This document shows positions 1 to 64,000 of a stretch of 64,000 nt of DNA, piece by piece (the stretch's first letter is position 1; each line of letters starts with the position of its first letter). The stretch is from an uncultured Parabacteroides sp. (GTDB lineage: Bacteria; Bacteroidota; Bacteroidia; Bacteroidales; Tannerellaceae): NCBI GenBank assembly GCA_944325345.1, contig CALUZV010000015.1, positions 1-64,000 on the forward strand. The letters run 5' to 3'. A model generated the notes under the pieces. That model saw nothing but the letters and a program-made list of their open reading frames with translations, was not told the DNA's origin and did no database searches. The translations under genes and the position numbers were made by a program.

Positions 1-57
1 ACTGAGCTATGGCACCTTTTCTATGTCTCGTAACCGTCGTTGTTTCGATTACGGGTG

Positions 58-87
58 CAAAGGTAGGAAGTTTTTTTAATTCTGCAA
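58..87 (-). promoter_or_regulatory. Promoter for a gene left of the window
   Basis: On the minus strand the -7 box TACCTTTG (65 to 58) follows a TTG (87 to 85) with a 19-base spacer. This is the Bacteroidetes sigma-ABfr consensus. It points leftward out of the window, so the gene it drives is not visible. Confidence 0.7.
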
Positions 88-129
88 TAGGTATTGGCGA
101 TTTTTTCAAAAGAATATTGAGGGATGGGG

Positions 130-1428
130 TTATTGGGAGATGAGTGTCCAGAGGCGATTCAGCTCCATCGAATTGAATGTCAGGATGCAAAGCAGCAGGA
201 CGACGAGGGTAATGTCGAGGGTCTTATGGGCATGCATCGGCAGCTTCCGATAGAGCCAGCCGATGAGCATCGGGACGAGGAAGAGGAAATGTCCACCAAA
301 GAGGACGGCTTCGTTCATCCCATAGCCCAAGCCCAGATGGATGGCCAAATCGACCAAGAAATACAAACTCAGCATCTGTACGTACGGATTCTTCCGAACA
401 TGCAAGATAATGGAGGCAAAACTAAGGAATAGGAGCACGAAAGGTACGGTATACTGCCACCCTTGCAAGTATTCCGTGGGACGAAAGACTTGCTCCTGTC
501 CGACAAACTGCAGAGAGAGGGGTGTCGTCATAAAGGTATTCGCCCAAAAGTCGTTGATGACCTCGTGGGCAAACTGCTCGTCGTGATGGAAATATCGGAG
601 TAGGCCTTGCGTTGCTTCCATCGGTGAGGCATCTGCTGTCGGCATCAAGGTATTCTTCAAACTGTACATTCCAAAGGCTAGGATTACACATACGAGCAAC
701 GGCATCAGACTTAGACAGGCATTCCGTACTTTCTGCCCAAATGAACAGACGCCGACTAAGGATGCCAGCAAAGGTTTCCCCGCGTTACTGATGGTTACGC
801 CTCCAAGCAGCAGGGCGAATACCGTCATCGTATAGGTCTGATACCGCCGCCGCATCTTGTATTCCCACGACAAGACTAAGAGAGAAAGTATCAGCAAGAA
901 GAAAGAGAAGGGATAAGTCTCTGTTGTGAACGAGAGGACTATCGTCGTAAAACTTCCTCCGCACAAGAGCGTCAGCAGCAATGCCCGGCGCACAGGCAAC
1001 AACACGATACGCTTCAGATAGCGATAGAGCAAGACCAATCCGCTACTGACAAGGAAGTTCATCAGCGACAGGCAGAAGACGGCACGAATATCCGTATGTG
1101 CCGCCATATCCACCACCTTGACTATCGCCCACTTCGTTATATGGAAGAAGTTAAACAATGGATGCGAGATATCGAATGCCCCTCCGTTGGTAGTCAGGTG
1201 AAACAAGTTGTCATAGCCCAAATAGCTACCTGCCCCCTCCTCGACTCCTTGCAATAGGTCGCTATGGCGAAGGATATTTAAGCCCAATAGCCCATAGACA
1301 CTAAAGAAAAAGAGGAAGACTACAGGCTCCCATGCCTCGATAGGGAACAAAGCCCGCCGCACCGAGCGCCAAGTAGCCCTCAATTCACGGAACGGCAAGA
1401 GTATCCAAGAGTTTCGTTTACTATCCAT
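130..1428 (-). CDS. Polytopic membrane protein, possibly DUF6080 family
   Basis: A 432-residue protein with about nine or ten hydrophobic segments, a charged N-terminus and very few polar stretches. It is the last gene of a three-gene operon, starting one base after the stop of the MurU-like gene. The shape and length fit the Bacteroidetes DUF6080 membrane family or a GT-C-like glycosyltransferase, but I see no catalytic motif that would decide. Its place behind an amino-sugar kinase and a nucleotidyltransferase suggests a job in envelope sugar handling, which is inference only. Confidence 0.6.
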   Translation of the reverse strand: MDSKRNSWILLPFRELRATWRSVRRALFPIEAWEPVVFLFFFSVYGLLGLNILRHSDLLQGVEEGAGSYLGYDNLFHLTTNGGAFDISHPLFNFFHITKWAIVKVVDMAAHTDIRAVFCLSLMNFLVSSGLVLLYRYLKRIVLLPVRRALLLTLLCGGSFTTIVLSFTTETYPFSFFLLILSLLVLSWEYKMRRRYQTYTMTVFALLLGGVTISNAGKPLLASLVGVCSFGQKVRNACLSLMPLLVCVILAFGMYSLKNTLMPTADASPMEATQGLLRYFHHDEQFAHEVINDFWANTFMTTPLSLQFVGQEQVFRPTEYLQGWQYTVPFVLLFLSFASIILHVRKNPYVQMLSLYFLVDLAIHLGLGYGMNEAVLFGGHFLFLVPMLIGWLYRKLPMHAHKTLDITLVVLLLCILTFNSMELNRLWTLISQ

Positions 1429-1429
1429 C

Positions 1430-2176
1430 TTATAGCTGATTCTGCCGCGACAGCCATTCGTCGGCTTGGCGGAGCGTTTCAGGTTTGCCTACATCAAGCA
1501 ACTCAAGTTTGTCTGCTGGATAAGCCAATATCTTCGTCTTGGCACAGATGGAAAGGTAGAAGTTGATGATGGGGAACTTGCCTGTCCATTCCTCCATCCA
1601 GCGGAAGATTTCCGGCGAGATGACATGGATGCCGCTGAAGGCATACTCGCGATATTGCTCCGGGTCGAAATAAGGATAATAGGATTTCACTTCCCCTGTC
1701 TCGCGGTTTCGCCAACCACAAAGCTGGTTTTCCTTATTAAATAAAAGGTAGCGCGAAGTCTTGCGCCGACTGACAAGCAGGGTCGCCAATGCCTTCGGAC
1801 TACTCTGATGGAGCCGATAAAGCTGGAGCAAATCGACATTGGAAAGGATATCCACGTTGTGCACCAAGAAAGGTTCGTTGCCTTGCAAGAAGAGTTCCGC
1901 TTTCTTTATCCCGCCCCCGGTATCAAGCAGGTAGTCCCGCTCGTCGGAGATATAAATCGTTACACCAAAGTTCTGGTTGGCCTTTAGGAAATCAATTATC
2001 TGCTCGCCCAAGTGATGGATATTGATAACAATCTGGTCGAAGCCAGCCGCTTTCAGTTTCAGAATGACGTGTTCCAGCATGGGCTTCCCTCCTACTGGGA
2101 CTAAGGCTTTGGGCGTTGTGTCGGTGATTGGCCGGAGCCGGTTGCCCATGCCGGCGGCAAATATGAGTGCTTTCAT
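1430..2176 (-). CDS. murU: MurU-like sugar-1-phosphate nucleotidyltransferase
   Basis: A 248-residue nucleotidyltransferase of the GT-A fold. The N-terminal signature GMGNRLRPIT (residues 9-18) followed by PKALVPVGGKPM is the nucleotide-binding loop, and HNVDILSNVDL is the metal-binding region. The product probably transfers UMP to an amino sugar 1-phosphate such as MurNAc-1-P, making UDP-MurNAc without the Fosfomycin-sensitive MurA step. The functional call rests on the gene upstream, an AmgK-like anomeric kinase, because AmgK/MurU pairs form a known cell-wall recycling route. Its ATG overlaps the stop of that gene as ATGA, so the two are likely translationally coupled. A mannose-1-phosphate guanylyltransferase is the main alternative. 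Confidence 0.75.
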   Translation of the reverse strand: MKALIFAAGMGNRLRPITDTTPKALVPVGGKPMLEHVILKLKAAGFDQIVINIHHLGEQIIDFLKANQNFGVTIYISDERDYLLDTGGGIKKAELFLQGNEPFLVHNVDILSNVDLLQLYRLHQSSPKALATLLVSRRKTSRYLLFNKENQLCGWRNRETGEVKSYYPYFDPEQYREYAFSGIHVISPEIFRWMEEWTGKFPIINFYLSICAKTKILAYPADKLELLDVGKPETLRQADEWLSRQNQL

Positions 2177-3603
2177 ATAGTTGGGTTATAGATTTGTTCG
2201 ATGTTTTGCTCGCGATGGACGAGGTGTACCTTCACGCCGTACTTCTGGTTCAGGTGTTCGGCCAAGTGTTGTGCTGAATAGACCGAGCGATGCTGCCCGC
2301 CGGTACAGCCGAAGCAGACCATCAGATTGGTAAAGCCTCGATCGAGGTATCGTTTCACAGAGGCATCCACGATGGTATAGACGTGCTGGAGAAACGTAGT
2401 TATCTCCCCATCGTCTTCCAAGAAACGGATGACCGGTTCGTCCAACCCCGTAAAATGATTATACCGTTCGTACTTGCCGGGATTGTTGATAGCGCGGCAA
2501 TCGAAGACGAAGCCTCCACCATTGCCCGTCGGATCGTCGGGGATACCTTTTTTATAAGCAAAGCTAATGACCTTCACTTCGAGGCGTCGCCGTTGGATAT
2601 CATCGGAGAATTGCGTCAGTTGAGTCAGGTCGCGCAAGACGGAGCAGAGGTAAGGATACTCGGCATAATCCTCGCGCAAGAGCTGACGGAGGTTGTCGAT
2701 GGCATAGGGCACACTCTGTATGAAGTGCGGCTTCTTCTCGAAATAGCCTCGGAAGCCATACGTACCCAGCACCTGCAAGATGCGGAAGAGGACGAAATGC
2801 TGCAACTGACTCCGAAAGTAAGTCTCGTCCACGGGGATATATTGCCTGAGTGCCGCGATATAACTCCCAAGCAATTCTTCCCGCAAATCGTCGGGGTATT
2901 TGGCCTTGGCCTGCCAAAGGAAAGAGGCTACGTCGTAATAGACTGGTCCCTTGCGTCCGCCTTGGAAATCGATAAGCCACGGCTCGCCATCCCGTACCAT
3001 GACATTACGCGACTGGAAATCGCGATACATGAACGTAGCCGACGCACTGCGCAACAAGACATCTGCCATCTTCTGAAAGTCATCCTCCAAACGGTCCTCC
3101 TGAAACTCCAACCCGGTCGCCTTCAAGAAACAATACTTAAAGTAGTTCAAATCCCACAGGATAGAGCGGCGATTGAACTCCGGCTGGGGATAGCAATGGC
3201 TGAAATCCATCCCATCGGCCCCTACGAACTGGACCTTCGGCAACAGCTCGATTGTCTGATGTAGCAGCCTCTTCTCGGTCTCGTCGAAGACACTACTCTT
3301 GCGTCCCTTCTCAATAGCGTCGAACAATAGGGTATCGCCCAAGTCTTCTTGCAGGTAGAACAACTTGTCTTCGCTACTGCAATAGACCTCGGGGACGGGC
3401 AATCCTTTCTGCCGAAAATGCGCTGCCATATAGAGGAATGCCTCGTTCTCCGGCCTCGAAGTCCCACTCACCCCAATAAGGCTTCTGGGTCCCGAGAGGC
3501 GGAAGTAGCGTCGGTTCGAGCCGGACGAAGGTAGCTCTACAATCTCGTCTGCCGGACGGCCTACAAACGTATGATATAAGTCTTTTAGTACCTCTGTAAC
3601 CAT
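2173..3603 (-). CDS. amgK: AmgK-like anomeric sugar kinase fused to a RapZ C-terminal domain
   Basis: A 476-residue two-domain protein. Residues 1 to about 330 form an aminoglycoside-phosphotransferase-like kinase: nucleotide-loop region SSGSNRRYFRL (26-36), catalytic loop YRDFQSRN (193-200, D195 as base) and metal-binding DFQG (D212). This matches AmgK, which phosphorylates MurNAc or GlcNAc at the anomeric position. Residues about 340-476 match the C-terminal domain of RapZ, with the signature GCTGGQHRSVYSA (432-444). In Escherichia coli that domain senses glucosamine-6-phosphate and binds small RNA. The fusion joins amino-sugar phosphorylation to a possible amino-sugar sensor. It is first in an operon with murU (4-base overlap). 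The start is ATG at 3603. Confidence 0.85.
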   Translation of the reverse strand: MVTEVLKDLYHTFVGRPADEIVELPSSGSNRRYFRLSGPRSLIGVSGTSRPENEAFLYMAAHFRQKGLPVPEVYCSSEDKLFYLQEDLGDTLLFDAIEKGRKSSVFDETEKRLLHQTIELLPKVQFVGADGMDFSHCYPQPEFNRRSILWDLNYFKYCFLKATGLEFQEDRLEDDFQKMADVLLRSASATFMYRDFQSRNVMVRDGEPWLIDFQGGRKGPVYYDVASFLWQAKAKYPDDLREELLGSYIAALRQYIPVDETYFRSQLQHFVLFRILQVLGTYGFRGYFEKKPHFIQSVPYAIDNLRQLLREDYAEYPYLCSVLRDLTQLTQFSDDIQRRRLEVKVISFAYKKGIPDDPTGNGGGFVFDCRAINNPGKYERYNHFTGLDEPVIRFLEDDGEITTFLQHVYTIVDASVKRYLDRGFTNLMVCFGCTGGQHRSVYSAQHLAEHLNQKYGVKVHLVHREQNIEQIYNPTI

Positions 3604-3659
3604 TTTATGCTTCGTTTTGGGTGGCTAAGATAGGAAAATCCCGTCAAATTCTGCCTTTC

Positions 3660-3803
3660 ATCCGACAAAAACTTTGCTTCCTCGGAGGAAAAACTTTGCT
3701 TGCTGCCGAGATAAACTTAAAACTAAGATTGCGTTTATAAAAACTAAGGTTTAGTTTTTGAAAACAAAGACTTCGTTTTTACAAACTAAAGTTTAGTTTT
3801 AAG
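3660..3803. repeat. 21-base phased palindrome array between divergent genes
   Basis: The motif AAACTAAG or a close variant begins at 3720, 3741, 3762 and 3783, an exact 21-base period, and each unit reads AAACTAA then TTTAGTTTT, an imperfect palindrome. An older-looking pair of AAACTTTGCT copies lies at 3668 and 3691. The array sits between the divergent amgK and xusA genes. The rest of the 3604-3990 gap holds the xusA promoter and no gene. Confidence 0.75.
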
Positions 3804-3915
3804 TTTGGGTAAGTACCTATTTAAGTTTCCCCGGGGACATGTTGAAGTTTTCCATCCCTATTTCTAAGTATTTCTCCCTATCCACGGAGGGGTACAAAAT
3901 ACCTAAAATCGGGGA

Positions 3916-3946
3916 TTGAAGTGCGCCGAGGATTGTCCGACCTTTG
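3916..3946 (+). promoter_or_regulatory. Promoter of the xusABC-like operon
   Basis: TTG at 3916-3918, a 20-base spacer and GACCTTTG at 3939-3946 form a near-consensus Bacteroidetes promoter. Transcription would begin near 3950-3955, so any start codon upstream of that for the TonB receptor is excluded. Confidence 0.65.
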
Positions 3947-3990
3947 CACCTGAATTAAAACGCTTAGAAACATTTTTAATATTTACTGCA

Positions 3991-6423
3991 TTGAAGACAA
4001 GAATACGCGCAACGCTCTTAACAGCGATGATGTTATCAAGCATGCTCTCCGTATTCGGACAGCATCGCCCCCATCGGCACAGCCACGGGGACGGAGACCG
4101 AGCCATTATCACAGGGAAAATATCTTCGACAGACGAGGAGACGATGGACTTCGCCTCTATCTATCTAAAGGGTACGAACTTCGGATGTACAACAAACGAG
4201 AAGGGTGAATATAGTTTGAAAGCCCCAGCGGGTCGCTACACTTTAGTGATTTCTGCCATCGGCTATGAAACAATAGAGCGAGAAGTATCCCTCGAAGCCG
4301 GCGAGCGCCTCCCTATTAATATAAAGGTAAAGCCCGACACGCAGGAACTGGACGAGGTAGTCATCGTCTCCAGCGGTGTCAGTCGCCTGAAGCGTTCGGC
4401 CTTCAATGCCGTTGCCCTCGATACAAAGGAGTTCGAGAACTCGACGAAGAGCCTGAGCGAAGCCTTGGCCAAGACGCCGGGCATGAAGTTAAGGGAATCA
4501 GGCGGCGTCGGTTCGGACATGCAGCTGATGATGGATGGCTTCAGCGGGAAGCATATCAAGGTGTTCATCGACGGGGTTCCACAGGAAGGCGTGGGCAGTT
4601 CCTTCGGACTGAACAACATCCCCGTGAACTTTGCCGAGCGCATCGAGGTCTATAAGGGAGTGGTACCCGTAGGCTTTGGGACGGATGCTATCGGTGGCGT
4701 GGTCAATATCATTACGAAGAAGAAGCGCGAGCGATGGTTTGCGGATGCTTCCTATTCATACGGTTCGTTCAATACGCATAAGTCGTATGTGAACTTCGGA
4801 CAGACGTTCAAGAACGGACTGACCTACGAAGTGAATGCCTTTCAAAACTATTCGGATAATAATTATTGGATAGATGCCAATGTCGAACATTTTGAATTCC
4901 AACCCGACGGCTCTGTCTCTACTTGGATAGATTCGAAGAACAAGGAACGTGTACAGCGTTTCCACGATACGTATCATAACGAGGCCATCATGGGCAAGAT
5001 TGGAGTGGTGGATAAGCCTTGGGCCGACCGCCTTATGCTGGGCTTCACCTATTCGCACATGTACCAAGACATCCAGACGGGTGTCCGCCAGAAGACGGTC
5101 TATGGGGACAAGCATCGCAAGGGACATTCGTTCATGCCTTCCTTGGAATATAACAAGCGGGATTTGCTGACGAAGGGTCTCGACGTGGTCTTTACCCTCA
5201 ATTATAATCGAAACGAAACGACGAATATCGATACTTCCTATTATCATTACAATTGGTATGGCGAGCGTTATCGGATGAATACCCCCGGCGAGCAATCGCG
5301 CCAACATTCGCGTGCCGATAATAATAATTGGAATGGAACTTTGACATTAAACTACCGCTTGGGGCGTATCCATACCTTCACGTTCAACCATGTCCTCAAT
5401 GCCTTCCACCGCAACAATACTTCTTTGCTTGCTGAAGAGGAGATGGAGGACGCGATTGCCAAGGAGACGCGCAAGAATATATCCGGCCTCGCCTATCGCC
5501 TGATGCCTTCCGAGAAATGGAACCTCTCCCTCTTCGGGAAATATTACCAGCAATTCGTAGCCGGTCCCGTGGCGGAGGATGATACGCAGAGTAATTATAT
5601 CCGTACCTCGCGCACGGTCAGTTCTTGGGGTTATGGTGCGGCAGGGACGTACTTTGTCCTCCCGGGCTTGCAGGCTAAATTATCCTACGAGAAGGCTTAT
5701 CGCCTGCCGACTATCGAGGAGATGTTCGGAGACGAGGACTTGGAGATGGGCGAACTGAGCATCCGCCCGGAGAATAGCGATAACGTGAACCTCAATCTCA
5801 GCTATGCCAAAACGCTCGGACGCCATGCCTTCTACCTCGAAGGCGGGTTTGTCTATCGCAATACAAAGGATTATATCCAACGTAATATTACAGATTTGAG
5901 TGGGGGAAAAGAGGCGGCTACCTATATCAACTATGGCAAAGTAGAGACGAAAGGCTTCAACGTCTCCCTCCGTTATACTTTCGGAAAATGGTTGAGCCTT
6001 GGCGGAAACTTCACGCAGATGGATGTGCGAGATAGGCAACGCACCCAAATAGGTTCTACGGCAGAGAACCTGGCCTACGGTGCCCGTATGCCGAACATTC
6101 CTTATCAATTTGCCGATATGGATGTATCGTTCTTCTGGCACGACCTCTTCCGCGAGGGGAACACGCTGACCCTCACCTATGACAACCAGTACCTGCATAG
6201 CTTCTCCTACTATTCGGAGGTCATCGGCGGGCGGAATGATGAATACCTCGTCCCTACGCAATTCTCCCATAATGCGACATTGTCTTATAGCTTTGCAAAC
6301 GGGCGATATAACCTTTCGTTTGAATGCCGGAACTTTACCAACGAGGCGCTCTACGATAACTTCAGCCTCCAAAAGGCAGGAAGGGCATTCTATGGCAAGG
6401 TACGTGTATATTTCGGAAACTAA
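3991..6423 (+). CDS. xusA: XusA-like TonB-dependent outer-membrane receptor
   Basis: A TonB-dependent receptor of about 810 residues. After the signal peptide comes a His-rich stretch [12 protein letters not shown], then a carboxypeptidase-regulatory-like domain ([12 protein letters not shown] to about 80 residues on), a plug domain ([19 protein letters not shown]-like [21 protein letters not shown]) and a 22-strand barrel ending in an aromatic residue. The frame is open from a TTG at 3916, but that codon is part of the promoter. The best start is TTG 3991, giving a K/R-rich n-region (KTRIR) and hydrophobic core; ATG 4027 is the alternative. Followed by a DUF4374 lipoprotein and a PepSY membrane protein, the order of XusABC, which imports xenosiderophores in Bacteroides thetaiotaomicron. 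Substrate here is inferred. Confidence 0.8.
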
Positions 6424-6479
6424 AACATCATATTTATAACTCACAAACATACTGTTTACATATTAAAAACATACTGTAT

Positions 6480-7910
6480 ATGAAGAAGTATTCTTTCTGG
6501 GCGGCCTGTGCAGCCGCATTCTTGACCTGTGGTATATTCTCGGCTTGTAGCGAAGATGACCCTATCCCCGACAATGGAAATGAGAATAACGGAGGGGGAA
6601 CAACCCCGACCGAAGAGGCTTTCTCGCGCTTCGTCGTAGCTACTTCTACCACGGCTTCGGGCAATACGACCAATACCCTGCTGACCTCGAAGTCCCTGAC
6701 CGAGGGCAATATCACATCCCTGGGCGAGGGCTTGACCAACGATGGTGCCTCTTATTGGGTTTTCTACAAAGACCAGTATCTCTACGCCTTGAATTATAAC
6801 GATGGGAATGCAGGTACAACCAGCTCGTATGTCCTCAACGCCGATAGCGTAGTCGAGAAGCGAGCCAAGGAATATGCCATCCGCCGCTTTACGACCTACG
6901 GGACGTATGGCCCATACATCATGACGACATCGACGGGCGACGGGCCTACGGAATGGGCAGATGTGAATGGCTATGTTCCCCAATCCTTCTTAGTTTCTTA
7001 CCTCGATGTAGAAGGCGAAACCTATCGTACCAATGATACGAAGGACGAGGCTTACCTTTCGGAAAACTTCTTGGGCAATGGAGAATTTGTTACCTTGGCA
7101 GGTCTTCTGGAGAACAATGGAAAGCTTTTCAGCGTCGCCGTTCCTATGGGACTCAGCCAGTATGGGGTGAAAGACGGTAATGGGAAATGGGTGCGCCCCG
7201 GTTATGATGATTTGATTAAGACCGAGTCGGGAGGCCAAGGCTCTGGTTCGTATGAAAAAGACGAGTTGCAATGGACGCAATACCCTGATTCCTGCTGGGT
7301 GGCTATCTTCAATGATGAATCGCTGACCTCGAAGAAGATTATCAAAACGGGGAAGATTAGCTATGCTTGTGGCCGCTATAAATCTCAATATTACCAAATG
7401 ATATGGAAGGCAGGCAATGGAGATATTTACGTCTTCTCCCCCTCGTATGCCAAAACGATGGCTGATGCGCGCCAGCAGACCAAACTCCCGGCGGGTGTAG
7501 TCCGTATTCCCAACGGGGCTGAAGACTTCGATGACTATTATTGTAATCTCGAGGAGCAGAGCGATGGATGCGGCTTCCTCCGTGTCTGGCCTATTGCTGA
7601 TGATAAGTTCCTCCTCTTGATGTACGACAAACCGTTCACTGATGCCGACCGGGTAGCCAATCGCTTAGCTATCTTCCACGCAGAGGCAAAAGAACTCACT
7701 TATGTCAATGGCTTCCCCTCGACGGTTACGGGCTTTGGCAATACGCCATACGTCAAGGACGGCGTGGCCTACGTTTCCGTTACCCTCAGCGAAGGAAACC
7801 CGTCGGTCTATGCCATCGACCCCTCGAATGCCACGGCGACAAAAGGTCTTGAAGTCAATGCCACGCAAATCGGAGGCTTGGGCGAACTCACCTATACTCC
7901 CGCACTATGA
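6480..7910 (+). CDS. xusB: XusB-like DUF4374 surface lipoprotein
   Basis: A 476-residue lipoprotein. The signal peptide ends in the lipobox FSAC (Cys near residue 22), followed by an acidic, Gly/Asn-rich linker ([16 protein letters not shown]) typical of surface-exposed Bacteroidetes lipoproteins. The body has repeated beta-rich segments (for example [28 protein letters not shown]) consistent with a DUF4374 propeller. In B. theta, XusB binds catecholate siderophores at the cell surface and passes them to XusA. It lies 56 bases after xusA, and its TGA overlaps the next ATG as ATGA. Confidence 0.8.
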
Positions 7911-8587
7911 TAAAGAAGGTCATACATCTCCTCCATCTTTGGATATCTCTCCCGTTGGGCATCATCTTCTCGGTGATTTGCCTGACGGGGGCAATCCTCG
8001 TCTTCGAAAACGAGACACTCCAGCTCCTCAATCCCCAAGCCGATGTCTCCTCGATGGGGAAACATGCCCCTGAAAGGCGCGAATTGGTGGGTTATGACTT
8101 CTTCCGCCAGACGCTCCGCATCCATCGCTGGCTACTCGATGCCCCTGCGAAGAAGGGCGAACGGACGGTGGGCAAGGAAGTCGTTGGATATGCCACGCTC
8201 GGCATGAGTGTTGTCCTCCTAAGCGGCCTTGTCCTTTGGTGGCCCCGCAATAGAAGGGTATTGCAAAACCGGCTATCGGTCAGCACTCGAAAAGGAATAC
8301 GGCGCTTTTGGTACGACACGCATGTATCCCTCGGGTTCTATGCGACACTCTTGCTGCTCGTCATGTGCATTACGGGACTCGTTTGGTCGTTCACTTGGTG
8401 GCGCGAGATATTCTGGGCACTCTTCGATTTTGTTCCCCATGAAGGGAGGAAGCGTTTCCTTTATACGCTACATACAGGGCTTTGGGGTGGAATTACGACG
8501 CAGGTGCTCTATTTCTTGGGCGCACTCATCGGAGGGACATTACCCTTGACGGGCTACTATCTTTGGTGGAAGAAGCGGAGGCGGTAA
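7907..8587 (+). CDS. xusC: XusC-like PepSY-associated inner-membrane protein
   Basis: A 226-residue membrane protein with four hydrophobic helices (residues about 8-35, 92-112, 138-165 and 195-220), each near conserved His residues ([27 protein letters not shown]). This is the PepSY-associated TM family, whose members bind haem and reduce or help release iron from siderophores at the inner membrane. It is shorter than the roughly 370-500 residues of full PepSY proteins and seems to lack most of the periplasmic PepSY domain. Translationally coupled to xusB through ATGA. Confidence 0.75.
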
Positions 8588-8611
8588 GATAGCTTTCCCA
8601 TTATTTCGTCG

Positions 8612-8619
8612 TATCTTTG
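8612..8619 (+). promoter_or_regulatory. Promoter of ygiQ, giving a nearly leaderless mRNA
   Basis: TATCTTTG at 8612-8619 ends only five bases before the ygiQ ATG. No clear -33 TTG is present. If used, transcription would begin at or next to the start codon. Confidence 0.55.
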
Positions 8620-8624
8620 CCCCC

Positions 8625-10451
8625 ATGAAAGCATATAGAATAGAGGATTGGTTGCCTACAACCAAGAAAGAAGTGGAAGCCAGGGGCTGGGATTACTTGG
8701 ATGTCATCCTTTTCAGCGGCGATGCCTACGTGGATCATCCGTCGTTCGGCCCGGCAGTAGTCGGACGGACTTTAGAGGCCGAGGGTTTGCGCGTCGCCAT
8801 CGTTCCCCAGCCGGATTGGAGGGGCGATTTCCGCGACTTCAAAAAGCTCGGTGCTCCGCGCCTCTTCTTCGGCGTTACGGCCGGGGCGATGGATTCGATG
8901 ATTAATCATTATACCGCGAATAAACGCCTGCGGAGCGATGATGCCTATACGCCCGACCGCCGTCCAGGGATGCGCCCCGACTATCCGAGCATTGTCTATA
9001 CGAAAATACTGAAAGACTTGTATCCCGACGTGCCGGTCGTTCTCGGAGGGATAGAAGCCTCCCTGCGCCGCCTGACGCACTACGATTATTGGCAAGACCG
9101 CCTGCGCCCCGGCATCTTGGCAGATAGCCCGGCGGACTTATTAATATATGGTATGGGCGAGTTGCCCCTGAAGGAATTGGTGCGCCGCTTGAAAGATGGC
9201 ACACCTTTTTCTGCTTTGAAAGATATTCCCCAAACGGCCTACCTTGCAAGTCATGTAGAGAAGGAGGCTGACGATATTATCCTCTTCTCCCACGAAGAAT
9301 GCCTGCGCGACAAGCTCAAACAGGCGAAGAACTTCCGCCATATCGAGGAAGAATCGAACCGGGTGCACGCCAATAGGATTCTGCAACATATCGGTGGAAA
9401 GGTCATCGTAGTCAATCCTCCCTTCCCGCCTATGAGCGAGGCCGAGATAGATGCCTCCTTCGACCTCCCTTATACCCGCCTGCCCCATCCGAAGTACCGG
9501 GGGAAGGTGATACCGGCTTTCGAGATGATAAAGCATTCGGTCAATATCCACCGGGGATGCTTCGGGGGATGTGCCTTCTGTACTATTTCCGCCCATCAGG
9601 GGAAATTCATCGCCTCGCGGAGCCGCGAATCTATCTTGCGGGAAGTGAAGGCCATTACGGAGATGCCCGACTTCAAAGGATACCTGAGCGACCTCGGAGG
9701 CCCATCAGCCAATATGTACCGTATGGGAGGAAAAGACACTACGTTATGCGGAAAATGCCGCCGGCCCTCGTGCATCTCGCCTTCGATATGCCCCAACCTC
9801 AATGCAGACCATACGGCGCTGCTCGAACTCTATCATGCGGTCGATAGCATCCCCGGCGTGAAGCGTTCGTTCATCGGGAGTGGCATCCGATACGACCTCT
9901 TGCTCCATCCTTATAAAGAAGAAAAACTTGCGAAATCCGCGCGGGACTATACGGAGGAACTTATCGCGAAGCATGTCTCCGGCCGACTCAAGGTAGCCCC
10001 CGAGCATACGGAGGACGGCGTATTGAAGCTGATGCGCAAGCCTTCTTTCAAACTCTTCGAGCAGTTCAAGCACATCTTCGACCGGGTGAATAAGAAATAT
10101 AACCTGAGGCAGCAGCTTATCCCCTACTTCATTTCGAGCCATCCCGGATGCACGGAGGTCGATATGGCAGAGCTGGCCATCAAAACGAAGACGCTCCACT
10201 TCCAACTGGAACAAGTGCAGGACTTCACCCCTACGCCGATGACCCTCGCGACGGAGATATATTACACAGGCTACCACCCCTATACCCTCGAGAAAGTCTA
10301 TACCGCCCGAAGCAAAGAGCAAAAACTGGCCCAACGCCAATTCTTCTTTTGGTACAAGCCGGAGTTCCGCCAGCAAATCACCCGGGCACTACAAAAACTG
10401 AAGCGCGGGGACTTGGCACGGAGGCTGTTCGCCCCCTATTCCCATTTGTAA
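8625..10451 (+). CDS. ygiQ: YgiQ family radical SAM protein
   Basis: A 608-residue protein of the UPF0313/YgiQ family. The radical SAM cluster motif CFGGCAFC has cysteines at 312, 316 and 319, binding a 4Fe-4S cluster and S-adenosylmethionine. The N-terminal part (DVILFSGDAYVDHPSFG, VVLGGIEASLRR) is the B12-binding-like domain, and the C-terminal YHPYTLEKVYTARSKEQK block is typical of the family. The reaction is unknown. Length matches full-length members. It converges on the AraC gene with a 16-base overlap of the 3' ends. Confidence 0.92.
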   Translation: MKAYRIEDWLPTTKKEVEARGWDYLDVILFSGDAYVDHPSFGPAVVGRTLEAEGLRVAIVPQPDWRGDFRDFKKLGAPRLFFGVTAGAMDSMINHYTANKRLRSDDAYTPDRRPGMRPDYPSIVYTKILKDLYPDVPVVLGGIEASLRRLTHYDYWQDRLRPGILADSPADLLIYGMGELPLKELVRRLKDGTPFSALKDIPQTAYLASHVEKEADDIILFSHEECLRDKLKQAKNFRHIEEESNRVHANRILQHIGGKVIVVNPPFPPMSEAEIDASFDLPYTRLPHPKYRGKVIPAFEMIKHSVNIHRGCFGGCAFCTISAHQGKFIASRSRESILREVKAITEMPDFKGYLSDLGGPSANMYRMGGKDTTLCGKCRRPSCISPSICPNLNADHTALLELYHAVDSIPGVKRSFIGSGIRYDLLLHPYKEEKLAKSARDYTEELIAKHVSGRLKVAPEHTEDGVLKLMRKPSFKLFEQFKHIFDRVNKKYNLRQQLIPYFISSHPGCTEVDMAELAIKTKTLHFQLEQVQDFTPTPMTLATEIYYTGYHPYTLEKVYTARSKEQKLAQRQFFFWYKPEFRQQITRALQKLKRGDLARRLFAPYSHL

Positions 10452-10912
10452 AGTTCGGCATAGTTCTTCGGACGATGCTGCTTGCGATATTGGGTGGGAC
10501 TACACGCGAATTTCTGTGCGAACAGATGGGCTAACGAAGCCTGCGAGGAAAAGCCGCACCGACGGGCTATTTCTTTGATCGTTATGTCTGTACAGGTCAG
10601 CCATTCGCAGATTTGCTTCATGCGGTACTGAATAAGGAACTCGTGCAGGGTCATTCCCGTCAGCCAACGGAAGGTTCCGGCGAGTGCCGCAGCATCTGCC
10701 CCCACAGACTCTGCCAATCCCTTTGCCGACAAGCTATTGTATTCCAACAAGACCTGCCCGACGATATCCATCAGGACAGACCCCGTCGGTTTAAACATTT
10801 TTTCCTTCTCCCGGACATGTATCCAGCCGTTCTTGTGTTTTATGATGTCTGCCTTCAAAACCGAGACATAAACATCGTCCACGGTAAACCGTTTTACCTC
10901 TTTTTTATTCAT
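10436..10912 (-). CDS. Short AraC-family transcription regulator
   Basis: A 158-residue protein. Residues about 60-150 form the double helix-turn-helix of the AraC family (LAESVGADAAALAGTFRWLTG, then IKEIARRCGFSSQASLAHLFAQKF followed by PTQYRK). The first 55 residues are basic and too short for a usual sugar- or effector-binding cupin, so it may act without a ligand. A strong ribosome site AAGGAGGA lies just upstream of the ATG, and TATCTTTG at 10946-10939 is its promoter. Target genes unknown. Confidence 0.85.
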   Translation of the reverse strand: MNKKEVKRFTVDDVYVSVLKADIIKHKNGWIHVREKEKMFKPTGSVLMDIVGQVLLEYNSLSAKGLAESVGADAAALAGTFRWLTGMTLHEFLIQYRMKQICEWLTCTDITIKEIARRCGFSSQASLAHLFAQKFACSPTQYRKQHRPKNYAELYKWE

Positions 10913-10938
10913 TTCCTCCTTATTATAGATTCAAAACA

Positions 10939-10946
10939 CAAAGATA
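10939..10946 (-). promoter_or_regulatory. Promoter of the AraC-family gene
   Basis: TATCTTTG on the minus strand about 27 bases before the start codon. No good -33 box is visible, which might mean an activator is needed. Confidence 0.5.
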
Positions 10947-10983
10947 GGCTTTCCTTGATTAGATTTAAAGGATTGAGCAGGAA

Positions 10984-11178
10984 AAATTTGATCATACAAT
11001 ATGTTTCATCAAATTTTTGCATGAAGATTTGATCATGCATATTGTTTCATCAAATTTTTGCATGAAGATTTGATCATACAATATGTTTCATCAAGTTTTT
11101 GCACGAAAATTTGATCATACATATTGTTTCATCAAGTTTTCGCATGAAGATTTGATCATACAATATGTTTCATCAAAT
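10984..11178. repeat. 41-base tandem array abutting the stop codon of a DMT transporter
   Basis: TTTGATCAT recurs with its G at 10990, 11031, 11072, 11113 and 11154, exactly 41 bases apart. Each unit contains the palindrome ATTTGAT...ATCAAAT with an inner CATA/TATG pair, and a second short palindrome around TTGCATGAA. The last copy ends one base before the stop of the EamA-type gene. Confidence 0.9.
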
Positions 11179-12090
11179 TTACGCCCGTCTCATCCCCCTC
11201 AACTTTCTTCCCAGAAGCGAAATCCCTTGCCGAATGCTCCGCGAAAGGATAATCAGCGTTACGGCAACTATTATCAATGACATGCCGAGAGCTTCCGACG
11301 AAGTAAAGGGTTCGCTGAAGACAAACACACCGATACATACGGCCGTAAGCGGTTCCATCGCCCCCAAAACCGAGGTGAGTGTCCCCCCGATACGCCGCAC
11401 GGCCAGCACAAGGGTGATATTGGAAATAACGGTGGGCAACACGGCCAAGAGGAAAAGGTTCAATACCGACATTCCGTCGGGTATGGGCTGGATTCCCAAA
11501 TGTGTCGATGCCCGGAGGCCGAAGAGGATGGTGCTGACCACAAAGACATAGAAGGCGAGCTTCCGCCCGTCCATCGTCCGCACCCGGGATTTATTAACTA
11601 CCACGATATAAGAGGCGTAGGCTACGGCCGAGAGCAAGACGATAATCACTCCAAGCGCGGAAAAATGGATATCCCCGCTGATGGAAAGACGCGCGACTCC
11701 CGCGATAGCCAACATAATAGCCAACAGGGTAATCCACGAGGTGCGCTCTCGGAAAAAGCATAACATCAATAAAGTAACAAAGACGGGATAGGTAAAATGG
11801 AGCGTCGTGGCCACACCTGCCCCCATGAAATCATATCCCCAGAAGAGGAACATCGCCGAGCACGTATAGAAAAAGCCCAGCAAGAGGAAAAACGGAAGGT
11901 CGGCCCGCCCGACCCGGAACGATTCGCCCTTGAGCTTCATCATCACCCCCAAGGCGAGGGTGGCCAACACAAAGCGATAGAAGAGTATAGATTCAAAATG
12001 CATCCCGCGTGCCATGAGGGGAAGTGTAAAGAGGGGTATGAGGCCGAATGTAACCGAAGTGACTATGCCATAAAGGAATCCTTTTATCAT
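11179..12090 (-). CDS. DMT-superfamily (EamA) transporter
   Basis: A 303-residue inner-membrane protein with ten hydrophobic helices arranged as two EamA repeats (GLIPLFTLPLMARGMHFESILFYRF and the second-half GAMEPLTAVCIGVFVFSEPFT). The family exports or imports small metabolites; the substrate cannot be told from sequence. The loop TMDGRKL separates the halves. A monocistronic gene with TATCTTTG 52 bases upstream and a 41-base repeat array immediately after the stop. Confidence 0.85.
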   Translation of the reverse strand: MIKGFLYGIVTSVTFGLIPLFTLPLMARGMHFESILFYRFVLATLALGVMMKLKGESFRVGRADLPFFLLLGFFYTCSAMFLFWGYDFMGAGVATTLHFTYPVFVTLLMLCFFRERTSWITLLAIMLAIAGVARLSISGDIHFSALGVIIVLLSAVAYASYIVVVNKSRVRTMDGRKLAFYVFVVSTILFGLRASTHLGIQPIPDGMSVLNLFLLAVLPTVISNITLVLAVRRIGGTLTSVLGAMEPLTAVCIGVFVFSEPFTSSEALGMSLIIVAVTLIILSRSIRQGISLLGRKLRGMRRA

Positions 12091-12141
12091 TTCAAGAGGT
12101 ATTTGTTATTTTCCCAATCCAGTTTTATGTTTAATGGGGCG

Positions 12142-12149
12142 CAAAGATA
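12142..12149 (-). promoter_or_regulatory. Promoter of the first DMT transporter
   Basis: TATCTTTGCGCCCC on the minus strand matches the -7 consensus. No -33 TTG at the expected distance. Confidence 0.5.
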
Positions 12150-12273
12150 GGGGAAATGGGGGAAAGTAGGAAAAGGGCAGGAAATAGTTGATACAAATCA
12201 ATATTTAAAATTTCTTAAGCATAAACCCCGTATTTTTTAAACAGCTTTCAAACGAAAAAAGAAGGCGAAAGGC

Positions 12274-12281
12274 TACTTTTG
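12274..12281 (+). promoter_or_regulatory. Promoter of the TIM-barrel protein gene
   Basis: TACTTTTG at 12274-12281, about 52 bases before the start codon, fits the -7 consensus. Confidence 0.5.
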
Positions 12282-12333
12282 CGATGAATAAAACAAAAAG
12301 AAATTGCATAACTTATAAATCTTAGTTGTACTT

Positions 12334-13326
12334 ATGTCAAACAGACGAACATTTTTGAAAAACATCTCCCTCCTGACATTAGGAGGCTTGGCGAGCCGCC
12401 AAGCCTTGGCCGCTCCAAGCAACACGTTGAGTACGAATGCCTCTGCCCCGGTTTCGATGGGCACGAACGCAAAGCAAATGGGTCTGCAAACGTATTCCCT
12501 GGGTCAAGAATTGCTGAAAGACCTGCCGAATGGTTTGCAAAGATTGGCCAAGATGGGCTTCACCGAACTGGAAATCTTCGGGTATCGCGAAGACACGGGC
12601 AAGTTCGGAGACTACAATCCGCAGAACACGCTCTTCATTTCCCCGAAGGAATACAAGAAGATGGCCGACGATGCCGGGTTGAAAATCACCAGTTCACACC
12701 TCACCCCTTCCGTGCGAGACTATATCCCTGAGAACATGTCGAAGTTTGAAGACTTCTGGAAAAAGGCTACGGACATTCATGCCGAGCTGGGATGCAAATA
12801 TATGGTGCAACCCAGTCTGCCACGCATCGAAAACGAAGACGATGCAAAACGCGTATGCGATGTCTTCAACAAGGCAGGCGAAATCACCAGCCAGGCTGGT
12901 ATCCTCTGGGGTTATCATAACCATAACAGGGAGTTCGAACGCGTCCTGAAGGCTGGGGAAAAGAAAGCGGAAAGACCTAACCGGCGGGCTCCACAAGGCA
13001 CATACATCGAAGAACTCTTCATGAAGAATACCGACCCGAAGAAGGTTATGTTCGAATTGGATGTATATTGGACCGTCATGGGACAACAAGACCCGCTCGA
13101 CTGGATGGATCAATACAAAGACCGCATCAAGCTCTTGCATATCAAGGACCGCTGGATATTGGGCGCATCGGGCATGATGAACTTCCCGAACATCTTCAAG
13201 AAGGCATACGAAATTGGTATCTTGGGATATTTCGTGGAACTGGAAGGCGACCCGAAAGGACGTACGCAGTTCGAAGGCGTGGAAGCCAGCGCGAAATATT
13301 TGCAGAATGCTTCTTTCGTGAAATAA
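12334..13326 (+). CDS. Exported TIM-barrel sugar isomerase/epimerase-like protein
   Basis: A 330-residue protein of the xylose isomerase-like TIM-barrel family (AP endonuclease 2 fold). Metal-ligand segments are visible as ELEIFGY, GYHNHNREF, FELDVYW and LHIKD. The N-terminus NRRTFLKNISLLTLGG resembles a twin-arginine signal, common for this family in Bacteroidetes, with the body beginning after about residue 30. The substrate is unknown; such proteins often act on sugar acids or inositol derivatives in the periplasm. It has its own promoter and a strong terminator, so it seems monocistronic. Confidence 0.82.
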   Translation: MSNRRTFLKNISLLTLGGLASRQALAAPSNTLSTNASAPVSMGTNAKQMGLQTYSLGQELLKDLPNGLQRLAKMGFTELEIFGYREDTGKFGDYNPQNTLFISPKEYKKMADDAGLKITSSHLTPSVRDYIPENMSKFEDFWKKATDIHAELGCKYMVQPSLPRIENEDDAKRVCDVFNKAGEITSQAGILWGYHNHNREFERVLKAGEKKAERPNRRAPQGTYIEELFMKNTDPKKVMFELDVYWTVMGQQDPLDWMDQYKDRIKLLHIKDRWILGASGMMNFPNIFKKAYEIGILGYFVELEGDPKGRTQFEGVEASAKYLQNASFVK

Positions 13327-13348
13327 ACAAAAAACGATAAAAGAACGG

Positions 13349-13388
13349 GCAGCTAAGGAGGGGGAGACCTTGACTTAGCTGCTTTTTT
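13349..13388 (+). terminator. Intrinsic terminator of the TIM-barrel gene
   Basis: GCAGCTAAG (13349-13357) pairs with CTTAGCTGC (13374-13382), followed by six T. The T-run ends three bases before the next gene's -7 box. Confidence 0.88.
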
Positions 13389-13399
13389 ATGTACCTTTG
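13370..13399 (+). promoter_or_regulatory. prmA promoter, overlapping the upstream terminator
   Basis: TTG at 13370-13372, a 19-base spacer and TACCTTTG at 13392-13399. The -33 box and most of the spacer are the 3' arm and T-run of the preceding terminator. Confidence 0.7.
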
Positions 13400-13430
13400 C
13401 GAACCCATAGAACAATAAATGATTACTCCC

Positions 13431-14306
13431 ATGAACTATTACGAAGTAAAATTCACGTACACCTCAGAGATAGAAACAGAAGTCATCAACGACGTATTGG
13501 CCTCGGAACTGGGCGAAATAGGTTTCGAGAGCTTTACCGAAGACGAAGACGGGCTGAAAGCCTACATCGCGGAAAACCTCTTCGACGAGGATGCCTTGAA
13601 CCGCAAACTGGCGGTTTTCCCCTTGGAAAACGTATGTTTTCACTTCACAAAGCTATGGATTGAAGGCAAAGATTGGAATGAAGAATGGGAAAAGAATTAT
13701 TTCCAGCCCATACATATCGGGCACGAATGCTTGATACGCGCCTCGTTCCACCCCGACGAACCGGGCTATACCTATAATATAATAATAGACCCGAAGATGG
13801 CATTCGGCACCGGAAACCACTCGACGACATACCTGATGATAAGCGAAATCCTGAAGCTCGACCTTCAAGGAAAAGAAGTGCTCGACATGGGATGCGGCAC
13901 GGCGGTGCTGGCTATATTGGCACGGATGAAAGGAGCTTCGCGGGTCGTAGCCATAGATATTGACGAATGGGCTTACAACAATGCGCGCGAAAACATCCGC
14001 CTAAACCATACGGAAGACATCGAAGTCGGCCTTGGGGGAGCCGAGAAGATAGCCGGATATGGCACGTTCGACATCATCTTCGCCAACATCAACCGAAACA
14101 TCCTCCTCAATGACATGCACCTCTATGCCCGCTCGTTGCGCCAGGGAGGTCTGTTATACATGAGCGGGTTCTATACCGAAGACATCCCAGCCATCGAAGC
14201 CGAGTGCGAAAAGAACGGGATAAAGCTCCTCTCCCACTCGGAACAAAAGAACTGGGTAGCCGTAAAATGCGAGAAAGAAGGAGCAAAAAGCCAAATAAAA
14301 GGTTAA
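13431..14306 (+). CDS. prmA: Ribosomal protein L11 methyltransferase PrmA
   Basis: A 291-residue methyltransferase that trimethylates ribosomal protein L11 using S-adenosylmethionine. Motif I is LDMGCGTAVLAIL, preceded by the family signature FGTGNHSTT, and the catalytic-site motif is FANINRNIL. The N-terminal domain (YYEVKFTYTSEIETE) binds L11. An in-frame ATG at 13419 would add MITP; I prefer 13431 because homologues begin at the MxYYEV position. Cytoplasmic. Confidence 0.93.
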   Translation: MNYYEVKFTYTSEIETEVINDVLASELGEIGFESFTEDEDGLKAYIAENLFDEDALNRKLAVFPLENVCFHFTKLWIEGKDWNEEWEKNYFQPIHIGHECLIRASFHPDEPGYTYNIIIDPKMAFGTGNHSTTYLMISEILKLDLQGKEVLDMGCGTAVLAILARMKGASRVVAIDIDEWAYNNARENIRLNHTEDIEVGLGGAEKIAGYGTFDIIFANINRNILLNDMHLYARSLRQGGLLYMSGFYTEDIPAIEAECEKNGIKLLSHSEQKNWVAVKCEKEGAKSQIKG

Positions 14307-14393
14307 ATTAATAAAAAATTCTTCTTTCCTTTTGCCAATCTAAATAAAAGGCGTACATTAGTGGCACGTTAATTTTAAATACAAAGAAGCGAT

Positions 14394-14615
14394 ATGAAAA
14401 ATGTAGATTCTAAATTGTTATTAGGCTTGGTAATCGGTGCTGCCGTAGGTAGCGCGGTAGGTTATTTAGTAGCAACAGACCGGAAAGACGAAATCCTGGA
14501 CGAGCTGAACAACGTAGTAGGCAAAGTAAAAGAAGGCTTCAACAACGCTATTGCTAAATACAAAGAAGGCAAACAGGAAATTGTTGCAAAGGCAGAAGAA
14601 GTAGCTGCTGAATAA
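14394..14615 (+). CDS. YtxH domain small envelope protein
   Basis: A 73-residue protein with one hydrophobic, Gly-rich segment (LLLGLVIGAAVGSAVGYLVA) followed by a Lys/Glu-rich amphipathic helix, the plan of YtxH/GvpP-like proteins linked to stress. First of three closely packed genes whose products all look membrane-associated; the next gene begins eight bases after its stop. Function unknown. Confidence 0.78.
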   Translation: MKNVDSKLLLGLVIGAAVGSAVGYLVATDRKDEILDELNNVVGKVKEGFNNAIAKYKEGKQEIVAKAEEVAAE

Positions 14616-14623
14616 GAAGAAGG

Positions 14624-15043
14624 ATGAAAGATTCGGAAAAAATCTTCCAAGAACTGAAGAAAGACTTGAAAACTTATGCAGAGCTTAAGTTCGAGCTTCT
14701 GAAGTTGAACACATACGAGAGGACGGGGAAAGTACTCAGCGTCCTCTCGTATGGCATCATCGTGTTGTTTTTGGCTTTCTTCACCATCCTCTTCATATTC
14801 CTTGCGCTGGGGTTCTGGTTAGGAGATTATTTTGAATCCATCGCGGCGGGGTTCATCGGAGTCGTGGCTTTATACCTTATATTAATAGGTATCGTGTTCA
14901 TGAACCGGGAGAAAATCCGCACCGCTATCCTGAATGAAATCATAGCCGCCCTGGCTACATACGACGAAAAGAAAAACGGGACAGACAACAATGAACGACC
15001 AACCGATGAAAAGACGGACACCACTGGAGATATTGCAAGCTGA
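14624..15043 (+). CDS. Phage-holin-like (DUF1469 type) membrane protein
   Basis: A 139-residue protein. An N-terminal amphipathic helix (EKIFQELKKDLKTYAELKFELLKL) leads into two long hydrophobic helices separated by a GDYFESIA turn, then a polar, charged tail. This is the Phage_holin_3_6 / superfamily III holin-like plan found in chromosomal stress operons, without phage genes around. Its 3' end overlaps the next gene by 53 bases. Confidence 0.75.
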   Translation: MKDSEKIFQELKKDLKTYAELKFELLKLNTYERTGKVLSVLSYGIIVLFLAFFTILFIFLALGFWLGDYFESIAAGFIGVVALYLILIGIVFMNREKIRTAILNEIIAALATYDEKKNGTDNNERPTDEKTDTTGDIAS

Positions 15044-15395
15044 AAAAGCCTCGTTGGAAAACGCCTGCCGGATACAGGAACAAAAGCTCAACGAGTCGTT
15101 CTCCTACCTGCAAGAAAACGCGGGGAGCGTCCTCTTGTCGGGCTTGTCATCCCTCTTGTTCCCGGGAAACAAATCTTCGAAAGGGAAAACGAACAACACC
15201 ACATCATCCGCCGAGGCGAAAGCCCATGCCTCAACGACACCGACGATACCCATCGGCTTATCAGACTATTTGTCGATAGCTAAAGGCTTGATACCAGTAG
15301 CTTGGGAGATAGCCCAACCCTTCATAATGAGCTGGGGTATCAAAAAGGCGAAAAGAATGCTGGCACGCTTGTTCGCCCCGAAAAAGAAAGTTTAA
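14991..15395 (+). CDS. Hypothetical protein of the YtxH/holin operon
   Basis: A 134-residue protein I cannot assign. It has a charged coiled-coil-like N-terminus (EILQAEKASLENACRIQEQKLNESFSYL), a Ser/Thr-rich middle and a C-terminal amphipathic or membrane-near helix (IPVAWEIAQPFIMSWGIKKAKRML) ending in lysines. It overlaps the upstream gene by 53 bases in another frame, so translation may be coupled. Bacteroidales genomes often carry such a third gene after YtxH and holin-like genes. Confidence 0.65.
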   Translation: MNDQPMKRRTPLEILQAEKASLENACRIQEQKLNESFSYLQENAGSVLLSGLSSLLFPGNKSSKGKTNNTTSSAEAKAHASTTPTIPIGLSDYLSIAKGLIPVAWEIAQPFIMSWGIKKAKRMLARLFAPKKKV

Positions 15396-15460
15396 CACTC
15401 CATCGGCGAAAAGGGCGTACTTTTTCACGATAAATAAGCAGAGAATCCAAAAAACATCGT

Positions 15461-15502
15461 TAATTTTGCGACGTTAAAACGAAGGAGGGTATTTCCCCTC
15501 CT
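15461..15502 (+). promoter_or_regulatory. gapA promoter and 5' leader hairpin
   Basis: TAATTTTG at 15461-15468 is a -7 box about 93 bases before the gapA start. The leader then has AGGAGGG (15483-15489) pairing with CCCCTCCT (15495-15502), a hairpin near the 5' end of the mRNA that could stabilise it. The hairpin role is inference. Confidence 0.5.
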
Positions 15503-15537
15503 AAGATTGTCAAAACAAAGAACAATAATATTTTTAA

Positions 15538-16572
<1,035 letters not shown>

Positions 16573-16598
16573 TCTATTTAGAAAAGATTATAAGTTTA

Positions 16599-16631
16599 GA
16601 GCCGCATCCGCTTTCAGGGTGCGGCTTTTTT
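16599..16631 (+). terminator. gapA terminator
   Basis: GCCGCATCC pairs with GGGTGCGGC, then a run of six T. It ends three bases before the miaA -7 box. Confidence 0.9.
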
Positions 16632-16634
16632 GTT

Positions 16635-16642
16635 TACCTTTG
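16635..16642 (+). promoter_or_regulatory. miaA promoter abutting the gapA terminator
   Basis: TACCTTTG at 16635-16642; a TTTC at 16612-16615 in the terminator loop lies 19 bases upstream and may serve as -33. The ATG of miaA is only eight bases after the box, so the leader is very short or absent. Confidence 0.6.
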
Positions 16643-16650
16643 TTCCCGTC

Positions 16651-17583
16651 ATGGAAAAGAATTACCAACTCATCACCATCTTAGGCCCTACGGCTTCGGG
16701 CAAAACCTCTTTTGCCGCGGCCTTGGCGGAGCGTATCGGCTCGGAAATCATCAGCGCCGATTCCCGCCAGGTCTATCGGAGAATGGACATCGGGACAGGG
16801 AAAGACTTGGAGGACTATGTCGTAAATGGCAAAAACATACCTTACCACCTGATAAATATATGTAATCCGGGTGATAAATATAATGTTTTCGAGTACCAGC
16901 ACGCCTTCTTCCGGGCTTTCGACGCGATTCGTTCACGGGGGAAACTTCCTATCCTATGTGGCGGTACAGGCTTGTATATCGAGGCGGTACTGAAGGGGTA
17001 CAAGCTCTTGGACGTGCCTCCTAACCCCGCATTGAGGGAGGCGTTGAAAGACAAACCGCTCGCCGAACTGGAACAAATCCTCTCCTCGTATAAGACTCTG
17101 CACAACAAGACTGATGTCGATTCCGCCCAACGTGCCATCCGTGCCATCGAAATCGAGGAGTATTATCGGACTGAGGCTCCGGACAAAACCGAGTATGCCC
17201 CCATCCATAGCCTCATCATCGGGATAGATATCGAGCGGAAATTGAGGCGGGAAAGAATCTCCCAGCGCCTCGTGAAACGCCTCGACGAGGGGATGCTCGA
17301 CGAGATACGCCAGCTCTTGGATTCGGGCATCAAAGCCGAGGACTTAATCTATTATGGACTGGAATATAAATATTTGACACAATATGTCATCGGCGAACTG
17401 ACCTACGCGGAGATGTTTTCCCAGCTGGAGATAGCCATCCATCAATTCGCCAAACGGCAAATGACGTGGTTCCGGGGGATGGAACGGCGCGGTTTTACTA
17501 TCCACTGGATAGATGCCCTCCTGCCTACCGAAGAGAAGATTGACCGTGTCTTGGCGCTCCTTGCCTCCACGCATCATCCATAA
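16651..17583 (+). CDS. miaA: tRNA dimethylallyltransferase MiaA
   Basis: A 310-residue enzyme adding a dimethylallyl group to A37 of tRNAs that read codons starting with U. The P-loop GPTASGKT is at residues 12-19, followed by SADSRQVYRRMDIGTGK, the tRNA and prenyl donor site, and GGTGLYIEAVLKG. A longer reading frame from 16630 exists but its first codons are the promoter itself, so ATG 16651 is chosen. kdsA follows 22 bases later and is probably cotranscribed. Confidence 0.95.
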   Translation: MEKNYQLITILGPTASGKTSFAAALAERIGSEIISADSRQVYRRMDIGTGKDLEDYVVNGKNIPYHLINICNPGDKYNVFEYQHAFFRAFDAIRSRGKLPILCGGTGLYIEAVLKGYKLLDVPPNPALREALKDKPLAELEQILSSYKTLHNKTDVDSAQRAIRAIEIEEYYRTEAPDKTEYAPIHSLIIGIDIERKLRRERISQRLVKRLDEGMLDEIRQLLDSGIKAEDLIYYGLEYKYLTQYVIGELTYAEMFSQLEIAIHQFAKRQMTWFRGMERRGFTIHWIDALLPTEEKIDRVLALLASTHHP

Positions 17584-17605
17584 TTTATAACTCACAATTA
17601 TAGAA

Positions 17606-18418
17606 ATGTTTAGCATCGAAGATTTAAGAAACAAGAAGAACTTCTTCCTCCTCGCCGGCCCGTGCGTGATTGAAGGGGAAGAGATGGCTCTGCATATAGC
17701 CGAGCACATCGCCAATATCACCCAAAGGCTCGATATCCCGTTCGTTTTCAAGGGTTCGTATCGGAAGGCAAACCGTTCGCGCCTCGATTCTTTCACGGGC
17801 ATCGGGGACGAAAAGGCACTGAAGATTCTCCGGAAAGTAGGCGAGACTTTCCACGTGCCTACCGTTACGGACATTCACGAGACACATGAAGCACAGATGG
17901 CCGCCGAGTACGTCGATGTCCTCCAAATCCCGGCTTTCCTATGCCGGCAGACCGACCTCCTCGTAGCTGCGGCCCATACCGGCAAGGTGGTCAATATCAA
18001 GAAGGGGCAATTCCTTTCGCCCGGAGCCATGCAATTTGCGGCGCAAAAGGTCGTTGATGCGGGAAACAAGGACGTGATGCTCACCGAACGGGGGACGACT
18101 TTCGGCTATACTGACCTCGTGGTCGATTTCCGGGGAATCCCTGAGATGCAGGCTTTTGGCTATCCTGTCATCATGGATATCACCCATTCCCTGCAACAAC
18201 CCAACCAAACTTCGGGCGTAACGGGCGGGCTTCCGGCACTCATCGAGACGCTTGCGAGGGCAGCCGTAGCCGTGGGCGTGGACGGATTGTTCCTCGAAAC
18301 GCATCCCGAACCCTCAATGGCGAAGTCAGACGGAGCCAATATGTTGAAGCTCGACCGGCTGGAAGGATTGCTGGAAAGGCTGGTGAAGATTCGGGAGGCT
18401 ATCAACCCAACCTGCTGA
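17606..18418 (+). CDS. kdsA: 3-deoxy-8-phosphooctulonate (KDO-8-P) synthase
   Basis: A 270-residue TIM-barrel aldolase condensing phosphoenolpyruvate with arabinose-5-phosphate to make KDO-8-phosphate for lipopolysaccharide. Family motifs are AGPCVIEGEE (PEP site), FKGSYRKANRS, PAFLCRQTDLL, NIKKGQFLSP and LTERGTTFGY. Length matches the family. Its last 17 bases overlap the convergent Crp/Fnr gene. Confidence 0.96.
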   Translation: MFSIEDLRNKKNFFLLAGPCVIEGEEMALHIAEHIANITQRLDIPFVFKGSYRKANRSRLDSFTGIGDEKALKILRKVGETFHVPTVTDIHETHEAQMAAEYVDVLQIPAFLCRQTDLLVAAAHTGKVVNIKKGQFLSPGAMQFAAQKVVDAGNKDVMLTERGTTFGYTDLVVDFRGIPEMQAFGYPVIMDITHSLQQPNQTSGVTGGLPALIETLARAAVAVGVDGLFLETHPEPSMAKSDGANMLKLDRLEGLLERLVKIREAINPTC

Positions 18419-19106
18419 TTTTCCTCAACCTGTCCTCGTCAATCAGCTTTATCTTGCGCCCGTCGATAGCGATGATGTGCTCGGCAACGAAGGTGGAGAG
18501 GGTGCGGATGGCGTTCGAGGTCGTCATGTTCGAGAGGTTGGCCAAATCTTCTCGCGCCAGATAGATGCTCAACGTCGCCCCGTCTTCTTCCAACCCGTAG
18601 CTGTCCTTCAGGAAAATCAGCGATTCGGCGAGGCGTCCGCGAATGTGTTTCTGGGTCAGGTTCACCGTCCGCTCGTCGGATATGCCCAAATCCGTCGATA
18701 ATTGGCGGATGAAGAACATCGCCAGCTGGGGGTTCGTCATGATGAAATCCGTTACGATGGTCATCGGAATCATGCAAACGGTCGATGCCTCGAAGGCCGA
18801 AGCATTGGTCAGGTACTTCTCCCCGGCAAAGTTGGCACGATACCCGAAGTATTGGATAGGCTTAATCATGCGGATGATTTGGCTCCGTCCCCCTACGCCA
18901 TCCTTGTAGATTTTCACCTTTCCCTTCAAAAGGCACATCATCTCCCTCGGCTCATCGCCTTCGCAATAAATCAATTCATTTCGCTTAAACCGCTGAATAT
19001 AGGCATTGTTTCTCAAGACTTCACGTTCCTTGTCCGTCAAAACTCGCCACACCTCAGATAAACTCGCTGAAAAATCGATATCTTCTATTCTCTGCTGTCT
19101 GACCAT
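18402..19106 (-). CDS. Crp/Fnr-family transcription regulator
   Basis: A 234-residue regulator. Residues about 30-140 are a cyclic-nucleotide-type sensor fold (RNELIYCEGDEPREMMCLLKGKVKIYKDG), without the cysteine cluster of Fnr or a clear haem ligand. The C-terminal winged helix (REDLANLSNMTTSNAIRTLSTF) is the DNA reader. Its effector is unknown; in Bacteroidetes such proteins answer to redox, nitric oxide or haem. The gene converges on kdsA. Confidence 0.9.
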   Translation of the reverse strand: MVRQQRIEDIDFSASLSEVWRVLTDKEREVLRNNAYIQRFKRNELIYCEGDEPREMMCLLKGKVKIYKDGVGGRSQIIRMIKPIQYFGYRANFAGEKYLTNASAFEASTVCMIPMTIVTDFIMTNPQLAMFFIRQLSTDLGISDERTVNLTQKHIRGRLAESLIFLKDSYGLEEDGATLSIYLAREDLANLSNMTTSNAIRTLSTFVAEHIIAIDGRKIKLIDEDRLRKISRLG

Positions 19107-19134
19107 ATCTGTTATATAACATACTTACAGAGCA

Positions 19135-19142
19135 CAAAAGTA
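19135..19142 (-). promoter_or_regulatory. Promoter of the Crp/Fnr gene
   Basis: TACTTTTG on the minus strand (19142 to 19135), 29 bases before the start codon. No clear -33 box. Confidence 0.5.
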
Positions 19143-19189
19143 TCATTTTTTTTGAAAAAGAAGAAACGAATAAAATAATTTTACACAAG

Positions 19190-19341
19190 CAGCTCGTGCG
19201 GACGCTTCCGCACGAGGAACCAATCAACTACCGCGAACCGGCCACTGGCAATTGGTGCGCGCCTCCAACCGTCATAGCCCATCACCCGGCGTCCATTGAT
19301 TACGAGGACAAAGGTACGGCCTCCTGAATGGATAGCCAAAA
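19190..19341 (-). ncRNA. Candidate small transcript with its own consensus promoter
   Basis: On the minus strand a TTTTTTG run (ending 19337) and TACCTTTG (19316 to 19309) are spaced by 20 bases, a full-consensus promoter with no annotated gene behind it. About 95 bases downstream lies a perfect 9-bp hairpin, CTCGTGCGG with CCGCACGAG and a 6-base loop (19216 to 19193). No clear T-run follows, so termination is uncertain. A short frame (ATG near 19289, ending VRKRPHELLV) runs through the hairpin, so a small protein is the alternative. The gap 19107-19688 otherwise holds two repeats and no gene. Confidence 0.4.
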
Positions 19342-19387
19342 AAGGATAGGGACTAAGGCATAAAAATCTGTTAAGAGAAAACAAAAG

Positions 19388-19453
19388 GGATGTTAAAAGG
19401 ACGGGAAGAGGATGTTTGAGAGGGAGAAAGGGGATGTTTGCTGATGGCGAGCG
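19388..19453. repeat. Three 22-base direct repeats
   Basis: GGATGTT begins at 19388, 19410 and 19432, exactly 22 bases apart, each followed by purine-rich sequence. It lies beside the iteron-armed inverted repeat. Confidence 0.6.
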
Positions 19454-19456
19454 GCT

Positions 19457-19647
19457 ATAACAAACATAACAGATATAACAGTTATAACAGTTGAAAAATT
19501 GAGATTAAGTTGGCAGGCGACATGTGTCGTTATACCATATATATTATATATATAAATATATATAATATATATATAATATACAATATCATTTTCTTTCTTT
19601 TTTTGCTTACCGATTTTGTAACTGTTATATCTGTTATAACTGTTATA
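19457..19647. repeat. Inverted repeat with 9-base iteron arms and an A/T core
   Basis: The left arm (19457-19492) is four 9-base units of the form ATAACAGWT; the right arm (19620-19646) is three units in inverse orientation, AACTGTTAT and variants. Between them 19531-19587 is almost pure alternating A/T. The arms pair over about 28 bases with three mismatches. No DnaA boxes were seen, so a chromosomal origin is unlikely; a terminator/cruciform element after the DUF1460 gene is possible. Confidence 0.8.
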
Positions 19648-19688
19648 CAAGAGACAAGACAACCATTGTTACATTTTCTTTAAATTAT

Positions 19689-20540
19689 TCATTTCAAGAC
19701 TCTTATCACCCAAATCCCTTTACAATTCTTCATCCGCCCCAAATATTCCCGGAGGGGAACTGGGTTCACGATGACCTTTCGGGCTGAAGAGGAAGCATGG
19801 AGAAATGTCAATTTTCCGCCCTCCCGACATGCGATACCGAGGTGTGTTACGTCCAAACCGGGCACCGAAGTAACGAAACCAAGGATATCTCCATCTCGAA
19901 TATACGGCTCGGATTCGGAAAGTTTTTCCTTCGGCAGATAGGAATATTCACGCAAATTGGCGGAATTTTCTCTCTGTTTGATGGCGGAAATCCACTCCGG
20001 ATGCTTAACCAATGGCGGATAAGACTGGGGATGGGACGAGATAAAAGATAGGCGCAGTGGCAAAGATTGGCTCCCGGGCAATGTGGAAGTAATGTCCTGC
20101 ACGATACCCCGCTTTCCATTCTCCTCTTTCCAATCGGCAATATAATGCAGACGCTCGACATAAGCCACGATTCCATCCCGATAGCGGATATGGCGCAATG
20201 CCTCGCAATAGGCTTGGAAAGAAGGATGCACGCTATCATTCCCTGCCGTTTGGGACAAAGCCAAGGCAGTTTCCACCAGCGTGGTACAATCCAGCCCGCT
20301 CAGGTTTACAACTAGCCCTTCTGGCTCGCGCTCGAGCGTCGAAGCGACGTAGGGGATATCCAAGAAGAGGCGGGCGGCCGAAAGCATCCGCGCTCCCGGG
20401 GAAGTATCCCGGCATTCGCGCAATGCCTCTAAACAGGCCTCTACGCGCATCGAATCTTCCGGCGTATAATAACACTCCTGCGCGCTTAAAAAGGGCGCAT
20501 AGAGGAAAAGAAACGCAAGGAAAGAGAACAGTATTTTCAT
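19689..20540 (-). CDS. DUF1460 family, amidase-like exported protein
   Basis: A 283-residue protein with a signal peptide (MKILFSFLAFLFLYAPFLSAQ). DUF1460 (N-acetylmuramoyl-L-alanine amidase-like, NlpC/P60-related fold) is indicated by the catalytic-Cys segment LDCTTLVETALALS and the His segment DVTHLGIACR. It probably cuts cell-wall stem peptides in the periplasm. Its ATG overlaps the uvrB stop as ATGA, making it the third gene of a pspC-uvrB-DUF1460 operon. Confidence 0.82.
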   Translation of the reverse strand: MKILFSFLAFLFLYAPFLSAQECYYTPEDSMRVEACLEALRECRDTSPGARMLSAARLFLDIPYVASTLEREPEGLVVNLSGLDCTTLVETALALSQTAGNDSVHPSFQAYCEALRHIRYRDGIVAYVERLHYIADWKEENGKRGIVQDITSTLPGSQSLPLRLSFISSHPQSYPPLVKHPEWISAIKQRENSANLREYSYLPKEKLSESEPYIRDGDILGFVTSVPGLDVTHLGIACREGGKLTFLHASSSARKVIVNPVPLREYLGRMKNCKGIWVIRVLK

Positions 20541-22558
20541 GTCGTCTTCGTCTTCAAGAGGTCCTCCATCTTCAACAGCTCATCGCGAAGTTGCGCGGCT
20601 TCTATAAAGTCGAGCTTCTTGGCAGCTTCCATCATCTGCTTGCGCGTACGCTCGATGGATTTCTCCAATTGCTCGTGGTTCATGTATTGCATAACCGGGT
20701 CGGCGGCAATGTTCCCCTCAGGCTCTACGTATGCATAAGGCTCGGCGCCATGCTGCTTTTCGGCGACGAGCGATACGCTATTCTTAATCACCTGCCGGGG
20801 AGTGATGCCATGAGCCTCGTTATAAGCCATCTGCTTTGCCCGACGGCGATTCGTCTCATCTATTGTTTGCCGCATACTGTCGGTAATCTTATCCGCGTAG
20901 AAAATCACTTTCCCGTTCACGTTCCGGGCCGCTCGCCCAGCCGTTTGCGTCAGGGAGCGATGCGAACGAAGGAATCCCTCCTTGTCTGCATCCAGAATCG
21001 CGACGAGGGATACCTCGGGAAGGTCCAATCCTTCACGAAGCAGATTGACCCCAATCAAGACATCGAACAATCCTTTCCGGAGATCATCCATAATTTGCAC
21101 GCGCTCCAACGTATCGACATCGCTATGGATGTAATTACACCGTACCCCCATCCGGCTCATATAAGTCGTCAGTTCCTCGGCCATGCGCTTGGTGAGCGTC
21201 GTTACGAGGATGCGTTCGTCCTTCGCCGCCCGCTGGGATATCTCTTCCATCAGGTCGTCGATTTGGTTTAGCGTCGGCCGCACTTCGATAATCGGGTCGA
21301 GCAGACCCGTCGGGCGAATCACTTGCTCTACGACCACACCTTCGCTTTTCTCAAGCTCGTAATCGGCGGGCGTAGCACTGACGTAAATAGCACAGGGCGT
21401 GAGCGATTCGAATTCCTCGAAAGTCAGCGGACGGTTATCAATGGCCGAAGGCAATCGAAACCCATAATCGACAAGGTTTTTCTTCCGCGCGTAATCTCCC
21501 CCGTACATGGCCCGAATCTGCGGAATGGTTACATGGCTTTCGTCCACCACGAGAAGGAAGTCGCGCGGGAAATAATCCAATAGGCAGAAAGGCCGCTCAC
21601 CCGCGCTCCTGCCATCGAAGTATCGGGAATAGTTTTCGATACCGGAGCAATGCCCCAGCTCGCGTATCATTTCAAGGTCATAGGTAACGCGTTCATAGAG
21701 ACGCTTCGCCTCGAAGTTTTTCCCCAATTCCTTGAGGTACTCCACCTGCGTCCCGAGGTCGATATCTATCTGGCTTATCGCCTGATTTATCCTATCCTGA
21801 GTTGTAACGAACAGATTGGTGGGATAGATGTTTAGCTCGCTCTGTTGATCGTATTCGTGTCCCGTCTGCGGGTCGAAGGAGGAGATTCGATCTACTTCGT
21901 CTCCCCAGAACTCTATCCTGTAGGCCATCCCCTCGAACGTCTCTATCGCCGGAAATATATCCACGGTATCTCCGCTCACTCGAAAGCAGCCGCTCTTGAA
22001 GTCCAGCTTGTTGTTCACATATAGCGCGGAGACAAACTTCCGTAGCAGCTCATCCCGGCTGATAGCCATTCCTTGCTCGATATGGACTACTTGCTCGGCG
22101 AACGCTCGCGGATCGGCCATGCCATAGAGACAGGACACGGAGGATACTACAATCACATCCCTCCTTCCGGACAAAAGCGAAGCCGTGGCACGCAAGCGGA
22201 GCTTATCGATTTCATCGTTAATGGCTAAATCTTTCTCGATATAGGTATCTGTGGATGGAAGATAGGCTTCGGGTTGGTAATAATCGTAATAAGAGACGAA
22301 ATACTCTACGGCATTATTCGGGAAGAAGGCTTTGAACTCACTATACAGCTGTGCGGCCAAGGTTTTATTATGACTAAGGATTAGAGTCGGACGTTGCACA
22401 TTCTGTATCACGTTCGCAATGGTAAAAGTCTTCCCTGACCCGGTTACGCCCAGGAGCGTTTGGAATGGAGTCCCTTGTGCGAGACCGTCCGACAGGGCCG
22501 CGATAGCTTCTGGCTGGTCTCCCATCGGACGGAAAGGTGAAGATAGTTCAAAGTTCAT
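20537..22558 (-). CDS. uvrB: Excinuclease ABC subunit B
   Basis: A 673-residue helicase-like subunit of nucleotide excision repair, which verifies damage with UvrA and recruits UvrC. Walker A is GVTGSGKT (residues 37-44), the damage-probing beta-hairpin is in YYDYYQPEAYLP, the DEAD-like box is VDESH, and helicase motif VI is QTAGRAARN. The C-terminal UVR domain (AAKKLDFIEAAQLRDEL) is complete. Overlaps both neighbours by four bases, which is unusual for uvrB. Confidence 0.98.
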   Translation of the reverse strand: MNFELSSPFRPMGDQPEAIAALSDGLAQGTPFQTLLGVTGSGKTFTIANVIQNVQRPTLILSHNKTLAAQLYSEFKAFFPNNAVEYFVSYYDYYQPEAYLPSTDTYIEKDLAINDEIDKLRLRATASLLSGRRDVIVVSSVSCLYGMADPRAFAEQVVHIEQGMAISRDELLRKFVSALYVNNKLDFKSGCFRVSGDTVDIFPAIETFEGMAYRIEFWGDEVDRISSFDPQTGHEYDQQSELNIYPTNLFVTTQDRINQAISQIDIDLGTQVEYLKELGKNFEAKRLYERVTYDLEMIRELGHCSGIENYSRYFDGRSAGERPFCLLDYFPRDFLLVVDESHVTIPQIRAMYGGDYARKKNLVDYGFRLPSAIDNRPLTFEEFESLTPCAIYVSATPADYELEKSEGVVVEQVIRPTGLLDPIIEVRPTLNQIDDLMEEISQRAAKDERILVTTLTKRMAEELTTYMSRMGVRCNYIHSDVDTLERVQIMDDLRKGLFDVLIGVNLLREGLDLPEVSLVAILDADKEGFLRSHRSLTQTAGRAARNVNGKVIFYADKITDSMRQTIDETNRRRAKQMAYNEAHGITPRQVIKNSVSLVAEKQHGAEPYAYVEPEGNIAADPVMQYMNHEQLEKSIERTRKQMMEAAKKLDFIEAAQLRDELLKMEDLLKTKTT

Positions 22559-22752
22559 TGCTGACTCTCACTTGGAATGACTAACCAAAGGATTAAATAC
22601 AAAAGAATTCCAAACCCAGCGAAGAAGACCATCAATACATAGAGTACGCGGATAATCGTCGGGTCCAGGTTGAAGTAATTCGCGATACCAGCGCATACGC
22701 CTGCGATCATCTTGTTAGATGTCGAACGTTGTAATTTTCTTGTCTCGTCCAT
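22555..22752 (-). CDS. PspC domain protein
   Basis: A 65-residue protein with the PspC signature (KLQRSTSNKMIAGVCAGIANYFNLDPTIIRVLYV) and a single C-terminal membrane helix (FFAGFGILLYLILWLVIP). PspC-like proteins take part in envelope stress responses at the inner membrane. It leads the operon with uvrB (ATGA overlap). Confidence 0.9.
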   Translation of the reverse strand: MDETRKLQRSTSNKMIAGVCAGIANYFNLDPTIIRVLYVLMVFFAGFGILLYLILWLVIPSESQQ

Positions 22753-22804
22753 GATAATTATTATTTAAATGTTGTCCGTAAAAATAGATTCTAAGATTTA
22801 TTGT

Positions 22805-22840
22805 CTTTCCGTACGGAAAGTATTCATATCTTCAAAGATA
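22805..22840 (-). promoter_or_regulatory. pspC-uvrB promoter with a 16-base perfect palindrome
   Basis: TATCTTTG on the minus strand (22840 to 22833) is the -7 box. Just downstream, spanning or following the transcription start, is CTTTCCGTACGGAAAG (22805-22820), a perfect 16-base palindrome. Its place suits an operator for a repressor of this operon; that role is inference. Confidence 0.5.
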
Positions 22841-22855
22841 TTTATTTATTCCGTT

Positions 22856-23054
22856 TAGAAATATAGCGTCGAGCGCAGGATACGATATAATTCCATCGGA
22901 ATATATCAGCATCTCGCCAGATTGCCCATAATTCCATTTTGAATATATCCGTTTCTTTTGCTCTTTCATAATTTTCCATCCTTAAAATACCAATTTCTGC
23001 CGCTCTCCGGCTATTTTCCGTTTGGAAACATAAAATATCTTCCGCGCGATTCAT
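22856..23054. repeat. 42-base degenerate tandem array, open in one frame
   Basis: AATATA-type segments recur at 22858, 22900, 22942 and 22984 and TTCC segments at 22891, 22932, 22974 and 23016, a 41-42 base period. On the minus strand 23054-22842 is an open frame of 70 codons starting inside the stop of the upstream gene (ATGA); because 42 is a multiple of three, its product repeats every 14 residues (RAAEIGILRMEN, RAKETDIFKMEL, WRDADIFRWNY). It may be a real small protein, but the resemblance to the other noncoding arrays makes an accident of phase more likely. Confidence 0.65.
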
Positions 23055-24400
23055 AGCCCCTCATCGGGATGAATCTGATCATCGATGGTTTTCGGACGGA
23101 GAATATTGATATCTCCTTTTTTCTTATACACGATACCATCGGAGCCTTCCGCCTCAATCAGATAGAAATACGCTCCCGGAGAAACGTACTTTCCATTTTT
23201 CTTGCCATCCCACCCTTTTGCAGGATCCGTCCAGTGATATAACACTTGCCCCCACTTATTGAATATCCAGCAAGAGAATTTAACCAAGGACTTGTACACG
23301 ACGCGGAATTCATCGTTTACCCCAGGCGTTGTCCCAGGCGAGAAAGCATTGGGCACATCGAGAAATGACTCGGCAATGGATATTTCGATTTGGTCGAACT
23401 TGGAACAAGTGCCGCTCGCGTCGGAAACTTCTACTTCCGCGACGTACTCACCGTAGTTCGTGAAGGTATATTCTACTTCCGGTTCGGTATAATAGATGAG
23501 CGGGTTATCCGGAGCATCTTTCCGGTATATCCGCCAGTTGAATATCGTCGCGATAGGCTCGTTCGTCAGGGCGGAAAAGCGAATCGTAGCGGGAGCGGAT
23601 AGGCCCGTCTGTCCCCCGGACATATTCTCTACCTCGTTGGCTACAAGCGCAGTATCGATACGTAATTCAATGCCTTGCGGCATATATTCGTCAGAGCAAA
23701 CGGAGGCGGAGCTTCGGAAATGCTGCGAGAAGCGGTCGCCATCCACACAGAAGACGGTGGGAATCAGCACGTCGTCGATAGTTTCGCCCAAACTGGAGAG
23801 CGTCTCGTTGCGCTCGATTTCCTGGAACATCGAAGATTCATCGCTCCATTCCAAGCTGCTGAAAGAGACCATAAGGTCGCGCGATACCGGGGTTTTGACG
23901 CCATTCGGAGTCATATAAAAGAGCTCGTCCAAGGCAGGCGAGCCACTCAGTTTCACTTGGTTGCTGCACGCATCCTGGGTGTTTACGGTCAGCGACTGGA
24001 GGTTGAACGGGTGCTTGGCATAGTCGATAATCCAGACGGCATTCAAGAGTTCGCCCTCCCGATAGACGCAATATCCGTAGCCATCCTCGACGTTCCGTAT
24101 CGTCGATGTCGCACCAATCTGGCTACAAGGAATCGGTTCGCGATCGAGGAAGCGCGTGTTGAAGCGATACCAAGCGTGCGGGGAAGAGGTTGAGGTATAG
24201 CTGATTTCCACATTCTCGGCACCGTTTATGATATAGACTTGGATGCGGTTTCGCGTATCCTCAATCATATAAGGCTCTCCCGAACCGCCCCGAACCGTAT
24301 AGGACTGGGCATAGAGTGAGGGGGAAAGGAAAAGGAGGGAAACGATGACGAAAATGTATGTTTCGATGGTGGAAATATGTATTTTACTATCCCTATTCAT
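23051..24400 (-). CDS. Exported protein with a type IX secretion type B sorting domain
   Basis: A 449-residue protein with an N-terminal signal peptide ending near SLYAQ. A PKD-like domain precedes the C-terminal part (FNWRIYRKD to YVAEVEVSDASG). The last 100 residues match the gliding-motility-associated, type B sorting domain: VPNAFSPGTTPGVNDEF, FNKWGQVLYHW, GWDGKKNGKYVSPGAYFY. Such proteins cross the outer membrane by the type IX system and stay at the surface or are released. An 18-residue tail (RPKTIDDQIHPDEGL at its end) follows the usual end of the domain, which is odd. Ligand or enzyme activity unknown. Confidence 0.85.
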   Translation of the reverse strand: MNRDSKIHISTIETYIFVIVSLLFLSPSLYAQSYTVRGGSGEPYMIEDTRNRIQVYIINGAENVEISYTSTSSPHAWYRFNTRFLDREPIPCSQIGATSTIRNVEDGYGYCVYREGELLNAVWIIDYAKHPFNLQSLTVNTQDACSNQVKLSGSPALDELFYMTPNGVKTPVSRDLMVSFSSLEWSDESSMFQEIERNETLSSLGETIDDVLIPTVFCVDGDRFSQHFRSSASVCSDEYMPQGIELRIDTALVANEVENMSGGQTGLSAPATIRFSALTNEPIATIFNWRIYRKDAPDNPLIYYTEPEVEYTFTNYGEYVAEVEVSDASGTCSKFDQIEISIAESFLDVPNAFSPGTTPGVNDEFRVVYKSLVKFSCWIFNKWGQVLYHWTDPAKGWDGKKNGKYVSPGAYFYLIEAEGSDGIVYKKKGDINILRPKTIDDQIHPDEGL

Positions 24401-24429
24401 ATATTCTAAGTTTCGAATCAGAAGTGGAA

Positions 24430-24484
24430 TGGATAAAAGAAAAGAGCCAGAAGCCGCCTGATTGAAGGCGTAGCCTCTGGCTCA
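24430..24484 (-). terminator. Terminator of the aldose epimerase gene
   Basis: On the minus strand GAGCCAGA...CGCCT pairs with AGGCG...TTCTGGCTC (24484-24445) and is followed by TTTTCTTTT. It sits 12 bases after the stop codon. Confidence 0.85.
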
Positions 24485-24496
24485 CCAAACAAGTAT

Positions 24497-25372
24497 TTAT
24501 TCATCAATACGGATTACGTATATAAAATCCATGATATCGCCTATGGGCAAATGATTCGTCCACTCGCGATTTTCAAAAGTCCCTTTATAACCAACCTCGT
24601 CGCAACGCCCAAACCAAGGCTCGATACAAACGAAAGGAGCATTTTTACCCGCTGGGGACCAAAGGCCGAGCACGGGAGCGTCAAAGAGAACGCTAAGGTA
24701 AGGCTTGCGGGACTTGTCTAATAATGAGACACGTGATACCTGGCTATTTTCCAAGATGTAAGTGTCTATGTCGAAGGTATGGGTATCGATGGGCATAAGG
24801 CCATCCACCAAGGGAAGGGGATAGGTCTGTTTGGAAACACAACCTTTCTCGGCGATACGGATATAATCCAATCCCTCCGTCTTGTCGAAAGCAAAGAAAC
24901 CGCGTTCCGACGTATTGGGGTCAAAGTCCGGGAAGTTGAAAGCCGGATGGGCACCTATCTGGAAATGCATTTCCTTTCTGGAACAGTTTTCCACGTGCCA
25001 TTCTACAGCCAGCCAGTTATCTCTCAGAATATAGCGCACAGAGAGTTTAAAGTTGAAAGGGAAGACACCCCTTGTTTCTTCCGTGCTTCTCAACTGGAAA
25101 TATGCGCTTGAGTCTGATTCTTGTATTAATTCAAAGTCCATGTCCCGGGCAAAGCCATGTTGATACATGCCGTATAGCTTGCTTTTATAGCGATACTGTC
25201 TTTCCCAGAGGCTTCCTACGATAGGAAACAAGATAGGGGAATGGCGTTTCCAGAAAGCAGGGTCGCCTTGCCATATATATTCTCTTCCGGTCGCGTTATT
25301 ACGCATACTGGTCAATTCCGCGCCAAATTCAGATATCTGAACGGTCAAAGAGTCATTTCTTAATGTTTTCAT
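24497..25372 (-). CDS. Aldose 1-epimerase family protein
   Basis: A 291-residue protein of the galactose mutarotase-like fold, nearest the LacX/YeaD-type group. Segments typical of the family are FPIVGSLW near residue 50, HGFARDMDF, the His-containing QIGAHPAFNFP and CIEPWFG near the C-terminus. It likely interconverts sugar anomers or acts on a hexose phosphate. The frame runs up to 25474, but the extra 34 residues cover the promoter and look unlike the family, so ATG 25372 (MKTLRNDSL) is chosen. Confidence 0.85.
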   Translation of the reverse strand: MKTLRNDSLTVQISEFGAELTSMRNNATGREYIWQGDPAFWKRHSPILFPIVGSLWERQYRYKSKLYGMYQHGFARDMDFELIQESDSSAYFQLRSTEETRGVFPFNFKLSVRYILRDNWLAVEWHVENCSRKEMHFQIGAHPAFNFPDFDPNTSERGFFAFDKTEGLDYIRIAEKGCVSKQTYPLPLVDGLMPIDTHTFDIDTYILENSQVSRVSLLDKSRKPYLSVLFDAPVLGLWSPAGKNAPFVCIEPWFGRCDEVGYKGTFENREWTNHLPIGDIMDFIYVIRIDE

Positions 25373-25395
25373 CGTCCATATTTTTAATATATCGA

Positions 25396-25414
25396 CAAAT
25401 ATATAGTATCTTCG
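25396..25414. promoter_or_regulatory. Divergent promoters of the epimerase and pbpC genes
   Basis: TATATTTG on the minus strand (25403-25396) and TATCTTCG on the plus strand (25407-25414) are back to back, only three bases apart. The two -7 regions probably compete for polymerase. Confidence 0.4.
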
Positions 25415-25434
25415 TAAAAGAAACACTATAAAAC

Positions 25435-27798
25435 ATGAAAAATCTTGCTTTGTACACTGAGATTTTATCAGCACTCGTCATCAGCTTGTGTTCTCTCCTT
25501 CTGTGGATTCCCCGAGAACTATTCCCGGAGGTTTATTCCACCCTGCTCTATTCCGCAGAAGGAAAGCTACTTGGTGCCCGAATTGCGGAAGATGGGCAAT
25601 GGCGCTTTCCTCCGTTGGATAGCGTCCCCGGGAAATTCGCCACTTGCCTGATAGCCTACGAGGATAAACGGTTCCGTTGGCACCCCGGCGTGGATTTCAT
25701 TGCCCTTGGCCGGGCGGTCAAGTCGAACCTGGCGAACCGGGGAATCGTCAGCGGGGGAAGCACACTCACGATGCAGCTCGCCCGTATTGCCCGGGGGAAC
25801 CAACCCCGAACCCTCTGGGAAAAGAGCAAGGAAATCTTGTGGGCATTCGGCCTTGAGGCGCGATATAGCAAAGCGGAAATCCTAGCCTTGTATGCTTCTC
25901 ATGCACCTTTCGGGGGCAATGTGGTAGGACTAGAAACCGCCGCGTGGCGATATTATGGCCGAAGTGCGGACTTGCTTTCATGGGCAGAAGCTGCTACACT
26001 CGCCGTACTCCCCAACTCGCCCGCCCTGATTCACCCAGGGAGGAACCGGGAAGCATTGAAGAGGAAACGCGACAAGCTCTTGGCTACCTTATATAATAGG
26101 GGCATCATCGATGGAATGACCTACGAGCTTTCCTGCCTCGAACCTCTGCCCAAAGCCCCGCTCCCTCTACCCGACGAGGCACCGCATTTGCTCGAGCGCT
26201 TGGCTTCCGGGCGCAAGGGGGAACGCATCCGTTGCACGCTTCATCAAGCGCTCCAACGCCAGACCCAGCGTATCGTGAACCGCTATGCCCGAGAATATGC
26301 CTCCAACCATATCCATAATGCTGCGGCCCTCATCGCCGACGTGGAGACGGGTGAAGTCTTGGCATACGCCGGAAACGCGACCTTCGAGGCTCCTTTCGAG
26401 CGGGGGAACCAAGTCGATATCATCACGTCTCCCCGAAGCACGGGGAGTATCCTGAAGCCTTTCCTCTATGCGGGGATGCTGAACGACGGGATGTTGCTCC
26501 CCGGAACCCTGATACCCGATGTTCCGCTCAATATCAATGGTTTCTCCCCGCAGAACTTTAACCGCACGTTCTATGGAGCCGTTCCCGCACATGTCGCCAT
26601 CGAGCGTTCGCTGAATGTCCCCTTGGTGCGGATGCTCTCGGAATACCATACGGGGCGATTTATGTCTCTGCTAAAGACTTACGGGATGACGACGCTCCGC
26701 TTTCCCGAGGAGCACTATGGGGCATCCTTGATTCTCGGCGGAGCAGAAGGCACGCTTTGGGATTTAAGCGGGATGTATGCGTCGATGGCTCGCACCCTCT
26801 CGCATTATCACCGGTATAACGGGCGATATAATCCGGCGGACATCCATCCGCTAAGAGTTTATGCCGAAGAACATTCGGACACGATACCGATACGCTCTAT
26901 CCTCGACGAGCGGCTCAAAGACCGTGCCCCCCTCTCCTACGCCTCGCTCTGGTTTGCCGCCGAAGCCATGTCCGAACTCAATCGCCCCGAGGAAGAAGCC
27001 GACTGGCAACAGTTCCAATCCATGAAACGCATCGCTTGGAAAACGGGCACGAGCTACGGAGGACGCGATGCCTGGGCCATCGGTTTCACCCCGCGCTACG
27101 TGGTGGGCATCTGGGTGGGAAATGCTTCCGGCGAGGGACGTCCGGGGCTTACGGGCGTGGGCAATGCTGCCCCTATCCTCTTCGACCTTTTCTCGTTGCT
27201 CGGCGGAACTCCGTGGTTCGACAAGCCGTATGACGAGCTAGTCCCCGTCGCAGTGTGCCGACTCAGCGGGCATAAAGCGTCGGTTTATTGCATGGAAACC
27301 GATACGTTAGACATCCCAATCCAAGGTCTAAACACGGAGATATGTCCTTACCACCACCTGGTGCATCTCTCTCCCGACGGGCGCTATCGCGTGAATACAT
27401 CTTGCGAAGCCGCAAGCCGCATCATCAGCGTCCCCTGGTTCATCCTCCCTCCCGCGCAGGAATACTATTACCGGCATTATCATATCGACTATAAACCTTT
27501 GCCTCCCGTGAAACCCGGGTGTGAAGACGAGAATCACCGGAACATCGACATCATCTATCCCGAACACAACGCCGTCCTCTTCCTCCCCAAGGGCTTCAGC
27601 GGCGAACAGGAGCGCTTTGTTTTCCGTGCCGCCCATGCCCGGCAGGATGCCACGATTTATTGGCACATCGATGACCGGTTCATCGGGGAAACGAAGGGGG
27701 AACATCAAATCGCGTGCCGTGCCGGAAAAGGTCGGCATCTCCTGACGCTGGTGGACGATTACGGCGGGCAACGTAAAATCTGGTTCGAGGTGAAATAA
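25435..27798 (+). CDS. pbpC: Penicillin-binding protein 1C
   Basis: A 787-residue bifunctional murein synthase anchored by an N-terminal helix. The glycosyltransferase GT51 domain has its catalytic Glu in YEDKRFRWHPG (E76) and GGSTLTMQLAR; the transpeptidase domain has S338-x-x-K (GSILKPF), S392-L-N (ERSLNVPL) and K536-T-G-T. A C-terminal BiPBP_C domain of about 90 residues follows, the mark of PBP1C. It converges on a thioester alpha-2-macroglobulin gene, a partnership known from Escherichia coli, where the two are thought to repair the wall after attack. Confidence 0.95.
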   Translation: MKNLALYTEILSALVISLCSLLLWIPRELFPEVYSTLLYSAEGKLLGARIAEDGQWRFPPLDSVPGKFATCLIAYEDKRFRWHPGVDFIALGRAVKSNLANRGIVSGGSTLTMQLARIARGNQPRTLWEKSKEILWAFGLEARYSKAEILALYASHAPFGGNVVGLETAAWRYYGRSADLLSWAEAATLAVLPNSPALIHPGRNREALKRKRDKLLATLYNRGIIDGMTYELSCLEPLPKAPLPLPDEAPHLLERLASGRKGERIRCTLHQALQRQTQRIVNRYAREYASNHIHNAAALIADVETGEVLAYAGNATFEAPFERGNQVDIITSPRSTGSILKPFLYAGMLNDGMLLPGTLIPDVPLNINGFSPQNFNRTFYGAVPAHVAIERSLNVPLVRMLSEYHTGRFMSLLKTYGMTTLRFPEEHYGASLILGGAEGTLWDLSGMYASMARTLSHYHRYNGRYNPADIHPLRVYAEEHSDTIPIRSILDERLKDRAPLSYASLWFAAEAMSELNRPEEEADWQQFQSMKRIAWKTGTSYGGRDAWAIGFTPRYVVGIWVGNASGEGRPGLTGVGNAAPILFDLFSLLGGTPWFDKPYDELVPVAVCRLSGHKASVYCMETDTLDIPIQGLNTEICPYHHLVHLSPDGRYRVNTSCEAASRIISVPWFILPPAQEYYYRHYHIDYKPLPPVKPGCEDENHRNIDIIYPEHNAVLFLPKGFSGEQERFVFRAAHARQDATIYWHIDDRFIGETKGEHQIACRAGKGRHLLTLVDDYGGQRKIWFEVK

Positions 27799-27809
27799 GT
27801 CCGTGCCGC

Positions 27810-28112
27810 AAACTCCGAAAATGAATATTTATACGCTCCGAGTCGCTCAGAAAGACCGAAAATGGATTTTTATTCATTCCGAGTCACTCGGAAGCACAGA
27901 AAATGAATTTTTATACATTCCGAGCCACTCGGAAACAAAGAAAATGGATTTTTATACACTCCGAGCACTTCAAAATGTATAAAAATCCATTTTCAGTCTT
28001 TCCGAAGACTTCGGAAGCAGAAAAAATCCATTTTCGGAGCTTCCGAACACTTCGGAATGTATAAATATTCATTTTCTTTGTTTCCGAAGTGTTCGGAGAT
28101 GCCGAAAATGGA
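27810..28112. repeat. 41-base array that reverses orientation midway
   Basis: GAAAATGRATTTTTAT has its first G at 27817, 27858, 27899 and 27940, exactly 41 apart. From 27981 on, the reverse complement AAAAATCCATTTTC ends at 27994, 28035 and 28076, again 41 apart, and a last forward copy starts at 28104. Units alternate the palindromes AAAATGGATTTT and TTCCGAG..CTCGGAA. The array fills the whole gap between the stops of pbpC and the convergent macroglobulin gene. Confidence 0.9.
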
Positions 28113-28115
28113 TTT

Positions 28116-31100
28116 TCATTCGACAGACACCCGGCGGCCTTCGGTATTCGCCCGGATGCTTCGGTCGTACATCGCCTCGCAACTTACGGGAGGCAAGTAG
28201 AATTGACCCGGATAAACGGCACACACATTGATTTTCACCGTCAGCTGCTTACCGGCCGGCAAAACATCGATGTAGCTATACACCCTGTCGTCGCGAATAT
28301 CCTGATAGCTGATACCCGTCGCCGTCGTATCGGCCGAGGCATTCAGGTAGCGAGTATTCAGGATTTCCCAGCCGGCGGGGAAGACCTGCGAGAGGACTAA
28401 GTTCCGGAGTGTCTTGCCCGACGGGTTGCGCAAGGTTACAGCTGCCTGGAAATTCGTGCCCTGCGGCAACGAAGCCACGTCGAGCGACCGCCCATCCAGC
28501 GTCATATAGCTGACCGCAAGCGAAATGCCCTCGGCAGAGGCTCGTTCCTCGCCTTGAGCCGGTACGCCCTCGGTTACGATACGGACGAACAAGGGGGACT
28601 GGCCTGAATTTTCCAGCGCGAGGGAAGAGGAAGTGCCTTGGGGTTCCCATTCCGTCGTCCAATAATGCTGCGCCGTGTGAACATTTTGTGAAGATTCTTC
28701 GTCAGTCCGGCACGTAAACGCCAATTCGCCCCCGACCGGATATTGTTTCATATATTGGGACAGAGCGACTAAGGCGAAGGATGTGCTTTGCGTGCTCAAC
28801 CATTCGTCGGATGATAAAGTAGCCGCCAATTCGTCCGCCAACGAAGCCGCCTCCGAATCTTTCTTCAGCAGATTACACGTTATCAACTGGATAGCCTTAT
28901 CGCGAGTTTCGCTTCCAAACGTCTCGTCCGCATAGCGGGAAGAAGAAGCGGAGAGGTCGGTCGTTTGGGTAAACATCGATTCTGCCACGTCGGTCCGCCC
29001 GATGCACGCATACGCCGCCGACAAAAGGCAACGCGACAAAGGAAGCAAGTCTTTCTCTTCCTTCAGGCGGTTCATCGCACCTACTTCGGCCTTCTGAGCC
29101 AAGGCCAAAACGAAGAGGCGATAGGCCTGCACCGGCTCCTCCGAAACGTAAGGTGCGTTGGAAGCCGGAGATTGGTAATTGCGGGCAGTGCGCGCCAGAT
29201 AGGAAAGCGCGTTTTCCAAGAGTCCGTTCGGGAGGAAATAGCCGCAGCCCTGGGCCTCGAGGAGGAAATGCGTGGCATAGGCCGTGCCCCACGGATGTGT
29301 GCCGCTACTTCCTGGCCAATAGGCAAAAGCACCCTCGACCGTCTGGTAGGAACGCATCCGGGATAGGGTTTCTTTTATCAAAGCCTCTGTCTGCTGCTCC
29401 TGCTCTTGGGTCTGTTCCACAAAATCAGATAAGTATAATTGTGGGAAAGCCTTGGAAACCATCTGTTCGATGCAACCATGAGGATAGCCCTTCAAGTATG
29501 CCAGCCGAGCCGAGAGGTTGGCTTGCCGGACGTTGGAGACCTCCAGCGACACGCGGTTCGTGCCCGGAACGCCTAAGAGGTCTATCTTTTGCACCCACTT
29601 CTGACCCGCATCGACGGTAAACGAACGCGCAGAAGACTGGGTGATACGTACCGAGCGGATTTCGATTTCCGCCGAATACGAGGCGGTCTCTCCCTTGCCT
29701 TTCGCCACAAGATGCACCGTGCCCTTGCCCGGCAAATCCTTCACACGGATACGGAACGACGCCAACTTATCCCCTTTCGATGTGAAAGATAAGGTCTGCG
29801 AAGCACCCCCTATTATCTCCATATTGGAAGAACAAGAAGCCGAGACAGACACCTCCCCTACTCCGTCTTCCGTAGCAAAAACCGTGGCCGGGACAAGCAT
29901 CTCCTCGCCCGTACCAATCACGCGGGGCAAGGTACCCAGCAACATGACCGGCTTTTTCACGAAGACACTCTTCTCGGCATTCCCGTAAGCCGAGCCGTCT
30001 CCTGCCACCACCATGACGCGGACTTTGCCGTTGTAGTTCGGCATCCGATACGTATGTTTTTGGGATTTCCCCTTCTCCAACAAGAACGGGCCCTCCAGCT
30101 GAACCACGGGGGCGAAGCGATTCACAATAGCTTTCGGCCCTTTGTTCAACGCATCATCACCGCCGATGCTGAAGAGCTGCTCCAGTCGGCCACTATATGC
30201 ACCTACTACATAATTATAAATATCCCACGTATTTACTCCTAAAGCTTCACGGGCATTGAAGATCGCCCACGGGTCGGGTGTGGCAAAATTGGTCAAATCC
30301 AGCAAGCCTTCATCCACAATAGCCAAGGTATAAGCCATCGGCCGACCAGAACGCTCGGAGATGGTTATCGTATAGTCCGTTTCCGGCTTCAGTTCCTCTG
30401 CCATCGAGATTTGCGGAACCAGATGACTCTCCTCCGAAGTTACGCGGAAAGGCACCACGCCGTACATCCGTATCGGATTATCATTCAATGTCTGTCCGTG
30501 AGGTTGAAGAAGAGTAATATGGAGATAAGCATTGGGTTGCATCTCCGGAGTAACCTTAATTTTGACCCTCGTCGAACCTGCCTCGCATTCCTGCTCGAAG
30601 GATTGCAAAACCCGTACCCCATTTTCGATACTAATCAACGCCCTCGCCTCTTCGGAAGAAGGGAAAGAAACAATCAACTCCTCGCCCGGCTTGTATTCCG
30701 ATTTGTCGGTCTTGAAGGAAAGCATGGTAGCCTCGTTAGCCCCAGAAGCATCCCGCCGGCCTTTCGAGGTAGTCCAGTCGAAGTAGGCCAAAAGTCCTGT
30801 CGTGTGCTTGCTTTCTTTGTCCGTAGCCCGGATTAAATACGTACCCCATTCCTCGTCGGGATAGTTGAGGGTGAAGGACACCTTACCATCGCTCCCGGTC
30901 TGGAGGTTCATTTGCTTGACCGGCTTATTATAGGAATTGGAGACAAAACGCGCCAAATCACTCTGATCCGAACTCCACCACCAATACCAATCCACCTTGT
31001 AGATATCCACCATTAGCTTCGTTCCGCCCACCGGCTTGCCTTGGTTATCGACGGAGAGCAAATCGAAGCGATGGTCCAAACCAGTAGCCAAAGCCTCATC

Positions 31101-33611
31101 CCCTTGTTGCCCGGAATGGATTCCCACATAGCGGGTATATGGAGAATAGAGTTTCCGGGAAGACGAGACGCTGAAATCGCCCGACGGCTCATAGACTTTC
31201 GTGATGAAATTCGCCAACAACATCCCCGGAGCACTCGACCCGACATCGAAACGAACCTTCACCGAAGCCTTCCCTTTCTCGTCGGTCGTGCCAGCTATCA
31301 ACCGGCTTTCTTCGCTATTAAATACCTTAGTTGGGTCATCGAAACCATAGTTTTCGTAGGAAGAAAACGTAGTCGGAGTGGATATAAAGGTACCTTGGAT
31401 ATCATACTTCAGGTTCCGAGCCGTCGCGCCTTGTAGCCAAGCGGTCTCCAGTTTGGCCTCTGCCGTCCGGCCTCGCACCAATGTTTCGTCTTTCCATTGC
31501 ACATCAATCTTCAACCTATTCGGCTTAATGCTTTCGATGCGCACCCGCTTCTCGAACATCACGCCCCCTGCCTGGACTTTCGCCAGCCAAGCACCCGTCG
31601 GGGCATCCTCTGCCACCGGCAGATGATAGGTGTATAGACCTAAGATGCCTTGGGTTTGCGTTTGCCTCTGGTAAAGTTGCCCCAAGGGGTTATAAAGTTC
31701 CATAATCACGGGATGACCCTCCGGCCAATTCCCTGCCCGGTCGTTCAGCATAAAGCTCAAGTGCAGGGTATCGCCCGGACGCCAGACACCACGTTCGCCA
31801 TAGATGAAGCCTTTGATTCCGCGCTGTATGACTTCCCCGTCCACATCGAAGGAACTGAGGGAAAGACTTGTCCCGGCATCGACCCGCAAGTAGGAACGCT
31901 GCTCCCCATCCGAAGCTATCAGGTAGAAGGGCCTACTTTCTTTCAAGGAAAGCGTGAGATGACCCTCGCCATCCGTCTTTCCGGAGGTGAGCTCCTGATT
32001 TTGATAATTGTAGGCTTTCACTTGGATTCCCCGCAATGGTTCAGCCGTGATCAAGTCGTGTACCCAGACCTCCATCGTGCCGTCTTCGCCGGCTTTGGCC
32101 AGCAAGCCTAAGTTGGAGGCTAAGACATTCCGCCCGACGGTTGCATTGGAATAGTAGCTATTCGAGCAGGGGTCGTTCCGCTCCTGATACTTATAGTCCG
32201 ACCAATCGTAATCATTATTATAATAGTAATAGCCTCCCTCGTCGAAGAGTTTGAGGTCTTCCCGGAACTTCACCTCATCCTCCGCCTGGATTTGCGCCTG
32301 ACTCTTTTGCTCTATCTCCGGACAAGCGTAAGCCGACAAGTCCCGATTGTAGGAAAGGATGACGCGATAGATGGCTCCCGGTTCCGGTTCCACCAGCTCG
32401 CGAAGATTGATGCCGTATGTCTTCCAGCGTGTCAAATCATTCTCCGAGTCATCGAAGAAGATGGTTTTGCGTGCCACCAGCCGACCGACGCGCATCAGGT
32501 CGCCGCTCCCATCCAGCTCATTCGTCTGTAAGAAATAGCCGATATTCTGCTCCAATATCTTAATCACCCTTACCGTTACGCCTCGCAAATAGACAGCTTG
32601 GAACGGGATAGTCAGTTCCGAAGAGCCGGGCACGATCACTCCGTTTCCGATAAAACGAACCGACGGCCCCAACTTATCCAGCGATAATTGCCGCACGACA
32701 TTCTCGCCCAATTCCAATCCGCCCCGGCTCCGGATATGGCGGCTCAGATTCACATTCACCACCCCCGTCCGGTCGGCATCGGGGAAGAGGCGCAGTTTGT
32801 TCCCGTCCACCTCCACCACCTTCGAGGTATTACCTTCGAGATAGGCCAAGCCCTCTAATTGCTGAGTCTCATCCAAAGAATAAGTGAAAGTAATTTCCAC
32901 GTAGCGTTCCGGCTCGGAGACATAGCGGACATCGAAAACCGAGAAGTCGCCTTTCGCCGGAATCATCAGCGAAATGGACAGGTCTTCGGCTTCCTCACCC
33001 TTTCCCGTTACATCCAGCGTATATCCGTTTTCCTTTTTCGGCACATCGCGAAGCGTGAGTTCGTGCCGCCGCCCGTCGGGACTATGCTGCCAAACCGCCC
33101 GGCCCAACGGATAAGAGACCAGCTTTTCTACCCGCTCCGGCATTTCGCGGTCGGACGTCTGCAAGACATAATGTATATCAAGCGAATCTTCATTGGCTAC
33201 CGAAACATCCAACCCCGACTGATAGCCCCGGATGGCAAAAGCATACGTCGAGAAAGAGAAGGCGAATCGCGCCTCATCCTTATCGGTCTCAAACCAGTCC
33301 GAGAGGTCCGCATCCACCCGGTAAGTCGTCGCATAGTCGAAGCTCTGCGCCGGACGGAAGGTCAATGTCCGCTTGTTCTCTGCCGTCCACGTACCCTCGA
33401 CTTCGGGAGTCAGTTTCAATTTGCCCGTCAAGTCCGCCCCCTCCGGCAAGTCTTGCGACAAAATCAGATAGACCGGAGCGAAACGCGAGATTTTCCCCGT
33501 CGTGAATGCCTCCACGTAAGGATTGTATGTCGGCACGACCTCGCTTGCCTGCCGCGAGTTGCATCCCGAGAGGAGCAACACGAATGCTAAAAGGATAGAA
33601 AGAAGTCTCAT
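28116..33611 (-). CDS. Thioester-containing alpha-2-macroglobulin lipoprotein
   Basis: An 1831-residue lipoprotein (signal peptide and lipobox LLLSGC). Tandem macroglobulin beta domains fill the N-terminal half (for example YGERGVWRPGDTLHLSFML, MG2), then a bait region, and a thioester domain with the motif GCIEQ (Cys 1380, codon 29474-29472), followed by helical repeats and receptor-type domains. Bacterial macroglobulins trap host or rival proteases in the periplasm. The intact CxEQ places it in the type I class that partners PBP1C, and pbpC is next door. The frame extends 68 codons upstream into a repeat array; ATG 33611 is the real start. Confidence 0.93.
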   Translation of the reverse strand: MRLLSILLAFVLLLSGCNSRQASEVVPTYNPYVEAFTTGKISRFAPVYLILSQDLPEGADLTGKLKLTPEVEGTWTAENKRTLTFRPAQSFDYATTYRVDADLSDWFETDKDEARFAFSFSTYAFAIRGYQSGLDVSVANEDSLDIHYVLQTSDREMPERVEKLVSYPLGRAVWQHSPDGRRHELTLRDVPKKENGYTLDVTGKGEEAEDLSISLMIPAKGDFSVFDVRYVSEPERYVEITFTYSLDETQQLEGLAYLEGNTSKVVEVDGNKLRLFPDADRTGVVNVNLSRHIRSRGGLELGENVVRQLSLDKLGPSVRFIGNGVIVPGSSELTIPFQAVYLRGVTVRVIKILEQNIGYFLQTNELDGSGDLMRVGRLVARKTIFFDDSENDLTRWKTYGINLRELVEPEPGAIYRVILSYNRDLSAYACPEIEQKSQAQIQAEDEVKFREDLKLFDEGGYYYYNNDYDWSDYKYQERNDPCSNSYYSNATVGRNVLASNLGLLAKAGEDGTMEVWVHDLITAEPLRGIQVKAYNYQNQELTSGKTDGEGHLTLSLKESRPFYLIASDGEQRSYLRVDAGTSLSLSSFDVDGEVIQRGIKGFIYGERGVWRPGDTLHLSFMLNDRAGNWPEGHPVIMELYNPLGQLYQRQTQTQGILGLYTYHLPVAEDAPTGAWLAKVQAGGVMFEKRVRIESIKPNRLKIDVQWKDETLVRGRTAEAKLETAWLQGATARNLKYDIQGTFISTPTTFSSYENYGFDDPTKVFNSEESRLIAGTTDEKGKASVKVRFDVGSSAPGMLLANFITKVYEPSGDFSVSSSRKLYSPYTRYVGIHSGQQGDEALATGLDHRFDLLSVDNQGKPVGGTKLMVDIYKVDWYWWWSSDQSDLARFVSNSYNKPVKQMNLQTGSDGKVSFTLNYPDEEWGTYLIRATDKESKHTTGLLAYFDWTTSKGRRDASGANEATMLSFKTDKSEYKPGEELIVSFPSSEEARALISIENGVRVLQSFEQECEAGSTRVKIKVTPEMQPNAYLHITLLQPHGQTLNDNPIRMYGVVPFRVTSEESHLVPQISMAEELKPETDYTITISERSGRPMAYTLAIVDEGLLDLTNFATPDPWAIFNAREALGVNTWDIYNYVVGAYSGRLEQLFSIGGDDALNKGPKAIVNRFAPVVQLEGPFLLEKGKSQKHTYRMPNYNGKVRVMVVAGDGSAYGNAEKSVFVKKPVMLLGTLPRVIGTGEEMLVPATVFATEDGVGEVSVSASCSSNMEIIGGASQTLSFTSKGDKLASFRIRVKDLPGKGTVHLVAKGKGETASYSAEIEIRSVRITQSSARSFTVDAGQKWVQKIDLLGVPGTNRVSLEVSNVRQANLSARLAYLKGYPHGCIEQMVSKAFPQLYLSDFVEQTQEQEQQTEALIKETLSRMRSYQTVEGAFAYWPGSSGTHPWGTAYATHFLLEAQGCGYFLPNGLLENALSYLARTARNYQSPASNAPYVSEEPVQAYRLFVLALAQKAEVGAMNRLKEEKDLLPLSRCLLSAAYACIGRTDVAESMFTQTTDLSASSSRYADETFGSETRDKAIQLITCNLLKKDSEAASLADELAATLSSDEWLSTQSTSFALVALSQYMKQYPVGGELAFTCRTDEESSQNVHTAQHYWTTEWEPQGTSSSLALENSGQSPLFVRIVTEGVPAQGEERASAEGISLAVSYMTLDGRSLDVASLPQGTNFQAAVTLRNPSGKTLRNLVLSQVFPAGWEILNTRYLNASADTTATGISYQDIRDDRVYSYIDVLPAGKQLTVKINVCAVYPGQFYLPPVSCEAMYDRSIRANTEGRRVSVE

Positions 33612-33640
33612 TTCATCTAATTTTAATAGATTATTTATTC

Positions 33641-33872
33641 CAAAACCCACTTGGGAATTGGGGTTCCAACGCCGTCGGAGTGCCAAAACCCACTTGGGAA
33701 TTGCACTTCCAACGCCGTCGGAATACCAAAACCCACTTGGGAATTGCACTTCCAACGCCGTCGGAATGCCAAAACCCACTTGGGAATTGGAACCCCAACG
33801 CCGTCGGAATGCCAAAACCCACTTGGGAATTGGAACCCCAACGCCGTCGGAACATCAAAACCCACTTGGGAT
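33641..33872. repeat. Six 43-base tandem repeats
   Basis: CACTTGGGA starts at 33648, 33691, 33734, 33777, 33820 and 33863, exactly 43 apart. Each unit has the palindromes CCCACTTGGG and TTCCAACGCCGTCGGAA; the base pairs around them vary in step. It lies between the stop of the FabK-like gene and the start of the macroglobulin gene. All three frames stay open across it, which creates false reading frames on both strands. Confidence 0.95.
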
Positions 33873-33882
33873 TTAGGACTAT

Positions 33883-34821
33883 TTACCACTCATAATCGGC
33901 CGCCTTCCGTGCGTTATATTCCGCCACCAGCTCCTCCATCACCTCCGCGACGCTCTTTTCCTCGCGGAACAAAGAAGCTATCTGACCGATTTCCAGCTCA
34001 CCGTTCGACAAATCTCCCTCGAAGATACCCTGCTTTGCGCGGCCTTTGCCCAACAACTCGCGCATCTCCTCCACGGAGGCGCCACGGGCCTCGGCCTCTT
34101 CGACGCGATTATAAAAATCGTTCTTCACCAAACGCGTGGGCGAAAGTTTCTTGAGCAAGAGCTTCGTATCGCCCTCGTTCAGGTTGAGGCAATACTGTTT
34201 GAAACCCTCGTGCGCCGAACTTTCGCGGGTCAAGGCGAAGCGCGTCCCGATCTGTACGCCCTCGGCACCCAAGGCCATTGCCGCCAAGATGCCCGCGCCC
34301 GTCCCGATGCCACCGGCCGCCATCAGGGGGAGCGTCGTCGCCCGACGGACGGCGGGAACCAGGCAAAGCGTAGTCGTCTCCTCGCGCCCGTTATGTCCGC
34401 CGGCCTCAAAGCCCTCGCAGACGATGGCATCGACACCGGCTTCCTCACACTTCCGGGCAAATTTCGAGGAAGAAACGACGTGTGCCACGGTGATGCCGTG
34501 TTCTTTCAGGAAAGGCGTCCAGGTCTTTGGATTCCCGGCGGAGGTAAAGACAATCTTCACGCCTTCGTCCACAACCAGATGCATCAGTTCCTCTATCTGC
34601 GGATACATCAGCGGGATGTTTACGCCGAAAGGCTTGTCGGTCGCCTCACGGCATTTCTCGATATGCTCGCGGAGCGTTTCCGGATGCATGGAGCCCGCAC
34701 CAATCAAGCCCAAACCGCCGGCGTTACTGACGGCCGAAGCCAGACGCCAACCGCTACACCAAACCATACCGCCCGCAATAATCGGGTACTTTATCCCAAA
34801 CAATGAATTAATTCTGTTCAT
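33883..34821 (-). CDS. FabK-like enoyl-ACP reductase / nitronate monooxygenase family
   Basis: A 312-residue FMN-dependent TIM-barrel protein. Family segments are YPIIAGGMVWCSGWRLASAVSNAGGLGLIGAGSM at the start (given in part: PIIAGGM), GFEAGGHNG for FMN and substrate, and AAGGIGTGAGILAAMALGAEGVQIGTRF for the phosphate site. Two activities share this fold: FabK, which reduces enoyl-ACP in fatty-acid synthesis, and nitronate monooxygenase. Porphyromonas gingivalis is known to have a FabK, so that is favoured here, but the sequence does not decide. A 43-base repeat array follows the stop. Confidence 0.8.
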   Translation of the reverse strand: MNRINSLFGIKYPIIAGGMVWCSGWRLASAVSNAGGLGLIGAGSMHPETLREHIEKCREATDKPFGVNIPLMYPQIEELMHLVVDEGVKIVFTSAGNPKTWTPFLKEHGITVAHVVSSSKFARKCEEAGVDAIVCEGFEAGGHNGREETTTLCLVPAVRRATTLPLMAAGGIGTGAGILAAMALGAEGVQIGTRFALTRESSAHEGFKQYCLNLNEGDTKLLLKKLSPTRLVKNDFYNRVEEAEARGASVEEMRELLGKGRAKQGIFEGDLSNGELEIGQIASLFREEKSVAEVMEELVAEYNARKAADYEW

Positions 34822-34946
34822 AATTTATCCTTCTTATTTTATTATAATGTAAAAAGGAAACAATCAGCCGAGGCGGAAGGTTGCGCTTTTGCAACTTTTC
34901 TTTAGTACAGAAAATCGCAAGCCGAGCTTTTTTTCAAAAAAAAGCG

Positions 34947-34954
34947 TACCTTTG
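34947..34954 (+). promoter_or_regulatory. ettA promoter
   Basis: TACCTTTG at 34947-34954, 42 bases before the start codon. A small GTTGC/GCAAC hairpin with a T-rich tail lies upstream near 34881-34902. Confidence 0.6.
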
Positions 34955-34995
34955 TCCGCGAGCTATATTTTAGAAACTTATCCATTTAATATTTT

Positions 34996-36684
34996 ATGGC
35001 AGACGACAAGAAAATAATCTTCTCGATGGTCGGCGTGAGCAAGATATTCCCGCCGCAGAAACAAGTATTGAAAAATATCTACCTTTCGTTCTTCTACGGG
35101 GCAAAGATTGGCATCATCGGCCTCAACGGGTCGGGTAAATCGACGTTGCTCAAGATTATCGCCGGTATCGACAAAGAATATCAGGGCGAAGTAGTCTTCT
35201 CGCCGGGCTACTCGGTGGGCTATCTGGAGCAAGACCCGAAGTTGGAGCCGGGCAAGACCGTGAAGGAGGTAGTCCAGGAAGGTGTCCAGGAAATCATGGA
35301 TATCCTTCGCGAATATGAAGAGGTGAACGAACGCTTTGGCGATCCCGAGGTTTTGGAAGACCCCGACAAGATGGACGCCCTCATCAACCGCCAGGCGGAA
35401 TTGCAAGATAAAATTGATGCGACAGATGCCTGGAATATCGATAGCAAACTGGAACGGGCAATGGATGCCCTGCGTTGTCCGCCGGAAGACCAGGTAGTCG
35501 ATACGCTTTCGGGTGGCGAACGGCGCCGCGTGGCTCTCTGCCGTCTCTTGCTCCAGCAGCCGGATGTCTTGCTGCTCGACGAGCCGACGAACCACCTCGA
35601 TGCGGAATCTATCGATTGGCTCGAACAACATTTGCAACAATATGCCGGGACGGTCATCTGCATCACCCACGACCGCTACTTCCTCGACCATGTGGCAGGC
35701 TGGATTCTCGAACTCGACCGGGGCGAAGGTATCCCCTGGAAAGGCAACTACTCTTCTTGGCTCGACCAGAAAACCAAACGGATGGCGCAGGAAGAGAAGC
35801 AGGCAAGCAAACGCCGCAAGACGTTGGAGCGCGAGCTGGAATGGATTAACATGGCTCCCAAAGCCAGACAGGCGAAAGGGAAAGCCCGACTCAATTCCTA
35901 CGAGAAATTGCTCAACGAAGACCAGAAGGAACGCGAGGCGAAGCTGGAAATCTTTATACCGAACGGGCCGAGACTCGGAAACAAAGTCATCGAGGCACAA
36001 CATGTAGCCAAAGCCTTTGGCGACAAGTTGCTCTTCGACGATTTGAACTTCATGCTTCCGCCGAACGGTATCGTCGGTGTCATCGGTCCGAACGGAGCGG
36101 GAAAGACGACGCTCTTCAAGATGATAATGGGACAAGAAAGCATCGACAAAGGTACATTCGAGGTGGGCGAGACCGTCAAGATTGGCTATGCCGACCAGAC
36201 GCACAAGGATATCGATCCGAATAAGACCGTCTATCAGGTGGTATCGGGCGGAAACGATTTCATCCGCGTCGGAGGGAAGGAAATCAATGCTCGTGCCTAC
36301 CTCTCGAAGTTCAACTTCACCGGTTCAGACCAAGAGAAGCTCTGCGGTGTGCTTTCCGGAGGAGAGCGGAACCGTTTGCATCTTGCCCTGACGTTGAAAG
36401 CCGAGGCGAATGTCCTCCTCCTCGACGAACCGACGAATGATATCGACGTGAATACGCTCCGGGCGTTGGAAGAAGGATTGGAGAATTTTGCCGGATGTGC
36501 CGTCGTTGTATCGCACGACCGCTGGTTCTTGGATCGCATCTGCACGCATATTCTTTCCTTCGAAGGCGACTCGAATGTCGTATTCTACGAAGGAACTTAT
36601 TCCGAATACGAAGAATACAAACGGAAGCAGCTGGGCTATACGGAGCCCAAGCGTGTCCGCTATCGCAAATTAATTACAGATTAA
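34996..36684 (+). CDS. ettA: Energy-dependent translational throttle protein EttA
   Basis: A 562-residue ABC-F protein with two ATPase cassettes and no membrane part. Walker A motifs are GLNGSGKST (42-50) and GPNGAGKTT; signature motifs are LSGGERRRV and LSGGERNRL; Walker B regions are LLLDEPTNHLD and LLLDEPTNDID. EttA binds the ribosomal E site and gates the first peptide bond according to the ATP/ADP ratio. The arm and linker between the cassettes (KRRKTLERELEWINMAPKARQ) is typical of EttA. A DUF1080 gene follows 14 bases later. Confidence 0.95.
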   Translation: MADDKKIIFSMVGVSKIFPPQKQVLKNIYLSFFYGAKIGIIGLNGSGKSTLLKIIAGIDKEYQGEVVFSPGYSVGYLEQDPKLEPGKTVKEVVQEGVQEIMDILREYEEVNERFGDPEVLEDPDKMDALINRQAELQDKIDATDAWNIDSKLERAMDALRCPPEDQVVDTLSGGERRRVALCRLLLQQPDVLLLDEPTNHLDAESIDWLEQHLQQYAGTVICITHDRYFLDHVAGWILELDRGEGIPWKGNYSSWLDQKTKRMAQEEKQASKRRKTLERELEWINMAPKARQAKGKARLNSYEKLLNEDQKEREAKLEIFIPNGPRLGNKVIEAQHVAKAFGDKLLFDDLNFMLPPNGIVGVIGPNGAGKTTLFKMIMGQESIDKGTFEVGETVKIGYADQTHKDIDPNKTVYQVVSGGNDFIRVGGKEINARAYLSKFNFTGSDQEKLCGVLSGGERNRLHLALTLKAEANVLLLDEPTNDIDVNTLRALEEGLENFAGCAVVVSHDRWFLDRICTHILSFEGDSNVVFYEGTYSEYEEYKRKQLGYTEPKRVRYRKLITD

Positions 36685-36698
36685 ATATAAGAAGCACC

Positions 36699-37343
36699 AT
36701 GAAAAAGAAAATCATGACACTCGCATGGCTGGTTGCCGCCTTGTTCATCGGCTTCACGAATCCAGCCAATGCCCAAAAGACAGAGAAATTGTTCAACGGG
36801 AAAGACTTAAAGAATTGGAACTTCAGCGTCGCTGAGGACGGCGTTCCGGCAGAGCAAGTCTTCTCCGTTCAAAACGGATTAATCCGCATCAGTGGCGAAC
36901 CGTTCGGCTATATGTACACCAAAGAGAAGTACGGCAACTACAAGCTGCACGTCGAATGGCGCTGGCCGGAGGGGAAAGCTTCGAACAGCGGCATCTTCCT
37001 CTTGATTGAGGAACTGAAGAAACCGTTCCCCAACTGTATCGAATGCCAGTTACATGCCGGCGATGCGGGAGATTTTGTTCTCCTTGGCGGTTCGGACCTG
37101 ACGGAATTCACCAGCAAGGTGCGGCCTGAGTTCCCCGTAGTCAAGAAAGACAAAGCCTCAACCGAGAGCCCGGCAGGGGAATGGAACGAGGCGAATATCT
37201 TTGTTCAGGACGGTGTCATCACGGTCTATATCAACGGTGTTTACCAGAATACCGGAACGAATCGCGTAACAGAAGGACATATCGGTCTGCAAAGCGAAGG
37301 CGGTCCGATAGAATTCCGGAACGTAACCGTTACCAAACTCTAA
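36699..37343 (+). CDS. Exported DUF1080 (3-keto-disaccharide hydrolase-like) protein
   Basis: A 214-residue protein with a signal peptide ending near NPANAQ. The rest is a DUF1080 jelly-roll: LFNGKDLKNWNF at the start, YGNYKLHVEWRWPEGKASNSGIFL in the middle and GHIGLQSEGGPIEFRNVTV at the end. The family includes 3-keto-glycoside hydrolases and carbohydrate-binding proteins of the periplasm. The frame stays open upstream inside ettA, but only ATG 36699 gives a proper signal peptide. Probably cotranscribed with ettA. Confidence 0.9.
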   Translation: MKKKIMTLAWLVAALFIGFTNPANAQKTEKLFNGKDLKNWNFSVAEDGVPAEQVFSVQNGLIRISGEPFGYMYTKEKYGNYKLHVEWRWPEGKASNSGIFLLIEELKKPFPNCIECQLHAGDAGDFVLLGGSDLTEFTSKVRPEFPVVKKDKASTESPAGEWNEANIFVQDGVITVYINGVYQNTGTNRVTEGHIGLQSEGGPIEFRNVTVTKL

Positions 37344-37352
37344 CAAACGCTC

Positions 37353-37400
37353 CCGGCAGTAGGACAAGGTTTCATCCTTGGAATACTGCCGGAAGTTTTT
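37353..37400 (+). terminator. Terminator of ettA-DUF1080
   Basis: CCGGCAGTA pairs with TACTGCCGG (37353-37361 and 37384-37392), with an inner CAAGG/CCTTG stem, followed by AAGTTTTT. Confidence 0.88.
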
Positions 37401-37426
37401 ATCGACTTCGTTTTTAAAACTCAACC

Positions 37427-38263
37427 ATGACGATAGATAATCAGACGGGGCTTGTGTTGGAAGGCGGTGGTATGCGGGGAATCTTTACCGTCGGAGTCTT
37501 GGACTACCTGATGGATTGCCAATATTGGTTTCCCTATACCATCGGTGTCTCGGCCGGAGCCAGCAATGGCATTTCCTATGCCTCCCACCAGCGAGGAAGG
37601 TCTTATTTCAGCAATATCGAACTCCAACAAAAGCGTAGCTATATCGGGATGAGCCATTTTCTCCGTGGGCATGGCTATATCGACCTCGATTTCCTTTTCT
37701 ACGAATACCCGGACCGCTATTATCCTTTCGATTTTGAAACCTATCGACAAGCGAAGGAGCGATTTGTTATCGTTACCAGCAATTGCTTGACCGGCCAGGC
37801 GGAATACTTCGAGGAGAAGGACAATTTCCACCGCTTGATAGACATCTGCAAGGCATCTTGCTCGCTCCCCGTGATGTGTCCCTTGAGCTATGTCGATGGA
37901 ATCCCGATGGTAGATGGAGGTGTCTGCGATTCCATCCCTGTACGCCGCGCCATTGCCGACGGTTTCCCGAAGAATGTCATTGTCTTGACACGGAACCGGG
38001 GATACCGCAAGCCCGACAAGGAGTTCCATCTTCCGGGTTTCATCTATCGCCAATTTCCGGAGCTACGAAACCAACTTCGCCTCCGCTACAAACGCTATAA
38101 CGAAGAACTGGACTATATAGACCGACTGGAAGCCGAAGGCCGCGCCCTTGTCATCCGCCCCTTGGCTCCGTTGAGTGTCGGTCGCACAGAAAAGAACACA
38201 GACAAGCTCAAAGCACTCTATCTCGAAGGATATGAATGCGCCAAGCGAGCTCTCCACTTCTAA
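37427..38263 (+). CDS. Patatin-like phospholipase
   Basis: A 278-residue patatin-fold lipase. The oxyanion motif GGGMRG is at residues 13-18, the nucleophile Ser42 in GVSAGASNG and the catalytic Asp163 in DGGVCD. It resembles the YjjU/RssA group of cytoplasmic or membrane-edge acylhydrolases with no signal peptide. The next gene begins 17 bases after its stop. Confidence 0.9.
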   Translation: MTIDNQTGLVLEGGGMRGIFTVGVLDYLMDCQYWFPYTIGVSAGASNGISYASHQRGRSYFSNIELQQKRSYIGMSHFLRGHGYIDLDFLFYEYPDRYYPFDFETYRQAKERFVIVTSNCLTGQAEYFEEKDNFHRLIDICKASCSLPVMCPLSYVDGIPMVDGGVCDSIPVRRAIADGFPKNVIVLTRNRGYRKPDKEFHLPGFIYRQFPELRNQLRLRYKRYNEELDYIDRLEAEGRALVIRPLAPLSVGRTEKNTDKLKALYLEGYECAKRALHF

Positions 38264-38280
38264 CTCTTTTACTTTTATAT

Positions 38281-40509
38281 ATGAGGACATTTCCGTTTAA
38301 CATATTCCTTGCCATCGGTCTTCTCAGCTTGCCGGCTTGCCATTTCTTGAAAACAGACGAGCCAATAACTCCTCCCCGCGAGAAGACTACGACACAAACG
38401 GCCTCTCCTTGGAAGCCTGAACTCGACGTGCGGGCAGATGTGGCCATCATCTACGGGACAAAAACCCAAAAGTATCTCGACTTCGGCGATGGCGAGGTAT
38501 CTTTCGAGCAACGGGTCCAGTCTTGGAAAAATCAAAACTATAACGTCCACTTCATGACGGGCATCTCATGGGGCGAATACGAAGAGTATCTTTCCGGGAA
38601 CTGGGATGGGAAGATTCACAAGGACGAAAGCCAGCAATCCCGCGACGGTTCTATCTGCTGGCACCACGATTCTGTCCCCTACCTTGTCCCTACCGCTTCC
38701 TTTACCCGATACTTGAAGCAACAAAAGATTCGTCGAATTATCGATACGGGCATTGATGCCCTCTACCTTGCGGAGCCGGAATTCCTGAACGCAGCCGGCT
38801 ATAGCCCCGCTTTCCGTCGGGAATGGCAAGACTATTACGGCTTCCCTTGGCGACCCCAACATACGTCGGCTGAGAATGCGTTCCTTTCCAACAAACTGAA
38901 ATACCATCTTTTCTACCGTGCTCTCGACGATTGCTTCACCTTTGCCAAGCAATACGGGAAACATCACGACCGGGATATCCGTTGTTACGTCTCCCTGCAT
39001 TCGCTTATCAACTATACCCAATGGTCTATCGTCAGTCCGGAAGCGAGCTTGGCTTCCCTCCCTTGCGTAGATGGTTATGTAGCACAGGTATGGGCCGGGA
39101 CGGCACGCCTTCCAAACTATTTCAACGGTATCTCGCGCGAACGTATCTTTGAAACGGCGTTCTTGGAATATGGCAGTCTGGAATCCATGACGGCTCCTAC
39201 GGGCCGGAAACTCTTCTTCCTCACCGACCCGCTCGAAGATTGGCCCCGGAACTGGGAAGAATACCTGCGCAATTACGAATCTATCTATGTAGCCCAGCTG
39301 CTTTATCCGCGTATCAACAATTACGAAATCATGCCTTGGCCCGAACGTATCTACGAAGGGGAATACCAAACCGGAAAAGATGCCGGAAAGAAGAGCAGAA
39401 TCCCTTCCTACTTCTCGACCCAGATGCAAGTAATGGTGCAGGCCCTCAACGATATGCCTTTGTCCGACAATGTCGTCGAGGGTTCGCAAGGAATCAGCGT
39501 CTTGATGGCCAACTCCCTAATGTTCCAATCCCTCCCCGAGCCTATCGATGGATACGACGACCCGCAGATGTCCAACTTCTTCGGCTTGACGATGCCTTTC
39601 CTCAAGCGAGGTATCCCCGTGAGCCTGGTTCATCTTGAAAATGTAGTTTTTCCGGAGACTTTGGCGCATACCCGCGTCCTCCTCATGTCGTACGCTAACT
39701 TAAAACCGCTCGAAGCCCGCTCCCACCGCTTCCTGGCCGACTGGGTGGAGCAAGGCGGTTCCCTTGTCTATGTCGCCGAGGACTCCGACCCGTTCCAAAC
39801 CGTCCGCGAATGGTGGAACACGGGAGATAATCACTGGAAAAGGCCGTCCGACCACCTCTTCAGCCTCATGGGGATTCCCGAGGGTGCCTCTGCCGGGACT
39901 TATCCCTTCGGAAAGGGCGCCGTAACCATCATCCGCCAAGACCCGAAGGTCTTCGTTCTGGAAAAAGGCTCGGAAGAAAGTCTGATTTCCTGCGTCAATT
40001 CGCTTTATACCCGCAACGGACACCGGCCGCTTCGCTTCAAAAACCACCTGAAGTTGGAACGCGGGATGTACGACCTCATCGCCGTGCTCGACGAGAGCAT
40101 CGACTCGACGGCTTACGAGGCCAAGGGTCTGTTTATCGACCTCTTCAACCCCGAACTGCCCATCCTCAGCTCGAAGTCCATAGCCCCGGGTCGCCAAGCA
40201 TTCCTGCTGAACTTCGACAGGGTGCCCGAACCCTTCAAACCGCAGGTACTGGCTTCGGCGGCGCGTGTCTATGACGAGCAAACGACCTCGGAGACTTACG
40301 CCTTCACAACGCGCGGCCCCGTCCCGATGGCTTCGGTCATGCGTGTCCGCCTTCCCCGCGAAGCCAAGGAGGTTCTCATCTTGAACCATAAGGATCAGAG
40401 CATCGAAGGCTCTTCCTCGGAATGGGATGCCCGCTCGAGAACCTATCTCTTGAAATTTCCGAACCAAACTGAGGGCGTGCACATCCGTTTCTATTTTCCC
40501 CAAGAATAA
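38281..40509 (+). CDS. Large lipoprotein of unknown function, possible glycosidase-like fold
   Basis: A 742-residue lipoprotein (ATG 38281, lipobox LPAC near residue 20). I do not recognise the family. Residues about 50-330 read like a TIM barrel with aromatic patches (DVAIIYGTKTQKYLDFGDGE, RRIIDTGIDALYLAEPEF, YVAQVWAGTARLPNYFNG). Residues about 400-510 (GISVLMANSLMF, RVLLMSYANLKPLEARSHRFLADWVEQGGSLVYVAED) resemble the glutamine-amidotransferase-like domain of GH42 beta-galactosidases. The C-terminal part is beta-rich. A sugar-processing surface protein is plausible; the catalytic acids are not identified. Confidence 0.6.
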   Translation: MRTFPFNIFLAIGLLSLPACHFLKTDEPITPPREKTTTQTASPWKPELDVRADVAIIYGTKTQKYLDFGDGEVSFEQRVQSWKNQNYNVHFMTGISWGEYEEYLSGNWDGKIHKDESQQSRDGSICWHHDSVPYLVPTASFTRYLKQQKIRRIIDTGIDALYLAEPEFLNAAGYSPAFRREWQDYYGFPWRPQHTSAENAFLSNKLKYHLFYRALDDCFTFAKQYGKHHDRDIRCYVSLHSLINYTQWSIVSPEASLASLPCVDGYVAQVWAGTARLPNYFNGISRERIFETAFLEYGSLESMTAPTGRKLFFLTDPLEDWPRNWEEYLRNYESIYVAQLLYPRINNYEIMPWPERIYEGEYQTGKDAGKKSRIPSYFSTQMQVMVQALNDMPLSDNVVEGSQGISVLMANSLMFQSLPEPIDGYDDPQMSNFFGLTMPFLKRGIPVSLVHLENVVFPETLAHTRVLLMSYANLKPLEARSHRFLADWVEQGGSLVYVAEDSDPFQTVREWWNTGDNHWKRPSDHLFSLMGIPEGASAGTYPFGKGAVTIIRQDPKVFVLEKGSEESLISCVNSLYTRNGHRPLRFKNHLKLERGMYDLIAVLDESIDSTAYEAKGLFIDLFNPELPILSSKSIAPGRQAFLLNFDRVPEPFKPQVLASAARVYDEQTTSETYAFTTRGPVPMASVMRVRLPREAKEVLILNHKDQSIEGSSSEWDARSRTYLLKFPNQTEGVHIRFYFPQE

Positions 40510-40527
40510 CGGGCATCGCCCGGCATG

Positions 40528-40571
40528 AAAAAAGTCCCCCGGATTGGCAAACCTTGCCTCTCCAGGGGACT
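40528..40571 (-). terminator. Terminator of the beta-barrel gene operon
   Basis: On the minus strand AGTCCCC (40571-40565) pairs with GGGGACT (40539-40533) and six T follow. The region also ends the plus-strand lipoprotein gene, so it may work both ways. Confidence 0.8.
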
Positions 40572-40609
40572 CACTCAGAGTTTTATTATGCAAAAAGTAT
40601 GTTTACACC

Positions 40610-41245
40610 TTAGAAACATATACCCAAGCGGAAACCAACACTATTTTTCCCGTCTTCCTGATAGTTCAGCAGCCGCGTATCGTTGGTCGCATAGCTATAA
40701 TAGACCGCCACGTGGAATCCGAACCGCCCATACCGTTGCGGATAGATATTCAACCCGATTTCGGGCGATACATACAGGCCCCACGGCCGCTCATAGAACC
40801 CGACCGTATTCAAATACGTCGTATTTTGCTCATACATAGCTCCGATTTTCCCTGCCACGTAGGGACGAAGGTGCGGCGTATAGGCCAAATCGAAACTCGC
40901 CAGCGCGCCGAAGGGTACCTGGAAGGCGGAATGCAACTGATCCGTCGTCAGCGCCTCGGTCGGCGAGAGCTGGATTGTCTCGCGCCCCGCATACCCGTGG
41001 TTCGTATGGATGGAAGCAAAAGCACCGAGCGACCAACGCTCGCTGACTTCGTAGGCGACCTCGAAGTTCATGCCCCAGCCGCTCAATTTGTCGGCATAGT
41101 CGTATCCCACGGGGGCATTGACCTGCCAATCGAGTTTGAAATTCAGTTCATCGGGGAAATGCTGCGCCCGGGCGACAAACGGTATCCCCAGCGCAAGCAT
41201 CAGTACGAATATATTTCGTCTTATCCTATTCATCATTGTTCTCAT
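40610..41245 (-). CDS. Small outer-membrane beta-barrel protein
   Basis: A 211-residue protein with a signal peptide ending at VARAQ and then alternating beta strands rich in aromatic residues (WGMNFEVAYEVSERWSLGAFASIHTN in part, LYVSPEIGLNIYP), ending in a C-terminal Phe, the usual barrel signal. Eight to ten strands are likely. A ribosome site AGGAGG lies eight bases before ATG 41245, deciding the start. Third gene of the DUF4251-DUF4136-barrel operon. Confidence 0.85.
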   Translation of the reverse strand: MRTMMNRIRRNIFVLMLALGIPFVARAQHFPDELNFKLDWQVNAPVGYDYADKLSGWGMNFEVAYEVSERWSLGAFASIHTNHGYAGRETIQLSPTEALTTDQLHSAFQVPFGALASFDLAYTPHLRPYVAGKIGAMYEQNTTYLNTVGFYERPWGLYVSPEIGLNIYPQRYGRFGFHVAVYYSYATNDTRLLNYQEDGKNSVGFRLGICF

Positions 41246-41259
41246 ACCTCATTCCTCCT

Positions 41260-41904
41260 CTAATCCTTTTTAATATACGAAGATTGCGTGAACGCCTGGT
41301 CGATAGCCCGTCCCACCAGCGTCAGATTCAGGTGGGCATTGCCCGAAAGCAGTCCCGAACTGACGGCTTGCCAAATGACGGGCAACTGCACCTGCTCGGT
41401 CGTATCCGCCGGAGTGTTCCGCAAATCAACCATCTCCATCACCATCGAGCCTGTACTGTAGCTGTACGAAACCGGGAATCCATACGACCAGCCCATGCCG
41501 TAGTACGGTCCCCAGAAGCCTGGATACCACCAGCTATCCCAGCCCCATCCCGAGCCGCCTACCCAACCGCTCACCTGCGTCGTGCTTTCCACGTAGGTCA
41601 GCTGCAGGCCGAGGTCGGCTTCCGCCTTTTCTTCCGTCCGGACGTATCCCCTGAGGGCCATTTCCGAGGCTACTTGGGCCAAAAGCGACTGGGCGTTATC
41701 GTCTTTCCAATAAACCGCTTTCATCCCGCTGCCTGTCGTCAGGATGCTATCGGGTAAATAATACGTAGAGGCTGAAGCGAAGTTCGCGGCTTCGTCATAC
41801 TGCGTATAAACCGTGAAGTCGCTATCCAGCTCAGACATATCCGGGTCCTTTTCACAGCTGGTGAAAAGCAATATTCCCGCTAAAAACACGAAAACCTTTT
41901 TCAT
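41260..41904 (-). CDS. DUF4136 lipoprotein
   Basis: A 214-residue lipoprotein with lipobox LFTSC. It has the DUF4136 plan: a start rich in aromatic residues (YTQYDEAANFASASTYYLPD), a Gly/Trp/Tyr-rich middle (GWGWDSWWYPGFWGPYYGMGW) and a conserved end with many small and hydrophobic residues. The family is found in Bacteroidetes and proteobacteria with no known activity. Overlaps the upstream DUF4251 stop by four bases. Confidence 0.85.
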   Translation of the reverse strand: MKKVFVFLAGILLFTSCEKDPDMSELDSDFTVYTQYDEAANFASASTYYLPDSILTTGSGMKAVYWKDDNAQSLLAQVASEMALRGYVRTEEKAEADLGLQLTYVESTTQVSGWVGGSGWGWDSWWYPGFWGPYYGMGWSYGFPVSYSYSTGSMVMEMVDLRNTPADTTEQVQLPVIWQAVSSGLLSGNAHLNLTLVGRAIDQAFTQSSYIKKD

Positions 41905-42461
41905 AACGCCGTACCTTTATAAATGTTACTCAAATGGAGCGGCAAGATATGCCCGTCGAGCGTCAGCCGATTGGAATTGAAGTTCGGCAAGATAGTTACA
42001 CTCGCGTTCTGGCTGTTACGGGGCAGCGTGATGTCCACACGCGCCGATATCCCGACCCCGCTCACATTAAAATTCACATACAAATTACCTTTCTTGTCCG
42101 TCTTCTGCTCATAACCGCTCACGGTGCCATCGACCGTGATTCCGCCAATCCCGTTCGGACCACTGACGGGGATATTAAATGCGATTTGCACCGTCGCCTT
42201 GTCCCCGTCGAGGGCTACGAAATTGGTATTCGACGAGACGTAGGCCGTCTGTCCCCGTTTGAAGATTACACGGTCTGCCTCCAATACAAACGATTTCTCT
42301 TCTATCGCCTTGACCGATTGTAGATAGAAAAGAGAATCCAACCGGGCCTGTTCCTGCCGCCTTTCCTCGCGGAGCTTTGCCCTTTCTTCCTTCGCCGACT
42401 GCGCCTCGACTATCGTCAGGCATGTTGTCAGCATCATCAACATCATCAAAACTCTTTTCAT
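41901..42461 (-). CDS. DUF4251 exported protein
   Basis: A 186-residue protein with a signal peptide (MKRVLMMLMMLTTCLTIVEAQ) and a short charged helix (EERAKLREERRQEQARLDSL) before the DUF4251 beta-domain (SFVLEADRVIFKRGQTAYVSSNTNFVAL in part; FNVSGVGISARVDITLPRN). The family is widespread in Bacteroidetes and its role is unknown. First gene of the operon. Confidence 0.85.
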   Translation of the reverse strand: MKRVLMMLMMLTTCLTIVEAQSAKEERAKLREERRQEQARLDSLFYLQSVKAIEEKSFVLEADRVIFKRGQTAYVSSNTNFVALDGDKATVQIAFNIPVSGPNGIGGITVDGTVSGYEQKTDKKGNLYVNFNVSGVGISARVDITLPRNSQNASVTILPNFNSNRLTLDGHILPLHLSNIYKGTAL

Positions 42462-42487
42462 TGCTATTAAAATTTAAATGTTCGGGG

Positions 42488-42519
42488 CAAATATAGAGCG
42501 GGCCTGCACGCCTTGTCAA
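42488..42519 (-). promoter_or_regulatory. Promoter of the DUF4251 operon
   Basis: TATATTTG (42495-42488) with TTG (42519-42517) and a 21-base spacer. Confidence 0.6.
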
Positions 42520-42589
42520 GAGGAAATAGCCTAATTAGTGCAAAGAATAGCCGAAATAGATTTATTTTAGGGATAAATAACGAACGACA

Positions 42590-42900
42590 GAGCTTCCTGA
42601 CGAAAAAACGCAGAATTCTGTCGCAGGAAACTGCTTCCCGGCGAAAAAAAGCAAAATCCTGCCGCAGGAAAGTGCTTCCTGACGGAAAAAAGCTGAATCC
42701 TGCCATAGGAAAGTGCTTCCTGGCGAAAACACGCACTATTCCCGCCGGGGAAAGGGCTTCCCGACGAAAATACGCACTATTCCCAGCGGGAAAAGTGCTT
42801 CCCGACGAAAATACGCACTATTCCCGCCGGGGACAGAGCTTCCTGACGAAAAAATGCAGAATTCCCGGCGGGGACAGAGCTTCCTGGCGAAAATACGCAG
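42590..42900. repeat. Eight 41-base tandem repeats
   Basis: GCTTCC begins at 42592, 42633, 42674, 42715, 42756, 42797, 42838 and 42879, with no deviation from 41 bases. Around this anchor the units differ at many places (CGCAGGAAACT, GCCGGGGACAGA, GCGGGAAAAGT), so the period is better kept than the sequence. It starts 16 bases after the stop of the RluA gene and fills the gap 42462-42915. Confidence 0.95.
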
Positions 42901-42915
42901 TAGCGCCAAGGGATT

Positions 42916-43596
42916 TTAGCCCGGCAGATTCGCCGTGAGCGCCCGCCAGAGGGGGTCGTCGGGCACCGGCGCGACAATCTGCACCGGAAGTTGCGATACG
43001 GGATGGACGAACGACGCGGAACGGGCGTGGAGGCTGATGCCACCGTCGCGGTTGGAGCGCGGGTAGCCATACTTCAGGTCGCCCCGGATAGGACAGCCCA
43101 GGTGGGCTAACTGACAGCGTATCTGGTGGTGGCGGCCGGTTTTGAGGTCAATCTCGAGGAGGAAATAACGGTCCGAGGCGGCAACGAGGCGGTAATGGAG
43201 GATGGCTTTCTTCGCCCCGGGGCGTTCGTTGTCGAAGGCGAAGCTCTTGTTCTGGTTCTCGTTGCGGACAAGCCAGTTCACCACCTCGTCTTCGTCCTTC
43301 GGCGGGCGGTTTTTGACGATAGCCCAGTAGGTTTTCTTCACCTTTCCGTCGCGGAACATCGTGTTCAGGCGGGCCAACGCCTTGCTGGTCTTGGCAAAAA
43401 GGACTACGCCGCTGACCGGGCGGTCCAAGCGGTGGGCGACACCGATGAAGACATTGCCGGGCTTGGCATATTTCTTTTTGAGCCATGCCTTGAGCATTTC
43501 CGAGAGGGGCTGGTCGCCGGTCTTGTCGCCCTGCACGATTTCGCGGCAGGTTTTGTTCACCGCAATGAGGTGATTGTCTTCGTAGATAACTTCCAT
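42916..43596 (-). CDS. RluA-family 23S rRNA/tRNA pseudouridine synthase
   Basis: A 226-residue RluA-type synthase that isomerises uridine in structured RNA. The catalytic Asp lies in HRLDRPVSGVVLFAK, followed by the usual KTYWAIV and TGRHHQIR segments. It lacks an S4 domain. The frame is open from 43662, but the first 22 residues of that frame overlap the fabG terminator; MEVIYEDNHLI (ATG 43596) is the family start. Confidence 0.92.
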   Translation of the reverse strand: MEVIYEDNHLIAVNKTCREIVQGDKTGDQPLSEMLKAWLKKKYAKPGNVFIGVAHRLDRPVSGVVLFAKTSKALARLNTMFRDGKVKKTYWAIVKNRPPKDEDEVVNWLVRNENQNKSFAFDNERPGAKKAILHYRLVAASDRYFLLEIDLKTGRHHQIRCQLAHLGCPIRGDLKYGYPRSNRDGGISLHARSASFVHPVSQLPVQIVAPVPDDPLWRALTANLPG

Positions 43597-43616
43597 GAGC
43601 GAAAAAGTATTGATAC

Positions 43617-43663
43617 AAAAAGTTGCAAGCCGGCACTGCGCTGGGCGAGAGCCGACTTGCAAC
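43617..43663 (-). terminator. fabG terminator
   Basis: On the minus strand GTTGCAAGTCGGC (43663-43651) pairs with GCCGGCTTGCAAC (43634-43622) and a T-run follows. It separates the fatty-acid genes from rluA. Confidence 0.88.
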
Positions 43664-43677
43664 GAGAAGTTCTTGCT

Positions 43678-44424
43678 TTACATATTCATACCGCCATCTA
43701 CCTGGATAACCTGGCCGGAAACATAGGCAGAAAGGTCGGATGCGAGGAAGAGGGCGATGTTCGCCACGTCTTCCGGCGTACCGCCACGGCGCAGAGGTAT
43801 CTTCTTGCACCATTCTTCGCGGACGTTCTCGGGCAGAGCAGCTGTCATGTCCGTGATAATGAAGCCCGGGGCAATCGCGTTAGCACGGATGCCGCGCGAA
43901 CCCAGTTCCTGGGCGATAGACTTGGCGAGGGCAATCATACCTGCCTTGGAAGAGGCATAGTTGCACTGTCCGGCGTTGCCGTGAACACCAACCACAGACG
44001 CCATGTTGATGATGCTGCCGGAACGTTGCTTCATCATGATAGGCGAGCAAGCGTGGATGAAGTTGAAAGCCGACTTGAGGTTCACGTTCAGGACGGCGTC
44101 CCACTGGCTTTCGCTCATACGCATCATCAAGCCGTCTTTCGTGATGCCGGCATTGTTTACCAGGATGTCGATACGGCCGAAATCCTTCACGATTTCAGCG
44201 ACGACGTTGTGTGTTTCCTCGAAATTCGCAGCATTCGAGGCATAACCCTTGGCTTTCACGCCCAGCGTTTCCAATTCAGCTTGGGTAGCCAGACCGTTTT
44301 CGTCGATTTTCAAATCGGTAAAAGCGATGTTAGCCCCTTCGGACGCCAATTTCAAAGCCACAGCCTTGCCAATACCACGGGCAGCGCCCGTTACGATGGC
44401 CACTTTACCTTCTAATAACTTCAT
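43678..44424 (-). CDS. fabG: 3-oxoacyl-ACP reductase FabG
   Basis: A 248-residue short-chain dehydrogenase reducing 3-ketoacyl-ACP with NADPH in fatty-acid elongation. The cofactor loop is TGAARGIG (12-19), NNAG is at 90-93 and the catalytic Ser143, Tyr156 and Lys160 lie in MASVVG and YASSK. The gene follows a FabH-like condensing enzyme and a TetR regulator, so these three probably make one controlled unit. Confidence 0.95.
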   Translation of the reverse strand: MKLLEGKVAIVTGAARGIGKAVALKLASEGANIAFTDLKIDENGLATQAELETLGVKAKGYASNAANFEETHNVVAEIVKDFGRIDILVNNAGITKDGLMMRMSESQWDAVLNVNLKSAFNFIHACSPIMMKQRSGSIINMASVVGVHGNAGQCNYASSKAGMIALAKSIAQELGSRGIRANAIAPGFIITDMTAALPENVREEWCKKIPLRRGGTPEDVANIALFLASDLSAYVSGQVIQVDGGMNM

Positions 44425-44443
44425 ATCATTTAATTTTTTAAGA

Positions 44444-45388
44444 TTAATACCTAATCAGACACGCGCCGGTAGAATAACCGCCGCCGAAGACCGTCAGCGC
44501 GATCAAATCCCCCTTCTGGAAACGCTCGATGTTCTGCGCATAGACCAGGGCAGAGCTGACGGAGCCGGTGTTCCCCAGTTCCTCGATATTGTGGAGGAAC
44601 TTCTCCTCGGGAAGGTCCAGATGCTTGGCGATATTGGAGAGAATACGCATATTCGCCTGGTGGCCGATGAAATAACTCAGGTCTTTCAGCTCAAGACCAT
44701 TCTTTTCCAAGAGATACAGCACATTTTTTGGCATATACGTGCAGGCCTGCATGAAGACATCGCGTCCTTCGGGCATCATGATGCCACCGTCGTAAGGACG
44801 AAGGTGGACGGCAATCGGAGCCTTCGGCAAATGGCCCAGCCCCTGCGTGAAAACCTCCAGAACCTCAGCATCCGACTCGGCGACACGCTCCTTGGAAAGG
44901 AAAAAGGCAGCTGCGGCATCACCCCAGAGGTGGCCAGCCTTCGGATCCGTCTCGTGCGAGTAAGCCGAGTTCTTGTCGGCCGAAAGAATCAGTGCTTTCG
45001 AGGCTTTGCCCATCGCAAAATAGCCCTCGACTACTTCCAAGGCGTTCAAGAACGAAGAACAGGCCGAAGAAAGGTAGAGCGCTTTGGCTTCCGTGATATT
45101 AAAATCGTGTTGCGCTTGGTGGGCTGCTGTTGCTACTGTATCATAAGGGGAATAAGAAGCCGAAATGATCAAATCGACTTCAGAAATGTCGTAAGGTAAA
45201 CGAGGAAGGGCGTTGCGGACTGCATCCATACTCATCGTGTTGATATTCTCCTCCTCTTTTGCTTTCGAACGGGTACGGATACCGGTGCGCTGTTCAATCC
45301 ATTCGCTGGTCAGTCCGTTCAACTCTAAAAAATGTTGGTTATCGACCCGCTCTTCGGGTACATAGTAACCTGTCGCATTTATAAACAT
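44444..45388 (-). CDS. 3-oxoacyl-ACP synthase III (FabH-type)
   Basis: A 314-residue thiolase-fold condensing enzyme. The triad is Cys110 (SSACSSF), His243 (GHQANMRI) and Asn273 (LGNTGSVSS). It joins an acyl-CoA primer to malonyl-ACP to start fatty-acid synthesis; the GGGYSTGACL end is typical. Bacteroidetes often have several copies, including ones for branched primers, and this one with its own TetR may not be the housekeeping FabH. Confidence 0.9.
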   Translation of the reverse strand: MFINATGYYVPEERVDNQHFLELNGLTSEWIEQRTGIRTRSKAKEEENINTMSMDAVRNALPRLPYDISEVDLIISASYSPYDTVATAAHQAQHDFNITEAKALYLSSACSSFLNALEVVEGYFAMGKASKALILSADKNSAYSHETDPKAGHLWGDAAAAFFLSKERVAESDAEVLEVFTQGLGHLPKAPIAVHLRPYDGGIMMPEGRDVFMQACTYMPKNVLYLLEKNGLELKDLSYFIGHQANMRILSNIAKHLDLPEEKFLHNIEELGNTGSVSSALVYAQNIERFQKGDLIALTVFGGGYSTGACLIRY

Positions 45389-45406
45389 TACTCGTATTAT
45401 CTATAT

Positions 45407-45994
45407 CTACTTTATCTTGATTCCGTTAAATATTAAATTGATGACGTTGTCCCGGCGCTTGATTCGGTCGGTGATGCTTGCGCCCATCACGCCTCGGATG
45501 TAGGGGACTTCCAGACCTTTCAAAGCATGATGCAAGACCATAGCCGTGATGTCCGTATCGGGAACAGAAAAGATGCCGTCGCGCACGCCTTCGTCCAAGA
45601 TACTCTTCAGCATCTCCACTTCTTGCAAATCGAACTCCTTGCGGACTTTCTCGACGCGCCAAATATCCCGGAAGAAGACGGCGCGCAGTGTCCCATTGCG
45701 GAAAACGACAGCTTTGATGGCATCCAAACGCGTATAGATAAATGTTATCAACTTCTCATCGGCTGGTAATTCCTTATTGACGACATCCATCAGTACTTTA
45801 TGGAGCTGAGCCATCTCAGACTCTACTACGGCCAGGAATATTTCATTCTTGCTCTTGAAATAAGTATATAAGGTACGCCGTCCTTTGCCCGAAGCTTGTG
45901 CAATATCATTCATCGTCGTATCGTCCACCCCTTTACGGGCAAACAATTGCCTCGCTACGTCCACCAGCATGTCTCGCGTTCTTGATACTGTCAT
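45407..45994 (-). CDS. TetR-family regulator of the fabH-fabG unit
   Basis: A 195-residue regulator with an N-terminal helix-turn-helix (ARQLFARKGVDDTTMNDIAQASGKGRRTLYTYFKSKNEIF in part; TMNDIAQASGKGRRTLYTYF) and a C-terminal ligand-binding region. It is first in the operon with fabH and fabG, 18 bases upstream of the next gene, and probably represses its own promoter. The ligand may be an acyl-CoA, as for FadR/FasR-like TetR proteins; this is inference. Confidence 0.88.
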   Translation of the reverse strand: MTVSRTRDMLVDVARQLFARKGVDDTTMNDIAQASGKGRRTLYTYFKSKNEIFLAVVESEMAQLHKVLMDVVNKELPADEKLITFIYTRLDAIKAVVFRNGTLRAVFFRDIWRVEKVRKEFDLQEVEMLKSILDEGVRDGIFSVPDTDITAMVLHHALKGLEVPYIRGVMGASITDRIKRRDNVINLIFNGIKIK

Positions 45995-46026
45995 CCGTTT
46001 TATTGCACATTAATCAATTTAGGGTG

Positions 46027-46034
46027 CAAAGGTA
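46027..46034 (-). promoter_or_regulatory. Promoter of tetR-fabH-fabG
   Basis: TACCTTTGCACCC on the minus strand, about 33 bases before the tetR ATG. No clear -33 TTG. Confidence 0.6.
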
Positions 46035-46076
46035 AGAAAAAAATCAGGATGCCATAGGAAATCAAGGATTTTTAAA

Positions 46077-46114
46077 ATATAAAAAGACCTACACGTCGTA
46101 AAACGTATAGGTCT
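46077..46114 (-). terminator. Terminator of the tRNA operon
   Basis: On the minus strand AGACCTA (46114-46108) pairs with TAGGTCT (46091-46085), then TTTTTATATTTT follows. Confidence 0.8.
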
Positions 46115-46143
46115 CTAAAATTTAATCAGTTACAAGAAAAGGG

Positions 46144-46227
46144 TGCGCGGAATGAGATTCGAACTCACACGCCGAAACCGGCACTACCCCCTCAAAGTAG
46201 CGTGTCTACCAATTTCACCATCCGCGC
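46144..46227 (-). tRNA. tRNA-Leu (GAG)
   Basis: An 84-base class II tRNA with acceptor GCGCGGA/TCCGCGC, D-arm ATTGGTAGACACGC, anticodon loop TTGAGGG (anticodon GAG) and T-loop GTTCGAATC. CCA is not encoded. Last of a four-tRNA operon. Confidence 0.95.
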
Positions 46228-46245
46228 TTTTGCATTTAAATGGTG

Positions 46246-46329
46246 TGCCCAGAACAGGACTCGAACCTGCACGACCGCAAAGCCACTCGCACCTGAAACG
46301 AGCGCGTCTACCAATTCCGCCACCTGGGC
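46246..46329 (-). tRNA. tRNA-Leu (CAG)
   Basis: An 84-base class II tRNA with acceptor GCCCAGG/TCTGGGC, anticodon loop TTCAGGT (anticodon CAG) and T-loop GTTCGAGTC. CCA is not encoded at the end; CACCA follows the discriminator A. Confidence 0.95.
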
Positions 46330-46367
46330 ATTCACCACATAATCATCAACCACCGCTTGTCGTTGAG

Positions 46368-46440
<73 letters not shown>

Positions 46441-46450
46441 ATTTTAATTG

Positions 46451-46525
46451 TCGGGGTACCAAGATTCGAACTTGGGACCCCCTGCTCCCAAAGCAGGTGC
46501 GCTAACCGGACTGCGCTACACCCCG
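46451..46525 (-). tRNA. tRNA-Pro (TGG)
   Basis: A 75-base tRNA with acceptor CGGGGTG/TACCCCG, anticodon loop TTTGGGA (anticodon TGG). First gene of the operon. No encoded CCA. Confidence 0.96.
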
Positions 46526-46563
46526 TCTGTGCTCTTGAGTACCTTTATCTCTCAATTGCGGTG

Positions 46564-46594
46564 CAAAGGTAGGCATTATTTCCGAACGTGCAAA
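46564..46594 (-). promoter_or_regulatory. Promoter of the four-tRNA operon
   Basis: TTTG (46594-46591), 19-base spacer, TACCTTTG (46571-46564): a full-consensus promoter about 39 bases before tRNA-Pro. Confidence 0.8.
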
Positions 46595-46662
46595 CATTCC
46601 GGCAAGTTTTTTCTGCTATTTTTTCATCTTTTCTTTTCATACGCTGCAAATGAAGGGTTTAT

Positions 46663-46700
46663 AAAAGAAAGAAAGCGCACCGAGATCACCTCGGCACGCT
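46663..46700 (-). terminator. Terminator of the rpmB-rpmG-DUF4295 operon
   Basis: On the minus strand AGCGTGCCGAG pairs with CTCGGTGCGCT (46700-46674), followed by TTCTTTCTTTT. Confidence 0.85.
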
Positions 46701-46730
46701 CTCGAGATTTATGCGTATGTCAGAAATTAT

Positions 46731-46883
46731 TTATTTTGCGAAATAATCTTTCACAGCTTCGTTTGGAACCATTTCCTCTTGGAAGATGTAAGCTCCAGTC
46801 TTCGGAGACTTCACCATCTTGATTACTTTCGAGAAAGTACGTCCATCGCCTTTTTTAAATGTTGCAACTGCTTTCTTTGCCAT
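46731..46883 (-). CDS. DUF4295 small basic protein
   Basis: A 50-residue protein, MAKKAVATFKKGDGRTFSK at its start and VPNEAVKDYFAK at its end. It is the Bacteroidetes DUF4295 family, always found behind rpmB and rpmG, and very likely a small ribosome-associated protein. Rich in Lys, no Cys. It begins 14 bases after the rpmG stop. Confidence 0.9.
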   Translation of the reverse strand: MAKKAVATFKKGDGRTFSKVIKMVKSPKTGAYIFQEEMVPNEAVKDYFAK

Positions 46884-46897
46884 TGTTTAATCTCCTA

Positions 46898-47086
46898 TTA
46901 TTTAATTTCTTTATGTAAAGTCATCTTCTTCAGGATCGGATTGTATTTCATCAATTCCAAACGCTGAGTCGTATTCTTTCTATTCTTCGTAGTGATATAA
47001 CGGGATGTTCCCGGCATACCGCTGTCCTTATGTTCGGTGCATTCCAAAATAACCTGAACTCTGTTACCTTTTGCTTTCTTTGCCAT
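46898..47086 (-). CDS. rpmG: 50S ribosomal protein L33
   Basis: A 62-residue L33 with [12 protein letters not shown] and [23 protein letters not shown]. It has one Cys only, so it is the zinc-free form without the four-Cys ribbon. Second in the operon with rpmB. Confidence 0.96.
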
Positions 47087-47107
47087 CGTTTCAGTCCTCC
47101 AACATCA

Positions 47108-47347
47108 TTAAGCGTTTAAATAACCTTTTTCTGCTGCCTTTCTGATAGCGGCATCCAAACCTAATTTATTAATTGTACGCAAACCTGCTGCTGAAATCTT
47201 CAGGCTCACCCAACAATCTTGTTCTACCCAATAGAACTTTTTCGTAAAGAGATTGACATTGAACTTACGCTTCGTTCTTCTCTTAGAATGCGAAACGTTG
47301 TTGCCAACCATTGCTTTCTTTCCGGTAATTTGACAAATCTTAGACAT
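47108..47347 (-). CDS. rpmB: 50S ribosomal protein L28
   Basis: A 79-residue L28: [21 protein letters not shown] at the start (quoted as [18 protein letters not shown]), then the basic [14 protein letters not shown] and the C-terminal [17 protein letters not shown]. First gene of the operon. Confidence 0.97.
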
Positions 47348-47468
47348 CTCTATCTTTCTTTTTATTACATGTAATGACTCAAAATACTGTTGTTTCGCGC
47401 CTTCTGAACTAGCATCACGAACAGAATCGGAAACGATAAGGGCTGTCTTCCCAACCGCTTACGGGGCG

Positions 47469-47500
47469 CAAAGATAGGTATTTTATTTATTCTGCCAAAA
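47469..47500 (-). promoter_or_regulatory. Promoter of the rpmB operon
   Basis: TTTTG (47500-47496), 19-base spacer, TATCTTTG (47476-47469), consensus, giving a leader of about 115 bases before rpmB. Confidence 0.75.
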
Positions 47501-47515
47501 CAAACTGAAAACTTT

Positions 47516-47546
47516 TTTGCACATCCGCCGAGATTCCGTAAGTTTG
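47516..47546 (+). promoter_or_regulatory. Promoter of the PHP phosphatase gene
   Basis: TTTG at 47516-47519, 19-base spacer, TAAGTTTG at 47539-47546; the start codon is 29 bases on. It is back to back with the rpmB promoter. Confidence 0.75.
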
Positions 47547-47574
47547 CATCTGCAAAATTATAATTTTCTCCGTT

Positions 47575-48432
47575 ATGCAACTTAGCAATTACCATAGTCA
47601 TTGCAACTTCTGCGACGGCCGCAGCTATCCCGAAGATTTCGTGCGCTTTGCCGTCGCCCGTGGCTTCCGAGCCTACGGCTTCTCGTCGCACTCGCCGCTC
47701 CCGTTCGAGACGTTCTGGAACATGTCGCGCGACGATATGGACGAGTACCTCGCCGAAATCGCCCGCCTCAAGGCTAAATATGAGGGGCAAATCGAGCTGT
47801 ACGTCGGCCTCGAGGTCGATTTCCTCGACCGCACCTACAACGCTTCTATCCCCTATTTCAGGAATTTACCCCTCGACTACCGCATCGGTTCCATCCACTT
47901 CCTCCCTCTCAGCCCCGTGCTCGAGGAGCGGAACATGGCCTGCATCGACGGGGCCTACTCCGAGTTCGCCCGCACCGTCGATGCCTTTTTCGAGGGCGAC
48001 ATCCGCCGCATGGTGCGCCGCTACTTCGAGGCCGAGATGGAAATGGTCGAGGCCGGCGGCATCGACATCGTGGGCCATATCGACAAGATCTACATGAACG
48101 GCCAGCGCTACCCGGGCTTCTCGCTCGACGCCGAGTGGTATCGCCGCCCCCTCTTGGATTTGCTCGACTTCGTCCGGGAACGCGGCCTCATGGTCGAGGT
48201 CAATACCAAAAACCTCGTCAAGAAGGGCGAGACCTACCCGCACCGGCAGTTCCTCGGCGAACTCCGCTCGCGACGCATCCCGGTCATGGTCAATTCCGAC
48301 TGCCACTACCCCGACCTCGTGAACGACGGCCGCGCCGAGGGTTTCCGCCTCCTCGAACAGGCCGGTTTCGACGCCACGATGGAGTTGGTCGGGGGAAAAT
48401 GGACGGAAATCGGACTCCGACGCGAGAAATGA
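47575..48432 (+). CDS. PHP-domain histidinol-phosphatase-type enzyme
   Basis: A 285-residue PHP phosphoesterase. Metal ligands are visible as YHSHCNFCDGR (H7, H9), GFSSHSPLPF, GLEVDFLD, IGSIHFLP, VGHIDKI and NSDCHYP. The HisK-type histidinol-phosphatases have this order, dephosphorylating histidinol phosphate in histidine synthesis; other sugar phosphates are possible since no his genes are nearby. The gene is much richer in G+C at third codon positions than gapA or malic enzyme. A 41-base repeat array begins right after the stop. Confidence 0.85.
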   Translation: MQLSNYHSHCNFCDGRSYPEDFVRFAVARGFRAYGFSSHSPLPFETFWNMSRDDMDEYLAEIARLKAKYEGQIELYVGLEVDFLDRTYNASIPYFRNLPLDYRIGSIHFLPLSPVLEERNMACIDGAYSEFARTVDAFFEGDIRRMVRRYFEAEMEMVEAGGIDIVGHIDKIYMNGQRYPGFSLDAEWYRRPLLDLLDFVRERGLMVEVNTKNLVKKGETYPHRQFLGELRSRRIPVMVNSDCHYPDLVNDGRAEGFRLLEQAGFDATMELVGGKWTEIGLRREK

Positions 48433-48457
48433 TGCCGGCGACGGCCGGAAACCGTTT

Positions 48458-48760
48458 CCTTTCGCCCGACAAGTTGCCGGAGACACCCGTCCCCAGCTTC
48501 CTTTCGCTCGACGAGTAACTAGAGACACCCGTCTCTTGTTAAAAAACGTTTGACAAGTTTAAAGAGACGCCGTCCCTTGTTATAAAACTTTCGATTTGTT
48601 AAAAGCGACGCCGTCTCTAGCTACTCGTCGAGCGAAAGGACGCCAGCGACGCCGTCTCTAGCTACTTTTCGAGCGAAAGGACGCTCGCGACGCCGTCTCT
48701 AGCTACTCGTCGAGCGAAAGGATGCCAGCGACGCCGTCCCTAGCGTCCTTTCGGCCGACG
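48458..48760. repeat. 41-42 base tandem array after the PHP gene
   Basis: GACACCCGTC or GACGCCGTC starts at 48482, 48524, 48566, 48607, 48648, 48689 and 48730: 42, 42, then 41 four times. The other half-unit is CTCGTCGAGCGAAAGG or, in the first copies, its inverse (CCTTTCGCTCGACGAG). Degenerate outer copies extend to about 48800. The gap 48433-48828 contains nothing else. Confidence 0.93.
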
Positions 48761-48828
48761 AGAAACCCGGACCGCCTGTTTCCGGCGTCCTTTCACCTGA
48801 CATGAATCTATTTTAATAAGGTAATATA

Positions 48829-50250
48829 ATGAATAAACACATCATCCTACTCTCCGGCCTGCTGTCTGCCTTCGCGACGCACGCCGAAATCAAATTGCCC
48901 GACCTGATCAGCGACAATATGGTCGTACAACAAGAGGCCGACGCCTGTCTCTGGGGCGAGGCCAAAGCGGGCAGCACGGTCAGCATCCGTCCTTCGTGGA
49001 CGACGCAAGTTTTTACCACAAAAGCCGGCAGCGACGGCCGCTGGACGACGACTGTCGCCACGCCTTCGGCCAGTTTCACGCCCTACACGCTGACGATAGC
49101 CGACGACGATGGGGAACGGACGCTCCACAACGTGTTGGTGGGCGAGGTCTGGTTCTGCTCCGGACAGTCGAATATGGAAATGCCGCTGAACGGCTTCTGG
49201 AATTGTCCCATCGACGACGCGAACAACCTCATTGCCGACGCGCCCAACCATCCCGCCATCCGCATGGCGACGATTGAGCGCCGGGGCGCCACGACTCCGC
49301 AGGAATATGCCCGGGGACAGTGGAAACTGCCGACGCCCGATAACGCGCAGTGGTTTAGCGCGACGGCCTACCACTACGCCCTCGCGCTCCAGCGTACCCT
49401 GCAGGTTCCCGTGGGGATAATCAGTTGCGCCTGGGGCGGCTCGCGCGTGGAAGGCTGGCTCCCGAAGGAAATCCTCGAGACCTACCCCGACGAAGACCTG
49501 AGCAAGGCCGGGAGCAAGGAAGGGACCGAGTACCTCCAGCCGATGATTATGTACAACGGACTGCTCTACCCCTCGCACCGCTACACCATCCGCGGATTCG
49601 CCTGGTATCAGGGCTGTAGCAACGTCGGGCACGCAGATACGTATGCCGAACGGCTGGCGACGATGGTCGAGCACTGGCGGAAGCTCTGGAACAACCCCGA
49701 CCTGCCTTTCTATTTCGTGGAAATCGCGCCCTTTGCATACGACGGGGATGCCAACGGCGTGAACGGCGCTCTCCTCCGCGAGGCCCAGTTCGATGCCCAG
49801 GCGTTGATACCGAACAGCGCGATGATTTGCACCAACGACCTCGTGAAGCCCTACGAAGCACCGCAGATTCACCCCGCCAACAAGCGGCAGGTGGGCGAAC
49901 GCCTCGCGTACCAGGCCCTCAACAAGACGTATGGTTATAAAGCTATCGTGGCCGACTCGCCGTCCTACGAAAGTATGGAGGTGAAGGGCGATACCATCGA
50001 AGTTTCCTTCCGGAATGCCCGCGAAGGCTTCAGTCCCTGGACGGACATCGTGGGATTCGAGGTGGCCGGCGCCGATGGGACGTTCTATCCCGCCGAAGCC
50101 TGGCTCGATACAGGACGGATGCGCGTCTGCGTCCGCTCGGAGAAGGTCAGTTCGCCCGTGGCCGTGCGCTACGGCTTCCGGAATTTCCTGCCGGGCAACC
50201 TGAAAAACCATCGGGGGTTGCCGCTCATTCCTTTCCGCAGCGATAGATAA
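48829..50250 (+). CDS. Sialate O-acetylesterase (SGNH hydrolase)
   Basis: A 473-residue exported esterase with a signal peptide ending near THAE. The SGNH block is WFCSGQSNMEMPL with nucleophile Ser114, then GIISCAWGGSRVEGW, WYQGCSN and the His-containing QIHPANKRQVGERLA. Such enzymes remove O-acetyl groups from sialic acid or other sugars, exposing glycans. No other sialidase genes lie nearby. The gene shares the high G+C of its upstream neighbour. Confidence 0.9.
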   Translation: MNKHIILLSGLLSAFATHAEIKLPDLISDNMVVQQEADACLWGEAKAGSTVSIRPSWTTQVFTTKAGSDGRWTTTVATPSASFTPYTLTIADDDGERTLHNVLVGEVWFCSGQSNMEMPLNGFWNCPIDDANNLIADAPNHPAIRMATIERRGATTPQEYARGQWKLPTPDNAQWFSATAYHYALALQRTLQVPVGIISCAWGGSRVEGWLPKEILETYPDEDLSKAGSKEGTEYLQPMIMYNGLLYPSHRYTIRGFAWYQGCSNVGHADTYAERLATMVEHWRKLWNNPDLPFYFVEIAPFAYDGDANGVNGALLREAQFDAQALIPNSAMICTNDLVKPYEAPQIHPANKRQVGERLAYQALNKTYGYKAIVADSPSYESMEVKGDTIEVSFRNAREGFSPWTDIVGFEVAGADGTFYPAEAWLDTGRMRVCVRSEKVSSPVAVRYGFRNFLPGNLKNHRGLPLIPFRSDR

Positions 50251-50257
50251 AAAATAA

Positions 50258-50357
50258 GGCACGGATTACGCGGATTTCACGGTTTCCTATACTATATATT
50301 TGGACTATATATTATATAATGTATAGGGAAAACCGTGAAATCCGTGAAATCCGTGCC
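50258..50357. repeat. Long hairpin with 9-base iteron arms and an A/T core
   Basis: Arms 50258-50292 and 50321-50357 pair almost fully (35 of 37). The arms are made of 9-base units of the type CGGATTTCA (inverse TGAAATCCG), and the centre, ACTATATATTTGGACTATAT and on, is nearly all A/T. It lies between the convergent stops of the esterase and tyrA, so it may serve as a two-way terminator. Confidence 0.85.
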
Positions 50358-50372
50358 TTTCTTCTGTTTGCT

Positions 50373-51146
50373 TTACTCGATATTCTTCCGGATTTTCGTC
50401 AGATAGGCGCGGATGCCCTCCGTGTCGTGCCGGCGGATGACGTCGAGCAGCGTGGCGAGTTCGTCCTGGATGCGCTCAATCTGTTTCGGCGTGCGCGGGT
50501 TGAAGAGGATTTCCGTCAGGAGGTAATCGTCTTCCGAGAGCAGGCCCCGGGCGATTTTCATGTGCCGCTTGAAGGTCGTCCCCGGCGCGTCCTGATGCTT
50601 CATCGTGGCGGCGAAGACCATCGTCGAGGCGAAGGGGATGCCGAGGGAATAGGCCACCACCTTGTCGTGTTCCTCGAACGTGTATTCGCAGATGTGCAAG
50701 CCCAGCTTCCCGTACAAATCCTTGAAAAAGATTTTGCCCAGGTAGTCGCCTTCCGAGATGATGATGGTGTTTTCCTTGTCCAGCTGGCCGAGGTTGGCAA
50801 ACGTCGGACCGAACATCGGGTGCGTCGAGACGTAGCGGAAACCGCTGGCGTCGTAATACTCCTTCAGGTTGGTCTTGACCGAGGCGATGTCGGAAATGAT
50901 GCAAGTCTCAGGCAGATACGGGATGACGGCGTTGAAGGCGTCGAGCGTATGGCTCAGCGTTACGCAGTTGATAACCAGTTCCGGGGCAAAAGCCTTGACC
51001 TCTTCCACGTCCTGCATCCGGACGGCGTTGTAGATGAAACGCATCCGCTTCGGATCTTGTTCGAGCACCGCGACCTCGTGGTCGAAACTCAAGAGGTCGG
51101 TGAAAAACGAGCCCATCTTTCCGGCTCCGAGAATCAATATTTTCAT
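50373..51146 (-). CDS. tyrA: Prephenate dehydrogenase
   Basis: A 257-residue NAD-dependent enzyme making 4-hydroxyphenylpyruvate for tyrosine. The Rossmann motif ILGAGKMGSFF opens the protein, SDIASVKTN and HPMFGPTFANLG are the prephenate-site segments. A frame from 51167 adds seven residues; ATG 51146 fits the family and lies three bases after the upstream stop. Last gene of the pheA operon. Confidence 0.93.
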   Translation of the reverse strand: MKILILGAGKMGSFFTDLLSFDHEVAVLEQDPKRMRFIYNAVRMQDVEEVKAFAPELVINCVTLSHTLDAFNAVIPYLPETCIISDIASVKTNLKEYYDASGFRYVSTHPMFGPTFANLGQLDKENTIIISEGDYLGKIFFKDLYGKLGLHICEYTFEEHDKVVAYSLGIPFASTMVFAATMKHQDAPGTTFKRHMKIARGLLSEDDYLLTEILFNPRTPKQIERIQDELATLLDVIRRHDTEGIRAYLTKIRKNIE

Positions 51147-51148
51147 TT

Positions 51149-52231
51149 TTATTCTTCTTTCTCGCAATCATTCATAATAATCATCTGCTGGCGCACAGAC
51201 TCTTCGTGGATTTCGCGGAGGATGCTTTTGACAAACTCCGGACTCAAATCCATCTGCTTGCCCATGCTCGAGCGGTTCTCCAGAATCTCGTTGTAGCGCG
51301 GAGACTGGAGGATAGGCATGCTGTGCTCCTTCTTGTACGTACCAATCTCGCGGGAGATGCGCATACGTTTAGCCAAGAGCTCGAGCAGCTGCTCGTCGAT
51401 GCCGTCGATCTGCCGGCGCAAGGCCGTAAGGTTCTCCGTCGTCTGGTTCGATTCGCGGATAACCAGCACGTTGAGGACGTAATCCAGCACGTCGGGCGTG
51501 ATTTGCTGTTTGGCATCGCTCAGGGCGTTGTCCGGATTGCAGTGCGATTCAATCATCAAGCCGTCGAAGCTCAAGTCCATCGCCTGCTGGCTGAGCGGAG
51601 CCACCAACTCGCGCGTTCCTCCCATGTGGCTGGGGTCGCAGAAGATAGGCAAGCTCGGCATCCGGCGACGCAACTCGATGGGGATGTGCCAGAGCGGCAA
51701 GTTACGGTAAATCTTCTTGTCATACGAGCTGAAACCGCGATGGATAGCAGCCAAGCGGCGCAGTCCGGCTCCGTAGAGACGTTCGAAGGCGCCAATCCAC
51801 AACTCGAGGTCGGGGTTCACCGGATTCTTCACCAAGACGGGGATATCGACACCCTTCAGCGCATCGGCGATTTCCTGCACGGCAAAGGGATTCACCGTCG
51901 TACGTGCACCAATCCAGAGCATATCCACGCCCGCCTTCAGCGCCTCGAAGACATGGTCTTTCGTCGCTACCTCGGTCATCACATACATGCCGGTCTCTTC
52001 CTTGACCTTCTTCAGCCATGCGAGACCCGGAACGCCGATTCCCTCGAAGCCGCCCGGCTTGGTACGCGGTTTCCAAATTCCCGCACGGAAAATCTTGATT
52101 CCCTTCGAGGCAAGCCCACGGGCGGTTTCCAAAACTTGTTCTTCTGACTCTGCGCTGCACGGGCCGGCAATCACGATAGGACGCTGCGCATCGACGCCCG
52201 GCAACAGGATGGATTCTAATTTCATTTCCAT
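51149..52231 (-). CDS. Bifunctional DAHP synthase / chorismate mutase
   Basis: A 360-residue fusion. Residues 1 to about 260 are a DAHP synthase of the AroG(beta)/AroA-Q type (IAGPCSAESEEQVL, FRAGIWKPRTKPGGFEG, IGARTTVNPFAVQEIA, CDPSHMGGTREL) condensing PEP with erythrose-4-phosphate. Residues about 270-350 are an AroQ chorismate mutase (LTALRRQIDGIDEQLLELLAKRMRISREIG in part; RRQIDGIDEQLLELLAKRM). So the first shikimate step and the branch step to prephenate sit in one chain. Confidence 0.95.
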   Translation of the reverse strand: MEMKLESILLPGVDAQRPIVIAGPCSAESEEQVLETARGLASKGIKIFRAGIWKPRTKPGGFEGIGVPGLAWLKKVKEETGMYVMTEVATKDHVFEALKAGVDMLWIGARTTVNPFAVQEIADALKGVDIPVLVKNPVNPDLELWIGAFERLYGAGLRRLAAIHRGFSSYDKKIYRNLPLWHIPIELRRRMPSLPIFCDPSHMGGTRELVAPLSQQAMDLSFDGLMIESHCNPDNALSDAKQQITPDVLDYVLNVLVIRESNQTTENLTALRRQIDGIDEQLLELLAKRMRISREIGTYKKEHSMPILQSPRYNEILENRSSMGKQMDLSPEFVKSILREIHEESVRQQMIIMNDCEKEE

Positions 52232-52257
52232 GATAATATATGTTTAAATCATTGTTT

Positions 52258-53454
52258 TTATTCTTGTTTGAGTAATGCCTTTATCCGGCGGAGTGCCTCC
52301 TCCAGCATTTCATTTTTGCAACAGAGCGAGATGCGGATGTACCGTTCGCCCTTGCTGCCAAAGATGAAGCCCGGTGTCAGGAAGACGTTCGCGCCGTAGA
52401 GGATGCGGTCAGCCAGGGCCTCGCTCCCCGCTTCGCTCTCCGGGATTTTACCCCAAAGGAACATCCCGACCTGCTGCTCGTCGTAGGTGCAACCCAAGGT
52501 GTGCATGATTTCTCCGGCGAGGGCGCGGCGGCTGCGATAGACAGCGTTCATCCCGTCGTACCATTCCTTCGGAGCCGAGAGCGCTTCGACGGCAGCGTAT
52601 TGCATCGGCTTGAACTGGCCGGAGTCGATGTTGCTCTTGACCTTCAGCACCCACTGGACGAACTGCGCATTCGAGGCGAGCATGGCCATGCGCCAGCCCG
52701 GCATGTTGTGCGCCTTACTCATGGAGTTCATTTCGATGCAAATCTCCTTTGCGCCCGGGATGCTGAGGATGCTGAGAGGGTGTTCGTTGAGGATGAAGCT
52801 GTAGGGGTTGTCGTTACATATAATAATATTATGGCGACGACCGAAGTCCACTAATTTCTGGTAAAGTTCGACGCTCGCGTTCGCCCCCGTCGGCATGTTG
52901 GGATAATTTGTCCACATGAGCTTGACGCCGGAGAGGTCCATGCTTTCCAACGCCTCGAAATCAGGCTGCCAGCCGAGTTCTTCCTTCAGCTCGTAGGGAA
53001 TCAGGCGCGCGCCGACTAACTTGGAGACAGACGTGTACGTCGGATAGCCCGGATTGGGGAGCAGGACGCCATCGCCCGGATTCAAGAAGGCGAGCGAGAT
53101 ATGTAGGATGCCCTCCTTCGAACCGATAAGCGGCTGTATTTCCGTCTTCGGATCCAGTTCCACGCCGTACCATTTCTTGTACCACGAGGCAAAACCCTGT
53201 CGCAACTCAGGGATGCCCACGTAGGGCTGGTAGCCATGTTCATCGGCACGACGGGCGTGCTGGCAAAGCGTTTCCACGGTCCGCTCCGAGGGCGGGAGGT
53301 CGGGGCTGCCGATACCTAAGTTGATGACGTTCTTGCCGGCGGCATTCATCTCGGCTACTTCTTTCAGCTTCTTGGAGAAGTAGTATTCTTGTACGCTATT
53401 GACGCGTGCAGCGGGTTCGACCTTACACGCTTTGTTTTCCTTCTGCATATTCAC
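52258..53454 (-). CDS. PLP-dependent aromatic/aspartate-type aminotransferase
   Basis: A 398-residue fold-type I aminotransferase. The PLP lysine lies in NSMSKAHNMPGWRMA, with NPGYPTY and NDNPYSFILN for cofactor binding. In this operon it most likely makes phenylalanine and tyrosine from their keto acids, or glutamate-linked precursors. Its first 32 bases overlap the end of pheA; MQKENK (ATG 53448) is an alternative start. Confidence 0.9.
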   Translation of the reverse strand: MNMQKENKACKVEPAARVNSVQEYYFSKKLKEVAEMNAAGKNVINLGIGSPDLPPSERTVETLCQHARRADEHGYQPYVGIPELRQGFASWYKKWYGVELDPKTEIQPLIGSKEGILHISLAFLNPGDGVLLPNPGYPTYTSVSKLVGARLIPYELKEELGWQPDFEALESMDLSGVKLMWTNYPNMPTGANASVELYQKLVDFGRRHNIIICNDNPYSFILNEHPLSILSIPGAKEICIEMNSMSKAHNMPGWRMAMLASNAQFVQWVLKVKSNIDSGQFKPMQYAAVEALSAPKEWYDGMNAVYRSRRALAGEIMHTLGCTYDEQQVGMFLWGKIPESEAGSEALADRILYGANVFLTPGFIFGSKGERYIRISLCCKNEMLEEALRRIKALLKQE

Positions 53455-54268
53455 CTAATATTTTTAAATCTTTTGTCAGCGGATGTATAGCATCAAGCGC
53501 CTGGCGGTAGCGGGTATAGTCGGTAAACGTCAGGTTGATGTAGAAAAGATATTCCCATTCGCGTCCGATAATCGGAAGGGATTGAATCTTGGAAAGGTTC
53601 ATCTCGTAGAACGAGAGGACGGAGAGGACTTTCGAGAGGCTCCCCGGCGAGTGCGGCACGGCGAAGACGAGCGACGACTTGTTCTTGACCGAATCCTTCT
53701 GCACCTCGTCGGCCGTCCACCGGTCGGCGATGGCGAGGAAGCGGGTGAAGTTCCGTTTGTTTGTCTCGATGCCCTCGGCCAGAACCTCCATGCCGTAGAT
53801 TTGGGCAGCGTACTTGCCGCAGATGGCGGCGTGTCCTTGCAGTTGGTTCTCGGCAATCCACTGGGCGCTGCCTGCCGTGTCTTCCTTCTCGACCACTTTG
53901 GCGTAGGGGATGGTGTCGAGGAACTCGGCGCACTGCATCAGGGCAATCGGATGGGAATTAACCTCTTTGACATCTGCCAGCTTCGTCCCCGGCAAGGCTA
54001 CGAGCGAATGCGAGATGCGCAGCTTGTATTCCCCGATGATTTGGAAGCCGCTCTCGCGAATCAGCTCGTGGTTTTGCAGGAGGCTCCCGGCGATGGTGTT
54101 CTCGATTGCCATCAGTCCGAGAATCGAGGGGTCGCGCTTGATGGTGGTGATTACGTCGCGAAACGTATTGCACGGGAGCGTCTCTACCTCGTCGCCTTCG
54201 AAATACTTATGCGCCGCGATGTCGTGATACGAACCGGCTATTCCTTGAATGGCTACTTTCCTTTTCAT
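53423..54268 (-). CDS. pheA: Prephenate dehydratase
   Basis: A 281-residue enzyme turning prephenate to phenylpyruvate. The catalytic domain starts AIQGIAGSYHDIAAHKYF and carries the key motif NFTRFLAI; a C-terminal ACT domain (SPGSLSKVLSVLSFYEMNLSKIQSLP in part; LSKIQSLPIIGREWEYLFYI) binds phenylalanine for feedback control. First structural gene of the Phe/Tyr operon, behind an attenuator. Confidence 0.95.
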   Translation of the reverse strand: MKRKVAIQGIAGSYHDIAAHKYFEGDEVETLPCNTFRDVITTIKRDPSILGLMAIENTIAGSLLQNHELIRESGFQIIGEYKLRISHSLVALPGTKLADVKEVNSHPIALMQCAEFLDTIPYAKVVEKEDTAGSAQWIAENQLQGHAAICGKYAAQIYGMEVLAEGIETNKRNFTRFLAIADRWTADEVQKDSVKNKSSLVFAVPHSPGSLSKVLSVLSFYEMNLSKIQSLPIIGREWEYLFYINLTFTDYTRYRQALDAIHPLTKDLKILGEYAEGKQSV

Positions 54269-54292
54269 TTCGTGTTAGTTGTTTTTACATAT

Positions 54293-54324
54293 AAAAAAAG
54301 TCCCACCGTCGTACGGCAGGACTT
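54293..54324 (-). terminator. Attenuator terminator of the pheA operon
   Basis: On the minus strand AAGTCCTGCCGT pairs with ACGGTGGGACTT and runs into TTTTTTTATATG, an intrinsic terminator 25 bases before the pheA ATG. Its 5' arm contains TCCTGCC (54321-54315), which is the exact complement of GGCAGGA (54386-54380) at the end of the leader peptide gene, giving a competing antiterminator pairing. Confidence 0.85.
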
Positions 54325-54367
54325 CATATTTTAATTATTGATACATTGCTTCTGAATCATCAACGCT

Positions 54368-54445
54368 TTACATACAAACTCCTGCCTTCACCTTGCTAAA
54401 AAAGTAAAAGTAATAAAAGTAATATGTAAAGCTAAATCGAGTCAT
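54368..54445 (-). CDS. Phe/Tyr leader peptide of the pheA operon
   Basis: A 25-codon frame, ATG 54445 to TAA 54368, with six Phe and five Tyr, nine of them in a row as YYFYYFYFF (residues 8-16). It starts 28 bases after the pheA promoter -7 box. Stalling of the ribosome on the Phe/Tyr codons would leave GGCAGGA (54386-54380) free to pair with the terminator stem and so let transcription go on. The peptide itself probably has no other job. The mixed Phe/Tyr content suits an operon that makes both amino acids. Confidence 0.88.
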   Translation of the reverse strand: MTRFSFTYYFYYFYFFSKVKAGVCM

Positions 54446-54472
54446 CTTGTCTTTTTGTTTTTATTGACGCGG

Positions 54473-54503
54473 CAAAAGTAACTATTTTCTTTAATACGCC
54501 AAA
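54473..54503 (-). promoter_or_regulatory. Promoter of the pheA operon
   Basis: TTTG (54503-54500), 19-base spacer, TACTTTTG (54480-54473), a full-consensus promoter placed 20 bases downstream of the oxyR stop. Confidence 0.82.
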
Positions 54504-54521
54504 TATTTTCTTCAATTTTTT

Positions 54522-55448
54522 TCAAACAGATTTCTGTCCCGCCCGCAACGCCAGCATTTCCGGCGGGACGGAGCCTCGGATTTGTTCAATCAAAACGGCT
54601 GCCACATGATAGCGGACGAAATCCTTCCGGCGCACGAAGACAATCTCCCGCGTCGGGCGCGGTATAGCAAAGGGGCGCACCAGCTCGCGCTGCTTCGGGC
54701 CGAGTTGCGCGACGGCCAGTTCGGGAATGAAGGTCATCCCGTTGCCGCTCTCCACCATGCGCATGAACGTCTCGAGGCTCCCCAAGCGGTAGGCCGCCTG
54801 GTGTATCTTTACCTTCTCGCGCTGGCAGAATCGCACCAGCTGGTCGCGAAAGCAATGCCCCTCGTCGAGCAACCAGAGGCGTTCGTCGTTGATGTCGGCC
54901 GTGCGCAGGAGCGTATTTTGGAAGACGGGTTCGCTCGGCGAGACGTAGCCGAAGAACTCTTCATAATATAAGGTATCGCCCACAAGGGACGCCTCCTCCG
55001 GCTGGTTGGCGATGATGGCGGCGTCGATTTCGCCTTTCTGCAGGGCCTGCAGCGTCGGCGCTGTCTGCATCTCCAGGATTCGCAGGTCCATCTCGGGGTA
55101 TTTCTCCTGGAGCGGTTGCAGGAAGCGGGGTAAAAGGTACGGGGCGATGGTCGGGAGGACAGCCATGCGGAAGATACCGCTCAGGCGGTTCTCCTCCTCG
55201 CGCACGATTCCTTTGATCTGCCCGATTTCGTAGAGGACTTTCCGTGCCTGCTCGACGACTTTCCGTCCGGCCTCGGTCGGCATCACCGGCTGCGTGGAGC
55301 GGTCGAAAAGCTTCACTTCGAGTTCTTCCTCAAGTTTTTGGATCATCATGCTGAGCGTAGGCTGCGTTACCCGGCAGTGCTCGGCGGCGCGGGCGAAATG
55401 GCGGTAGCGGTCCACGGCCAAGATGTATTCTAATTGCTGTATATTCAT
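54522..55448 (-). CDS. oxyR: OxyR hydrogen peroxide regulator
   Basis: A 308-residue LysR-family activator. The N-terminal helix-turn-helix is HFARAAEHCRVTQPTLSMMIQKLEEEL in part (RAAEHCRVTQPTLSMM). The sensing cysteines Cys199 and Cys208 are in DEGHCFRDQLVRFC, at exactly the positions used by Escherichia coli OxyR. It turns on peroxide defence genes when those cysteines form a disulfide. Own promoter; no clear terminator before the pheA promoter. Confidence 0.95.
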   Translation of the reverse strand: MNIQQLEYILAVDRYRHFARAAEHCRVTQPTLSMMIQKLEEELEVKLFDRSTQPVMPTEAGRKVVEQARKVLYEIGQIKGIVREEENRLSGIFRMAVLPTIAPYLLPRFLQPLQEKYPEMDLRILEMQTAPTLQALQKGEIDAAIIANQPEEASLVGDTLYYEEFFGYVSPSEPVFQNTLLRTADINDERLWLLDEGHCFRDQLVRFCQREKVKIHQAAYRLGSLETFMRMVESGNGMTFIPELAVAQLGPKQRELVRPFAIPRPTREIVFVRRKDFVRYHVAAVLIEQIRGSVPPEMLALRAGQKSV

Positions 55449-55471
55449 TGGATATATTTTTAATGTACGCG

Positions 55472-55479
55472 CAAAGATA
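55472..55479 (-). promoter_or_regulatory. oxyR promoter
   Basis: TATCTTTG on the minus strand, 24 bases before the start codon. No clear -33 TTG, as expected if regulated. Confidence 0.55.
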
Positions 55480-55513
55480 TACTGTTTTTTCCAGAAGATT
55501 GCTACGAAAGTCT

Positions 55514-55609
55514 CCCCAGCTGCTGGGGAAGGTTTCGCAGCCCTACGATTTCCTCCCCAGCTGCTGGGGAACGTTTCGTACGCCGCGATTCTTTCCCCAG
55601 CTGCTGGGC
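55514..55609. repeat. Three 41-base repeats of a strong palindrome
   Basis: The palindrome CCCCAGCTGCTGGGG lies at 55514, 55555 and 55595 (last copy CCCCAGCTGCTGGGC), 41 and 40 bases apart; the spacers share TTTCG and CGATT words. It ends five bases before the stop of the TonB receptor gene. Confidence 0.9.
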
Positions 55610-55613
55610 AACC

Positions 55614-57920
55614 TTAATACGATATTTTACATCCTACAAAGAAACTGCGCGGCATCCCGGGGCCGTAGATGTATTTCGAATCGCGGTCGGGACCCTGGTC
55701 GAAGTCTTTTTGATATTGGTCGAAGAGATTCTGGACGCCGGCGTTCACCTGAAGGGTTACACTGCTGTAAATCGGGAAGTCGTAGGCCACTTTGAGGTTG
55801 ATATCCCAGAAGTCGGGCGTTTCTTCCTCCCTGTCGTTCGGGATATAGCCCGCGAGGTGCTGCACCAGCATACTTCCGGTGTAAGTCCCGGTCAGCGAGA
55901 CGGAGAGCGTCCGCCACGGGGTGAAGGTAGATGTCAGATAACCATAGACATCGGGCGTGCGGAACATCCGCTTTTGGGGAGCCAGGCTCTCGTCTTCGCT
56001 CCAACGTTGAGCCTCCTTGTAACGGCTGCGCTGGATAGTCGCCCCAGCCTGGATTTGCATCCACGAATAGACCGCCTTGGCCTCAAGGTTGATACCCATC
56101 ACGCGGGCGCCGGAACCGTTGCGGCGTTCCATGATGAGGTTGCCTTGGGCATCATACCCATTCTCCTCCAAATAAAAGACATCGCGGAGGTCGGTATAGA
56201 AACCCTCGACGAGAAGGTTGGTCTGCACGGGGCCGAAGCGGTGGTAGAAGTCCATCGAGGCACTGAGGCTCTGCGATTTCTCTTCCTTCAAATCGGGAGC
56301 CAACTGGATAAGCTGCACATCACCCCCGACGGAAGCCACGTGCAAGTCTTCGTCGAAAGCCTGCGGAGCCCGGAAACCGCTGGAATAAGAGAGGCGGAGG
56401 TTGATGTCTTCAGTCGGGTTGAAACGGACGTTGGCGCGCGGACTGAATATCACATGGTCGATGAGGTTGTGCTTGTCGAAGCGGCCGCCAATCAGGAAGC
56501 TCCAGCGGTCGTTCTTCCACTCGTTTTGGAGGAAGAGGCTGGCGATGTGAACCTTCTGGTCCACGATGCGGTTGTAGCCCATCATCTCGTCTTTCAAGCC
56601 GTCGTAGTTATATTCCAGACCTCCCGTAAAATCGGCGGGCATGAAGAGGCACTTATCCCAGGAATAGGAATACTGGGCGCCACCGACGAAGGTCATGTCG
56701 GTGGTATGGCCGTAGGCATCGGGATTCATCCCAGTGCCGTAGTAACTTTGGCGGTCGGTATGCTGGGCGGAGGCATAGACATTCAGTTTGTGCTTGTAAT
56801 CTTTGGAAAAGAGGTCGTATTTGAGGCCGCCGCCGTTGATGTTGTGCTCTGTTTGCTCGGCGATGTTGGCCTCGTGGGGCGGACGGGAGATTTGGTCTCC
56901 GCCTCGACGGTATTCGTTGATGCCGTGATACTCGAAGGTGAGCTTGGAATAGGTGCTCGTTTTCAAGTAAGAGCGGAAGCCGATGGTTTTCGACGAGAGT
57001 TTGCCCAATTCGGAATAGCCGTCGCCGTCGTGGTCGTAGGACGAGCGGTGGCGAGTCTGGCCGAAGACGTAGATGCCGGCTTTATGGTCGTCGGTTACAA
57101 GAGAGGCGTTCACGGTCGTGTTGTTATCCGAGCGGCTGCCGCCAATCATGGTCAAAGAGTGGGCTACTTGCGCGGAATTCCGCGAAGGCTCCTTCGTAAT
57201 AATATTAATGGTACCCGCGATGGCAGATGCGCCAAACAAGGCAGAGCCACCGCCACGCATGACCTCGACGCGCTCAATCATGTTCGCCGGAATCTGCTCC
57301 AGGCCATAGACACCGGTCAGCGAGCTGAATATCGGACGGCTATCAACCAGTATCTGGGTGTAAGGACCCTCCAACCCGTTGATGCGCACCTGTTGGAAGC
57401 CACAGTTCTGGCAGTTATTCTCGACACGCACGCCGGGCTGGAAGTTCAAGCCGTCGGCCAGCGAGGTAGCATGGGTCGTCTCGAAAACTTTCGAGTCGAG
57501 CACGTTCACCAGAGAGGGGGCAAGGCGGCGCGTCGTCTCGTTCCGGTTCGCCGAAACCACGACACCGTCGAGCGAGACGGCATCTTCTTCGATGCTGAAG
57601 TTTATCTCCAAGGTAGTTCCCTTCTTCAGATTCACTTCTCGCTTCTCGGTCTTGTATCCGATGGACTTCACGACGAGGGTAAAGGTTCCCTCGGGCAGGT
57701 TCTTCAGGAAATAATGACCTGTTGCGTCGGAGACGGTTCCAATGGTTGTCCCCTCAAGATAAACATCGATATAAGCCAAGTGTTCCCCGCTCTTCTTGTC
57801 GAGGATATGGCCGATTATGTTGGCATCCGACGGATTCAGGTTCGGCTCGTCGGCAGCGCTGGCCTGTGCGCACGACAATATGATGCACAGGCTTATCATT
57901 AGATAAATAAGCTTATTCAT
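55614..57920 (-). CDS. TonB-dependent receptor, likely for a metal, haem or metal chelate
   Basis: A 768-residue receptor with a signal peptide ending at ASAADE, a carboxypeptidase-regulatory-like domain (IIGHILDKKSGEHLAYIDVYLEGTT in part; YIDVYLEGTTIGTVSDATG), a plug (QVRINGLEGPYTQILVDSRP, MIERVEVMRGGGSALFGASAIAGTINIIT in part) and a barrel ending in Tyr. A CxxC motif, NCQNCGF, sits in the plug, unusual for siderophore receptors and fit for metal binding. The frame opens at 58022 but ATG 57920 gives the signal peptide. A His-rich membrane protein is 52 bases upstream. Confidence 0.88.
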   Translation of the reverse strand: MNKLIYLMISLCIILSCAQASAADEPNLNPSDANIIGHILDKKSGEHLAYIDVYLEGTTIGTVSDATGHYFLKNLPEGTFTLVVKSIGYKTEKREVNLKKGTTLEINFSIEEDAVSLDGVVVSANRNETTRRLAPSLVNVLDSKVFETTHATSLADGLNFQPGVRVENNCQNCGFQQVRINGLEGPYTQILVDSRPIFSSLTGVYGLEQIPANMIERVEVMRGGGSALFGASAIAGTINIITKEPSRNSAQVAHSLTMIGGSRSDNNTTVNASLVTDDHKAGIYVFGQTRHRSSYDHDGDGYSELGKLSSKTIGFRSYLKTSTYSKLTFEYHGINEYRRGGDQISRPPHEANIAEQTEHNINGGGLKYDLFSKDYKHKLNVYASAQHTDRQSYYGTGMNPDAYGHTTDMTFVGGAQYSYSWDKCLFMPADFTGGLEYNYDGLKDEMMGYNRIVDQKVHIASLFLQNEWKNDRWSFLIGGRFDKHNLIDHVIFSPRANVRFNPTEDINLRLSYSSGFRAPQAFDEDLHVASVGGDVQLIQLAPDLKEEKSQSLSASMDFYHRFGPVQTNLLVEGFYTDLRDVFYLEENGYDAQGNLIMERRNGSGARVMGINLEAKAVYSWMQIQAGATIQRSRYKEAQRWSEDESLAPQKRMFRTPDVYGYLTSTFTPWRTLSVSLTGTYTGSMLVQHLAGYIPNDREEETPDFWDINLKVAYDFPIYSSVTLQVNAGVQNLFDQYQKDFDQGPDRDSKYIYGPGMPRSFFVGCKISY

Positions 57921-57972
57921 TTTTCTGTATTGGTTATAATTTCTGGAATATTTCGAAACTCTGTGCTGTATC

Positions 57973-58320
57973 TTAGTCGTTAAGATACGGCGGAGCCCGA
58001 AGTTGCGCAGTCCGATGGTCAATGCTGTGGATAGCCTTGACTACCGGAATAACCAATATACAAATAAGGAGGGAAAAGGAGGGAGGCAAATAGACCGGGG
58101 AAACCGCCCCGTCTTCAGCCTTCACAGACGAGATGTTCTGGAAAAACAATATCTCGGAAAGCGACTGGTGGTGATGCGCTACATCTTTGAAGGGATGCGA
58201 ATGGCTAATCATCATGCCTTCCTCGACATGGGTATGCATATAAAGCATCACGCTACTGTAGTACCACACGAACAGCAGCGGCAACATCCACTTGATATAG
58301 TCTGCGCCTCTCCGAAGCAT
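57973..58320 (-). CDS. Small His-rich membrane protein paired with a TonB receptor
   Basis: A 115-residue protein with a hydrophobic segment near residues 9-28, a His-rich loop (MHTHVEEG, SHSHPF, AHHHQSL: nine His within about 35 residues) and a second hydrophobic segment near 80-98, then a short tail. The loop would face the periplasm and looks made to hold a metal. First gene of a two-gene operon with the receptor. ATG 58353 lies upstream of the -7 box, so ATG 58320 is chosen. I do not recognise a named family. Confidence 0.7.
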   Translation of the reverse strand: MLRRGADYIKWMLPLLFVWYYSSVMLYMHTHVEEGMMISHSHPFKDVAHHHQSLSEILFFQNISSVKAEDGAVSPVYLPPSFSLLICILVIPVVKAIHSIDHRTAQLRAPPYLND

Positions 58321-58340
58321 ACGTTTTTCCTTTCGGCCTG

Positions 58341-58348
58341 CAAAGATA
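58341..58348 (-). promoter_or_regulatory. Promoter of the His-rich protein / TonB receptor operon
   Basis: TATCTTTG on the minus strand (58348-58341), 21 bases before ATG 58320. Confidence 0.6.
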
Positions 58349-58399
58349 CGCATCTTCTTAAAAATAGGAAACTGCCGACCCGTTTTTCGATATTTTTAT

Positions 58400-58407
58400 T
58401 ACCTTTG
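58400..58407 (+). promoter_or_regulatory. Promoter of the malic enzyme gene
   Basis: TACCTTTG at 58400-58407, leader of about 50 bases before the maeB start. Divergent from the receptor operon. Confidence 0.65.
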
Positions 58408-58463
58408 CATCAGTATTCATTTTAGTTGCTAACAAAATCAACTTATTAATAAATCATTTAGAC

Positions 58464-60746
58464 ATGGCTAAAATTACAAAAGAAGACGCCCTCCGCTACC
58501 ATGCCGAGGGCAAACCGGGTAAGATTGAGGTCATCCCAACGAAGCCTCACAGTTCCCAGACTGACTTATCCTTAGCTTACTCGCCCGGTGTCGCCGAGCC
58601 TTGCTTGGAAATCAAAAATAACCCGCACGATGCCTACGAATATACTGCGAAAGGCAATTTGGTTGCTGTTATCTCCAATGGTACGGCAGTCCTGGGCCTC
58701 GGAGACATCGGTCCGCTCGCCGGCAAGCCGGTCATGGAAGGCAAGGGACTTCTGTTCAAGATTTTCGCTGGCATAGACGTGTTTGACATCGAGGTGGATG
58801 AGAAAGACCCCGAAAAGTTTATTCAAACGGTCAAGGCTATCGCTCCGACTTTCGGTGGCATTAACCTGGAGGATATCAAAGCTCCCGAATGCTTCGAAAT
58901 CGAACGCCGACTGAAGGAAGAGCTTGACATCCCTGTCATGCACGACGACCAGCACGGTACGGCGATCATCTCCGGCGCAGGCCTTATCAACGCCCTTGAG
59001 ATTGCAGGCAAGCGGATTGAGGATGTTAAAATCGTGGTTAATGGCGCAGGTGCTGCATCCATCTCTTGTACGAAATTGTACCTGATGTTGGGTGCCCGGA
59101 AAGAGAACATCGTCATGTGCGACAGCAAGGGCGTCATCACGACCCGCCGCACGAACCTCAACGAGGCGAAACGAGAATTTGCGACAGACCGAGATATCAA
59201 TACCTTGGCTGAGGCGGTAGTCGGTGCTGACGTATTCTTGGGTCTCTCCGTTGCCGATGTACTCACGAAGGAGATGGTTCAGACGATGAATCCGAACCCA
59301 ATAGTCTTCGCTCTGGCCAATCCGAATCCGGAGATTTCTTATGCCGACGCAATGGCTTCGAGAGACGATATCATCTTCGCAACGGGACGCTCGGACTATC
59401 CGAACCAAATCAACAATGTTCTTGGCTTCCCCTATATTTTCCGTGGTGCGCTCGACACGCACGCGAAAGCTATTAATGAACAGATGAAGTTGGCAGCCGT
59501 TTATGCCATCGCAGGTTTGGCCAAGGAACCGGTTCCCGATGTAGTTAATGCAGCTTATAAGTTGAAGCGTACTTCTTTCGGCCGCGATTATATCCTCCCG
59601 AAGGCACTTGACCCGCGTCTCCTAACCCGTGTTTCATGTGCTGTCGCCAAGGCTGCGATGGAATCGGGCGTTGCCCGCAAGCGGATTACCGATTGGGAAG
59701 AATATGCGAACCATCTGCGTGAGATGATGGGCTATGACAACAAGCTTTTGCGTTCGTTTACAGATATGGCGAAGGCGAATCCCAAGCGTGTAGTCTTTGC
59801 CGAACCCAATCATATCAATATGTTGAAGGCGGCTATCATGGCGAAGTCCGAAGGTATCTGTCATCCTGTCCTCCTCGGGAATTGGGATTATCTGCATAAG
59901 CTCGCCGCTGCCGAGAACCTCAACCTCGAAGGCATCGAAATCATCAACACACGCTCAGACTCGGAGACTGAACGCCGTCAGCGCTATGCAGCCATTCTCT
60001 CGGAAAAGAATGCACGCCAGGGTGTTACCTATGCTGAGGCTTGCGAGAAGATGTATGACCGGAACGCTTTCGGTATGATGATGGTCAAGACGGGGGATGC
60101 CGATGCCTTCATTACTGGTGTTTACAGCCATTATTCCGAAGTCAGCGACATGGCTATCAATATCATAGGCATCCGAAAGGACTACAAGCACTTCGGGGCT
60201 ATGCACATCATTACGGGTAAAAAGGGCACGTTCTTCCTTGCCGACACGATGATCAATCAGCATCCGAACACGGAGGTCCTCATCGATATCGCACGCTTGA
60301 CGCACGATGCCGTGAAGTTCTTCGCCCACGAGCCAGTCATGGCTATGCTGTCTTACTCCAACTTCGGAGCCGACCAAGACGGAAGTCCGAAGTCTGTGCA
60401 CGATGCTATCCAATACATTCACTCGAACTTCCCAGATATTCAGATAGATGGAGAAATGCAAGTTAGCTTCGCGCTGAACACGAAACTTCGCGATGAAATG
60501 TTCCCGTTCAACAAGCTGAAGGGAAAGGAAGTCAATACGTTGGTTTTCCCAAACTTAAGTTCTGCAAACATGGCCTACAAGCTTCTCCTCGAAATGGGTA
60601 TTGCCGAATGTATCGGCCCGATCCAGATGGGCTTGAACAAGCCAATCCATTTCATAGATGTAGAAAGCCGAGCGCGGGATATTGTAAACCTGACAACGGT
60701 CGCCGTAGTCGATGCTATCGTCCAAGAACAGTTGGATAAACAATAA
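58464..60746 (+). CDS. maeB: NADP-dependent malic enzyme with phosphotransacetylase-like domain
   Basis: A 760-residue two-domain enzyme. Residues 1 to about 425 are the malic enzyme ([48 protein letters not shown]), oxidising malate to pyruvate and making NADPH. Residues about 430-760 are a phosphotransacetylase-like domain ([29 protein letters not shown]) that regulates by binding acetyl-CoA and lacks full activity in MaeB. Length agrees with MaeB (about 760). Confidence 0.96.
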
Positions 60747-60756
60747 AAAATAAAAG

Positions 60757-60787
60757 CCTCTAAGATTCATATCTTGGAGGTTTTTTT
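60757..60787 (+). terminator. maeB terminator
   Basis: CCTCTAAGAT pairs with ATCTTGGAGG (60757-60766 and 60771-60780), followed by seven T. Confidence 0.9.
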
Positions 60788-60803
60788 CTATATAAAATGG
60801 CAT

Positions 60804-60835
60804 AAAAAAGGTATCGATCTTCACAGACAGATACC
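60804..60835 (-). terminator. Terminator of the MATE gene
   Basis: On the minus strand GGTATC (60835-60830) pairs with GATACC (60815-60810) and TTTTTT follows. Confidence 0.7.
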
Positions 60836-60899
60836 CCTCAGAACTTTATCAATTTACACTACTTAAGTTCGAACTTTTCTTTGTAGTTTTCTACTACTA

Positions 60900-62228
60900 T
60901 TATAACTGTATCTTTTTCAACTTCCAGCGCTCACTCCGCAGATAAATCAGCGAAAGTAAGACCATCGTGTCATATACATGCTCTGTCGTCCAGCAGACAG
61001 CGACATCCGCGTAAACATAATACACGATGTAAATCGTATAGAGAGTATAAACGAACACACTCAGCAACTCGAACTGAAAGGCTACCTGCGTATTTCCTGT
61101 CCCCGACACACAGAAGAAGCAGATGAACGCAGGAGCTGCAATGAGATGTGAGCTGAGCATTACCCATAATGAGGGAATGGAGGCAGCAATCAACTCCGAA
61201 TTGTCCGTGTATATTCTCAATATAAGGCTGGGAAAGAGGGCTATCAACAATCCGACAGGAATGATGATGGCATAGCAAAGCAGTACGATTCGCTTGCAAA
61301 GCGGAAGGACTTCCTCACTCTTTCCGGCACCTATCAGGTTACTTGTCAAAGAGCAATTCGTGGATGCAAAAGCATTGATAAATAAGAATAGGAAAGCAGA
61401 GACACTACGAACGACATTGGTTATCGCCAAGGCCCGCTCCCCGTGATGTTCAATGGCCACGAAGAATATGAACCACGACACAAATGTAAGGCCATTTTGC
61501 ATCATTATCCAAATCGAAACGCTTAAAATTTGTTTGAGCATTAAAAAATCTATCTTAGAAAAGACGAAAAGGCCATATTTCTTGTAATCTATGCGACGAT
61601 AGGTATAAATTATGTAAAAAAGAACAGAGACAGCCTCGGAGATAGATGAAGCCATAGCTGCACCAGCAATACCAAGAGCAGGGAAACCACATTTACCGAA
61701 GATTAGGATATAGTTCAGAACAATGTTTGTCCCGACCATTACCAAAGAATTGGCTGTCAGCGTCTTTGTATTGGTAATTCCAACAAAAAAGGCTCGGAAC
61801 ATCGCACCGATGAAAGAGAAAAAGAATCCATAGACGCGCCAGTCGATATATTCCAAAGTGGCATGATAAACAGCATCTGAATCTATCATAGGACGCAAGA
61901 TGACAGGAGAATATACGTGAGAAAGAGTGAAGAGTAGAGCTGCAAAAAGCAACAAGAAAGCCGAGCCTTGCATGAATACCTCGCCGATTTTACGGTATTC
62001 GCCTTCGCCATTCCGCCTAGCCATGAGAACTTGTGCGCCTACGCTGAAACCGAAACCAAGCATGAAGATAACAAGATAGTAAACCCCGGCAAGGGCGGAT
62101 GCACCCAATTCTACCTCTCCTACTCGACCGAGGTAGGCGGTGTCTGTTAGCCCGATAAGATGCTCCATGAGGAGGCTTATCATGACGGGAAAAGAAATTT
62201 TGAGTATGTCTTTATTACTGTATTTCAC
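60900..62228 (-). CDS. MATE family efflux transporter
   Basis: A 442-residue inner-membrane protein of 12 helices in two halves, with the NorM-type start SFPVMISLLMEHLIGLTDTAYLGRVGEVELGA in part (LMEHLIGLTDTAYLGRVG) and Na+ or H+ driven export of cationic drugs in known members. The acidic residues in helix 1 and the PVIMISL segment agree. The substrate is unknown. Monocistronic, with TACCTTTG upstream. Confidence 0.9.
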   Translation of the reverse strand: MKYSNKDILKISFPVMISLLMEHLIGLTDTAYLGRVGEVELGASALAGVYYLVIFMLGFGFSVGAQVLMARRNGEGEYRKIGEVFMQGSAFLLLFAALLFTLSHVYSPVILRPMIDSDAVYHATLEYIDWRVYGFFFSFIGAMFRAFFVGITNTKTLTANSLVMVGTNIVLNYILIFGKCGFPALGIAGAAMASSISEAVSVLFYIIYTYRRIDYKKYGLFVFSKIDFLMLKQILSVSIWIMMQNGLTFVSWFIFFVAIEHHGERALAITNVVRSVSAFLFLFINAFASTNCSLTSNLIGAGKSEEVLPLCKRIVLLCYAIIIPVGLLIALFPSLILRIYTDNSELIAASIPSLWVMLSSHLIAAPAFICFFCVSGTGNTQVAFQFELLSVFVYTLYTIYIVYYVYADVAVCWTTEHVYDTMVLLSLIYLRSERWKLKKIQL

Positions 62229-62272
62229 AAACTATATTCTTTAAGGGGTATAAATACCATATTTAACGGACA

Positions 62273-62280
62273 CAAAGGTA
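62273..62280 (-). promoter_or_regulatory. Promoter of the MATE gene
   Basis: TACCTTTG on the minus strand (62280-62273), 45 bases before the start codon. Confidence 0.6.
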
Positions 62281-62319
62281 CGGATTTGTTCGGAAAAGAA
62301 AAAACACGAAAAGTATTGT

Positions 62320-63249
62320 TCATTTTTCTTCAGGAATCGACTGCATATCCCGACGGCTTTTGCTGGTTGTTACGAGATAGACGCCAGAGATAATTAGAAG
62401 GACAGAAATGACCTTCATCACGTTGAAAGTATCTAATCCCCAAAGAATGGCGATGCTAGTAGCAACGACCGGTTGAAGGTAGTTGTACATGCCTGCAACG
62501 GTTGGACGCAAGCTCTTTTGCCCCACCACCACGAAGACATAACTTAAGAACGTACCACAAACCACAACAAAAAGTATTCCCATGATTTCTTGAAAGTTAA
62601 GAGTAGTCCAAGCTGTAGTACTCAAACTATGGTAGGAGAACGGAAGGGCACAAATGAAAGCATAGGTGAACATCCATTTCATAATGGTAACGAGGGAATA
62701 CTTCGTTACGAAGTTCTTGAAAAAGACGATATAGCAAGCGTAGCTAAATTGGGCAGCAAGGATGAGAAAGTCTCCAAGGATATGGTTATCGCCCTCATGA
62801 ACAACGGTATTTTGCCCGCTTCCGAGGATGAGTAGCAAGGCTCCCGAGGCACCGGCAGCAATACCGAGAACTTTCTTCCCCGTGATCGGCTCCTTCAGAT
62901 AGAGGGCAGCTAATAACATAGCCCATAGGGGCATACTTGTGGTAATGATAGAGGCATCGACAGGCGACGTCATCCCAACGCCAAAGATAAAACTACCCTG
63001 ATTGAAAACGATGGCCAAGAGCGAGGCGACGAAAAGTTTCAACATATCTTTCGGTGCCACGTGCTCAGCTGGGAGAAAAAAGGAGGCGAGCCAGAACAGA
63101 ACCATCGCACCACCGATACGGAGGTCAGTAACAACGAGGGGACTAACTGTCCCGCCAATCATAAGGAGTTTGGCTACAGGGGACATAGCACCCCACATCA
63201 GATTAGCTCCCAGCATGGAAGCATGACCTTTTAACTCATCTTTCTGCAT
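62320..63249 (-). CDS. DMT-superfamily (EamA) transporter
   Basis: A 309-residue ten-helix transporter with two EamA repeats (MLGANLMWGAMSPVAKLLM; AGMYNYLQPVVATSIAILWGLD). It resembles the RhaT/YdcZ-like exporters of Bacteroidetes. Substrate unknown. Distinct from the transporter at 11.2 kb in sequence. Promoter TACTTTTG at 63279-63272. Confidence 0.87.
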   Translation of the reverse strand: MQKDELKGHASMLGANLMWGAMSPVAKLLMIGGTVSPLVVTDLRIGGAMVLFWLASFFLPAEHVAPKDMLKLFVASLLAIVFNQGSFIFGVGMTSPVDASIITTSMPLWAMLLAALYLKEPITGKKVLGIAAGASGALLLILGSGQNTVVHEGDNHILGDFLILAAQFSYACYIVFFKNFVTKYSLVTIMKWMFTYAFICALPFSYHSLSTTAWTTLNFQEIMGILFVVVCGTFLSYVFVVVGQKSLRPTVAGMYNYLQPVVATSIAILWGLDTFNVMKVISVLLIISGVYLVTTSKSRRDMQSIPEEK

Positions 63250-63271
63250 ATTCCAATTTCAATTTGGCTTG

Positions 63272-63279
63272 CAAAAGTA
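63272..63279 (-). promoter_or_regulatory. Promoter of the second DMT transporter
   Basis: TACTTTTG on the minus strand, 23 bases before the start codon; no clear -33. Confidence 0.5.
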
Positions 63280-63343
63280 GTAAAAATGGAGAAAAATGCA
63301 TATATATTGCACGTATATGTATCCAGAATAAATATTAAAGAAT

Positions 63344-63390
63344 CTACTGGGGCAGACAGAATCACTTCTCTCAGCCCCAGTTTTTTTTGA
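63344..63390 (+). terminator. Plus-strand-type terminator between two minus-strand genes
   Basis: CTGGGGC pairs with GCCCCAG and is followed on the plus strand by eight T. On the minus strand only a weak T-rich stretch (TTCTTTAATATTT) follows, yet fkp and the transporter are both minus-strand genes. Confidence 0.65.
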
Positions 63391-63402
63391 ATACCAATCA
63401 GT

Positions 63403-64000
63403 TTAGGAACGTGTTATTTGGAGGCCAACATGGGAGAGCGAAAGCTCGACAAAGCGAGCCTTGTTGTTTACCGGATGCTCTCGGAGGAGAGCACGGATAC
63501 GCTGGGCTGCTTCTGGATCCTTGGCAACCATGTAGAGGAAACCACCCCCTCCTGCTCCTGGAAGTTTATAACCAAGGCAGTAGTCATGAATTTGCTCGAT
63601 AATCTGCTGGACAGAAGGCGGATTAGTTCCGGAATCAAGAGCCTGGTTGAGTCGCCAACTTTTCCCCACTAATTTTCCAAAAGTATCGAAGTCCTCACGT
63701 TGGATAGCTTCAAAGAGATTGAGGGCATGCGCTTTCATCTCATCAAGGATAGCTAGGTGCGGCCCGCTGTTAAGGAACATACCTTGGACGATTTCGGCGA
63801 GGATTCCCTTAGCCGTCCGAGTAATTCCTGTGTAGTAGAGGAGATGACAAGGACGGTAAGCCTCATTCGTAAAGAGGGAATCGGGTAGCCAGCGGACAAG
63901 AGGGCTTTGATTGAAGCCGTCTGAAGTCTGCAAAAGTTTCAGACCGTGTAGGATGCCACCGAACTGATCTTGCCAGCCGCCTCCCGTCGTTAAAAGCTGT
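63403..64000 (-). CDS. fkp: Fkp, bifunctional fucokinase / GDP-fucose pyrophosphorylase (3' part)
   Basis: The C-terminal 199 codons of a GHMP kinase that runs off the right edge. The fragment opens with QLLTTGGGWQDQFGGILHGL, the fucokinase signature, and has the GHMP motif PGAGGGGFLYMV near its end. In Bacteroides Fkp (about 950 residues) this is the L-fucokinase half; the pyrophosphorylase half would lie outside the window. It salvages fucose to make GDP-fucose for surface glycans and glycoproteins. Stop TAA at 63405-63403. Confidence 0.88.
   Translation of the reverse strand, partial: QLLTTGGGWQDQFGGILHGLKLLQTSDGFNQSPLVRWLPDSLFTNEAYRPCHLLYYTGITRTAKGILAEIVQGMFLNSGPHLAILDEMKAHALNLFEAIQREDFDTFGKLVGKSWRLNQALDSGTNPPSVQQIIEQIHDYCLGYKLPGAGGGGFLYMVAKDPEAAQRIRALLREHPVNNKARFVELSLSHVGLQITRS

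Follow-up and report, generated by a model that had tools for sequence, protein, structure and literature searches.

A probable phenylalanine/tyrosine transcription attenuator preceding the pheA-tyrA operon of a Parabacteroides species and its counterparts in the Bacteroidia

How might a gut bacterium match expression of its phenylalanine and tyrosine synthesis genes to the supply of both amino acids? The window analyzed here, a stretch of 64,000 nucleotides from a contig of an uncultured Parabacteroides sp. (CALUZV010000015.1, positions 1 to 64,000), raises this question because four minus-strand genes for aromatic amino-acid synthesis, tightly spaced or overlapping, follow a short open reading frame rich in Phe and Tyr codons (Table 1). 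We found little description of the regulation of such genes in gut Bacteroidales. The original prediction held that the DNA preceding pheA forms a ribosome-stalling attenuator, and it is supported by conserved Phe/Tyr runs, compensatory changes in the antiterminator, a conserved terminator and promoter, and a spacing that fits the reach of a ribosome. The sequence-level hallmarks of this mechanism are all present, namely an ORF rich in end-product codons, a terminator, a mutually exclusive antiterminator and a suitable stall geometry. We assign a probability of about 0.93 to the reading that pheA, the aminotransferase gene, aroF/CM and tyrA are under a classic ribosome-mediated transcription attenuator, which very probably turns on Phe and Tyr synthesis genes when these amino acids run short. 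We favor attenuation because the Phe/Tyr run is unique, the fold contains both the 1:2 and the 3:4 pairings, the elements are conserved, the pairings covary, and both the spacing and the modeled stalling fit, and also because leader content follows operon content and leaders for Trp, His and Ile/Leu/Val occur elsewhere in this genome.

Direct reading of the minus strand towards pheA reveals, in order, a promoter, the leader ORF, the segment GGCAGGA, its complement TCCTGCC, a 13-pair terminator and a tract of seven T residues. The 25-codon leader, its YYFYYFYFF run, the two complementary segments and the terminator all lie where they had been placed by the original prediction. An additional third element, absent from that prediction, is the 1:2 hairpin. 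The whole leader peptide contains six Phe and five Tyr residues, and its run of aromatic codons is not due to chance: a search for runs of seven yielded three overlapping matches, all at one place in the window, and none in each of 100 shuffles, while a run of eight occurs at a single place in the entire 3.27-Mb genome (reversed-pattern control, 0). The 182-nucleotide leader folds with a z-score of -3.9, and none of 200 shuffles folded as well. When complete, it folds as 1:2 plus 3:4; when the RNA extends only up to region 3, the 2:3 pairing competes with 1:2.

Table 1. Positions in the window of the proposed attenuator and the genes that follow it
Feature	Coordinates	Strand	Basis or remark
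-33 promoter element TTTG	54500..54503	-	Direct reading; consensus as in PMC7366714
-7 promoter element TACTTTTG (TAnnTTTG; form TAcTTTTG)	54473..54480	-	19 nt from -33 TTTG
Leader peptide gene MTRFSFTYYFYYFYFFSKVKAGVCM, 25 codons	54368..54445 (ATG 54445, stop 54368)	-	Reading frame intact in every Parabacteroides leader read
Nine consecutive Phe/Tyr codons (YYFYYFYFF), proposed stall site and part of region 1	54398..54424	-	Direct reading
1:2 hairpin, 27 pairs: Phe/Tyr codons (region 1) with GGCAGGA side (region 2)	54365..54432	-	Minimum-energy fold
Region 2 core GGCAGGA, antiterminator 5' strand	54380..54386	-	Within leader codons 20-22
Region 3 core TCCTGCC, common to antiterminator and terminator	54315..54321	-	Complement of GGCAGGA
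Intrinsic terminator stem-loop (3:4), 13 pairs, loop of 3, then T7 ending at 54293	54297..54325	-	Terminator scan
pheA, prephenate dehydratase	53423..54268	-	PF00800, E=5.6e-53
Class I/II aminotransferase	52258..53454	-	PF00155, E=2.8e-58
aroF/CM, DAHP synthase fused to chorismate mutase	51149..52231	-	PF00793 and PF01817
tyrA, prephenate dehydrogenase	50373..51167	-	PF02153, E=6.1e-10; listed start mechanical, later ATG likelier

The consensus promoter that had also been proposed is present at its predicted place, yet its class requires refinement, as its sequence points to the Bacteroidota sigma-ABfr type and not to sigma-70. The TAnnTTTG/TTTG combination constitutes the primary promoter of Bacteroidota (PMC7366714). 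Among 97 distinct leaders, 86 carry TAnnTTTG no more than 70 nucleotides upstream, mostly 25 to 40 nucleotides ahead of the leader start, compared with 5 of 188 background stretches. A sigma-70 scan yielded only poor matches located inside the leader, and this promoter class was rejected. Transcription would start near position 54466, and all four genes would depend on this single leader promoter. From the leader to the end of tyrA, the minus strand holds only two terminator-like matches, the attenuator and a five-pair hairpin within the aminotransferase gene; over the region such matches number 8, which is close to the 6.2 obtained with shuffled sequence. Just upstream of the leader, on the same strand, lies an oxyR-like LysR-type gene (55448-54522) that ends without a T-tailed terminator, and any transcription reading in from this gene would still meet the attenuator. 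At the 3' end of the gene we noticed by eye an inverted repeat, GTCCCGCC...GGCGGGAC (54522-54575), that lacks a T tract.

These elements suggest the following mechanism. The leader would be translated by a ribosome trailing RNA polymerase, and a scarcity of charged tRNA-Phe or tRNA-Tyr would cause this ribosome to stall within the nine-codon run, where it would mask region 1 while leaving region 2 free approximately 11 nucleotides ahead. Region 2 could then pair with region 3, the terminator would be blocked, and the operon would be transcribed. With both tRNAs charged, the ribosome would advance and mask region 2, permitting region 3 to pair with region 4 and transcription to end at the T tract. 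Lack of either amino acid alone may be enough to relieve termination.

The geometry of the leaders is consistent with this scheme. From the last Phe/Tyr codon to the start of region 2 the distance is 7 to 19 nucleotides (median 11, SD 1.9), whereas from the same codon to the stop codon it ranges from 3 to 42 nucleotides (SD 9.1), and several lineages have a peptide that stops short of region 2. Such a pattern is what would be expected if the front edge of a stalled ribosome, and not the end of the peptide, sets the distance. We also modeled stalling by folding the RNA downstream of a ribosome, with its edge assumed to lie 13 nucleotides beyond the first base of the codon in the A site. With the window's leader, a stall at any Phe/Tyr codon of the run allows about 10 pairs of 2:3 to form; past the run this number declines to 7.9 at codon 17, 4.9 at codon 18, 0.1 at codon 20 and none at the stop codon, such that the modeled switch falls at codons 17-20. 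The same behavior is obtained at 96 of 96 loci, with a mean of 9.5 pairs for a stall in the run versus 0.06 for a ribosome at the stop codon.

To see how widely this arrangement occurs, we sampled pheA loci from Parabacteroides, from other Bacteroidales, from the phylum and from families across the class, supplemented by longer stretches, and scanned the 500 nucleotides upstream of pheA for leaders. Loss of the leader or terminator in close relatives, which would have spoken against the original prediction, was not seen in Parabacteroides: the mixed leader and its terminator precede pheA at every locus of the genus with readable upstream DNA, and matches to an eight-codon Phe/Tyr pattern recur immediately ahead of pheA from one genome to the next. 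Intact leaders were read directly from the DNA at six loci (L016, L011, L056, L067, L074 and L087), and the leader at L175 reads YFWFY. As a check, the original prediction had named a comparison of other Bacteroidales for kept Phe/Tyr codons and compensating stem changes, and both were found: 96 of the 97 distinct leaders are mixed, with at least two Phe and at least two Tyr codons. Trp occurs in 8 of the 97, mostly adjoining or within the Phe/Tyr run. Two loci (L154 in G059 and L180 in G131) carry two Phe/Tyr leader-plus-terminator units in series no more than 400 nucleotides upstream of pheA.

By our reading of a class-wide sample of Bacteroidia, 26 genomes with pheA include about 17 with a Phe/Tyr leader, one doubtful case and eight with none. 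Judging from these sequences, the same switch appears to be kept, fitted to each operon, in most of the pheA-bearing Bacteroidia tested. No leader was present upstream of pheA at L161, L167, L170, L179 and L141-L149, all from Bacteroidia genomes; at leaderless loci pheA often comes directly after another gene (e.g. L146 and L147). A Tannerellaceae MAG locus (L093), whose PheA is 62% identical, likewise has pheA with no leader, and repeated segments resembling ATGAATATGGGTGTGAGGA occur there upstream of pheA and at its start. In the last 100 nucleotides before the pheA of a pheA-tyrA pair (L177, G374) there is a TACATTTG promoter element with a terminator-like hairpin directly after it and no leader ORF; this site is perhaps a decayed attenuator. 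A phylum sample of the 30 top-scoring loci (L111-L140), which is uneven because it was chosen by PheA score, contains 29 from outside the class, none of which has a leader. None of these 29 has aminotransferase, aroF or tyrA neighbors in tblastn searches with the window's proteins.

The pairings themselves were evaluated on a MAFFT alignment of 69 non-redundant sequences that was made without reference to structure. The 2:3 antiterminator core (GGCAGGA/TCCTGCC) is paired in 93.2% of the alignment cells, versus 32-49% for slid controls and at most 88% for permuted partners. The terminator reaches 97.5% paired cells and the 1:2 hairpin 82% across the 69 sequences, versus 48-57% for the hairpin when slid. 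Changes on both sides are found in four of the seven core 2:3 pairs (in 17, 5, 23 and 4 sequences) and in seven of the eleven 3:4 pairs, although these counts come from related sequences and hence do not represent independent events. Across loci the antiterminator takes the forms GGCAGGA:TCCTGCC, GAGCGGGA:TCCCGCTC, GACAGGAT:ATCCTGTC, GAGGTGGG:CCCACCTC and GACCGGGA:TCCCGGTC. In a separate test on 98 loci, 98% had an antiterminator duplex that outdid at least 95% of shuffled linkers; these duplexes were picked as the best available, and of the two measures the alignment-based one carries less bias.

According to the original prediction, a leader of mixed composition fits an operon that has pheA together with tyrA, and the genome G053 agrees: its pheA stands alone, with the next gene convergent, behind a leader of seven Phe and no Tyr (MTRFFTHFFFFFTQQ), and the tyrA-aroF-CM operon, which lies on another contig, is preceded by a mixed leader (MNNTFGYYAFYYYFFYNN) and a terminator of its own. 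The Phe-only case comes from the single genome of its genus in the sample. In three species of one genus from another family (G071, G154 and G269), which we guess to be Chryseobacterium-like, TYYY leaders with terminators precede tyrA and pheA has no leader; within that family the YYY leader is confined to the one genus. We lean slightly towards the view that, in Bacteroidia, selection tunes aromatic leader codons to the genes controlled: Phe-only before pheA alone, a Tyr triplet before tyrA alone, mixed codons with aroF/CM/tyrA, and Trp beside or in the Phe/Tyr run in some lineages with a DAHP synthase gene in the operon, with two lineages using two attenuators in series. The cases are few, and the match could partly be coincidence. 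Such a natural series of operon splits offers a test bed for matching leader codons to operon products.

Other explanations for these observations deserve consideration. The switch could be real yet sense essentially Phe, with the Tyr codons neutral or kept for RNA pairing. For the FYF leader of Corynebacterium glutamicum, AroR, a response has been reported to Phe but none to Tyr (PMC11802643). Within Parabacteroides and the lineages closest to it, the last Tyr codon is invariably TAC and the flanking Phe codons are invariably TTT, and these bases pair in 1:2. We nevertheless consider Phe-only sensing unlikely. Tyr content appears to follow gene content because no Tyr codon occurs in the one leader that precedes pheA alone and the tyrA-alone operons have Tyr triplets, and in our model stalling at every codon of the run frees region 2. 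The five Tyr residues beside six Phe in the peptide likewise speak against Phe being the sole amino acid sensed.

Less probable still is a role for the short ORF as the gene of a functional small peptide, or for the terminated leader chiefly as a trans-acting small RNA, with attenuation secondary. Termination would indeed produce a discrete transcript of about 170 nucleotides that might be listed as an sRNA in small-RNA surveys, and trans-acting leader products such as peTrpL are known (PMC7298713). What is conserved, however, appears to be the RNA logic and not the peptide, because Phe and Tyr interchange freely, C-termini vary and stop codons move without loss of region 2 or its pairing. We give almost no credence to the idea that the hairpin is the ordinary terminator of the oxyR-like gene and the Phe/Tyr ORF a chance occurrence. 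It is true that this LysR-type gene closely precedes the leader in the same orientation and lacks a T-tailed terminator where it ends, but a promoter and a coding frame intervene, and covariation with region 2 together with presence in distant lineages refutes this reading. Attenuation by a stalled ribosome is the explanation we prefer. At the level of sequence, the locus argues strongly that aromatic amino-acid synthesis in gut Bacteroidales is under a class-wide, annotation-free regulator.

The same genome carries leaders for other amino acids. Seven His codons occur in the leader MSVVFHHHHHHHSGQ upstream of hisG (L235, ~987-1034, G000:C31), and MMYNNVLHINLVGVQLIISR, which contains Ile, Leu and Val codons, lies upstream of ilvD (L236, ~924-986, G000:C11); each is accompanied by a terminator-like hairpin. 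A Trp leader, MRTFIVNTNWWWRLGQPKWS, is located upstream of trp genes (L234, G000:C12; ORF ~1480-1543, minus strand, reverse-complemented locus coordinates), and it is matched by the Bacteroid-trp RNA model (RF01692), whose match lies beside the trp genes at 2903-3042 on the minus strand (70.3 bits versus a threshold of 49).

Identity as a riboswitch, T-box or sRNA was rejected, as nothing before pheA reached an Rfam threshold and the matches in the window comprised four tRNAs only. The sub-threshold matches look like chance, except for a weak, full-length match to the E. coli Phe leader (RF01859 Phe_leader). That model aligns along its full length to the window's leader (18.1 bits) and to a relative, L176 (30.2 bits), but the gathering threshold is 55, and by this threshold the window's leader is not a member of the family. 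We found no description of the pheA-tyrA attenuator in the literature searched, but it may have been predicted earlier; two works that may bear on it are Lopatovskaya et al. 2010 (Mol Biol 44:128) and Gurvich et al. 2011 (NAR 39:3079).

Enteric pheL is commonly described as Phe-only. The E. coli pheL-pheA system resembles the present one in having a leader with a run of Phe codons and competing antiterminator and terminator structures directly before pheA, but it controls pheA alone and differs in promoter class and operon. Leader-peptide attenuation is already known in the phylum, from Bacteroid-trp and Flavobacterium psychrophilum. Bacteroid-trp is a leader-peptide RNA as well, but it concerns Trp, another operon and a different sequence. 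In F. psychrophilum, leader-peptide attenuators have been noted upstream of amino-acid operons (PMC9723704); phylum and proposed mechanism are shared, and the main text of that source gives these attenuators one sentence, with no Phe/Tyr leader. ORFs in 5' UTRs of B. thetaiotaomicron have also been called reminiscent of leader peptides.

Mixed Phe/Tyr leaders are likewise known in principle, as evident from the FYF of AroR. In C. glutamicum, this Phe-Tyr-Phe leader precedes an operon with a DAHP synthase gene (aroR-aroF) and acts by stalling-dependent attenuation (PMC11802643). It has three aromatic codons versus the nine observed here, belongs to the Actinomycetota and, as far as described, serves a different operon. 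Use of one leader with codons for several end products of an operon is familiar from enteric thrL and ilvL, which have Thr/Ile and Ile/Leu/Val codons, respectively, instead of the Phe/Tyr codons of the window's leader.
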